Assembly (NCBI GenBank): GCA_018062305.1
Contig: JAGOSK010000007.1
Coordinates: forward strand, 1 to 34,042
From: Minisyncoccota bacterium
GTDB lineage: Bacteria; Patescibacteriota; Minisyncoccia; Phycocordibacterales; CAIZLB01
Direction: 5' to 3'
DNA: 34,042 nucleotides
Position numbers and translations under genes: made by a program. This document shows, piece after piece, positions 1-34,042 of the stretch. The notes under the pieces are model-generated. The model ran no database searches, had not been told where the DNA came from, and saw nothing but the letters and a program-made list of their open reading frames with translations. Numbering within the stretch: position 1 is the stretch's first letter; every line of letters starts with the position of its first letter.

Positions 1-1554
1 CTTCTCTCTGAAGCTGAAAAGACTCGAAAGAATGTAGAAATTTGGCAGGATACAAAATCTGAAATTGAAAAACTTGTTGATCAGGCTCTCGACAAAAACA
101 GTCCTGTATACGACATGGTGAAGTCAGGTGCTCGAGGATCTCTTGGAAACCTTACTCAGATGGTTGGTATGAAAGGTCTTATCGCAAACGCGCAGGGAGA
201 GACAATCGAACTTCCAATCATTTCATCTTTCAAAGAAGGATTTACACCGATTGAATACTTCATTTCTACTCACGGTGCGCGAAAAGGTATGACTGACACA
301 GCCCTTAACACTGCTCGAGCGGGTTACCTCACACGACGACTCTTCGTAGTAGCGCAGTCAGTAATGGTTACTGAAGAAGATTGTGGATCAAAAGAAGGTG
401 TGGCAATTCACAAAGTAGGTTCATCTGGTATCAGTACATCACTTGTAAAGAGTGTGACTGGACGAGTACTTTCAAAAGATACTACAAATGCAGCGGGAGA
501 AGTTCTCTTCAAACGAAATCATCTTGTTACAAAAGATGATGCAACAGTACTTGAGAATGCGGGACTTACAACTGTAGAAGTACGATCACCGCTTAACTGT
601 AAGACAGAGCTTGGTGTCTGTGCACAGTGTTACGGATATGACCTTGGTAGAAACAAGCTCGTAGAAGTTGGTGAAGCTGTTGGAACAGTTGCCGCACAGG
701 CGATTGGTGAACCAGGTACACAGCTTACTATGCGTACGTTCCACGCCGGAGGTGTAGCTACAGTAGGTGGAGATATCACGGCTGGTCTTCCTCGAATCGA
801 AGAAATCTTCGACAATCGAACTCCAAAGAATCCTGCAGTTATTGCAACTCTTGATGGTGTTATCACAGATGTTCGAGAAGAAAACAAAGAACGAATCATC
901 AAGCTTCTTCCAGATGTTCCAACAAAATCAAAGAAGGGAAGTGAAGTTGAATATGTATTCCACTACGCACGAACTCCTATTGTGAAAGTTGGTCAGCATG
1001 TTTCAAAGGGTGATTTCCTAACTGACGGTTCTGCAGATCTAGAAGAACTCTTTGTCCTCGCTGGAAAAGAACGAGCTCAGGAATATATCATTGCTGAAGC
1101 AAAGAAGATTTACGAACTTCAGGGAGAAAACGTTTCTCGAAAACACCTCGAAGTTATCGTGCGAGAAATGTTCGGACGAGTTCGAGTTACAGAAGCAGGA
1201 GATACTCAGTTTGCTGTTGGTGACTATGTTGAAAAATTCGAATTCGATCAGGTCAACCGACGAGCGAAGATGGATGGAGGTATCGAAGCAAAAGCAAATC
1301 CAGTTGTCATGGGTATCGCGGAAGCGTCACTCAATCGACGAAGTTTCCTTTCAGCTGCTTCATTCCAACATACAAACCGAATGCTTATCTCTGCATCCCT
1401 CAAGGCTAACAAAGATCCACTCTACGGTATTATGGAAAACGTAATTATCGGACGATTGATCCCAGCCGGAACAGGATTCAAAGGAAGTAAAAAGTATGAG
1501 ATGATTGAAGAGTTCAAGGCGCAGGCAATGCGAGAGAATCAGGAAAACTCGTAA
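1..1554 (+). CDS. rpoC: DNA-directed RNA polymerase subunit beta' (C-terminal part)
   Basis: The 3' portion of the beta' subunit of RNA polymerase. The frame is open from base 1, so the gene begins before the window. Visible landmarks are the ISTHGARKGMTDTAL stretch leading into the trigger-loop region, the second zinc site (EDCGSKEG, then NCKTELGVCAQCYG, giving four cysteines), and the near-invariant IGEPGTQLTMRTFHAGG. The C-terminal part continues to a clean TAA. It catalyses transcription together with beta, alpha and sigma. rpoB presumably lies upstream, outside the window. dnaG and rpoD follow on the same strand, so transcription and replication-initiation genes form one block. A small GCGCA/TGCGC hairpin begins right after the stop. 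The family identity is certain; only the 5' end is missing. Confidence 0.98.
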   Translation, partial: LLSEAEKTRKNVEIWQDTKSEIEKLVDQALDKNSPVYDMVKSGARGSLGNLTQMVGMKGLIANAQGETIELPIISSFKEGFTPIEYFISTHGARKGMTDTALNTARAGYLTRRLFVVAQSVMVTEEDCGSKEGVAIHKVGSSGISTSLVKSVTGRVLSKDTTNAAGEVLFKRNHLVTKDDATVLENAGLTTVEVRSPLNCKTELGVCAQCYGYDLGRNKLVEVGEAVGTVAAQAIGEPGTQLTMRTFHAGGVATVGGDITAGLPRIEEIFDNRTPKNPAVIATLDGVITDVREENKERIIKLLPDVPTKSKKGSEVEYVFHYARTPIVKVGQHVSKGDFLTDGSADLEELFVLAGKERAQEYIIAEAKKIYELQGENVSRKHLEVIVREMFGRVRVTEAGDTQFAVGDYVEKFEFDQVNRRAKMDGGIEAKANPVVMGIAEASLNRRSFLSAASFQHTNRMLISASLKANKDPLYGIMENVIIGRLIPAGTGFKGSKKYEMIEEFKAQAMRENQENS

Positions 1555-1670
1555 GCGCATCATTGCGCCGCGTAAGTTGGAGGCCTAGTTACAATTACAT
1601 ATAAGTTCGCGGAACATATACAAAAGATAGCGCGACTTAGCACGTTGATTAATAACTTAATAAAAGGCTC

Positions 1671-1746
1671 CAACTCATATTCTGAGTCACACTGGAAGAA
1701 ATCGGCGAGAGCTGTTTCTCAAAGTGGGGCTCAGGGTTATGAGTTG
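1671..1746 (+). ncRNA. Predicted long imperfect hairpin between rpoC and dnaG
   Basis: Arms CAACTCATA (1671-1679) and TATGAGTTG (1738-1746) pair perfectly. Inside them CTGAG/CTCAG (1682-1686 with 1730-1734), CACT/AGTG (1690-1693 with 1723-1726) and AGAAA/TTTCT (1697-1701 with 1715-1719) stack into one extended rod with small internal loops. It lies in the 264-nt gap between rpoC and dnaG. It could be a small RNA, an mRNA processing site or a leader element for dnaG. There is no long T tract, so it is not a classical terminator. The pairing was read by eye and no known RNA family was recognised. Confidence 0.4.
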
Positions 1747-1770
1747 AAGTAGAACTTTAATCTCGATTTC

Positions 1771-1800
1771 GCCGCCGCACCGATAGGACGATTGCGCGGC
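1771..1800 (+). promoter_or_regulatory. Small GC-rich hairpin just upstream of dnaG
   Basis: A GCCGC...GCGGC pair encloses about 20 nt immediately before the dnaG start. The motif CGATTTCGC occurs on both sides of it (about 1764 and 1802). The hairpin could influence dnaG translation, as no SD sequence is visible. Weak evidence. Confidence 0.25.
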
Positions 1801-1818
1801 ACGATTTCGCAAAATCGA

Positions 1819-3627
1819 ATGTCATCAGCCGCAGAAACAATCAAAGAAAGACTTGGAATTGTAGAGGTGGTGAGTTCATACACCAAGATTGATAAAGCTG
1901 GGAGCAACTACAAAGGCCGATGTCCGTTTCATCATGAGAAGTCACCATCCTTCTTTGTTTCGCCTGCACGAAATAGTTATTATTGTTTTGGATGTGGACA
2001 GAAAGGAGATATTTTCACTTTCGTACAAGAGTTTGAAAAAGTTGATTTTGTCGGAGCCCTCAAGATATTAGCAGAACGAGCGGGAGTAGAACTTCAGCAG
2101 TTTAAGAATGAAAATAAAGGTGAGAATGACCGACTTAGATCAGTTCTTGAGACTTCTACTAAATTTTACGAACAGAATATACATACACCAAAAAATGTAA
2201 AAGCACTTTCATATCTGCGCGAGCGAGGTCTTACTGATAAGACAATTGATGATTGGAGAATCGGATTTGCTGAAAATGAATGGCGACGACTCCACGATTT
2301 TCTCCTTACAAAAAATGTAGGTCAAATTGACATGGAAAAAGTTGGACTCATAAAGAAGTCTGAAAAAGAAGGAGCGCGAGCTGATTCTGTATATGACCGA
2401 TTCCGAGCGCGTATTATGTTTCCGCTTTTTGATCCATCATCTCGAGTGATAGGTTACTCAGGTAGAATCTTCGGTGTGCCAGATGAAGAAGGTCCAAAAT
2501 ATCTCAATAGTCCCGATACAGTTCTATTCAACAAATCAGAAACTTTGTATGGATATCATAAAGCTAAAGACGGCATAAGAGAGTGGAAATATGCGATTCT
2601 CGTAGAAGGTCAAATGGACTTACTTATGTGCCATCAGAGTGGATTTACAAATACTGTAGCGACATCAGGTACATCACTCACCAATCAACACCTCGAAAAG
2701 TTACAGAAATTGTCAGACAATCTCCTTATTGTTTTCGATGCTGATAATGCTGGTGTGAGAGCTACAGTAAAAGCATGGGTGACATTAGCTCTACCAATGG
2801 GTATGGATGTAAAAGTTGCATCATTACCGAAAGGGGAAGATCCAGCATCACTTCTTAAAAAAGATAAAAGTAGTTTTACAAACTCGATTAAAGAGAAAAA
2901 ACACATTATAATATATTTGACAGATTACTTGTGTGGAAAAGGTCTTTCAAAAGATGAACTGATGAAAGAAGTTAGAAAAGAAGTTGTTCCTCTCATTGCG
3001 CTTATAAAAAGCCCAATCGAAAGTTCAAGTTTTATTTCAAAAGTAAGTGTTAAAACAGACATATATGAGTCTGATTTAAGGAAAGAAGTCGAAGAAGTCC
3101 GAATGCGTATTATTGCAGGTGAAGATGTAAGTAAGGATAGTGGCGATGCTAAAGCGGGTGCAGATGTAAAGGGAAATGTAGGCGATCCAAGAGCTACAAA
3201 TAATTCAAATAGCTCGAGCGCAAATGGTGGAAGTGCAAAAGACGATATTGTTTTGAGAAGAGTAGGGGCTTTGCTTGTATGGTTTAAAAATTCAAATCGA
3301 GATGTTGTGCCTGTTTTAGAAAAGATATCTAAAATTTTGCCAGAATCAGATTTTATATATTTTAAACATAGTGTAGAGAATTCCCCTGAAGAATTACTCT
3401 TTGAAGCAGAAGTGCTCTTTGATGGCAGTAAACATATTGAGAAAGACATGGACGACCTGCTGTACGAACTAGAAGAAAGAAGCCTTAAACACAGACTATC
3501 CGAAACGATGATGGAACTAGGGTTAGCAGAAAAGAAACATGATATTGCAAAGGCTGAAGAATTAATCAAAATATGCCAAGAAATATCACTTAAATTATCA
3601 GGCCTGAATAAGAGGAAGGAAGGATGA
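1819..3627 (+). CDS. dnaG: DNA primase
   Basis: Synthesises RNA primers for replication. The N-terminal CHC2 zinc-binding domain is clear (CPFHHEKSPSFFVSP followed by YYCFGCGQKGD). The catalytic core includes the TOPRIM segment (ILVEGQMDLL, then LLIVFDADNAG). A low-complexity Gly/Ala/Asn/Ser-rich linker lies at about residues 440-475, followed by a divergent C-terminal helical region in the position of the helicase-interaction domain. A TTG 27 nt upstream would add nine residues (MRGTISQNR). I prefer the ATG at 1819 because it leaves about 18 residues before the conserved IVEVVSSY segment, which is usual for the family. No SD precedes either start. The length of about 602 residues is normal. 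rpoD follows after 71 nt. Confidence 0.96.
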   Translation: MSSAAETIKERLGIVEVVSSYTKIDKAGSNYKGRCPFHHEKSPSFFVSPARNSYYCFGCGQKGDIFTFVQEFEKVDFVGALKILAERAGVELQQFKNENKGENDRLRSVLETSTKFYEQNIHTPKNVKALSYLRERGLTDKTIDDWRIGFAENEWRRLHDFLLTKNVGQIDMEKVGLIKKSEKEGARADSVYDRFRARIMFPLFDPSSRVIGYSGRIFGVPDEEGPKYLNSPDTVLFNKSETLYGYHKAKDGIREWKYAILVEGQMDLLMCHQSGFTNTVATSGTSLTNQHLEKLQKLSDNLLIVFDADNAGVRATVKAWVTLALPMGMDVKVASLPKGEDPASLLKKDKSSFTNSIKEKKHIIIYLTDYLCGKGLSKDELMKEVRKEVVPLIALIKSPIESSSFISKVSVKTDIYESDLRKEVEEVRMRIIAGEDVSKDSGDAKAGADVKGNVGDPRATNNSNSSSANGGSAKDDIVLRRVGALLVWFKNSNRDVVPVLEKISKILPESDFIYFKHSVENSPEELLFEAEVLFDGSKHIEKDMDDLLYELEERSLKHRLSETMMELGLAEKKHDIAKAEELIKICQEISLKLSGLNKRKEG

Positions 3628-3698
3628 AAAGAAGGCGGGGATAGTCAGCAAGCAATGGAAAGAATCACAAAATAATCATTAAAAAACTTACAAATAAA

Positions 3699-5033
3699 AT
3701 GAAGAAAAACACAAACAAAAAAGCAAAACCAGTAGCTAAAGCAAAAGCATCTAAACCCGCAGTTAAATCAGCTAAGAAAGTTGCACCAGCGAAAAAAGTG
3801 GTAGCTAAAAAACCTCACACTCTTGCAAAACCAGCTAAGTCTGCTAAACCAGCACAAAAGTCAGGTGAAAAAACTCATGGTAAAGGTCATGGTAAAACTC
3901 CTGAGGTAAAGAAAAGTGGTCCACTTACACCTCTTCCACCACCAAAGAAAAGTAAAGAAGAGATGGCTTGGGACATCAAAGCGAATGTTCTACTTCAACG
4001 TGGAAAGGATCGAGGTTTTGTTACATACGATGAAATTTTGAAAGAGTTTCCGAACATTGAGCTTGATGTAATGTTCCTTGATTACTTGTATGAAAAGTTT
4101 TCTACAGCGGGAATTGATATTCTAGAAGGAGGAGGATTGCTTGATTTTAAACAAGAAGAAGAGGATATGCTCAAGAAGTATAGTATGAACAAGAGTGATT
4201 CTTCATACGACTCTATTCAGATGTATTTGAAAGAAATTGGTCAGTATCCACTCATCGCCGCGCAAGAAGAAAAAGATTTGGCAAAGCGAATCCAGGCAGG
4301 GGACATTGAGGCAAAGAACTTGCTCGCTAAAGCTAACTTACGACTTGTGGTTTCTATTGCTAAAAAATATGCAAACCGATCTCCAGATCTTACACTTCTT
4401 GACCTTATCCAAGAGGGAAATCTCGGTCTCTTCAAAGCGGTAGATAAATTTGATTGGTCAAAGGGATTCAAGTTTTCAACATATGCAACATGGTGGATTC
4501 GACAGTCTATTACTCGAGCGCTCGCTGATCAGTCACGAACTATTCGTGTACCAGTTCATATGGTTGAAACTATCGCCAAGTACAAGCAGGTTGTACGACG
4601 ATTGTTCCAAGATCTCGGACGTGAGCCTCTTCCAGAAGAAATCGCAACTGAAATGGGACTTGATGTTGATAAAATTTACACAATCGAAAAGATTGACCAA
4701 AACACAGTATCACTCGATACTCCAGTAAATGATGATGACGATAAAGCTTCTGCATTCGGAGACTTCATTCCAGACGACAAGATTTTGTCGCCGGATCAAG
4801 AATCTTCACGACGAATTCTTGCAGACCAAGTTCAGGAAATTCTCGGAGACTTGTCAGAGAAGGAGCGGGAGATTTTGGCGCTTCGACATGGACTTAACGA
4901 TGGTATCCAGCACACACTCGAAGAAGTAGGGAAGATGTTCGGTGTAACTCGAGAGCGAATTCGACAGATTGAAGCTAAGGCACACGAAAAGATTCGACAG
5001 CATGAGAAGGTGAATCGACTCAAAAATTATTAG
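3699..5033 (+). CDS. rpoD: RNA polymerase primary sigma factor (sigma-70 family)
   Basis: Directs RNA polymerase to housekeeping promoters. Residues 1 to about 85 are a Lys/Ala/Pro-rich, presumably disordered tail. Next come a region-1.1-like segment, region 1.2, and region 2 with [32 protein letters not shown] and [18 protein letters not shown]. Region 3 starts with TIRVPVHM. Region 4 has the helix-turn-helix [20 protein letters not shown]. The -10 and -35 recognition regions look standard, consistent with TATAAT- and TTGACA-type sequences elsewhere in the window. The start at 3699 has no SD; the leader is A-rich. The basic tail is the odd feature: it lengthens the protein to 444 residues and could bind nucleic acid, though that is inference. 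Confidence 0.97.
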
Positions 5034-5084
5034 GTGGTGCGCGCGTTTATTGCGCAGATTGTTTATAAATAAAATAAAAAACAT

Positions 5085-5420
5085 ATGGCAACTATTGATG
5101 ATTTTTTGAAATTGGATATTAGGGTTGGGAAGGTTCTGGAAGTGAACGATTTCCCTGAAGCAAAAAAGCCTGCATATAAGCTGAAGATTGATTTTGGTCC
5201 TGAGGTCGGGATAAAAAACTCGTCTGTTCAGATTGTGTCACTTTATTCAAAGGAAGAATTGGTAGGGAAGCTTGTCTTGGGTGTGGTAAATTTTCCACCA
5301 CGAAAAATTGGACCATTTGAATCTGAAATTCTTACGCTCGGGGTCCCAGACGCTGAGGGAAAAGTGATCCTCATTACTCCAGATAAAGAGGGGGCAGTGG
5401 CAGGAGGAAAGTTGTTTTAG
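5085..5420 (+). CDS. csaA: CsaA-like tRNA-binding-domain protein
   Basis: A 111-residue stand-alone OB-fold protein of the MetRS C-terminal/EMAP-II type. The start (MATIDDFLKLDIRVGKVLEV), the central GIKNSSVQIVSLYS and the VVNFPPRKIGPFESE signature match the CsaA family over its whole usual length of about 110 residues. CsaA is described as a chaperone with export-related activity and a tRNA-binding fold. The alternative reading, a detached methionyl-tRNA synthetase C-terminal domain, is less likely given the full-length match. It follows rpoD by 51 nt with an A-rich leader and no SD, so it may be co-transcribed. A palindromic repeat and a terminator lie just downstream. Confidence 0.9.
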   Translation: MATIDDFLKLDIRVGKVLEVNDFPEAKKPAYKLKIDFGPEVGIKNSSVQIVSLYSKEELVGKLVLGVVNFPPRKIGPFESEILTLGVPDAEGKVILITPDKEGAVAGGKLF

Positions 5421-5450
5421 AAGCAGAGGCTTTTAATATTTTTTTTGTAT

Positions 5451-5490
5451 GTATCAAGTATCTAAAGGATACACATCGGATACTTGATAC
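5451..5490. repeat. Palindromic hairpin repeat, copy 1
   Basis: Perfect 12-bp arms GTATCAAGTATC (5451-5462) and GATACTTGATAC (5479-5490) around a 16-nt loop, TAAAGGATACACATCG. Related copies with the same arm/loop geometry lie at 22421-22462 and 26467-26504. This copy sits between the csaA stop and its terminator. Confidence 0.85.
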
Positions 5491-5500
5491 ACATAGTAAG

Positions 5501-5522
5501 GGAGGACGTTATGTGTAAATAA
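5501..5522 (+). promoter_or_regulatory. Strong SD followed by a three-codon frame
   Basis: GGAGG (5501-5505) is followed after 5 nt by ATG TGT AAA TAA (5511-5522). This ribosome-loading site leads to a frame that stops after three codons, placed between the repeat copy and the csaA terminator. SD sequences are rare in this window, which makes it noticeable. Coincidence is possible. Confidence 0.4.
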
Positions 5523-5530
5523 AAACATTG

Positions 5531-5555
5531 CCCCGCATGGTTAGTGCGGGGTTTT
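5531..5555 (+). terminator. Rho-independent terminator after csaA
   Basis: CCCCGCA (5531-5537) pairs with TGCGGGG (5545-5551) across a 7-nt loop, followed by TTTT. On the other strand the stem is followed by a less regular T-rich stretch, so it may also serve the reverse gene ending at 5606. Confidence 0.9.
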
Positions 5556-5605
5556 GTGGTGAAGAATGTTTACTTCCAGAAACTTTCAACGGGAGTGTTA
5601 CTTGC

Positions 5606-6139
5606 TCATGCTGGAGAGGGTAAATTTCCTGGTGCAAAAGCTTGTTGAATCGCTGAACCAAGTATTGCCAGCCTTTTACTCAGCTTGCTTTGTCCGGGTG
5701 GAAGTGGAGTGCATGCTATGAATGCATACGTACAGTATTGGCTTGCCCACAGGACAGAAAATATAATGACAGGAACCTCTTTCATAAGAGGTATGAATGA
5801 TGATGAAAGTAGAAGCATAAAGATAGACATCAATCGCTTGTAGTATCCACCAAACAGTTCGTTGTTTCTCAAACCTGACACCTGACCTCTCCTGTTTTGT
5901 CTTTCTACTTCATACACTCCGCTAAGTGCACATAATGCCATAACACTTGATGCTAACGATGCCGTCATCAAAAAACTAGACTCAGTCAACATCATAATTG
6001 TTGTAGCTACCCCAATCAGTGCTGTCGATTTTGCCCAGAAGAAGCAATCCAATCCGACCCACTTCTGCGTCCATTGGCTAAACTTCTCAAATACATTTTC
6101 AATCAGTGAAATTTCCCAATCCTGAATTTTTTCGAACAT
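5606..6139 (-). CDS. Hypothetical multi-pass membrane protein
   Basis: A 177-residue protein I do not recognise. An amphipathic N-terminus (FEKIQDWEISLIENVFEKFSQ) is followed by about four hydrophobic segments: FFWAKSTALIGVATTIMML, FLMTASLASSVMALCALSG, LMSIFMLLLSSSFIPLM and VPVIIFSVLWASQYCTYAF. It is therefore probably an inner-membrane protein. Its expression signals are unusual for this window: AAGGAGG lies 8 nt before the ATG, and a TTGACT-17-TTATAT promoter lies further upstream. It stands alone, divergent from the helicase gene. The strong SD groups it with the 14744 gene and may mark genes of separate origin. No function is proposed. Confidence 0.75.
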   Translation of the reverse strand: MFEKIQDWEISLIENVFEKFSQWTQKWVGLDCFFWAKSTALIGVATTIMMLTESSFLMTASLASSVMALCALSGVYEVERQNRRGQVSGLRNNELFGGYYKRLMSIFMLLLSSSFIPLMKEVPVIIFSVLWASQYCTYAFIACTPLPPGQSKLSKRLAILGSAIQQAFAPGNLPSPA

Positions 6140-6147
6140 ATAAAGTT

Positions 6148-6154
6148 CCTCCTT
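6148..6154 (-). promoter_or_regulatory. Consensus Shine-Dalgarno for the membrane protein
   Basis: AAGGAGG on the reverse strand, 8 nt from the ATG at 6139. It fixes the start and contrasts with the SD-less starts of most neighbours. Confidence 0.8.
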
Positions 6155-6210
6155 AGTTATTGTTGATTTTGAAGGGGAAAAGCGTTGTGCTCGCCCTGAC
6201 TATTTGCTAC

Positions 6211-6239
6211 ATATAACCACGACACATCGTACAAGTCAA
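6211..6239 (-). promoter_or_regulatory. Sigma-70-type promoter for the membrane protein
   Basis: The reverse strand reads TTGACT (6239-6234), a 17-nt spacer, then TTATAT (6216-6211). The predicted leader is about 65 nt and contains the SD. Confidence 0.65.
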
Positions 6240-6278
6240 TAATACTGAATTAGTCGTCGTCGAGTTATACTTACGGAA

Positions 6279-9200
6279 ATGAAATCTGACAACCACGCCT
6301 CCAACCAATTCATCAGCCAGTTTGATACGCGCTATAAAAAGCTCAATAAGGCTCAAAAACAGGCCGTAGACACCATAGAAGGCCCTTTGCTCGTAGTTGC
6401 AGGTCCAGGCTCAGGAAAGACCGAAATCCTCAGTCTCCGCGTGGCAAAGATTCTCAAAGAGACTCAGTCGTTGCCGTCAAACATACTTTGTCTTACTTTC
6501 ACAGACTCTGCATCAGTGAATATGAGAGAGCGTCTGGCAAAGCTCATAGGGCAAGAAGCATATCGAGTGGCTATTCATACATTCCACTCATTCTCTATTG
6601 ATATTATTCAAAAATATCCTGAGTTCTTTTACAAGGGGGCAATATTTACACCTGTAGATCCCATTTCAAAAATTGCTATCCTCGAGGAAATCTTCGAAAA
6701 GCTTCCATATAGTAATCCACTTTCGTCTTCTCATCCTGAACAAGGTTTTGTATATCTAAGCGACACCGCGAATATTATTGCGAACCTGAAGAAGGCTGGT
6801 ATTACAGAGGATGAACTTGATGCAATTTTGGCGCAGAATGAAATTCAAGCAAAACGTATTTCTGATATTTTGTCGCCAATAATTGAAAAAAGGGTTTCAG
6901 AGAGTGTGATTGCTGAACTTGAGGCTGCGAGGATTAAAATTCTCAAAGAGGACGCCGAGGCTGAAGCGAGTAAAGAAAGTGACGATGTTTCCGATACCGC
7001 TGCGAACACAACCGGCATGCCATCTCTATACAAAGCTGTTGCTCTCTCTCTTGAAGAAGCCTTGATCAAACGAGCGGAAACTGAAAAGAATGAGCCCATT
7101 TCAAAATGGAAAGCGAAGTGGTTTAAGAATGATGATACGAATGAGAAGGTTTTTAAAGACACACTTTCTATCGAAAAGATGAAGTCGGTTGCGCATATAT
7201 ATAGAACATATCGACAGATTATGCACGAGAGATGTTTGTTTGACTTCGACGATATGATTCTTGACCTCATATCTGCAATCGAGAAAAACCCGAGACTTCG
7301 ATATGACTTACAGGAGCAGTATCAATATATTCTCGTTGATGAGTTTCAGGATACGAACAACGCACAAATGCGAATCGTGCGACTTATTGCTGATGCTCCC
7401 GTACATGAAGGTCATCCAAACATCATGGTGGTAGGAGATGACGATCAGGCGGTATATAAGTTTCAGGGTGCTGAACTTTCCAATATTCTCAATTTCAAAA
7501 CAATGTTTCGAGACGTAGCCATTGTAAATATGACCGCAAACTATCGTTCGACACAGGATATTCTCGATATTGCTACGCATGTTATTCGTAAAGGTGAACA
7601 CCGACTAGAGAATCTAATTCCACAACTTGAGAAAACGCTCATCTCTTCAAATCCAGAGATAAAGGAAGGATCAATTATTCATAAAGTTTTCGATACAAGT
7701 TTACATGAGTTCCATTATGTCTCTCGACGTATACGAGCGCTTATAGATGCTGGTACTTCACCAAAAGAAATCGCTGTAATTGCACGAAAACACAAGCAAC
7801 TTGAATCGTTAGTGCCGTATCTTCAAGGTGCTGGTGTACCTATTCGATATGAACGTGAACAAAATGTATTTGAACAGCCTCACATTGTACAACTCATTCT
7901 CATGGCTCGATTCATAAACTCGCTTTCTGCAAAAGATACTGCCGAGGCTGATGAATATTTACCTAAGATCTTAGCTTTTCCATTTTGGCAATTGCCAAGA
8001 ATGACCGTGTGGAATATTTCAAGGACTGCATACCGTGAACGTAAGTCGTGGCTTGAGTGTATGCTCGAAAGTGAGGTTACAAAGGGTGCGACATCGACGT
8101 CGCCAAACACGACAAAGCGGATTGCGGAATTTTTCATTGAACTTGGTGAGCAGGCACAGCATGAACCACTTGAAAAGATTTTGGACTTGCTGATTGGAGC
8201 TCATGTACAGTTGGTACAAGAGTCAGAGGATGAGGAAATCGGTGATGATAATAGGGGCGGTGAGAGTAAAGCTTTCGATAGTGTCGCACCTATAGCCAAC
8301 ACGACACCAACACTAGGCGATGCGCCAAAAGCCAACGATGAATCAATAGCCAGTCCATTCAAATCATATTACTTCAGTAAAGAAAGATTCAATCATGCGC
8401 GAGCTGAGTATCTTTCATTCCTCTCAAGTCTCCGAGTATTTGTCCGAGCTCTTCGAGAATATAAAGGAAAGAAAGGTGTGCGAGAAAGTTTGTATATTGG
8501 TGACTTGGTAGACTTTGTTGATATTCACGAGAAAAATGGCATTGCACTTAATGACCAAAGTCCATTTGCAAATGCGACTGATGCGGTAAACTTGCTCTCC
8601 TCACATAAAGCAAAAGGGCTGGAGTTCGACACTGTGTTTGTATTGTCATGTACTGATGATGTGTGGGCTGGAAGAGGTATTTCAAACAAGATTACATTAC
8701 CTGCAAATATGCCGATCGAACCTGCTGGCGATACCGAGGATGATCAGCTTCGACTTTTTTATGTGGCACTCACTCGTGCAAAACGAAACTTGTATCTCAC
8801 TTCATACAAAGTAAAAGATGACGGTAAAGAATCTATGACTCTACGCTTTTTGACTGCGGATAATTCAGCACAAAATGATCTCGAGGGCACAAAAGTGGTG
8901 GATGCGGACGAAAAATTACAAAAAGATATTCTGCGAAAGTTGTATGAGCCAGAGAGAGGAGATGAAGAAACCTTTGCCTCAAACTATGCTCCAGAGACGC
9001 ATGAACTTCTTACAGCGTCATGGCTTTTGTATCACACTCCGCCATTCTTTGGCGAAGAAGAATCATTACTCAAATCATTACTTGAAAAATATCAGCTTTC
9101 AGTAACCCATCTCAATAATTATTTGAATGTTACAAAGGGTGGACCGCGATTATTCCTAGAACAAAATCTCTTGCGATTTCCTCAAGCAAAAAGTCCTTCT

Positions 9201-9959
9201 GGTGGATATGGATCTGCAATTCATAAAACACTAGAGCGCTTTTCTATAAAATTAAAGCGTGGAGCTGGGCAGGCTTTTGCGAACGCTTCAGCGCAAGGAG
9301 ACGAGCAGGATGGTGGGCGAGCAACACTCGAGGAGGTACTTGGATGGTTCAAAGAATATCTTGAACACGAACGGCTTTCAAAACAGGACGCTGCCCAATT
9401 TACAGAAAGAGGTATCGAAGCTCTGACAAAGTTCTATGAAGCTAAGCAAGCAGACTTTAGTCCAGAGGATAAAGTAGAGGTGAATTTCAAAGATCAAGGA
9501 GTACTCATCGATGGAATGGGTAGTGCATACGGTACTACGGCTCATATTACTGGAAAGATTGATCGAATCATCCACGTCGGAGGTGGGAGAGTGGTTGTTT
9601 GTGATTTTAAAACTGGTAAGGCGAAGAAGGAATGGACACCAAAGGGCGAATACGAAAAGATTAAACTGTACGAATATGAGAGACAGCTATTGTTTTACAA
9701 ATTGTTAATAGACAATTCACGAGATTATAAGAATGTATATACCGTTAATGGAGGAAAGCTTATGTTCGCGGAGCCACTTCCAAATGGTCAAATAGTTGAA
9801 TTGCATTTGGATTTTGATGAAGAAAAACTTGATCGTGTAAAACGTCTTGTTGGTATCGTATATAAAAAAATTATGGAATTGGATTTCCCGGATACTTCAA
9901 CCTATGGAGAAAAGCTGGAGGATATTATAGCGTTTGAGGATGGGTTGCTGGGGGAGTAA
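6279..9959 (+). CDS. UvrD/RecB-like ATP-dependent helicase with C-terminal PD-(D/E)XK nuclease
   Basis: A 1226-residue superfamily-1 helicase fused to a RecB-type nuclease. Helicase motifs in order: Q-motif region LNKAQKQAVDTIEGP; Walker A AGPGSGKT (41-48); Ia LCLTFTDSASVNMRERL; II ILVDEFQDTNNAQ (about 350); III VVGDDDQAVYKFQGAE; IV MTANYRSTQDI; V SSHKAKGLEFDTVFV; VI LFYVALTRAKRNLYLT. The C-terminal third has the nuclease signature: GSAIHKTLERF (about 977), KIDRI, VVCDFKTGKAKKEW (about 1108) and QLLFYKLLI (about 1135). The layout resembles AddA or other UvrD-nuclease fusions used in DNA repair and recombination. No AddB- or RecC-like partner lies adjacent. Low-complexity acidic stretches at about 225-245 and 650-690 look like linkers. 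No SD at the start. The family is certain; the pathway is inferred. Confidence 0.93.
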   Translation: MKSDNHASNQFISQFDTRYKKLNKAQKQAVDTIEGPLLVVAGPGSGKTEILSLRVAKILKETQSLPSNILCLTFTDSASVNMRERLAKLIGQEAYRVAIHTFHSFSIDIIQKYPEFFYKGAIFTPVDPISKIAILEEIFEKLPYSNPLSSSHPEQGFVYLSDTANIIANLKKAGITEDELDAILAQNEIQAKRISDILSPIIEKRVSESVIAELEAARIKILKEDAEAEASKESDDVSDTAANTTGMPSLYKAVALSLEEALIKRAETEKNEPISKWKAKWFKNDDTNEKVFKDTLSIEKMKSVAHIYRTYRQIMHERCLFDFDDMILDLISAIEKNPRLRYDLQEQYQYILVDEFQDTNNAQMRIVRLIADAPVHEGHPNIMVVGDDDQAVYKFQGAELSNILNFKTMFRDVAIVNMTANYRSTQDILDIATHVIRKGEHRLENLIPQLEKTLISSNPEIKEGSIIHKVFDTSLHEFHYVSRRIRALIDAGTSPKEIAVIARKHKQLESLVPYLQGAGVPIRYEREQNVFEQPHIVQLILMARFINSLSAKDTAEADEYLPKILAFPFWQLPRMTVWNISRTAYRERKSWLECMLESEVTKGATSTSPNTTKRIAEFFIELGEQAQHEPLEKILDLLIGAHVQLVQESEDEEIGDDNRGGESKAFDSVAPIANTTPTLGDAPKANDESIASPFKSYYFSKERFNHARAEYLSFLSSLRVFVRALREYKGKKGVRESLYIGDLVDFVDIHEKNGIALNDQSPFANATDAVNLLSSHKAKGLEFDTVFVLSCTDDVWAGRGISNKITLPANMPIEPAGDTEDDQLRLFYVALTRAKRNLYLTSYKVKDDGKESMTLRFLTADNSAQNDLEGTKVVDADEKLQKDILRKLYEPERGDEETFASNYAPETHELLTASWLLYHTPPFFGEEESLLKSLLEKYQLSVTHLNNYLNVTKGGPRLFLEQNLLRFPQAKSPSGGYGSAIHKTLERFSIKLKRGAGQAFANASAQGDEQDGGRATLEEVLGWFKEYLEHERLSKQDAAQFTERGIEALTKFYEAKQADFSPEDKVEVNFKDQGVLIDGMGSAYGTTAHITGKIDRIIHVGGGRVVVCDFKTGKAKKEWTPKGEYEKIKLYEYERQLLFYKLLIDNSRDYKNVYTVNGGKLMFAEPLPNGQIVELHLDFDEEKLDRVKRLVGIVYKKIMELDFPDTSTYGEKLEDIIAFEDGLLGE

Positions 9960-10032
9960 AAGTGTAGAATACTTCTATCTAAATCTATTAGATGCTTATA
10001 TGCAAGGTTTACTAATGGAGTAAATGCAAGTG

Positions 10033-10821
10033 CTAGTAAGTAATACCTTCTAGCATCTTTTCTATAAAGCCGAGATCTGAACTTTCTCCGTTTGTTTTAA
10101 TCAAGGTAGCTGGATAAATGAAAGTCGAGAAAACTACATATCCATTATTAGTATACATAGCGTGCACTCCAGTATAAATTTTCTTGTTTGCTTTGAATTG
10201 AAATATATCAACGATAGCATTTATGTTATTAGTGGTGCTTACAGTTTTTCCTGCTTCAATTGTTTGATATTCCTCAACTTCAACATTGTAATTATTTTGA
10301 ATGCTTTCAGCCAGTAGACTTGCCAATTTGTATCTATCTTCAGTCGAATTTTCTGAAGTTATAGATCTAGAATATATGTAGTTAATAGTTTGCTGAGTAT
10401 CCAAATATTTAATATTCATGTAACAATTTTTACTAAGTTTTATTTGGCTTGTTTCACTAAAAAGACCGTCACTCTTGTTTTTAAATATAATATTGAAAAC
10501 ACCATCCTTGTCTGAATATTCGTAGTCTTTTCCCGCACGTATTTGCAAGCCCGATACGGTTTCTCGATACAAGGTAAACCCTTGTTGACTCCCTGGGCTG
10601 ATAATTAATTTTGGTTTATAGGATGTGTCCTCCATATTCTTTATCTGACAATTTTCATCCGTAGTCTGACGTATTGGAGCATTTGCTTCACCTGTGTCGT
10701 TTATACTCGTCTGTACCTCTTCACTCTGATTTGTTGAAAAAAAGTTTTTTGCTTGATTGAACATGAATACACCTAAAACCAGAATAGCTATGAGGGACGC
10801 AAGATTATATATTTTATGCAT
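10033..10821 (-). CDS. Hypothetical membrane-anchored exported protein
   Basis: 262 residues. One N-terminal hydrophobic segment (LASLIAILVLGVFMF) acts as a signal anchor, followed by a polar, Asn/Ser/Thr-rich extracytoplasmic domain. That domain begins with a linker at about residues 30-60 and contains two cysteines, C58 and one in KNCYMNIKY, which could pair. The pattern of alternating beta-type segments near the C-terminus (GVHAMYTNNGYVVFSTFIYP) suggests a compact beta domain, but I recognise no family. The gene is convergent with the helicase gene. The terminator of the DsbA-like gene separates it from that upstream neighbour, so it has its own transcript. The DsbA-like neighbour could act on its cysteines, which is speculation. 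Confidence 0.75.
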   Translation of the reverse strand: MHKIYNLASLIAILVLGVFMFNQAKNFFSTNQSEEVQTSINDTGEANAPIRQTTDENCQIKNMEDTSYKPKLIISPGSQQGFTLYRETVSGLQIRAGKDYEYSDKDGVFNIIFKNKSDGLFSETSQIKLSKNCYMNIKYLDTQQTINYIYSRSITSENSTEDRYKLASLLAESIQNNYNVEVEEYQTIEAGKTVSTTNNINAIVDIFQFKANKKIYTGVHAMYTNNGYVVFSTFIYPATLIKTNGESSDLGFIEKMLEGITY

Positions 10822-10873
10822 TGAGTTTAATTAATAGTGTAACAGTGTAATTTTAGCACATTGGGTGACGCGT

Positions 10874-10913
10874 TACTAAAAACCACCAAACTCCCGTCTG
10901 GTGGTTTTTAGTA
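10874..10913 (-). terminator. Terminator of the DsbA-like gene
   Basis: Perfect 15-bp stem (10874-10888 with 10899-10913, arms TACTAAAAACCACCA and its complement) with a 10-nt loop. The A and T runs inside the stem make it work in either direction. It is 15 nt past the stop at 10928. Confidence 0.9.
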
Positions 10914-10927
10914 TTTGAATGAGTAAA

Positions 10928-11668
10928 CTATTTTAAGAAACTATCAATCACTGCCTTCAAAGATTCATAGGGAAGAGCTCCGAGACTTGAACCTTGATCA
11001 TTGACTAGAGGAACATTTTGAACCTTTGAACCTTGCTTTACAACAAGTACAGTATATGGAGTTCCACGAGCACCAGCTTTGAGTCCTGCATTTTTAGCTT
11101 CTGTTATTTTTGCAGCATATTTACCACTATCAAGACATTTCTTGAATGCAACCTTGTCCAATCCAACTTGATCAGCAAATTCAGGAAGTAGAGCTAGATC
11201 GAGTCCGTCATTTGATGGAGTTTTGTCATATATTACACCGAGATAATCCCAGAAAGCTTTTGAACCGCCGAGTTCGTTCGCACACTCTGTTGCCTCTGCT
11301 TCTTTTGGAGCTTTTTTATGGAAATCAAGAGGGAAGTGTCGGTATACCCACGCAACTTTGTTGTCCTTGCCATAGTCAGCAAAAATCTTTGAAAGAGTCT
11401 GGTGATGTCGCTTACAGAATGGACATTCAGTATCAGAATATTCAATAATAGTCACATTCGCTTTTGATGGATCACCTTGCACGTGGTCTACAGCAGTAAC
11501 AGGGGCAATCTCTGTCTGGGGTGCTGCAGCATTTTTTGCAATACCTGCGATGTCTGCTTTTGCCCCAATATTTGCAGGCTTAGAGTTTGTAAGATAAATC
11601 GCACCGGCGATGAGTCCTCCAGCGATGATAATTGAAACAGGGACAACTAGTTTTTGAATATTTTGCAT
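10928..11668 (-). CDS. Membrane-anchored DsbA-family thiol-disulfide oxidoreductase
   Basis: 246 residues. An N-terminal transmembrane anchor (VVPVSIIIAGGLIAGAIYL), an Ala-rich linker, then a thioredoxin-fold domain with the catalytic CPFC motif in EYSDTECPFCKRHHQ and the cis-proline segment GARGTPYTVLV. A helical insertion lies between them (FPLDFHKKAPKEAEATECA). These features match the DsbA/BdbD-like family that forms disulfides in secreted proteins at the outer face of the membrane. An additional cysteine pair (ATECANE and FKKCLDSG) is present, as in several anchored homologues. No DsbB- or VKOR-like partner lies in the window. The ATG at 11668 gives a well-formed signal anchor. An extended -10 element lies about 60 nt upstream. 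Confidence 0.92.
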   Translation of the reverse strand: MQNIQKLVVPVSIIIAGGLIAGAIYLTNSKPANIGAKADIAGIAKNAAAPQTEIAPVTAVDHVQGDPSKANVTIIEYSDTECPFCKRHHQTLSKIFADYGKDNKVAWVYRHFPLDFHKKAPKEAEATECANELGGSKAFWDYLGVIYDKTPSNDGLDLALLPEFADQVGLDKVAFKKCLDSGKYAAKITEAKNAGLKAGARGTPYTVLVVKQGSKVQNVPLVNDQGSSLGALPYESLKAVIDSFLK

Positions 11669-11724
11669 GTGATTTGATTTTTGGCGAAAATTTCTAGCTT
11701 CTAAAATTTATAAATTATGAGGGT

Positions 11725-11733
11725 ATTATAGCA
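11725..11733 (-). promoter_or_regulatory. Extended -10 promoter element of the DsbA-like gene
   Basis: The reverse strand reads TGCTATAAT (11733-11725), the extended -10 form. No good -35 was seen, which is typical of this promoter class. Confidence 0.5.
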
Positions 11734-11769
11734 TGTTCGCATATTGTATGTCGCGCTCGATTGGTTAGG

Positions 11770-12354
11770 TTAAAACGGTAAACTAAACGTCATTTTTGAA
11801 CCATCACTTTCTTCCCACCCATTTGTATCAATAGGGAATTCTACAATTTGGTCACCATTTCGAGTGTCTTTATATTTGAGCTTCTTGTTAGCTAAAGCAT
11901 AGTCATGTACCTGCTTTGTCACTTTTACATCATCAATACAATATTTGATAATTTTCTCAATTTCTCCTTTTTTCCACCACTCGACAGCTTCAAGTCCATT
12001 TCCACTTTTTCCAACACCGAGAGTGGCTTCTGCTATGGCGCCAAGCCCAACACGGTGACCTAGAGACTTGCGTACCTCTTTGAGAAGATCAAGACTTTTC
12101 ATCTTCAGAATATCCCCTGAATAATATTTATTGAGAAGTGGAAGATCAAAATGATCGCCGTTGAACGTAACAATAGTGTCTGCTTTTTCGAGAATAGGCC
12201 ACAACTTTGGGAGGTCTTCCTGTAGAAAACTCTCATAAGTTTCGTTAAATGGATTATAAATACAAACAACAGAAATATCGAGCAGTGTTGGATCCCATTT
12301 TCCAACATCTTGGAAAATGTTTCTTGTTTCTATGTCGAGATATACTTTTTTCAT
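11770..12354 (-). CDS. RNase H-fold 3'-5' exonuclease domain protein (YprB-like)
   Basis: 194 residues of the DnaQ/RNase_H_2 exonuclease fold. Motif I is VYLDIETRN with the DxE metal ligands at the N-terminus. Motif II is TIVTFNGDHFDLPLL. The C-terminal metal site is IIKYCIDDVKVTKQVHDYA. This is the short stand-alone form related to the YprB/RNase H-like family, which probably trims DNA or RNA ends. The specific substrate is unknown. The last 35 residues are polar and less conserved-looking. It follows hisS by 53 nt on the same strand and may be co-transcribed with it; the DsbA-like gene downstream has its own -10 element. Confidence 0.85.
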   Translation of the reverse strand: MKKVYLDIETRNIFQDVGKWDPTLLDISVVCIYNPFNETYESFLQEDLPKLWPILEKADTIVTFNGDHFDLPLLNKYYSGDILKMKSLDLLKEVRKSLGHRVGLGAIAEATLGVGKSGNGLEAVEWWKKGEIEKIIKYCIDDVKVTKQVHDYALANKKLKYKDTRNGDQIVEFPIDTNGWEESDGSKMTFSLPF

Positions 12355-12407
12355 ATGATTTGATTTAGCGAAATCGCACCGTGCGAGCGGCCTTTTGGCT
12401 GATTTAA

Positions 12408-13676
12408 TTATTCTGTCTTTGCTAAATCCTTAATAGTATATGTTTTTGTCTTTGCTTCATTTTCTCCAATAATAATAACTTGTGGAATCGATAGTTTCCG
12501 AGCAGCTTTTGTCTGGTCACTGATATTTTTGTAAGAATAGTTCACCGCAACATTTATACCCGTTCCATTAGCCCCTCCACTAGCTCGGAGCTCGTTTGCC
12601 ACTTCCTCGGCATAATCTTTTGATGCCTCGTCCATAATGCACACCATCACTTGCGTCGTAGACACCGCTTCAGGTAAAAGTCCGTGTGTTTCTAGAAAAT
12701 CTCGAATAGTAACGTCGCCCATTCCAAATCCAAAAGCAGGCAATGTCTCATCGCCAAAGAGACTCATGAGGTTGTCATATCGTCCGCCTCCAAAGAGTGA
12801 ACGATTGTTAGCTGGGTCAGTATCGAATACTTCAAATACTGTACCTGTGTAGTAGTCAAACCCACGGATGACATTTTCATCGTACTCGACGTTTGTAACT
12901 CCTCGAGCTTTAAGTCCTGCTAGTATCAGATCGAGTTCTTCTTTTGCTTCTCGGATAGCAGGGAAGGCCATTGCTTCTTCGTAATCAGAACTTGTGTGAC
13001 TGAGATTTAAAAATTTGAAAGGCTTGCCGATAATCTTTTCGGCTTCCATATAAAAGACTTCTTCAGGCATTTTAGATTTTTTGTCCATGTGACGCTGGAG
13101 TGCTTTTGATTGTGCTTCGTCGAGTTCATACCATGTACCAAACACGGCATTCATGAGTTTTCGACTGCTGACTTTGATAATAAAATCAGATTTTTTTGCA
13201 CCAAAGTTTTTCATAATTTCATACGCAACTGAAATAAGCTCGATATCAGCATCGGCACTTGCCAGTCCAAACATATCTACATTGAGTTGCCAGTGTTCTC
13301 GAAGCCGTCCACGTTGTGGTCGCTCATATCGAAAAACGTTTGGAATAGAAAACCATCGAAGAGGAAAGCCAAGCTCACGTCGTCGGCCGGCCACCATACG
13401 TGCAACAGTCGGAGTCATCTCAGGACGGAGAGTAACTTCACGGTCACCACGATCAATGAATGTATATGTCTGCTCATTTACAATTTCTTCACTGGTCTTT
13501 GCTTTGTAAAGCTCAGCAGGCTCTAGAATAGATGCGTTATACTCAGTGTAGCCAAATCGTTCAACAGTTTTTTTCCATGTAGAAAATATATGGTTTTGGA
13601 TGGCCATATCTTCTGGATAAAAATCTCGTACCCCCTTGTAAGGTTCGGTGCTTACGGTGCTGTTGTTTTTTGACAT
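12408..13676 (-). CDS. hisS: Histidine-tRNA ligase
   Basis: Class II aminoacyl-tRNA synthetase that charges tRNA-His. The N-terminal signature YKGVRDFYPEDM leads to motif 1. Motif 2 surrounds FRYERPQRGRLREHWQLNVD, and TLRPEMTPTVAR is present. The histidine-binding segment is IRGFDYYTGTVFEVFD. GGGRYDNL and PAFGFGMGD (motif 3 region) follow, and the C-terminal anticodon-binding domain ends with the VIIIGENE region. At 422 residues it is the normal size. It is divergent from truB, with only 29 bp between the two start codons, so their promoters must overlap the coding starts or be very compact. Confidence 0.97.
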   Translation of the reverse strand: MSKNNSTVSTEPYKGVRDFYPEDMAIQNHIFSTWKKTVERFGYTEYNASILEPAELYKAKTSEEIVNEQTYTFIDRGDREVTLRPEMTPTVARMVAGRRRELGFPLRWFSIPNVFRYERPQRGRLREHWQLNVDMFGLASADADIELISVAYEIMKNFGAKKSDFIIKVSSRKLMNAVFGTWYELDEAQSKALQRHMDKKSKMPEEVFYMEAEKIIGKPFKFLNLSHTSSDYEEAMAFPAIREAKEELDLILAGLKARGVTNVEYDENVIRGFDYYTGTVFEVFDTDPANNRSLFGGGRYDNLMSLFGDETLPAFGFGMGDVTIRDFLETHGLLPEAVSTTQVMVCIMDEASKDYAEEVANELRASGGANGTGINVAVNYSYKNISDQTKAARKLSIPQVIIIGENEAKTKTYTIKDLAKTE

Positions 13677-13705
13677 AATACATACTATTCTAACGTATAA
13701 ATCAA

Positions 13706-14644
13706 ATGAAAGAAATCTCCAAAGATGAATTAATACGTGGTCTCCTTACGGAGGCAGATTTAGGAGAGACGGGTGCTATGTCTGCACCCGTGGCAGCAGG
13801 TGTAATAGCAGTATATAAGGAGTGGGGAAAGACGCCTCTAGAAACACTCGACGAACTGCGTCAAAAGTTCTCCATACTCAAAGAGCTGCCCCTTAGTTAT
13901 GCAGGGAGGCTCGATCCGTTGGCAGAAGGGCTAATGCTCGTACTTGTGGGTGGGACAAATAAAGACCGCGAACAATACCTCCACCTCGATAAGACATATG
14001 AAGTTGAAATTTTATTTGGTTTTAAGACGGACACAGGGGACTTGTTTGGCGTGCCTGCAGTTGCACCAACTGTGCCGTCTGTGACAAATATATCAGAAGG
14101 TGATGAAGCCACGATAAAGAAATTATCAAATTTCAGTGCAATTAATTTTTCCAACGAAATAAAAAGAGTATGTGAAGAGCTTGTAGGCAAACAACAATTT
14201 CCATATCCTGTCTATTCATCGAAAACAGTACAAGGTAAACCACTTTTCCAATGGATGAATGAGGGGCGGATTAGTGAGATAGAAATTCCAAAAACTGATG
14301 TAGAAATATATTCAATCAGATTGTTGAATGATGGCACGAATGACATCAAAGAAGTACTTGGGTCAGAAATTTTAGAAAAAATTGAGCTTGCGTTGAAGTC
14401 TGTAAAAGGAGATTTTAGATATGATGAGATAAGAGCCAGTTGGAATGAGGTTTTAAAAGATAAAAGTGAAGCTAATTTCGGCGTGATTAAGATTGAGTGT
14501 GAATGTTCGTCAGGAACATATATGAGGGTTTTGGCAGAGGAAATTGGGGAGAAGATGAGGGTACCTGCCTTGGCGTATTCGATAAAAAGGGTAAAGGTTG
14601 GAATTTTAGGGCTAGATAGTGCAATCCTCTCCAGACAGGACTGA
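13706..14644 (+). CDS. truB: tRNA pseudouridine(55) synthase
   Basis: Makes the conserved pseudouridine-55 in the tRNA T loop. The core is clear: GVIAVYKEWGKTPLETLDELR at the start of the catalytic domain, then the catalytic aspartate in AGRLDPLAEGLMLVLVGG, KTYEVEILFGFKTDTGD, and YPVYSSKTVQGKPLFQW. Late in the protein is GTYMRVLAEEIGEKM. The 312-residue length is normal; about 30 residues precede the first conserved motif. It is divergent from hisS, and translation-related genes cluster here. It ends in TGA, showing that TGA is a stop in this organism. Confidence 0.95.
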   Translation: MKEISKDELIRGLLTEADLGETGAMSAPVAAGVIAVYKEWGKTPLETLDELRQKFSILKELPLSYAGRLDPLAEGLMLVLVGGTNKDREQYLHLDKTYEVEILFGFKTDTGDLFGVPAVAPTVPSVTNISEGDEATIKKLSNFSAINFSNEIKRVCEELVGKQQFPYPVYSSKTVQGKPLFQWMNEGRISEIEIPKTDVEIYSIRLLNDGTNDIKEVLGSEILEKIELALKSVKGDFRYDEIRASWNEVLKDKSEANFGVIKIECECSSGTYMRVLAEEIGEKMRVPALAYSIKRVKVGILGLDSAILSRQD

Positions 14645-14656
14645 TATTTGTAGGTA

Positions 14657-14684
14657 TTGACGGTATTAGAGAGCGTGCTATAAA
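14657..14684 (+). promoter_or_regulatory. Sigma-70-type promoter for the 14744 gene
   Basis: TTGACG (14657-14662), 16-nt spacer, TATAAA (14679-14684). It lies between truB and the next gene, indicating independent transcription. Confidence 0.65.
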
Positions 14685-14725
14685 TATGTCACGTTCTTTC
14701 AGTATAAAAAACTCAACTGGCTTTG

Positions 14726-14747
14726 AAAGGAGGCCACTGTGCAATGA
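14726..14747 (+). promoter_or_regulatory. Strong SD with overlapping two-codon frame (GTG CAA TGA)
   Basis: AAAGGAGG (14726-14733) is 5 nt from GTG CAA TGA (14739-14747) and 10 nt from the ATG at 14744. The TGA overlaps that ATG as ATGA. The longer frame may therefore be translated by coupling from the mini-frame, or directly with a long spacer. Confidence 0.4.
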
Positions 14748-15085
14748 ACATTGCACAAAGGATTAAGCAAATGAAGAGAGATATAATTATCCTTCGGAAC
14801 ACAGGTGATTACGAGAATGTTGTTGAAGGAGGGTACACTTCAATCTACGAAATCCTCCGATGCAAGGTCAGCGAGGAAAGGAGTGCACTACAATATGAAA
14901 CTCGTGGATTCCCTTCAGTTCCAAGCTTTTCTGATACCCCCCCATCGCAGGAGTACCTCCAATCTATTCCACGAGCAGGCACAGTTTCTACTAGGTGTGT
15001 GAGCGACATGGATATACTACATGATGAAGAGGTCGAAGAACTTCGCCAACGCGGTGTAAGAATCAGAATCTTACGAAGAAACTAA
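14744..15085 (+). CDS. Hypothetical small protein with its own promoter and terminator
   Basis: 113 residues, family not recognised. It starts MNIAQRIKQMKRDIIILRN (basic, helical). The middle is Ser/Pro-rich (RGFPSVPSFSDTPPSQEY). The end is an acidic-then-basic helix (DMDILHDEEVEELRQRGVRIRILRRN). There are no membrane segments. A TTG at 14723 would extend it, but that codon lies before the SD, so I use the ATG at 14744. It is bracketed by a good promoter and a long-stem terminator whose 5' arm begins inside the stop codon, making a self-contained cassette between truB and the pilus cluster. The strong SD sets it apart from neighbours. The low level of recognisable features leaves function open; it might be a small regulator or antitoxin, but nothing specific supports that. 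Confidence 0.7.
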   Translation: MNIAQRIKQMKRDIIILRNTGDYENVVEGGYTSIYEILRCKVSEERSALQYETRGFPSVPSFSDTPPSQEYLQSIPRAGTVSTRCVSDMDILHDEEVEELRQRGVRIRILRRN

Positions 15086-15133
15086 ACCACCACCTCAACA
15101 CGGAAAACCGCCGTCACGAGATGGTGGTTTTTC
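15084..15133 (+). terminator. Terminator of the 113-codon gene
   Basis: AAACCACCA (15084-15092) pairs with TGGTGGTTT (15122-15130). CTC/GAG pairs below one mismatch, and ACGG/CCGT pairs inside. A T-rich run follows. Confidence 0.85.
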
Positions 15134-15147
15134 TGTTCTAATTCTGA

Positions 15148-15165
15148 AGTTATAATTTTATCTTT
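15148..15165 (+). promoter_or_regulatory. Probable -10 region for the pilus cluster
   Basis: TATAAT at 15151-15156, 55 nt before the pilB-like ATG. The 18-nt stretch AGTTATAATTTTATCTTT recurs exactly at 32636-32653, before the KilA-N gene. No clear -35 was seen. Confidence 0.45.
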
Positions 15166-15205
15166 TCTTGAACTTCCCATCATGTCCATCTGATAGTATT
15201 CGCGC

Positions 15206-16402
15206 ATGAAAGGAAATCATGCAGAAAAGCACACAGAGAATCACTCTAAAAATCACGTAGAAAGGTCTACAAAGACATCCATTGATTCCATCTCAGAGTA
15301 TGTTGATGAGCTTATTTCATCTGCCTGTTTACATGGTGCAAGCGATATTCATATAGATCCAAAGTCTGATCATGTAGATGTGAAGCTTCGTGTCGCCGGC
15401 AAGATTTCTTCCCACGACTTGTACAACAAAGTTCATCACGACGAATTGGTGGGTAGGATAAAAGTCTTATCAAAACTTCGTACTGATGTACACGACAGAA
15501 ACCAAGATGGTCGATTCTATTTTGACTATATATATTTGGATAAAGTTTCTGGTAAGACCTCAGATATAACACCAAATACACCACATGAGCTAGAAAGAGT
15601 CGATTTACGAGTATCTATTTTACCAACATTTTTTGGAGAAAATATAGTCATCCGAGTTCTGCGCCCAGAGATGCAACGTGATGCACAGCTTATGGATTTG
15701 GGTCTCACCTCAGCACAGGCTACGATCGTACTCGAATCGATCAATCGCGAGCAGGGGATTATTGTGATTGCTGGACCGACGGGTTCTGGAAAGACTACAA
15801 CTATATATACGATTCTTTCTATTCTTTCAAAAAAAGATAAAAACATCGTGACACTCGAAGATCCAATCGAGTATGTCATACCTGGTATCAGACAAGTGCA
15901 GATTTCAGAGCCTGCCGATTTTGGATTTGGAAAAGCTCTTCGTGCACTTCTGCGACAAGACCCAGACATTATTATCATAGGCGAAATACGTGATGGCGAT
16001 ACTGCTGAGCTCGCATTTCAGGCGTCGCTTACTGGGCATCTCGTCATCACCACCATTCATGCTGAGGACTGTGCAGGGGTGTATGCTCGTTTGTCGAACC
16101 TCGGAGTGAGTAAAGACATGATGCATTCCTTGAGCTTGATGATTAGTCAAAGACTTGTGCAAGTTCCATCGAAGCCAAACAAACGAATCGGCGTTTTTGA
16201 AGTTATTCCGATAACCGGAAAAGCAAAAGTGACATTATTTCAAAACACATATCCAGAGTACATTCGCAAAGCACTTCAAAAGCAAGGTGTGATGTTGCTT
16301 GAGGATTCGATGCGGCAAGTTGAGGTCGAGGGCACACAAAATCCATTGCCAACCTCAATACCGAAACCAACCACGACGACTGCAATCAAAAAATCCACAT
16401 GA
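15206..16402 (+). CDS. pilB: Type IV pilus / type II secretion assembly ATPase (PilB/GspE-like)
   Basis: Hexameric ATPase that powers pilus extension from the cytoplasmic side. After a His/Lys/Asn-rich start come the N2 domain (ASDIHIDPKSDHVDVKLRVAGKI), Walker A GPTGSGKTT (190-198), the Asp box VTLEDPIEYVIPGIRQVQI, Walker B DPDIIIIGEIRDGDTAELAF and the His box TGHLVITTIHAED. At 398 residues it is much shorter than canonical PilB/GspE, lacking the N1 domain and the tetracysteine zinc site. Retraction ATPases (PilT) are similarly short, but the ASDIHIDP element and the context with pilC favour an assembly ATPase. The stop overlaps the pilC start by 4 nt (ATGA), indicating translational coupling. 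Confidence 0.92.
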   Translation: MKGNHAEKHTENHSKNHVERSTKTSIDSISEYVDELISSACLHGASDIHIDPKSDHVDVKLRVAGKISSHDLYNKVHHDELVGRIKVLSKLRTDVHDRNQDGRFYFDYIYLDKVSGKTSDITPNTPHELERVDLRVSILPTFFGENIVIRVLRPEMQRDAQLMDLGLTSAQATIVLESINREQGIIVIAGPTGSGKTTTIYTILSILSKKDKNIVTLEDPIEYVIPGIRQVQISEPADFGFGKALRALLRQDPDIIIIGEIRDGDTAELAFQASLTGHLVITTIHAEDCAGVYARLSNLGVSKDMMHSLSLMISQRLVQVPSKPNKRIGVFEVIPITGKAKVTLFQNTYPEYIRKALQKQGVMLLEDSMRQVEVEGTQNPLPTSIPKPTTTTAIKKST

Positions 16403-17442
16403 ACAAATCCCTCCAATATTCATTCAGATATCTTGCCGTGTATATATCAGCTTCATTAGATATTGATTCGGCACTTGAACTTGTGTGTAAACGCCTCAAG
16501 CATAAAAAGTTGTTGCACATATTCAGACAAATTCAGACTAATATTCAATCTGGAAAAAATATAAAGGACTCATTTGCGATACTCAAAGATAAAAATCTTT
16601 TAGACGGAGTCTCTTGGTCAATACTTACCTCAGCGGAGTATGGTGGCAATATCAAAGATGCCTTTTTTGCTATTTCAAAAAATATCGAAGAACGTGCCAA
16701 AACAAAATCTTCACTCATCGGTGCGCTCGCGTACCCAATAGGAATGTGTGTTGCTTCACTCGGTATGGTTATATTTTTGGTCACAGTAGCATTTCCAAAA
16801 ATCGTACCCTTGTTCAAATCCATGAATGCACCGATTCCAACAACAACTCGATACATTCTCAAATTATCCACTTTTATTTCTGAATGGGGCATATACGTAT
16901 TGATAGTAGGTGTATCTCTTGCTGGAGCAGGAATATATTTATATATAAAGGAACAGAAGTTTAAATACACCACCCAATCGTGCCTCCTCAAAATACCATT
17001 ATTTTCCAACGTAATTTTATATCGCGAATACGCCAGTATTGCTTCGTCTATTGAAGTACTACTTAGAAATCACAAAACATTGAGTGATGCATTGCTTGTG
17101 GTGCGTGACTCGATGTACTTTGAACCACTCAAAAGCGATTTGTCTGACATATTTCAAAGGATTCAAGTCGGACAAAAAGTTTCAAGTTCATTTGAACAGG
17201 CGACACGTTTTAGTACCGAGTGGGTCGATTTGATAGCGGTGGGTGAGATGACAGGATCACTTCCAGAATCTTTCAAAGATATCGGGACACTTCACAAAAT
17301 ACGATACACAGACGTTGTACAAATGCTTGTGCGAGTTTCAGAACCTGTAGCACTGCTCGCGACCGCTATTGTAGTTTTGGTCATTGCACTTTCTGTCATT
17401 ACTCCGATGTATTCCATTATTCAACAAGTTCAAGGTCAATAA
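16399..17442 (+). CDS. pilC: Type IV pilus inner-membrane platform protein (PilC/GspF-like)
   Basis: 347-residue platform protein connecting the ATPase to the growing pilus. Two GspF repeats are visible. The first (FRYLAVYISASLDIDSALELVC...SWSILTSAEYGGNIKDAF) ends in a membrane segment (IGMCVASLGMVIFLVTVAFPKIVPLF). The second (YREYASIASSIEVLLRNHKTLSDALLVV...WVDLIAVGEMTGSLPESF) ends with a long C-terminal helix (VALLATAIVVLVIALSVITPMYSII). A further membrane segment lies at about 170-185. Slightly short of the usual 400 residues, with the N-terminal cytoplasmic part trimmed. Overlaps pilB by 4 nt. The next gene starts 20 nt after the stop. Confidence 0.92.
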   Translation: MNKSLQYSFRYLAVYISASLDIDSALELVCKRLKHKKLLHIFRQIQTNIQSGKNIKDSFAILKDKNLLDGVSWSILTSAEYGGNIKDAFFAISKNIEERAKTKSSLIGALAYPIGMCVASLGMVIFLVTVAFPKIVPLFKSMNAPIPTTTRYILKLSTFISEWGIYVLIVGVSLAGAGIYLYIKEQKFKYTTQSCLLKIPLFSNVILYREYASIASSIEVLLRNHKTLSDALLVVRDSMYFEPLKSDLSDIFQRIQVGQKVSSSFEQATRFSTEWVDLIAVGEMTGSLPESFKDIGTLHKIRYTDVVQMLVRVSEPVALLATAIVVLVIALSVITPMYSIIQQVQGQ

Positions 17443-17461
17443 TATACAAATTGTAAAAATC

Positions 17462-18925
17462 ATGACACGTATGACACATTCACTAAACAGAAAAGCGGGC
17501 TTGAGTATTTTGGAAATATTGGTTGGTATTGCAATTGTTTCTTTTGTCTTTATACCTGCAATACAGGTTATATATTCGATTCAACCACGGTATATTCAGA
17601 ATATTGTAAATGGTGAAAGTCCCGACACACTAGCCTCTACATCAGGAAATATTTTTAGTATAAAAGCGCATGACGGTGGAGACCTACGTACTATATATAG
17701 AAGAGGCGGTATATGGAATGCGTATTCGACATCACATGAAATATTTACTCGACAGAGTTGTTTAGATTTTCACCAGAGTACGAGTACAAGTACGACGCCA
17801 CAGGTATACCTCTACACTCATGCAGAATTAGGCCTAAGTACTTCAACAAAACTCACAGGTGTTTCTATCGTTGGCAACAATGTATTTTTGAGTACAGATT
17901 CTGCAAGTACTACCGAGCCGGACATATATATGTATAGTACCAATGCAAATTTATATGCGTCGCATGTATCACCTGCGTTTGAGGGTAATAATCCAAAACC
18001 CGTGCTTACAGCACTCAAATCAAAAGATACAGGGCCAGGCGTTTCCTCAACGCAAACAAGAGGTACATATATTGTTACTGCAAATACTGGTGTAAAAAGC
18101 CAAATCGACATACTTAAAGTATTCAATGCGAGTGGAATCGGTGCGAATAGTACAACCAGTGCCACCAGCACTAATAGCATGAGTGAATGGACTCAAAGAT
18201 CGTTAGTTATTCCTGGCTCAAATAGCAGCACTACACCCTTAACTAAAACAATATTGTATGCAGATGACCAAATAATTGTTGGAACTGAGAAAAGTGTCTT
18301 ACCTGAGATTATGATGTTTGATAGTAAGACTGGGCAAGTGCGAGCATCCATAGAAACTGGATACGGGATAAATGATATGGTCATCAAAGATGGTTTGCTC
18401 ATTGTTGCAGGACCACGTGATCCGGAAATAGAGGTATTTGATATACAAGATCCGGCACATCTTCAGAATCCTCAAAAGGTTGGACAATTTGATTTGCCTG
18501 GTGGATCGGGCAATGCTAAAACACTCACTGTTTTTGGAGATAGTCTATACGTCGGCAGGACTAAAGGCGGTGATGAATTTGTTGTCCTGCGTATGGATGA
18601 GGATAATGGTGTTTCTTCATACGCAGCATCTACTGCTTCATCGAGCACTCGTACTCTAGAATTCACACAAATATTCAAAAAGAAAATACAGTGGAGTATT
18701 GATGCACTTTTAAAATATGATGTCTATACGATTTTACTCACCGCCGACGAATATAGCGAATTTCAATTATACAAAGATGAAGGTATCAACCCAACACTTT
18801 CAGTATCGCTTGATCTACCTTCACGTGTATCAAGTGCAATGTGTTTCAAAAATAGTATTTGGATTACGTTCAGAGATGTGGACAGCCAAGCACAACCGTA
18901 TGTGCTGGGAGTTGTAGTGCTTTGA
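17462..18925 (+). CDS. Prepilin-like protein with large LVIVD/propeller-like C-terminal domain
   Basis: 487 residues from the ATG at 17462. An earlier in-frame ATG at 17384 lies inside pilC and would put 26 extra residues ahead of the signal. The N-terminus is a class III leader: MTRMTHSLNRKAG, cleavage, then LSILEILVGIAIVSFVFIP, with Glu at +5. The rest is far longer than a normal pilin. It is Ser/Thr-rich, with repeats of the form VFDIQDP..., LTVFGDSLYVGR, DGLLIVAGP and KTILYADDQIIVGTE, which resemble LVIVD/beta-propeller blades. It may be a tip or minor pilin carrying an adhesive or binding head on the outside of the cell. The leader assignment is strong; the propeller call is inference from the repeat pattern. 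Confidence 0.82.
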   Translation: MTRMTHSLNRKAGLSILEILVGIAIVSFVFIPAIQVIYSIQPRYIQNIVNGESPDTLASTSGNIFSIKAHDGGDLRTIYRRGGIWNAYSTSHEIFTRQSCLDFHQSTSTSTTPQVYLYTHAELGLSTSTKLTGVSIVGNNVFLSTDSASTTEPDIYMYSTNANLYASHVSPAFEGNNPKPVLTALKSKDTGPGVSSTQTRGTYIVTANTGVKSQIDILKVFNASGIGANSTTSATSTNSMSEWTQRSLVIPGSNSSTTPLTKTILYADDQIIVGTEKSVLPEIMMFDSKTGQVRASIETGYGINDMVIKDGLLIVAGPRDPEIEVFDIQDPAHLQNPQKVGQFDLPGGSGNAKTLTVFGDSLYVGRTKGGDEFVVLRMDEDNGVSSYAASTASSSTRTLEFTQIFKKKIQWSIDALLKYDVYTILLTADEYSEFQLYKDEGINPTLSVSLDLPSRVSSAMCFKNSIWITFRDVDSQAQPYVLGVVVL

Positions 18926-18975
18926 TTCGAAATAACACGCGATTCGGTACGCAATTCACCGTGCGATTTAAAATC

Positions 18976-19461
18976 ATGAAAAAATCTAAACCAAAAAATA
19001 ATAGAGGTGTAAGTTTGTTCGAAGTACTTTTGTACATCGCCTTGTTTTCAACTGTGAGTATTTCGCTGATCTACTTATATATTTCAATTGTAAAATCTAC
19101 AGATTCACTCCGTATAAATATGCAAAGAACTGAACTCTCCATATTTATGCGTCAACTTGCACAGTATCGGCTAGATACAATAGGAAATACAGGGATCGCG
19201 GATGTGTCAGCATTCGAGACGACTCTCGAAACTACACTCAAATCGGATATAGAAAGAATACTGCGATTCTATCCAAATTTGAAAATGGGCGAGGGTGACA
19301 TCAATGTTGAATATATTTCATCTGATACCTCAAATACGATAAATACGATTGCTCGTGTTACATACCAACTGCAAGCCTTGCTCCCGAATGGTCACGTAGA
19401 TGGTCGTGCAGGCAGTCATTCAAAATCATTTACTCACGTATTGTATATTCCTCTATTATAA
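18976..19461 (+). CDS. Prepilin-type N-terminal cleavage protein (pseudopilin)
   Basis: 161 residues from the ATG at 18976. An upstream in-frame start at 18859 lies inside the preceding gene and would bury the leader. The leader is MKKSKPKNNRG, cleavage, then VSLFEVLLYIALFSTVSISLIYLYI, with Glu at +5, a typical type III signal and hydrophobic spine. The remainder is a short soluble domain with TELSIFMRQLAQYRLD, close to minor pseudopilin (PilW/GspJ-like) architecture, and no cysteines. It is probably a minor pilin in the same filament as the preceding protein. The cluster is compact (50 nt from the preceding stop). No SD visible. Confidence 0.83.
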   Translation: MKKSKPKNNRGVSLFEVLLYIALFSTVSISLIYLYISIVKSTDSLRINMQRTELSIFMRQLAQYRLDTIGNTGIADVSAFETTLETTLKSDIERILRFYPNLKMGEGDINVEYISSDTSNTINTIARVTYQLQALLPNGHVDGRAGSHSKSFTHVLYIPLL

Positions 19462-19482
19462 ATATGCTATTATATTTCTAAT

Positions 19483-20202
19483 ATGGCATACGGAACTCAG
19501 CAAGGTGGTACATTTGGAAGTCACAAACAGTCACTTGGATATGATGCAGCTGCGTCTGAACGACTTCGAGCTGAAGCGGCGATAAAAGAAAAGCATCGTA
19601 TTGAAAAAGAGCGTGCCAAGCAACAGCTTCAGGAGGTACAACGAAAATATGAGCACAATAAAGCAGAAATTTCTCATCGAGAAGTAGAGGCTCGACGACT
19701 TACTGCTGAAATAACTCACACAGAGCATGAAGTGCAGGAGATGGAACGTACTTTGCATATGATTGAAGCAAAAGAACACACCTCAAAGGTTAGAGTAAGT
19801 GATGTGGGTATGCAAATTCAGGATGCACAAAAGTTAGAAATACAAAAGAAAAAGGAGGCTGAGGAACTCGCTCGTAATCTGGCTCAAATTGAAAATCAGA
19901 TTGCAACTCTACAGCATAGAGCCAATGAATTCAAAAAGCAGGTATATGAATTGAATATGACCATACAGAAAATAACTTTGCAGATAAAACAGTTGGAGAG
20001 TCAGGAACATAAAAATCAAACCGATGTCGAACATTCGAAGTCAGAGAACATGAGTAAGATGAAGGAAGTAGATAACAAGAAACAGGCGATACGGCAGATG
20101 AACCAAAAGAAGGATAGGGAAATAGCAGAAATTCAGCGTCTCAAAATCGAGGACACACGTTTTGAATCTGAAATTCGACAGTTAGAAGCTAAAGCCAAAT
20201 AG
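19483..20202 (+). CDS. Coiled-coil protein
   Basis: 239 residues, almost entirely Glu/Lys/Gln-rich heptads from about residue 25 to the end (for example KHRIEKERAKQQLQEVQRKY and IENQIATLQHRANEFKKQVY). A Gly/Gln/Ser-rich start precedes them (MAYGTQQGGTFGSHKQSLG). No membrane segment or signal. It is the last gene of the pilus cluster, 21 nt after the minor pilin, ending 46 nt before a bidirectional terminator. It could be a structural or scaffolding partner of the pilus machine, but coiled-coil composition alone does not define a function. A TATTAT lies 9 nt before the ATG, so a separate, nearly leaderless transcript is possible. Confidence 0.8.
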   Translation: MAYGTQQGGTFGSHKQSLGYDAAASERLRAEAAIKEKHRIEKERAKQQLQEVQRKYEHNKAEISHREVEARRLTAEITHTEHEVQEMERTLHMIEAKEHTSKVRVSDVGMQIQDAQKLEIQKKKEAEELARNLAQIENQIATLQHRANEFKKQVYELNMTIQKITLQIKQLESQEHKNQTDVEHSKSENMSKMKEVDNKKQAIRQMNQKKDREIAEIQRLKIEDTRFESEIRQLEAKAK

Positions 20203-20247
20203 TACAAAGTGGGTTTTGAGATCTTCCGATTTTTCTTGAGGTACGAA

Positions 20248-20299
20248 AAAATAAGTGTCTATGTATGGATGTAATCCCGGATACATAGACACTTATTTT
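20248..20299. terminator. Bidirectional terminator between the pilus cluster and gpmI
   Basis: A 19-bp perfect stem (20248-20266 with 20281-20299; arm AAAATAAGTGTCTATGTAT) with a 14-nt loop. It lies between two convergent genes, with A/T runs at the base serving both directions. Confidence 0.92.
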
Positions 20300-20314
20300 C
20301 TGAGTGCCGATATA

Positions 20315-21991
20315 TTAGATTAAACTTTTTCCTGTCATTGTGCTTGGCTTTTCTATTTCAAAATAGTTAAGAATAGTCGGTGTGATATCTGCTAGAGTTC
20401 CATAAATACCTTTTTGATGAGCTTCGTCACTTAGACTTGCTGGTTTTAATGCTACAGATGCGTCTGTGAAAACAGCGGGGACTGGATTGATAGTGTGCGC
20501 TGTGTGTCGATCTCCTGTAGTCTGGTCTACGTTTACTTCTGCGTTTCCATGGTCTGCTGTGACGAATGCTACGGCCTTATTTGGTCGCGCTTCTAGTGCT
20601 TCGAGTACACGACCGAGTTGTGTATCCACCGTTTCGACAGCTGTGATAATCGCAGGAACATTTGCTGTGTGTCCAACCATATCGGGATTCGCGAAGTTGA
20701 TGAAAATAAAATTTGCACCTGCGTTAATTTCTTCGATTGCTTTGTCTGCAATAGCTTCTGCACGCATCTCAGGTGCTTCGTCATGTGTCTGTACATCCTT
20801 TCGACTCGCGAGCATAATATGCTTTTCGCCATCGTATGGTTTTTCAACTCCACCGTTTAGGAAATATGTTGCGTGAGGAAACTTTTCAGTCTCAGCAATA
20901 TGAGCTTGTGTAAATCCTGCACCCGCAAGTTCTTTTGCCAATGTAGTTTCAATAACTGCAGGAGGGAAGGCGATAAGGCATCCTGCTTCGGCGCTGTATT
21001 CACTGCCGTATGATGTTAGTGTTGCAAAACGTACATTGTTGAGCGGTTGATTGTGATCTCCTCGGATTTTTTCAAGCATCTTTGTTGAAAGCATTCGAGC
21101 TCGGTCTGCACGGAAGTTGAAAAAAAAGACAGCGTCATTGTCGGCGATATTGCATCCCCAGTTTTGTGCGCTTGTACCATCGGCGTTTGTCGCACCATTT
21201 TCACCGAGCGAACTCGCATTCAACGAACCCGGTACACTACAAACCATTGGTTCGAGGTGCTCATCAACTTTTCCATCTTTATATAATTGTTTTAAAAATT
21301 CTGATGGTTTGATTTCACAGATGTGACCTTTTGATTCAAAGAGAGCCTGCTCTACTTTGCTGAGTCGATCCCAATTATTGTCTCTGTCCATTGCAAAAAA
21401 TCTTCCAGATACTGTTGCAACAAAACTCATATGTGTCTCGTCATTTATTTCTTCAAGCAGTCGCTCGAGGTCTGCCAAGTATTCGGCGGCACTTTGTGGA
21501 GGAGTGTCTCGTCCATCAGTGAATACATGTATTGCAACTTTTTTGATACCTGCTTTTTTTGCAGCTTTTACAAATGCAAAAAGGTGATCAGAATGACTAT
21601 GCACGCCACCTTCACCAATGAGACCTTGTACATGAAGTGTTGAGTTGTTGTTGAGTACATGTTTGAAAAGAGTGGTGAATGCAGGGTTTGTATCATATTC
21701 GCCAGTTGTGATTGCTTTCTTGATTCGCACTAGATCAGTGTCGATAGCTTTTCCAGCCCCAATAGTTGTGTGTCCGATTTCACTATTTCCCATTTGACCC
21801 TCTGGAAGTCCAACAGCAAGTCCACTCGCTTCGAGAAGTGTGTGTGGATATTGATTCCAAATACGGTCAAACACAGGAGTTTTGGCAGCAGCTACAGCGT
21901 TGTCTTTTGAGTCTTCTCGATAGCCCCAACCGTCGAGTACGATGAGAACTGCTTGTTTGTTTTTTGGATTAATGGATTGGTACGCGGTCAT
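20315..21991 (-). CDS. gpmI: 2,3-bisphosphoglycerate-independent phosphoglycerate mutase
   Basis: Interconverts 3- and 2-phosphoglycerate in glycolysis using a phosphoserine intermediate and two Mn ions. The metal-binding N-terminus is AVLIVLDGWGYRED. The catalytic serine lies in LPEGQMGNSEIGHTTIGAG (Ser70). Substrate and metal motifs GEGGVHSHSDHLFAF, HVFTDGRDTPPQSA and FVTADHGNAEVNVD follow. The 558-residue length is slightly longer than the usual 510 or so. An insertion-like Asn/Gly/Ala stretch occurs near SLNASSLGENGATNADGTS. eno is encoded two genes upstream on the same strand, so consecutive glycolytic steps are grouped. A TATAAT for this gene overlaps the 3' end of the preceding membrane gene. 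Confidence 0.97.
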   Translation of the reverse strand: MTAYQSINPKNKQAVLIVLDGWGYREDSKDNAVAAAKTPVFDRIWNQYPHTLLEASGLAVGLPEGQMGNSEIGHTTIGAGKAIDTDLVRIKKAITTGEYDTNPAFTTLFKHVLNNNSTLHVQGLIGEGGVHSHSDHLFAFVKAAKKAGIKKVAIHVFTDGRDTPPQSAAEYLADLERLLEEINDETHMSFVATVSGRFFAMDRDNNWDRLSKVEQALFESKGHICEIKPSEFLKQLYKDGKVDEHLEPMVCSVPGSLNASSLGENGATNADGTSAQNWGCNIADNDAVFFFNFRADRARMLSTKMLEKIRGDHNQPLNNVRFATLTSYGSEYSAEAGCLIAFPPAVIETTLAKELAGAGFTQAHIAETEKFPHATYFLNGGVEKPYDGEKHIMLASRKDVQTHDEAPEMRAEAIADKAIEEINAGANFIFINFANPDMVGHTANVPAIITAVETVDTQLGRVLEALEARPNKAVAFVTADHGNAEVNVDQTTGDRHTAHTINPVPAVFTDASVALKPASLSDEAHQKGIYGTLADITPTILNYFEIEKPSTMTGKSLI

Positions 21992-22036
21992 ATGTTTGGA
22001 CTTTCGTGGTTTTTTATGCGGGTAAATATGCCGGCA

Positions 22037-22042
22037 ATTATA
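22037..22042 (-). promoter_or_regulatory. -10 element for gpmI
   Basis: TATAAT on the reverse strand about 46 nt upstream of the gpmI ATG, overlapping the stop region of the preceding gene. The preceding bases are TG without a spacer, and no clear -35 was seen. Confidence 0.45.
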
Positions 22043-22322
22043 CAGTATTTACAAGAGTTCGCTTTACACTAAAATATATATTTTTCTTCAAGAAAATAGT
22101 TAGAAGAATTAAAATCAGAAGTGCCACGAATGAAAGTATTTTTTCTAGTCCTGCATATTGTTGAAATACTGTGTCAACATCATTACCAAAAAGTGTAATG
22201 CCCATTCCCACTATAAAACCAGTCAAGAATGTAGTAATCATATAATAGACAAGAAATAATATCGCGTTTATAAGATATACAAAAATAGTTTTTAAAGCTG
22301 CTGGTCTTTGGATTGTTTCCAT
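22038..22322 (-). CDS. Hypothetical small membrane protein
   Basis: 94 residues with three hydrophobic segments: TIFVYLINAILFLVYYMI, FLTGFIVGMGITLF and KILSFVALLILILLTIFL. A short basic tail (KKNIYFSVKRTLVNTV) ends the protein. The polar loop GNDVDTVFQQYAGLE separates segments two and three. No family recognised. It lies between gpmI and eno, separated from eno by that gene's terminator. TATAAT-like sequences are present shortly upstream of the start, consistent with its own promoter. No SD. The membrane prediction is solid; function is unknown. Confidence 0.7.
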   Translation of the reverse strand: METIQRPAALKTIFVYLINAILFLVYYMITTFLTGFIVGMGITLFGNDVDTVFQQYAGLEKILSFVALLILILLTIFLKKNIYFSVKRTLVNTV

Positions 22323-22360
22323 ATTTTTAAATAATTATAATTAATGGAATTATATCATAT

Positions 22361-22396
22361 ACAAAAACACCACACATTTCCGTGTGGTGTTTTTGT
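22361..22396 (-). terminator. Terminator of eno
   Basis: A 15-bp perfect stem (arm ACAAAAACACCACAC at 22361-22375, with 22382-22396) and a 6-nt loop. A/T runs in the stem. It lies downstream of eno after repeat copy 2. Confidence 0.92.
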
Positions 22397-22420
22397 AGTC
22401 TCGTTTAAAAATTTGTTGTG

Positions 22421-22462
22421 TGTATGAAGTATCTAAAGGATACACGTTGGATACTTCATACA
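22421..22462. repeat. Palindromic hairpin repeat, copy 2
   Basis: Arms TGTATGAAGTATC (22421-22433) and GATACTTCATACA (22450-22462) around a 16-nt loop, TAAAGGATACACGTTG. Compared with copies 1 and 3 both arms carry a matched C-to-G/G-to-C change, so pairing is kept. It lies between eno and its terminator. Confidence 0.85.
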
Positions 22463-22541
22463 CAACTTCTTTATTTTTAAAATACAAACCACTTTGCCCG
22501 CCCTAAAAAAAGCATAGCGATGGCTCTTGCGCCTTAAACAC

Positions 22542-23981
<1,440 letters not shown>

Positions 23982-24199
23982 TTATTAAATTTATATTAAA
24001 AATAGACGAGGGGTATTGTAACATATTTGAGAAACTTGTGGATAACCTCGAAATTTTAGGGTAGACGAAGTGGGTGTAAAAAATACGCATAATTATAGCC
24101 TTAGAATGTGTCCGAAATTTAGAATTTTTTGAGCGAAAATTTAACCAAAATCAGTAGACTTACGAGTGTGATGGGATTATTATGTAAACAATAAAGACA

Positions 24200-24655
24200 A
24201 TGAGACAAAATACACTGATTAAAAAAGAAAAAAATATTGCTGATGCATTTAACGATAGTCATGATGACAGTGGTGATCCTGTTACAAAAGGATATTTCCG
24301 TGGGTATATGGAGGCTTTTGGCATAAGTAATGATGAGAAAATAGAAAAACTCAAGACAGATCTTCGTGGTGATATGAGTGATCTAAAATCAGAGCTTCGA
24401 GTCGATATGAAAGTACTTAGAGATGAATTTAGCGAACTTAAGGGTGAGATGCGTTCATTTAGAGAAGATATGAATCAAAAGTTTGATCAGTTTATACAGT
24501 CTATAAATGCTCAAACCCAAGAGTTAAGAAACCAAAACGCAGAATTGAGAATGAAGACTGATGCTTTTGAAACATATCTCATCGGTGATGAAGAGGATAA
24601 ACAAAAAATAAATTCTCGACTTAATAGACTTGAATCCAAAGTCCTGTTAGCGTAG
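24200..24655 (+). CDS. Hypothetical coiled-coil protein
   Basis: 151 residues. After a polar, Asp-rich start comes TKGYFRGYMEAFGI. Then a long coiled coil runs from about residue 48 to the end (KIEKLKTDLRGDMSDLKSEL, REDMNQKFDQFIQSINAQTQ, KQKINSRLNRLESKV). No signal or membrane segment. Proteins of this plan are often found as short, mobile-region or phage-associated hypothetical genes, but no specific family is recognised. It is divergent from eno and ends 15 nt before dus, possibly sharing a transcript with it. The start ATG at 24200 has no SD. Confidence 0.75.
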   Translation: MRQNTLIKKEKNIADAFNDSHDDSGDPVTKGYFRGYMEAFGISNDEKIEKLKTDLRGDMSDLKSELRVDMKVLRDEFSELKGEMRSFREDMNQKFDQFIQSINAQTQELRNQNAELRMKTDAFETYLIGDEEDKQKINSRLNRLESKVLLA

Positions 24656-24670
24656 ACTGGCATATAATAT

Positions 24671-25888
24671 ATGTCATTCAATTGGTTTACAAAATGGTTC
24701 ATAAAATCAAACCCCTCTGCAAAATCCGACCCTGTCTTTTTAGGTTTCTGGAAAGACATTCACGAGAAGGCAAAAGCACAAAATCGTCCACTCTACGTAC
24801 TTGCTCCAATGGCTGATGTGACAGACTGTGCATTTCGAAAGATGATAAATAAGTATGGCAAACCAGACGTGACTTGGACTGAGTTTGTTTCTGCTGATGG
24901 ACTAATGAGAGCAACTCCAGAAGGGAAGTCAAAGCTTATGCGTGACCTTCTATATAATGTGCGAGATGAAAACTATGCTCACGATGCGGTGGTAAGTGAG
25001 CGCCCAATCGTGGCTCAACTTTTTTCTTCAAATCCAGAATATATGAAGCAGGCGTGCAAACTTGTTGCAGATCTTGGATATGACGGAATTGATATTAATA
25101 TGGGATGTCCTGATAAGGGGATTGAGAAACAAGGGTGTGGTAGTGCGATGATTAAGACTCCAAAGAAAGCACAGGAAATTATTCGCGCAGCGAAAGAGGG
25201 AGCAGTGCGTGCTGATGGTACGCGATTGCCGATTTCTGTGAAGACTCGTATTGGATATAATAAAAATGAATTGGAAACATGGTTGCCTGCGCTCCTGGAA
25301 GCGGGCCCTGCAGTCATCACACTACATGCTCGTACTCGAAAAGAAATGTCTAAAGTTCCTGCACGGTGGGAACACGTTGCGAGAGCTGTGGAGATACGAG
25401 ATGAATTTTTTGTTAAAAGTTTTGCTAAAATAAAATCAAGCGGCGCGAATGATGCAAACTCTAGCGCCGGTGCAAATGAAAAAACTTTGATACTAGGAAA
25501 CGGCGATGTACTTTCAATACAAGATGGATATGAAAAATGCAAAGCGACAGGTGCTGATGGTGCAATGCTTGGTAGAGCGATTTTTGGAAATCCATGGTTG
25601 TTTAAAAATTTGGTTGGCGACGTAAGTGGCGCAGCGAGCGATGCAGGTGCTCCAGGTCCGGCATATACACCAACTATTCAAGAAAAGTTGAACGCAATGG
25701 TAGAACATACGAAAATATTTGAAACTCATCTTGGTGATATTAAGAATTTTGCAATAATGAAAAAGCACTATAAAGCGTATGTGAATGGGTTTGATGGAGC
25801 AAAGGAATTGCGAATGGAATTGATGGAAAAAGCGACCGATTCTGAGGAGGTCAAGGGGGTAGTTGACAGATTCATGGAAGTGGTGTAG
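24671..25888 (+). CDS. dus: tRNA-dihydrouridine synthase
   Basis: FMN-dependent reductase of uridines in tRNA. The TIM-barrel signature is clear: YVLAPMADVTDCAFRKM, EFVSADGLM, VAQLFSSNPEYM, and the catalytic cysteine in DINMGCPDKGIEKQGCGSAM (Cys146). VKTRIGY, ITLHARTRKEMSK and the FMN-phosphate segment ILGNGDVLS...GADGAMLGRAIFGNPWLF follow. At 405 residues it is longer than typical DusB (about 330), owing to a roughly 40-residue N-terminal addition and Ala/Gly-rich insertions (SSGANDANSSAGANE). A TATAAT ends 3 nt before the ATG, too close to drive this start, so transcription probably comes from upstream. Confidence 0.93.
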   Translation: MSFNWFTKWFIKSNPSAKSDPVFLGFWKDIHEKAKAQNRPLYVLAPMADVTDCAFRKMINKYGKPDVTWTEFVSADGLMRATPEGKSKLMRDLLYNVRDENYAHDAVVSERPIVAQLFSSNPEYMKQACKLVADLGYDGIDINMGCPDKGIEKQGCGSAMIKTPKKAQEIIRAAKEGAVRADGTRLPISVKTRIGYNKNELETWLPALLEAGPAVITLHARTRKEMSKVPARWEHVARAVEIRDEFFVKSFAKIKSSGANDANSSAGANEKTLILGNGDVLSIQDGYEKCKATGADGAMLGRAIFGNPWLFKNLVGDVSGAASDAGAPGPAYTPTIQEKLNAMVEHTKIFETHLGDIKNFAIMKKHYKAYVNGFDGAKELRMELMEKATDSEEVKGVVDRFMEVV

Positions 25889-26382
25889 TCTACTATTCAA
25901 GCTACAGTGAAAGTACTGAATCTAGCACTTGCCAGGTAAGGTTATTGTCGAAGACGGTAAACTCAAAGAAAATCCGTATAAGACAATAAATGTGGCTCAA
26001 AACCATGTTCTTTAAGCTGGGCTTGCCATATGAAGCGCGCCAAACTCGTTCACCTCGTTGATAATCTTCTCTTCCTCGCCACCGGCGCCGCCCGCCTCGG
26101 CTAGGTCTCGCTGCACACTGCTATGAGACCTAATCAGAACCCGGCATCCAACACACGGATCAAGATCGTGTAAGTTGGTCGCCTAATCACCGACGTCATC
26201 CTATCGTCTACAAAAGCAGTTGGCTTTCATAAGAAGCCATACGAAAAAATACATAGGACAGTACACTTAGATAGGACTTCACGGAGCAACTGGTTGAATT
26301 AACCAATGCAAAATTCCAAAGGTCATTAAGTAATAAGGTACAGTCCGACCGACCGGGTTTCGAAAGAAGCCCAAAAATACAA
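25889..26382 (+). other. Gene-poor interval with hairpins and short frames
   Basis: About 500 nt with no convincing gene, ending at a strong forward terminator, so it is probably transcribed. It contains TTATTGTC/GACAATAA (25942-25949 with 25982-25989, with ACGG/CCGT inside) and TAGGTCTC/GAGACCTA (26102-26109 with 26125-26132, 15-nt loop). Short frames lie at 25929-26015 (TTG start, 28 codons) and 26030-26104 (ATG, 24 codons). The latter is conspicuously GC-rich (codons GCC, CTC, CGC, GGC). It could be a small RNA, a leader or decayed coding sequence. Confidence 0.4.
26030..26104 (+). CDS. Possible 24-codon small ORF of atypical composition
   Basis: The frame reads MKRAKLVHLVDNLLFL then ATGAARLG and stops at TAG. 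Its GC-rich third positions contrast with the AT-rich surroundings. The same frame reopens at an ATG at 26123 for 16 codons, then stops. There is no SD. The TAG lies inside the left arm of the TAGGTCTC inverted repeat. Weak evidence of coding; it may be a remnant. Confidence 0.2.
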   Translation: MKRAKLVHLVDNLLFLATGAARLG

Positions 26383-26418
26383 AGCTCCCGCCTGCACAAG
26401 GTGAGGGGCTATTTTTTT
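26383..26418 (+). terminator. Rho-independent terminator, forward strand
   Basis: AGCTCCCGCCT (26383-26393) pairs with 26399-26410 apart from one bulged A and two G-T pairs. The loop is 5 nt and seven T follow. It closes whatever transcript crosses the interval after dus. Confidence 0.82.
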
Positions 26419-26466
26419 GAAATATTTTTAATCTGCTTTTGCAACTTTTTTGGAAAACAAAATGCC

Positions 26467-26504
26467 TATCAAGTATCCAAAGTGTACACAATGGATACTT
26501 GATA
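26467..26504. repeat. Palindromic hairpin repeat, copy 3
   Basis: Arms TATCAAGTATC (26467-26477) and GATACTTGATA (26494-26504) around a 16-nt loop, CAAAGTGTACACAATG. Same geometry as copies 1 and 2. It lies between two convergent terminators. Confidence 0.8.
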
Positions 26505-26552
26505 CATACATAGAGAGGAATACTCTCGACAAATGTACTAAGAGTTATAAAA

Positions 26553-26578
26553 CAAAACACCGGGTTGTAAATCCGGTG
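26553..26578 (-). terminator. Reverse-strand terminator of the 158-codon gene
   Basis: CACCGG (26558-26563) pairs with CCGGTG (26573-26578) across a 9-nt loop. On the reverse strand the stem is followed by TTTTGTTTT. It supports real transcription of the gene ending at 26647. Confidence 0.75.
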
Positions 26579-26646
26579 CTGTGGGTTTGAGGGGTTTGAT
26601 GTGCCTTGATTTTGAGTCGACTGAGTGTGCACTGAGACTATTTCCA

Positions 26647-27123
26647 TTAGTCTCCTTGCCATACCTTTTTAGGTAAATGTGTCCATTGTTGACGAGCATC
26701 ATTCCATCCCCAAGTATGTTCAGGAACAGATGAGACTGTCTCAATGACGAGAGTGTCCTCGAGTTTGTTTTGAACGTCTCGACAAGACCGTATCAGTCGG
26801 TGGATGTCATCGGAGAAACCAGTATCAAAGGTAGTGATTTTCATCAGACCACCTCCTCGACCAATTTCTCCAACAAGGGAAATTTCATCATCAACCCATT
26901 TATACAACGGTATGATAAGAAATATTATCCACTCACGATGCCGAGTACGTTTCCAGATCAGTAGTTGTCTGTGTTGTGTCGAAAGGTCAATCCCTGCAAC
27001 ACCATATCTTACGGAAGTGGGGGAATATGACGCAGGAGTAAGTGCGTCCACTTCATTTTTATTGGAGACACCATAGTTTGGGTCACCAAATAATTCCCAT
27101 ATGAGTTGTAGAAGAACTTTCAT
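26647..27123 (-). CDS. Hypothetical protein
   Basis: 158 residues, family not recognised. It begins MKVLLQLIWELFGDPNYGVS. A basic segment follows (HRQLLIWKRTRHREWIIFLII), in which WIIFLIIPLY could be a short membrane or buried strand. Then come GEIGRGGGLMKITTFDTGF and a charged C-terminal part with several tryptophans (EHTWGWNDARQQWTHLPKKVW). Codon use looks coding, and a reverse-strand terminator lies 69 nt past the stop. No SD precedes the ATG; the leader is A/C-rich. It is isolated, flanked by long gene-poor stretches, and could be part of an accessory island. Confidence 0.7.
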   Translation of the reverse strand: MKVLLQLIWELFGDPNYGVSNKNEVDALTPASYSPTSVRYGVAGIDLSTQHRQLLIWKRTRHREWIIFLIIPLYKWVDDEISLVGEIGRGGGLMKITTFDTGFSDDIHRLIRSCRDVQNKLEDTLVIETVSSVPEHTWGWNDARQQWTHLPKKVWQGD

Positions 27124-27311
27124 GAGTTGGGTGAAGGTTTGGTTTTTCTTTCAGAGGGTCTTTCTTTGCCCTTAAATTTTCAAGTTGCAGTTTCGCACTT
27201 GGTGTTTGTGCATACAGCCTTCATATATTAGACCATAATACGAGTTGTAAGTCTAGTTTATTTTATGTATAAGTAGGAGTAATTTATTGAAGTTCACGTT
27301 CGCTTTGTACC
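27124..27311. other. Upstream region of the 158-codon gene, no gene seen
   Basis: AT-rich spacer between the reverse gene and the structured leader. TATTAT- and TAATAT-like sequences on the reverse strand near 27225-27245 could be promoter elements for the 158-codon gene. Nothing else is supported. Confidence 0.3.
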
Positions 27312-27394
27312 GGTGATTTGCCGGCATTGTACCCGTGTACACATCACCAGATGTGATATATCGCGATGTAGCCTGGAAATTTTGCCAGATTGCG
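27312..27394 (+). ncRNA. Structured leader with alternative hairpins upstream of an SD
   Basis: GGTGAT (27312-27317) can pair with ATCACC (27343-27348). The same bases also fall in a competing hairpin CACAT/ATGTG (27340-27344 with 27351-27355). A second hairpin follows: GCGAT with ATTGC (27363-27367 and 27389-27393) and CTGG/CCAG inside. This exclusive-pairing layout 20 nt ahead of a strong SD is what a riboswitch or attenuator would look like. No known class is recognised. Confidence 0.35.
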
Positions 27395-27413
27395 TCAGTG
27401 ATAGTTACAACAG

Positions 27414-27432
27414 AGGAGGTGTTATGAAGTAG
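27414..27432 (+). promoter_or_regulatory. Strong SD followed by a two-codon frame (ATG AAG TAG)
   Basis: AGGAGGT (27414-27420) with 4 nt between GGAGG and the ATG at 27424. The frame stops after two codons, then stays open for about 40 further codons. It could be a mini-frame, a leader, or a gene broken by a nonsense mutation. Confidence 0.4.
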
Positions 27433-27775
27433 ATCCAGCACATAGAGCAATCAGCACTGAATTGTGCCAGCTCACTCAACAACAGACCGAAGAACCATCA
27501 TATTTTTCAGTCAAGAATCGGAACAGGCGAAATCATGCCACTTTCAAAGTACCAGATATGAATCTGTGCAATCAAACAAGAACTGCACAGTTCACATCCA
27601 ACCTCTTGAGTGTCAATCAACAGCTGCATTCCTTAGTACGTGAGACGCGAATGCCTCACATCAGACTCCTGGAGACTAGCTCAAGTTTCATATTCTTTTA
27701 TTCCCTTAGTGCTCTAACCTAACAGGAAAGTATGCACACATAGGCGACAGCTTTAATGCGAAGAAATGGAATCTT
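27433..27775 (+). other. Stretch after the SD, coding status uncertain
   Basis: Between the two-codon frame and the terminator at 27776. An 86-codon frame with TTG start (27462-27722) reads CQLTQQQTEEPSYFSVKNRN and onward: polar, Gln/Asn-rich, with a hydrophobic end (FIFFYSLSAL). It has no SD of its own. The frame of the mini-ORF continues to a TGA near 27560. Either could be the remains of one gene, or the transcript may be non-coding. Confidence 0.3.
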
Positions 27776-27802
27776 GACCTCTCTCTGGGGTCTTTTTCTT
27801 TT
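27776..27802 (+). terminator. Probable terminator before dnaX
   Basis: GACC (27776-27779) can pair with GGTC (27789-27792), followed by TTTTTCTTTT. The stem is short but the T tract is good. It would close the transcript carrying the 27.3-27.7 kb leader. Confidence 0.5.
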
Positions 27803-27832
27803 ATATTTTTCGCTTGGAAGAACTTTTTAATA

Positions 27833-27838
27833 TATAAT
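27833..27838 (+). promoter_or_regulatory. -10 element directly ahead of dnaX
   Basis: TATAAT ends 8 nt before the dnaX ATG at 27847. Transcription would start at or next to the A of ATG, implying a leaderless mRNA. A TTGGAA further upstream is a possible but badly spaced -35. Confidence 0.4.
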
Positions 27839-27846
27839 ATCCGCAT

Positions 27847-28965
27847 ATGTCACACGAATCCGCATCAAAAGATTTACAAAAACCAACCCCACCCGCAAAA
27901 CCACACCTTTCTCTATATCGAAAATATCGACCACATACATTTGCGGATGTAGTGGGCCAAGATCATATTGTTGATGTGCTCAAACAGTCTGTTGAAAACG
28001 GAACTATTGGTCATGCGTATCTTTTTTGTGGATCACGAGGAACGGGTAAGACTTCTATAGCACGTATTTTTGCACGAGCACTTGGTACGACGGCAAATGA
28101 TCTGTATGAAATAGATGCAGCGTCAAATACGAGTGTAGATGATATTCGAGAACTTTCTGAAGCGGTGCATACGGTACCACTCGAATCAAAATACAAAGTA
28201 TATATTTTGGACGAAGTCCACATGCTTTCAAAAGCTGCGTTTAATGCATTTCTCAAAACGCTCGAAGAACCACCAAAGCATGTCATTTTCATACTCGCTA
28301 CAACAGAGACAGAGAAACTTCCTGAAACTATTGTCTCACGATGTGAGGTATACAATTTCAAAAAACCTACTGCAGAGATGCTGAAGGGGGTAGTGATGAA
28401 CATCGCTGACAAAGAGTTTTATAAAATTGAGAGTTCTGCAGCAGAATTGATTGCTTTACTTGGTGATGGTTCATTTAGAGATACTTTGGGCAATCTGCAG
28501 AAAGTTATGAGTTATTCAAGCAATGCTGCTGCTAGTGGTGAAACGGGTAAAAATATTACCCTTGAAAAAGTTGAACAAATCACTGGCGCGCCAAAAGCAG
28601 TAGTGGTTTCTGATTTCGTAAAAGGATTGGTCACAAAAGATGCGAGTCTTGCACTCGCAGCACTCGGTACAGCTGGGCGAGAAAATCTCGATATGAAAGT
28701 ATTTGCAAAGCTTGCCATGACACGACTTCGATATATGCTCATGCGAACTATTGCGGAAAAAGAGGCGAGTCTACTTGCGAGTGATTTGTCAGCGAGTGAT
28801 GTGGTGCTCTTTGATGGTCTGGCAAAACAAGTGACAGGACAACAAATAGCGGGAGTGCTCCGAAAAATGCTTGAGGTATACCACTCAATCGGTAAAACAT
28901 ATGTGCAGAGTTTGCCGTTGGAATTGGTAGTGGGGGAGGTGGTTGCGACAACAGAGGGGAAGTAA
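27847..28965 (+). CDS. dnaX: DNA polymerase III clamp-loader subunit gamma/tau
   Basis: AAA+ ATPase that loads the sliding clamp. The start of the domain is LYRKYRPHTFADVVGQDHIVDVL. Walker A is CGSRGTGKTS (61-70), Walker B LDEVHMLSKAAFNAFLKTLEEPP, sensor 1 ATTETEKLP, then the SRC motif (164-166). At 372 residues it is gamma-sized, with no tau extension. The odd feature is the gap between ARIFARALG and DLYEIDAASN: the usual four-cysteine zinc module of about 30 residues is entirely absent, replaced by TTAN. The ATPase core and collar domain otherwise look intact, so it is probably functional. No SD; a TATAAT lies just upstream. Confidence 0.95.
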   Translation: MSHESASKDLQKPTPPAKPHLSLYRKYRPHTFADVVGQDHIVDVLKQSVENGTIGHAYLFCGSRGTGKTSIARIFARALGTTANDLYEIDAASNTSVDDIRELSEAVHTVPLESKYKVYILDEVHMLSKAAFNAFLKTLEEPPKHVIFILATTETEKLPETIVSRCEVYNFKKPTAEMLKGVVMNIADKEFYKIESSAAELIALLGDGSFRDTLGNLQKVMSYSSNAAASGETGKNITLEKVEQITGAPKAVVVSDFVKGLVTKDASLALAALGTAGRENLDMKVFAKLAMTRLRYMLMRTIAEKEASLLASDLSASDVVLFDGLAKQVTGQQIAGVLRKMLEVYHSIGKTYVQSLPLELVVGEVVATTEGK

Positions 28966-29163
28966 ATGTGTGTGATTTCGTGGTGTGAATTTGTACGGAA
29001 TGCGCCGCTTTAAATTTTTGGAAAATTCCAAAACCCGTCAACTAATTTTTTGTAAAATGTGAGTGCGATTTTGGCTTGAATATATAAGGGTGGTATGAGT
29101 TGTACACAAGTTTCTTTTGCGATTTTTCGGTAAATTTTGAAACGTGGATGATATAACTTTGGT

Positions 29164-30015
29164 ATGACTATTATCGAAACAACATACAGCAAAATATATG
29201 GAATAAAAAAGTTTAATTTACCAAACCATTCAGCGCACTTAAGTCATTCAAATCAATCAAACAAATCCGCACCCGCGCCACTTCCGAGCGAAAGAAACTG
29301 TGGCACTCGACACGATCCATCAGTTAAAGAAAAGGCTATAGCGATGCGGAGAGAAGGGAAGGTGTATGGAGAAATTCTTGCGGTTGTGCCTGTCTCAAAA
29401 TCAACACTTTCGCTATGGCTTCGCGAGGTGGGACTTTCTATTCCGCAACAACAGCACATTACAAAACTCCGAATGCAAGCTCAGCAGAAGGGTGCTCGTG
29501 TACGTCATGAAATGGCAGTAGAAAAGAGAGATGGTATCTATGATATATCACGCGACCAGATTGGAGGTTTGAGTGATAGGGAGGTGTGGCTTTTGGCTAC
29601 TATGGCATACTGGGCTGAAGGGTCCAAAGAGCGAAAACATGGCACAGGTGTTGGAGCAGAATTTTCAAACATGGACCCACGAATGCTTCGTGTCTATATA
29701 TTTTGGCTCACACATATTCAAAAGATTCCTCGTACAAATATCGCTTTTGAAATATATATTCATGAAAATAGTAAACATAATGTAGAAACGGTTCAAAAAT
29801 ACTGGGCTACAGAGCTTTCTATTTCAGTACAAGACTTACAGAAAGTGAGATTTAAAACTCATTCACTTAAAACTAATCGTAAGAATATTGGTAACTTGTA
29901 TTACGGGTTAATTCGAGTTAGAGTAGTGTCTAGTTCATCCCTTGTAAGACAGCTTGAAGGGTGGGCGCAAGGTATCGATACTGTTATAAAAAGTAAGATA
30001 ACACTCGACCCTTGA
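29164..30015 (+). CDS. HTH-domain protein with a YWAEGSK-type C-terminal domain
   Basis: 283 residues. The N-terminal 48 are low complexity (Ser/His/Asn/Pro). Next is a helix-turn-helix of the resolvase type at about 51-92 (DPSVKEKAIAMRREGKVYGE, VSKSTLSLWLREVGLS), then a basic linker. The C-terminal domain has the landmarks ATMAYWAEGSK (146-155), EFSNMDPRMLRVYIFWL, EIYIHENSKHNVETVQKYW and LIRVRVVSSSSLVRQLEGW. This layout recurs in hypothetical DNA-binding proteins of many bacteria and resembles a LAGLIDADG-like fold in motif spacing; that is inference. The start at 29164 keeps the full HTH, though the true start may be later. Preceded by 198 nt with no gene. tRNA-Gln begins 10 nt after the stop. 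Confidence 0.72.
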   Translation: MTIIETTYSKIYGIKKFNLPNHSAHLSHSNQSNKSAPAPLPSERNCGTRHDPSVKEKAIAMRREGKVYGEILAVVPVSKSTLSLWLREVGLSIPQQQHITKLRMQAQQKGARVRHEMAVEKRDGIYDISRDQIGGLSDREVWLLATMAYWAEGSKERKHGTGVGAEFSNMDPRMLRVYIFWLTHIQKIPRTNIAFEIYIHENSKHNVETVQKYWATELSISVQDLQKVRFKTHSLKTNRKNIGNLYYGLIRVRVVSSSSLVRQLEGWAQGIDTVIKSKITLDP

Positions 30016-30024
30016 CAAAATCAT

Positions 30025-30095
30025 TGGGGGATCGTCTAATGGCAGGACTGCGATTTTTGGTGTCGCGTATTTAGGTTCGAGTCCTAATCCCCCAG
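30025..30095 (+). tRNA. tRNA-Gln (anticodon TTG)
   Basis: Full cloverleaf: acceptor TGGGGGA/TCCCCCA (30025-30031 with 30088-30094), D-arm GTC/GAC, anticodon stem GCGAT/GTCGC with loop TTTTGGT (anticodon TTG, reading CAA), a 4-nt variable region, and T-arm TTAGG/CCTAA with loop TTCGAGT. Discriminator G at 30095. CCA is not encoded. Confidence 0.93.
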
Positions 30096-30106
30096 CAATC
30101 ATGTGA

Positions 30107-30201
30107 GCCCGACCGAGACGGCTAAAATCGCCGTTTAGGTCATAAAGTTTTGAAGACCAGTCATGGACACGAACCTTCGTGTAAGGGTGTCTTAGATGGG
30201 C
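30107..30201 (+). ncRNA. Predicted three-way-junction RNA downstream of tRNA-Gln
   Basis: P1: GCCC (30107-30110) with GGGC (30198-30201). P2: GACC/GGTC (30111-30114 with 30138-30141) and ACGGC/GCCGT (30118-30122 with 30130-30134), separated by a 3x3 internal loop, with a 7-nt apical loop. P3: GACAC/GTGTC (30166-30170 with 30187-30191) and CCTT/AAGG (30174-30177 with 30183-30186), with a 3-nt bulge. P1 and P2 are adjacent and could stack. It lies between tRNA-Gln and the PQ-loop-like gene. It could be a riboswitch-like leader or an independent small RNA. Class not recognised. Confidence 0.5.
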
Positions 30202-30314
30202 CGAAAAACAGAAATATTTTTATAGAAAGTATAGTGTTTTTTTGCTACAATTATAAATATGTCATCTCACTTAAGATCAAGCTTTTCTCCAAATAGTTTT
30301 CACTAATAAAATAT

Positions 30315-30947
30315 ATGTTTACAACTTTCACAACTAATTTTTACTTAGGTATTTCACTCGCACACTGGCTTGTTATCTTATCCGCAATCATAAGTTTGAG
30401 TGGTGCTTTCGCATATATTCGTGACATGTTTAAAGGTAAGTCAAAACCGAATCTTGTTACATGGGGTCTGTGGGCATTTGCTCCTCTTGTTGCCACTGGA
30501 GCAGCACTTTCTGTAGATGCAAATTCTTGGTCAACGGTCAGAATATTTATGTCAGGGTTTGGTCCTCTTCTTGTATTTATTTTCGCCTTCATTGTAAAAC
30601 AAGGATATTGGAAATTATCAAAATTCGACTACTCATGTGGAATCCTATCTGTTGTTGCACTCTTTGCTTGGCTTGTTGCGGATTCTCCAGTAATGGCAAT
30701 ATTAATTGCTGCGATTGCAGATCTTTTTGCAACCCTTCCTACCGTAATAAAAGCATGGAAATATCCTGAGACTGAAACTTTATATACTTACTTTGTAGGC
30801 TTGTTTACTGCAAGCATCGTAATCCCAGCGATACCAGTTTGGAATATAGAAAACTCAGCATTTCAAGTTTATCTACTTCTAGCGAATACGACCTTGTTCA
30901 TTGTCGTTTTAAGAGGTTACTTTTTGAGAAAAGCTATTAAAAATTAG
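30315..30947 (+). CDS. PQ-loop-like multi-pass membrane protein
   Basis: 210 residues with about seven membrane segments and two related halves. Half one: HWLVILSAIISLSGAFAYIRDM, then FKGKSKPNLVTWGLWAFAPLV. Half two: MAILIAAIADLFATLPTVIKA, then WKYPETETLYTYFVGLF. Each half contains a Y/P-containing helix followed by a basic/proline loop and a W/Y-rich helix, resembling PQ-loop (SWEET-like) transporters. Substrate unknown. The predicted three-way-junction RNA at 30107-30201 lies about 110 nt before the start and could control it. An A/T-rich leader with TACAAT and TATAAA sequences near 30245-30260 may be its promoter. No SD. It is convergent with the recombinase, only 10 bp between stops, no terminator seen. 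Confidence 0.75.
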   Translation: MFTTFTTNFYLGISLAHWLVILSAIISLSGAFAYIRDMFKGKSKPNLVTWGLWAFAPLVATGAALSVDANSWSTVRIFMSGFGPLLVFIFAFIVKQGYWKLSKFDYSCGILSVVALFAWLVADSPVMAILIAAIADLFATLPTVIKAWKYPETETLYTYFVGLFTASIVIPAIPVWNIENSAFQVYLLLANTTLFIVVLRGYFLRKAIKN

Positions 30948-30957
30948 TGACCATATC

Positions 30958-32244
30958 TTACACCAATGTTAGTTGTTTATCTTTCAACACCATCTTGCTC
31001 CTCAGGTGACTTAGCAACTCTCGCTTTTCATGTAGAGGTCTCTTTCTTAGAATGTGTTTCGCGTAGTTCCTAATGTCCACTTCTTTGATCTTGATTTTCT
31101 CTTTGACTTCTTTTCCGAGTACTGACTCTTGGAATTCATTGTGAGATTCTATTTCTGCCTTGATTCTGTCTTTCATACCTATCTCATCCAGTGATACGGT
31201 ATCAAGTATATTTGCTAATTGTTCTATCAAATCTTCCTCTCGAATGTGTCCACACTGACAGTACTTATCTTTGAACTTGGTGCATCCATAGTATACGTAT
31301 CTGTTCGTTGTGCCGTCTTTGAGCTTCTTGAATTTTTCATCTGCGGTTATTCCTGATCCGCAAAGTCCACAGGTGATCATCTTGGTGAATGCGAATTCCT
31401 TATCCTGTGTTCTTGTCAGGTGATCGTTACTTATCTTGTCCTGTACCTGATTGTACAAATCCTTAGTGACAATTGGTTCGTGCTTTCCGACATACCATTG
31501 TCCACTTCCTTTCGGGTATTCAAATTCGCCATAATAGAAGGTGCTTTTGAGAATTATATATACATTACTCAATGTCAGTGGTTTTCCATTTTTGGTCTTG
31601 AATCGTATATCTTCACTTAGCCATTTGAAGAGTTTTCGTCCAGACCATCCATCGTATGCGACCTTCTCATACATTTGCCTTATAACATCTGCTCTGTGCT
31701 CATCTTTCATAACTTCGCATTTACGATTTCTATCAGAGTGACTCAAATATCCAGTAGGGGGTACTGATGGCCATAAGCCCATCTCGCATCTCGCTCGTAG
31801 TCCTCGTTTTACATTCACCATCTTGTTGTCGTTCTCGAGCTTTGCTTGTGATCCCAAGATCATCAGTAAGAATTTCTCGTTTGGATTGTTTGTGAATTTC
31901 TGTCCGTAAGTACGTATCTCGTGCAGGAGCTTTTGATCCATGAGGTCTACAACTGCTCCGAGGTCTCCAGCGTTTCTTGATAGGCGATCTGGTGCCCATG
32001 TTAGGATTCCATTAAATTTGCCTTGCCTGATTTCACTGATGAGCTCGTTGTATACAGGTCTTTGCCCAACTTCTTTAGAGGAGTGTGATTCACGCTTAAT
32101 CTCCACAATTTCCAAACCTTCTCGCTCGGCGAGACTGATCATCTCCTTTACCTGCGATTCTATTGATAATGCTTGTTTGTCCTCCTGTTCCGTTGATTTA
32201 CGGGCATAGAGGCAGTATTTGACGGGAAGTACCTCTTCTGGCAC
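30958..32244 (-). CDS. Serine site-specific recombinase (resolvase/integrase family)
   Basis: 428 residues. The resolvase catalytic domain starts VKYCLYARKSTEQEDKQALS, with the nucleophilic serine in ARKS and active-site arginines in the TWAPDRLSRN motif. Next is the recombinase domain (about 150-260; PTGYLSHSD, YEKVAYDGWSGRKLFKWL, IILKSTFYYGEFEYP). A zinc-ribbon follows (CGLCGSGIT ... YYGCTKFKDKYCQCG), and a Lys/Glu-rich C-terminal helix ends the protein. This is the architecture of large serine recombinases that integrate and excise mobile DNA, though it is on the short side. GTG start (VPEEVLPVKYC). The start abuts the truncated LapA-like frame on the opposite strand, which suggests an attachment-site junction there. 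No partner directionality factor seen. Confidence 0.93.
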   Translation of the reverse strand: MPEEVLPVKYCLYARKSTEQEDKQALSIESQVKEMISLAEREGLEIVEIKRESHSSKEVGQRPVYNELISEIRQGKFNGILTWAPDRLSRNAGDLGAVVDLMDQKLLHEIRTYGQKFTNNPNEKFLLMILGSQAKLENDNKMVNVKRGLRARCEMGLWPSVPPTGYLSHSDRNRKCEVMKDEHRADVIRQMYEKVAYDGWSGRKLFKWLSEDIRFKTKNGKPLTLSNVYIILKSTFYYGEFEYPKGSGQWYVGKHEPIVTKDLYNQVQDKISNDHLTRTQDKEFAFTKMITCGLCGSGITADEKFKKLKDGTTNRYVYYGCTKFKDKYCQCGHIREEDLIEQLANILDTVSLDEIGMKDRIKAEIESHNEFQESVLGKEVKEKIKIKEVDIRNYAKHILRKRPLHEKRELLSHLRSKMVLKDKQLTLV

Positions 32245-32286
32245 CTCACAGGGTCGCTCGCTGTCATCCTTTTATTTGCACTAGCA

Positions 32287-32499
32287 ATGGGCATTATTAT
32301 CACGGTGTTACTTCTGCTACCAGAACTCATCAGTAACCATTTTAAATATAGAAGCATCCAAAAAGATAATGAGAAGTTATACATAGAATTGCAAAAACAA
32401 AAAGAACTCATTCTGTTTGCAAAACACGAGCAACCTACTCAAGAGGAGATTTATTCGATCGAGCATGGAGCGATAGATATGAGTGGGGAGGTTAGGTAA
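32287..32499 (+). CDS. LapA-like small membrane protein, probably 5'-truncated
   Basis: 70 residues from the ATG at 32287: a membrane segment (GIIITVLLLLPELI) then a coiled coil (YRSIQKDNEKLYIELQKQKE) and a polar tail. The reading frame is open upstream to about 32197 with no start codon. The codons from 32260 spell AVILLFALA directly before the ATG, completing a normal-length transmembrane helix. That helix plus coiled coil resembles the C-terminal half of LapA/DUF1049 proteins, whose first hydrophobic half is missing. The upstream part coincides with the recombinase 5' end on the other strand. I infer that an insertion or deletion replaced the 5' half, leaving a remnant or a shortened gene. 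Confidence 0.5.
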   Translation: MGIIITVLLLLPELISNHFKYRSIQKDNEKLYIELQKQKELILFAKHEQPTQEEIYSIEHGAIDMSGEVR

Positions 32500-32570
32500 T
32501 GAAGGGGGGGGGTACACACCTCGATATTTTTAATGTTACTGTATTCAGTTACATTAAAAATAAGGCTTGA
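32499..32570 (+). CDS. Possible 23-codon ORF starting with a G tract
   Basis: The ATG overlaps the stop of the previous frame (TAATG). It reads MKGGGTHLDIFNVTVFSYIK then NKA and stops. The segment IFNVTVFSYIKN resembles residues NFNVTEFGNIKN of the KilA-N protein downstream and is encoded by palindrome A. It may be a duplicate fragment and not a gene. Confidence 0.25.
   Translation: MKGGGTHLDIFNVTVFSYIKNKA
32504..32512 (+). repeat. G9 homopolymer tract
   Basis: Nine consecutive G in an AT-rich context, within the short frame at 32499. Prone to slippage, so either a contingency tract or an assembly error. Confidence 0.6.
32527..32560. repeat. KilA-N palindrome A (upstream)
   Basis: 15-nt arms (TTTTTAATGTTACTG and 32546-32560) pair with one mismatch around a 4-nt centre. 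Shares the core TTAATGTTA with palindromes B and C. Confidence 0.75.
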
Positions 32571-32591
32571 ATAAACGCTGTTTTTGTTAAA

Positions 32592-32623
32592 TTTTAATAT
32601 TATTGATTTCAATAACATTAAAA
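32592..32623. repeat. KilA-N palindrome B (promoter-proximal)
   Basis: 15-nt arms (TTTTAATATTATTGA and 32609-32623) with one mismatch and a 2-nt centre. It overlaps the expected -35 position of the promoter whose -10 is at 32639, a typical repressor-operator placement. Confidence 0.7.
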
Positions 32624-32638
32624 GTGTCACAATAGAGT

Positions 32639-32644
32639 TATAAT
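32639..32644 (+). promoter_or_regulatory. -10 element for the KilA-N gene
   Basis: TATAAT, 56 nt before the ATG. The surrounding 18 nt (32636-32653) are identical to those before the pilus cluster at 15148-15165. Palindrome B covers the -35 region. Confidence 0.5.
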
Positions 32645-32694
32645 TTTATCTTTATTTTAAGGAAAATTCAGCACCCAAATGCAATACTCTGGGA

Positions 32695-33552
32695 ATGAAG
32701 AAAATTAAAATAGATAATTTAGAAATTCACATATACAAACATAATGAAGACGATTACATATCTCTAACCGATATGGCGAAGTTTGGTGATACTTCTGCGA
32801 CGGGTATAGTTATAGCACATTGGCTTTCTACTAAGTACACTATCCAGTTTATGGGTGCATGGGAGCAAGCTTTCAACCCAAATTTTAATGTTACCGAATT
32901 CGGTAACATTAAAAACATGGCTGGAACAAACAGTTTTTTACTCTCCACATCAAAATGGATACAGAAAACGAACGCTGTCGGTATTCGCGCTTCCGTAGGA
33001 CGCTATGGTGGAGGAACCTTTGCACACAAGGACATCGCCTTTGAATTTGCCACATGGCTGTCACCCGAATTCAAGTTGTATCTCATAAAAGAATTCCAAA
33101 GACTCAAAAAACAAGATGAGACTAAATCATCTACGTTAGACTGGAGTGCCAAAAGAATGCTTACCAAGATTAATTATAAAATTCACACCGATTCAATAAA
33201 ACAGCATATTATTATTCCGAAAAAGCTATCAGGCAAAGATTCAATTATTCTCTATGCGACAGAAGCTGATGTACTCAATAAGGCCTTGTTTGGTATGACC
33301 GCAAAAGAATGGAGAGCGACCAATCCGAACTTAGAGGGTAATATTCGCGACTATGCAGATGTATATCAATTAGTCTGTCTTTCAAATCTTGAAAATATAA
33401 ATGCAGAGTATATACGCGCTGGTATTTCTCAAGGTGAGAGACTTTTAAAGCTCAATGAAAGTGCCATATACCAGATGAAGTCTTTACAGACAAATAGTAA
33501 TTTAATTGAGGTTTCTAATAGAAAAGGAGTTTTTAATTCTCAAATACTGTAA
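32695..33552 (+). CDS. KilA-N domain DNA-binding protein
   Basis: 285 residues. The N-terminal KilA-N domain is complete: YISLTDMAKFGD, IVIAHWLSTKYTIQFMGAWEQ, FNPNFNVTEFGNIKN, NSFLLSTSKWIQKTNAVGI, GRYGGGTFAHKDIAFEFATW and LSPEFKLYLIKEFQRLKKQ. The C-terminal part (about 150-285) is the helical region found with bacterial full-length KilA-N proteins (NKALFGMTAKEWRATNPN, GNIRDYADVYQLVCLSNLE). KilA-N domains occur in phage and large DNA virus regulators and antirepressors; here it is probably a transcriptional regulator of an accessory element. The codons for NFNVTEFGNIKN form a perfect 32-bp palindrome related to two sites upstream, suggesting autoregulation. No SD. Confidence 0.9.
   Translation: MKKIKIDNLEIHIYKHNEDDYISLTDMAKFGDTSATGIVIAHWLSTKYTIQFMGAWEQAFNPNFNVTEFGNIKNMAGTNSFLLSTSKWIQKTNAVGIRASVGRYGGGTFAHKDIAFEFATWLSPEFKLYLIKEFQRLKKQDETKSSTLDWSAKRMLTKINYKIHTDSIKQHIIIPKKLSGKDSIILYATEADVLNKALFGMTAKEWRATNPNLEGNIRDYADVYQLVCLSNLENINAEYIRAGISQGERLLKLNESAIYQMKSLQTNSNLIEVSNRKGVFNSQIL
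32883..32914. repeat. KilA-N palindrome C (inside the coding sequence)
   Basis: A perfect 32-bp palindrome, half-arm TTTTAATGTTACCGAA, in frame within the KilA-N gene and encoding part of its most conserved motif. Same core as A and B. Confidence 0.85.
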
Positions 33553-33593
33553 AAATATTTTGTATGATATAATTTACGCATTATAAATTTCGC

Positions 33594-33630
33594 ACGCATA
33601 GATATAAGGATTCAAAAGGTATCTGTGTGT
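33594..33630 (+). promoter_or_regulatory. Leader hairpin upstream of the small basic peptide gene
   Basis: ACGCATAGATA (33594-33604) pairs with TATCTGTGTGT (33620-33630) through 11 pairs, two of them G-T, around a 15-nt loop starting TAAGGATTC. Loop size and start resemble the three-copy palindromic repeats. It ends 15 nt before the ATG at 33646. Confidence 0.4.
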
Positions 33631-33645
33631 AATTAAATAAAACAT

Positions 33646-33714
33646 ATGCCAAAAGGAGTACAAAAGGGAAAAGAAAAAAAGAAACCAAAAACTTCAACAA
33701 AAAAGAAGAAGTAA
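33646..33714 (+). CDS. Small Lys-rich basic peptide
   Basis: 22 codons, beginning MPKGVQKGKEKKKPK and ending in four lysines; 12 of 22 residues are Lys. It has its own transcription signals: TATAAT- and TATAAA-like sequences about 70 nt upstream, a leader hairpin, and a long-stem terminator 21 nt after the stop. The ACATATG start context is the same as for csaA. Highly basic 20-30 residue proteins with an MxKG start are seen as conserved hypotheticals in several bacteria. Such peptides often bind RNA or ribosomes, but that is inference. It is short, so translation is not certain, but the bracketing signals argue for a real gene. Confidence 0.6.
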   Translation: MPKGVQKGKEKKKPKTSTKKKK

Positions 33715-33735
33715 TAGTTTTCAGCGAAGTCGTTA

Positions 33736-33794
33736 CAACTAAAAATACCCAGCGTTAACTCATCACTATATCAAGCGCTGGGTGTTTTTAGTTG
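33736..33794 (+). terminator. Long-stem bidirectional terminator
   Basis: A 19-pair stem (33736-33754 with 33776-33794, core ACCCAGCG/CGCTGGGT, one G-T) with a 21-nt loop. A5 and T5 runs in the arms. Confidence 0.88.
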
Positions 33795-33862
33795 CGTGTA
33801 TTGAATTACAACCTCGTACACTCTAGTGAACTCTACAAAATCCTTTGTATGAGTATGGGTTG

Positions 33863-33914
33863 AGGTGAGAATTCACCTGGTGGTTCTTCATTTTTCGTAA
33901 ATGTGTACTATAAT
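33863..33914 (+). promoter_or_regulatory. -10 element and operator-like palindrome before the DUF805 gene
   Basis: TATAAT at 33909-33914, 37 nt from the ATG, preceded by AGGTGA/TCACCT (33863-33878, 4-nt centre) about 30 nt upstream. A possible activator or repressor site. No good -35 seen. Confidence 0.45.
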
Positions 33915-33950
33915 ATATAGCATACCTAAATTAATTTTAAAAATACACAC

Positions 33951-34042
33951 ATGAATTATTTTGTAATGGCATTAAAAAAATACGCAGTGTTTAGTGGTAG
34001 ATCAAGACGTGCAGAATACTGGTATTTTATTTTATTTTCAAC
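33951..34042 (+). CDS. DUF805 family membrane protein (N-terminal part)
   Basis: The first 30 codons of a gene cut by the window end. MNYFVMALKKYAVFSGRSRRAEYWYF, followed by the first hydrophobic segment, matches the start of DUF805 inner-membrane proteins, whose N-terminal Y..F.GR.RR.EYW signature is distinctive. These are small proteins of about 120 residues with several membrane helices and no firmly known role. The start codon lies 37 nt after a TATAAT; the leader is A-rich with no SD. Confidence 0.85.
   Translation, partial: MNYFVMALKKYAVFSGRSRRAEYWYFILFS

What the first reader, a model, noticed from the sequence alone, without database searches (positions are those of the whole stretch)
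32527..32914. KilA-N gene whose conserved motif is encoded by a perfect 32-bp palindrome, with two related palindromes upstream
Site C (32883-32914) is a perfect 32-bp palindrome inside the KilA-N coding sequence, spelling NFNVTEFGNIKN. Sites A (32527-32560) and B (32592-32623) share its core and symmetry in the non-coding leader, and B covers the -35 region. Conceptual translation of A and B in one frame gives IFNVTVFSYIKN and NFNIIDFNNIKS, resembling the protein motif. Either the KilA-N protein binds all three sites (autoregulation with an intragenic operator), or A and B are copies of the coding segment. A DNA-binding motif that encodes its own binding site would be new to me.
Basis: partly seen in the sequence, partly recalled or inferred. 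Interest (0 to 1): 0.78.

Follow-up and report, generated by a model that had tools for sequence, protein, structure and literature searches.

The report
DNA-binding gene encoding its own site
A widespread family of bacterial DNA-binding proteins, flagged as possible phage-defence genes, appears to carry its own DNA recognition site inside the protein's coding sequence, and many phages that lack the gene carry matching sites, perhaps as passwords against it.

Summary
The palindromes are real (A 32528-32559, B 32592-32623, C 32883-32914). C belongs to a family-wide feature. In 149 distinct homologous motifs from many phyla and viruses, the same place in the KilA-N gene is palindromic: 13.7 of 15 pairs, against 8.9 expected from synonymous recoding. 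The two arms change together. There is no G-U bias, so the symmetry is of DNA, not RNA. The arm bases correlate, in linear order, with residues 37, 38, 41, 42 and 45 on one helix of the KilA-N domain. That code predicted arm bases in 53 held-out genes at 91, 81, 83 and 68 percent for four positions. So the protein very probably reads the site encoded in its own DNA-binding domain. The family matches PADLOC's phage-defence candidate PDC-S22. Sites of the same design, often hybrids of two known half-sites, lie between genes in viral records, 49 of 50 of which lack the gene. Non-coding sites upstream of KilA-N genes are mostly non-self, which argues against simple autoregulation. The best working model is an aba-like self-immunity tag, as in BstA, embedded in the defence gene and copied by phages. 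Binding is strongly inferred, the immunity role inferred; neither is tested in the laboratory.

The parts
32883..32914 (.). Site C: perfect 32-bp palindrome inside the KilA-N coding sequence (constant TTTTAA/TTAAAA flanks, variable 7-nt arms TGTTACC, constant centre GAATTC)
   Evidence: symmetric in essentially all family members
32528..32559 (.). Site A: near-palindrome upstream, half-sites TGTTACT/TGTAACT; fragment of a related KilA-N coding segment (similarity runs to 32584)
   Evidence: right half identical to that of the L005 gene
32592..32623 (.). Site B: near-palindrome upstream, half-sites TATTATT/TGTTATT
32695..33552 (+). KilA-N domain protein, 285 aa; PADLOC phage-defence candidate PDC-S22; Pfam PF04383
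32800..32829 (+). Codons of residues 36-45: predicted recognition helix whose residues 37, 38, 41, 42, 45 covary with palindrome arm bases 8, 6, 7, 5, 4
32890..32919 (+). Codons of helix 66-75, encoded mostly by site C; residues 66, 67, 70, 71 vary with the arms as a consequence of the palindrome
32639..32644 (+). TATAAT, possible -10 element of the KilA-N gene; a -35 at 17 bp spacing would be weak and overlap site B
   Evidence: by eye; not reported by the promoter scan
30958..32244 (-). Context only: large serine recombinase (phage integrase type) next to the KilA-N gene; not conserved next to homologues

Best explanation
The gene encodes a KilA-N DNA-binding protein of the PDC-S22 family. 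It recognises a two-half-site palindrome, AA-N7-GAATTC-N7-TT with TTTTAA/TTAAAA flanks, through the helix of residues 36-45. The cognate site lies in frame inside the same DNA-binding domain, about 55 bp after the recognition-helix codons, so reader and site are inherited and exchanged as one module. Most likely the protein acts against competing phages or mobile elements, and the embedded site is a self-immunity tag that exempts the DNA carrying it, working like the aba element of BstA. Phages and rival elements that carry copies, hybrids or tandem arrays of other family members' sites would thereby be immune, which would explain why specificities diversified. Supported by calculation: symmetry selected at DNA level, reader-site code, modular exchange, gene-less viruses with sites. 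Inferred: physical binding, defence activity, immunity role.
For: Symmetry 13.74/15 against 8.88 under synonymous recoding, largest simulated mean of 2000 being 9.28; no other centre in the gene exceeds about 6.5. G-U and A-C mismatches are equal (41 and 43) once the K/R pair is set aside. Outside the motif, the columns most correlated with arm bases are 42, 38, 45 and 41, with 37 also high; examples: R45 with C at position 4 (100 of 107), N42 with T at 5 (82 of 89), D42 with G at 5 (12 of 12), K41 with G at 7 (28 of 29). In pairs matched for overall identity, those sharing an arm type share residues 36, 37, 38, 41 far more often (excess 0.63-0.67; mean over columns 0, sd 0.15). Held-out: 48, 43, 44 and 36 of 53, better than any control column. 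Relatives 88 percent identical but with different palindromes differ almost only within residues 23-122. PDC-S22, E = 6e-118. Viral sites: all five variable pairs symmetric in 20 of 76 against 3 of 80 for a control centre; half-sites in the gene repertoire 78 of 152 against 3 of 160; strongly symmetric sites intergenic in 27 of 29; 49 of 50 records lack the gene. Streptococcus satellite phages carry the gene with ACTGGTC arms, and S. suis phages carry that site in an intergenic gap. BstA is a KilA-N-like defence protein with a cognate DNA self-immunity element overlapping its own gene (PMC8585504).
Against: No experiment shows that PDC-S22 defends against phages or that the site gives immunity; only one paper in the library names PDC-S22. 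BstA has no detectable sequence relation and no comparable palindrome. The window's own arm base C at position 4 is unusual with S45 (2 of 107 such cases). The own genome has an isolated intergenic site on a contig with ordinary chromosomal genes, which an immunity role for mobile elements does not obviously explain. Viral records may be fragments. The covariation was not computed on a tree.
Confidence: 0.62

Rival explanations
1. Intragenic autoregulatory operator: the protein binds the site in its own gene (and A and B in the window) to limit its own expression; no immunity function.
For: Reader-site code; in the window, upstream site A is close to the own arm (one mismatch in the left half, two in the right) and fits S45/H42 well.
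Against: Most family genes have no upstream site (17 of 172 do); where present, 0 of 66 half-sites are identical to the gene's own. Viruses without the gene carry sites at varied places: capsid operon, beside integrase, after dUTPase.
Confidence: 0.2
2. Targeting: phage sites are what the protein attacks, as a satellite or prophage weapon aimed at sites in competitors; the copy in the gene is then an operator.
For: Streptococcus satellite phages encode the ACTGGTC version and S. suis phages carry ACTGGTC sites.
Against: Sites kept symmetric between genes in many unrelated viruses, hybrids of two half-sites and 24-bp tiling look gained and maintained; a harmful target should be lost.
Confidence: 0.1
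3. Silent-cassette system: upstream palindromes are stored alternatives that replace the expressed motif by gene conversion.
For: Upstream arrays of differing palindromes; arm types differ between close relatives.
Against: The residues that covary with the arm lie upstream in helix 36-45, outside a 24-30-bp cassette, so swapping the palindrome alone would break the match; the observed exchanges cover the whole KilA-N domain.
Confidence: 0.03
4. RNA hairpin in the mRNA, or a mutational by-product (template-switch correction of a quasi-palindrome).
For: A perfect palindrome also folds as RNA; palindromes can be perfected by template switching (general knowledge).
Against: No G-U excess; intergenic occurrence in viruses; neither predicts a protein-DNA code in a separate helix; no Rfam match.
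Confidence: 0.03

Closest known systems
BstA and its aba element (Owen et al. 2021, PMC8585504)
   Same: KilA-N-like DNA-binding protein; cognate DNA element overlapping its own gene; variants have distinct cognate elements; element works as DNA.
   Different: No detectable sequence relation; aba is 63 bp at the gene start with direct CCCGCC repeats, not a palindrome inside the KilA-N domain. Here the site is a two-half-site palindrome in nearly every close member and is also found in viruses without the gene.
PADLOC PDC-S22 (phage-defence candidate, single gene)
   Same: The family itself: E = 6e-118 for the window protein.
KilA-N domain phage regulators, PHROG 2657, Pfam PF04383
   Same: Same domain, annotated as transcriptional regulator.
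   Different: Annotation is generic; no cognate site or intragenic operator is recorded.
Intragenic operators of autoregulated repressors (general knowledge)
   Same: Binding site inside a coding sequence.

Membership tests
PDC-S22 / KilA-N family | Full-length match to the PADLOC model | tested here: met
   E = 6e-118, residues 2-274 of 285
PDC-S22 / KilA-N family | KilA-N domain PF04383 above the gathering score | tested here: met
   64.2 bits against cut-off 23.8; all 100 aligned members match
PDC-S22 / KilA-N family | Protects against phages | not testable with these tools
   Candidate status only; no experiment found
BstA-aba system | Sequence homology to BstA | tested here: not met
   Family HMM against BstA of BTP1: no match above noise
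BstA-aba system | aba: element overlapping the gene start with CCCGCC direct repeats | tested here: not met
   The element here is a palindrome about 190 bp into the gene; the bstA locus has no comparable palindrome
BstA-aba system | Each protein variant has its own cognate DNA element | tested here: met
   Arm bases covary with recognition-helix residues, confirmed on held-out genes; computational only
BstA-aba system | The element gives the carrying phage immunity | not testable with these tools
   Indirect: sites in viral records without the gene
Autoregulatory operator | Upstream sites match the gene's own specificity | tested here: not met
   0 of 66 half-sites identical to own; the window is the nearest exception
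RNA hairpin element | G-U pairs tolerated more than A-C | tested here: not met
   41 G-U against 43 A-C without the K/R pair

The most novel reading that the evidence does not exclude
A self-specifying recognition module: the DNA-binding domain carries in its own codons the operator that its recognition helix reads, so specificity and password evolve as one heritable unit, and phages across many hosts collect these passwords, including hybrid half-site pairs and tiled arrays, to pass multiple defences.
Probability: 0.55. Interest if true: 0.95.

Novelty: new variant of a known kind. Interest (0 to 1): 0.86.

Why it matters
If right, it explains how a mobile element can carry an anti-phage protein without harming itself and never lose the link between protein and exemption. 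It gives a readable protein-DNA code (five residues against five bases) that can be tested directly, turns an uncharacterised defence candidate present in many phyla into a tractable system, and offers a way to predict from a phage genome which of these defences it should escape.

Tried and rejected
RNA hairpin: no G-U bias, no Rfam match. Chance or codon bias: rejected by synonymous simulation. Membership of BstA: no homology, no palindrome. A recurring serine recombinase partner: only 4 of 190 loci have a relative in the flanks, the window included. Fold search gave only a weak match to DdrC, E = 3e-3, and no KilA-N or APSES structure; sequence search of the PDB gave nothing useful. Capture of coding fragments by phages: suggestive for Streptococcus phage Javan523 but the remnant score was barely above control, so I do not rely on it. 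Residue 45 to position 4 could not be validated on held-out genes because 50 of 53 carry the same base. Literature searches for a palindrome in KilA-N genes found nothing, but subscription journals and preprints are not held.

Full report
OBSERVATION. C is a perfect 32-bp palindrome in frame in a 285-residue KilA-N protein (PF04383). A and B have the same framework upstream. With up to 3 mismatches the pattern occurs only at these places in the genome; a looser pattern finds one more perfect site, of another arm type, on another contig.

FAMILY-WIDE SYMMETRY. Homologues came from 32 of 380 genomes of the phylum, 80 loci of other genomes spanning many phyla and one archaeal bin, and 80 viral contigs. 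In all 149 distinct motifs the same place is palindromic (at least 11 of 15 pairs; 37 perfect), although the arms differ completely: GGGGTC/GACCCC, TATGGC/GCCATA, GTTATG/CATAAC, CCCATC/GATGGG and so on. Mean 13.74 of 15 pairs against 8.88 when the same peptide is recoded synonymously (largest mean of 2000 simulations 9.28); the next best centre in the gene has 6.5. Amino acids also follow the DNA: N(AAT) goes with I(ATT), K(AAA) with F(TTT), N(AAC) with V(GTT). Pairs 1-3 and 11-16 are nearly constant and pairs 4-10 vary together. G-U and A-C mismatches are equally common apart from the K/R codon, so the constraint is on DNA, not RNA.

THE PROTEIN READS ITS OWN SITE. Outside the motif, the protein columns most correlated with arm bases are 42, 38, 45 and 41, with 37 and 36 also high. 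They form one face of the predicted helix around residues 36-45 (AlphaFold2 model, mean pLDDT 87.7) and map in order onto arm positions 4 to 8 and 10. The pairings are chemically sensible: R45 with C4 (G on the other strand), N42 with T5, D42 with G5, K41 with G7. At matched overall identity, pairs with the same arms share these residues far more often than pairs with different arms. On 53 further genes less than 85 percent identical to the training set, 52 of which are palindromic, the code predicted positions 5, 6, 7 and 8 in 48, 43, 44 and 36 cases; the most common base would give 35, 33, 24 and 25, and no control column did better than the code. Relatives 88 percent identical with different palindromes differ almost only in residues 23-122, so the KilA-N domain with its embedded site is exchanged as a unit while the C-terminal part stays. 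These tests are computational; binding has not been measured.

SITES WITHOUT THE GENE. A scan of viral contigs for AA-N5-TCGAATTCGA-N5-TT gave 76 sites outside KilA-N genes; 20 are symmetric at all five variable pairs, against 3 of 80 for a control centre. Half-sites match those found in KilA-N genes in 78 of 152 cases against 3 of 160. Even non-symmetric sites are built of known half-sites (47 of 94 against 3 of 152): they are hybrids. Two are tiled 24 bp apart in L244. Strongly symmetric sites are intergenic in 27 of 29, and 49 of 50 records searched have no family gene (records may be fragments). Among named phages, Streptococcus satellite phages encode the ACTGGTC version, and S. suis, S. 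dysgalactiae and S. urinalis phages carry such sites between genes; a Staphylococcus warneri phage site nearly equals the one inside the gene of Staphylococcus phage EW.

UPSTREAM SITES ARE NON-SELF. In 17 of 172 genes checked, 33 non-coding sites lie within 700 bp upstream; none of 66 half-sites is identical to the gene's own and 32 are identical to those of other family genes, for example five different palindromes in L006 and a 24-bp tiling in L018. The window is the nearest to an exception: A differs from C's arm by one base on the left and two on the right, and fits the S45/H42 reader at least as well as C does. A is also a fragment of a related gene (57 nt, 81 percent; right half identical to L005).

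WHAT IT DOES. PADLOC models the family as phage-defence candidate PDC-S22. The only characterised system with the same logic that I found is BstA, a KilA-N-like abortive-infection protein exempted by a cognate DNA element, aba, that overlaps its own gene (PMC8585504). This family is not BstA: no homology and no aba-like repeats. Phages without the gene that keep symmetric intergenic sites, hybrids and tilings fit acquired exemptions better than operators or targets. The weakest step is function: neither defence nor exemption has been tested, and an isolated intergenic site in the host's own chromosome is unexplained.

Noticed in passing
L566 2093-2131 (own genome, contig C15): A perfect palindrome of the same design (arms TGTTATC) lies between genes on another contig of the same genome, after a guanylate kinase gene and far from any KilA-N gene.
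   Followed up: partly
L028 1400-1900 (reverse strand): A truncated relative lacks exactly the 24-bp palindrome core (NPGFRMEAG instead of NPxFNxxEFxxIKNEAG); a palindrome of another type lies just upstream.
   Followed up: partly
L018 1340-1475; L006 2513-2930: Arrays of four to five different palindromes upstream of a KilA-N gene, in L018 partly tiled at exactly 24 bp with shared TTTAA ends.
   Followed up: partly
L244 9240 and 9264; L238 9261 and 9301: Viral contigs with two adjacent sites combining three or four different half-sites.
   Followed up: partly
window 30958-32244: Large serine recombinase (best NCBIfam relative CcrB, PHROG integrase) next to the KilA-N gene; may mark an integrated element whose other end is off the contig.
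   Followed up: partly
window 33646-33794: A short lysine-rich ORF followed by a 19-bp inverted repeat (33736-33754 / 33776-33794).
   Followed up: no
model m80816202edee (window protein 32695-33549): Best Foldseek match in the PDB is DdrC of Deinococcus radiodurans (E = 3e-3), a weak hint of structural similarity.
   Followed up: no
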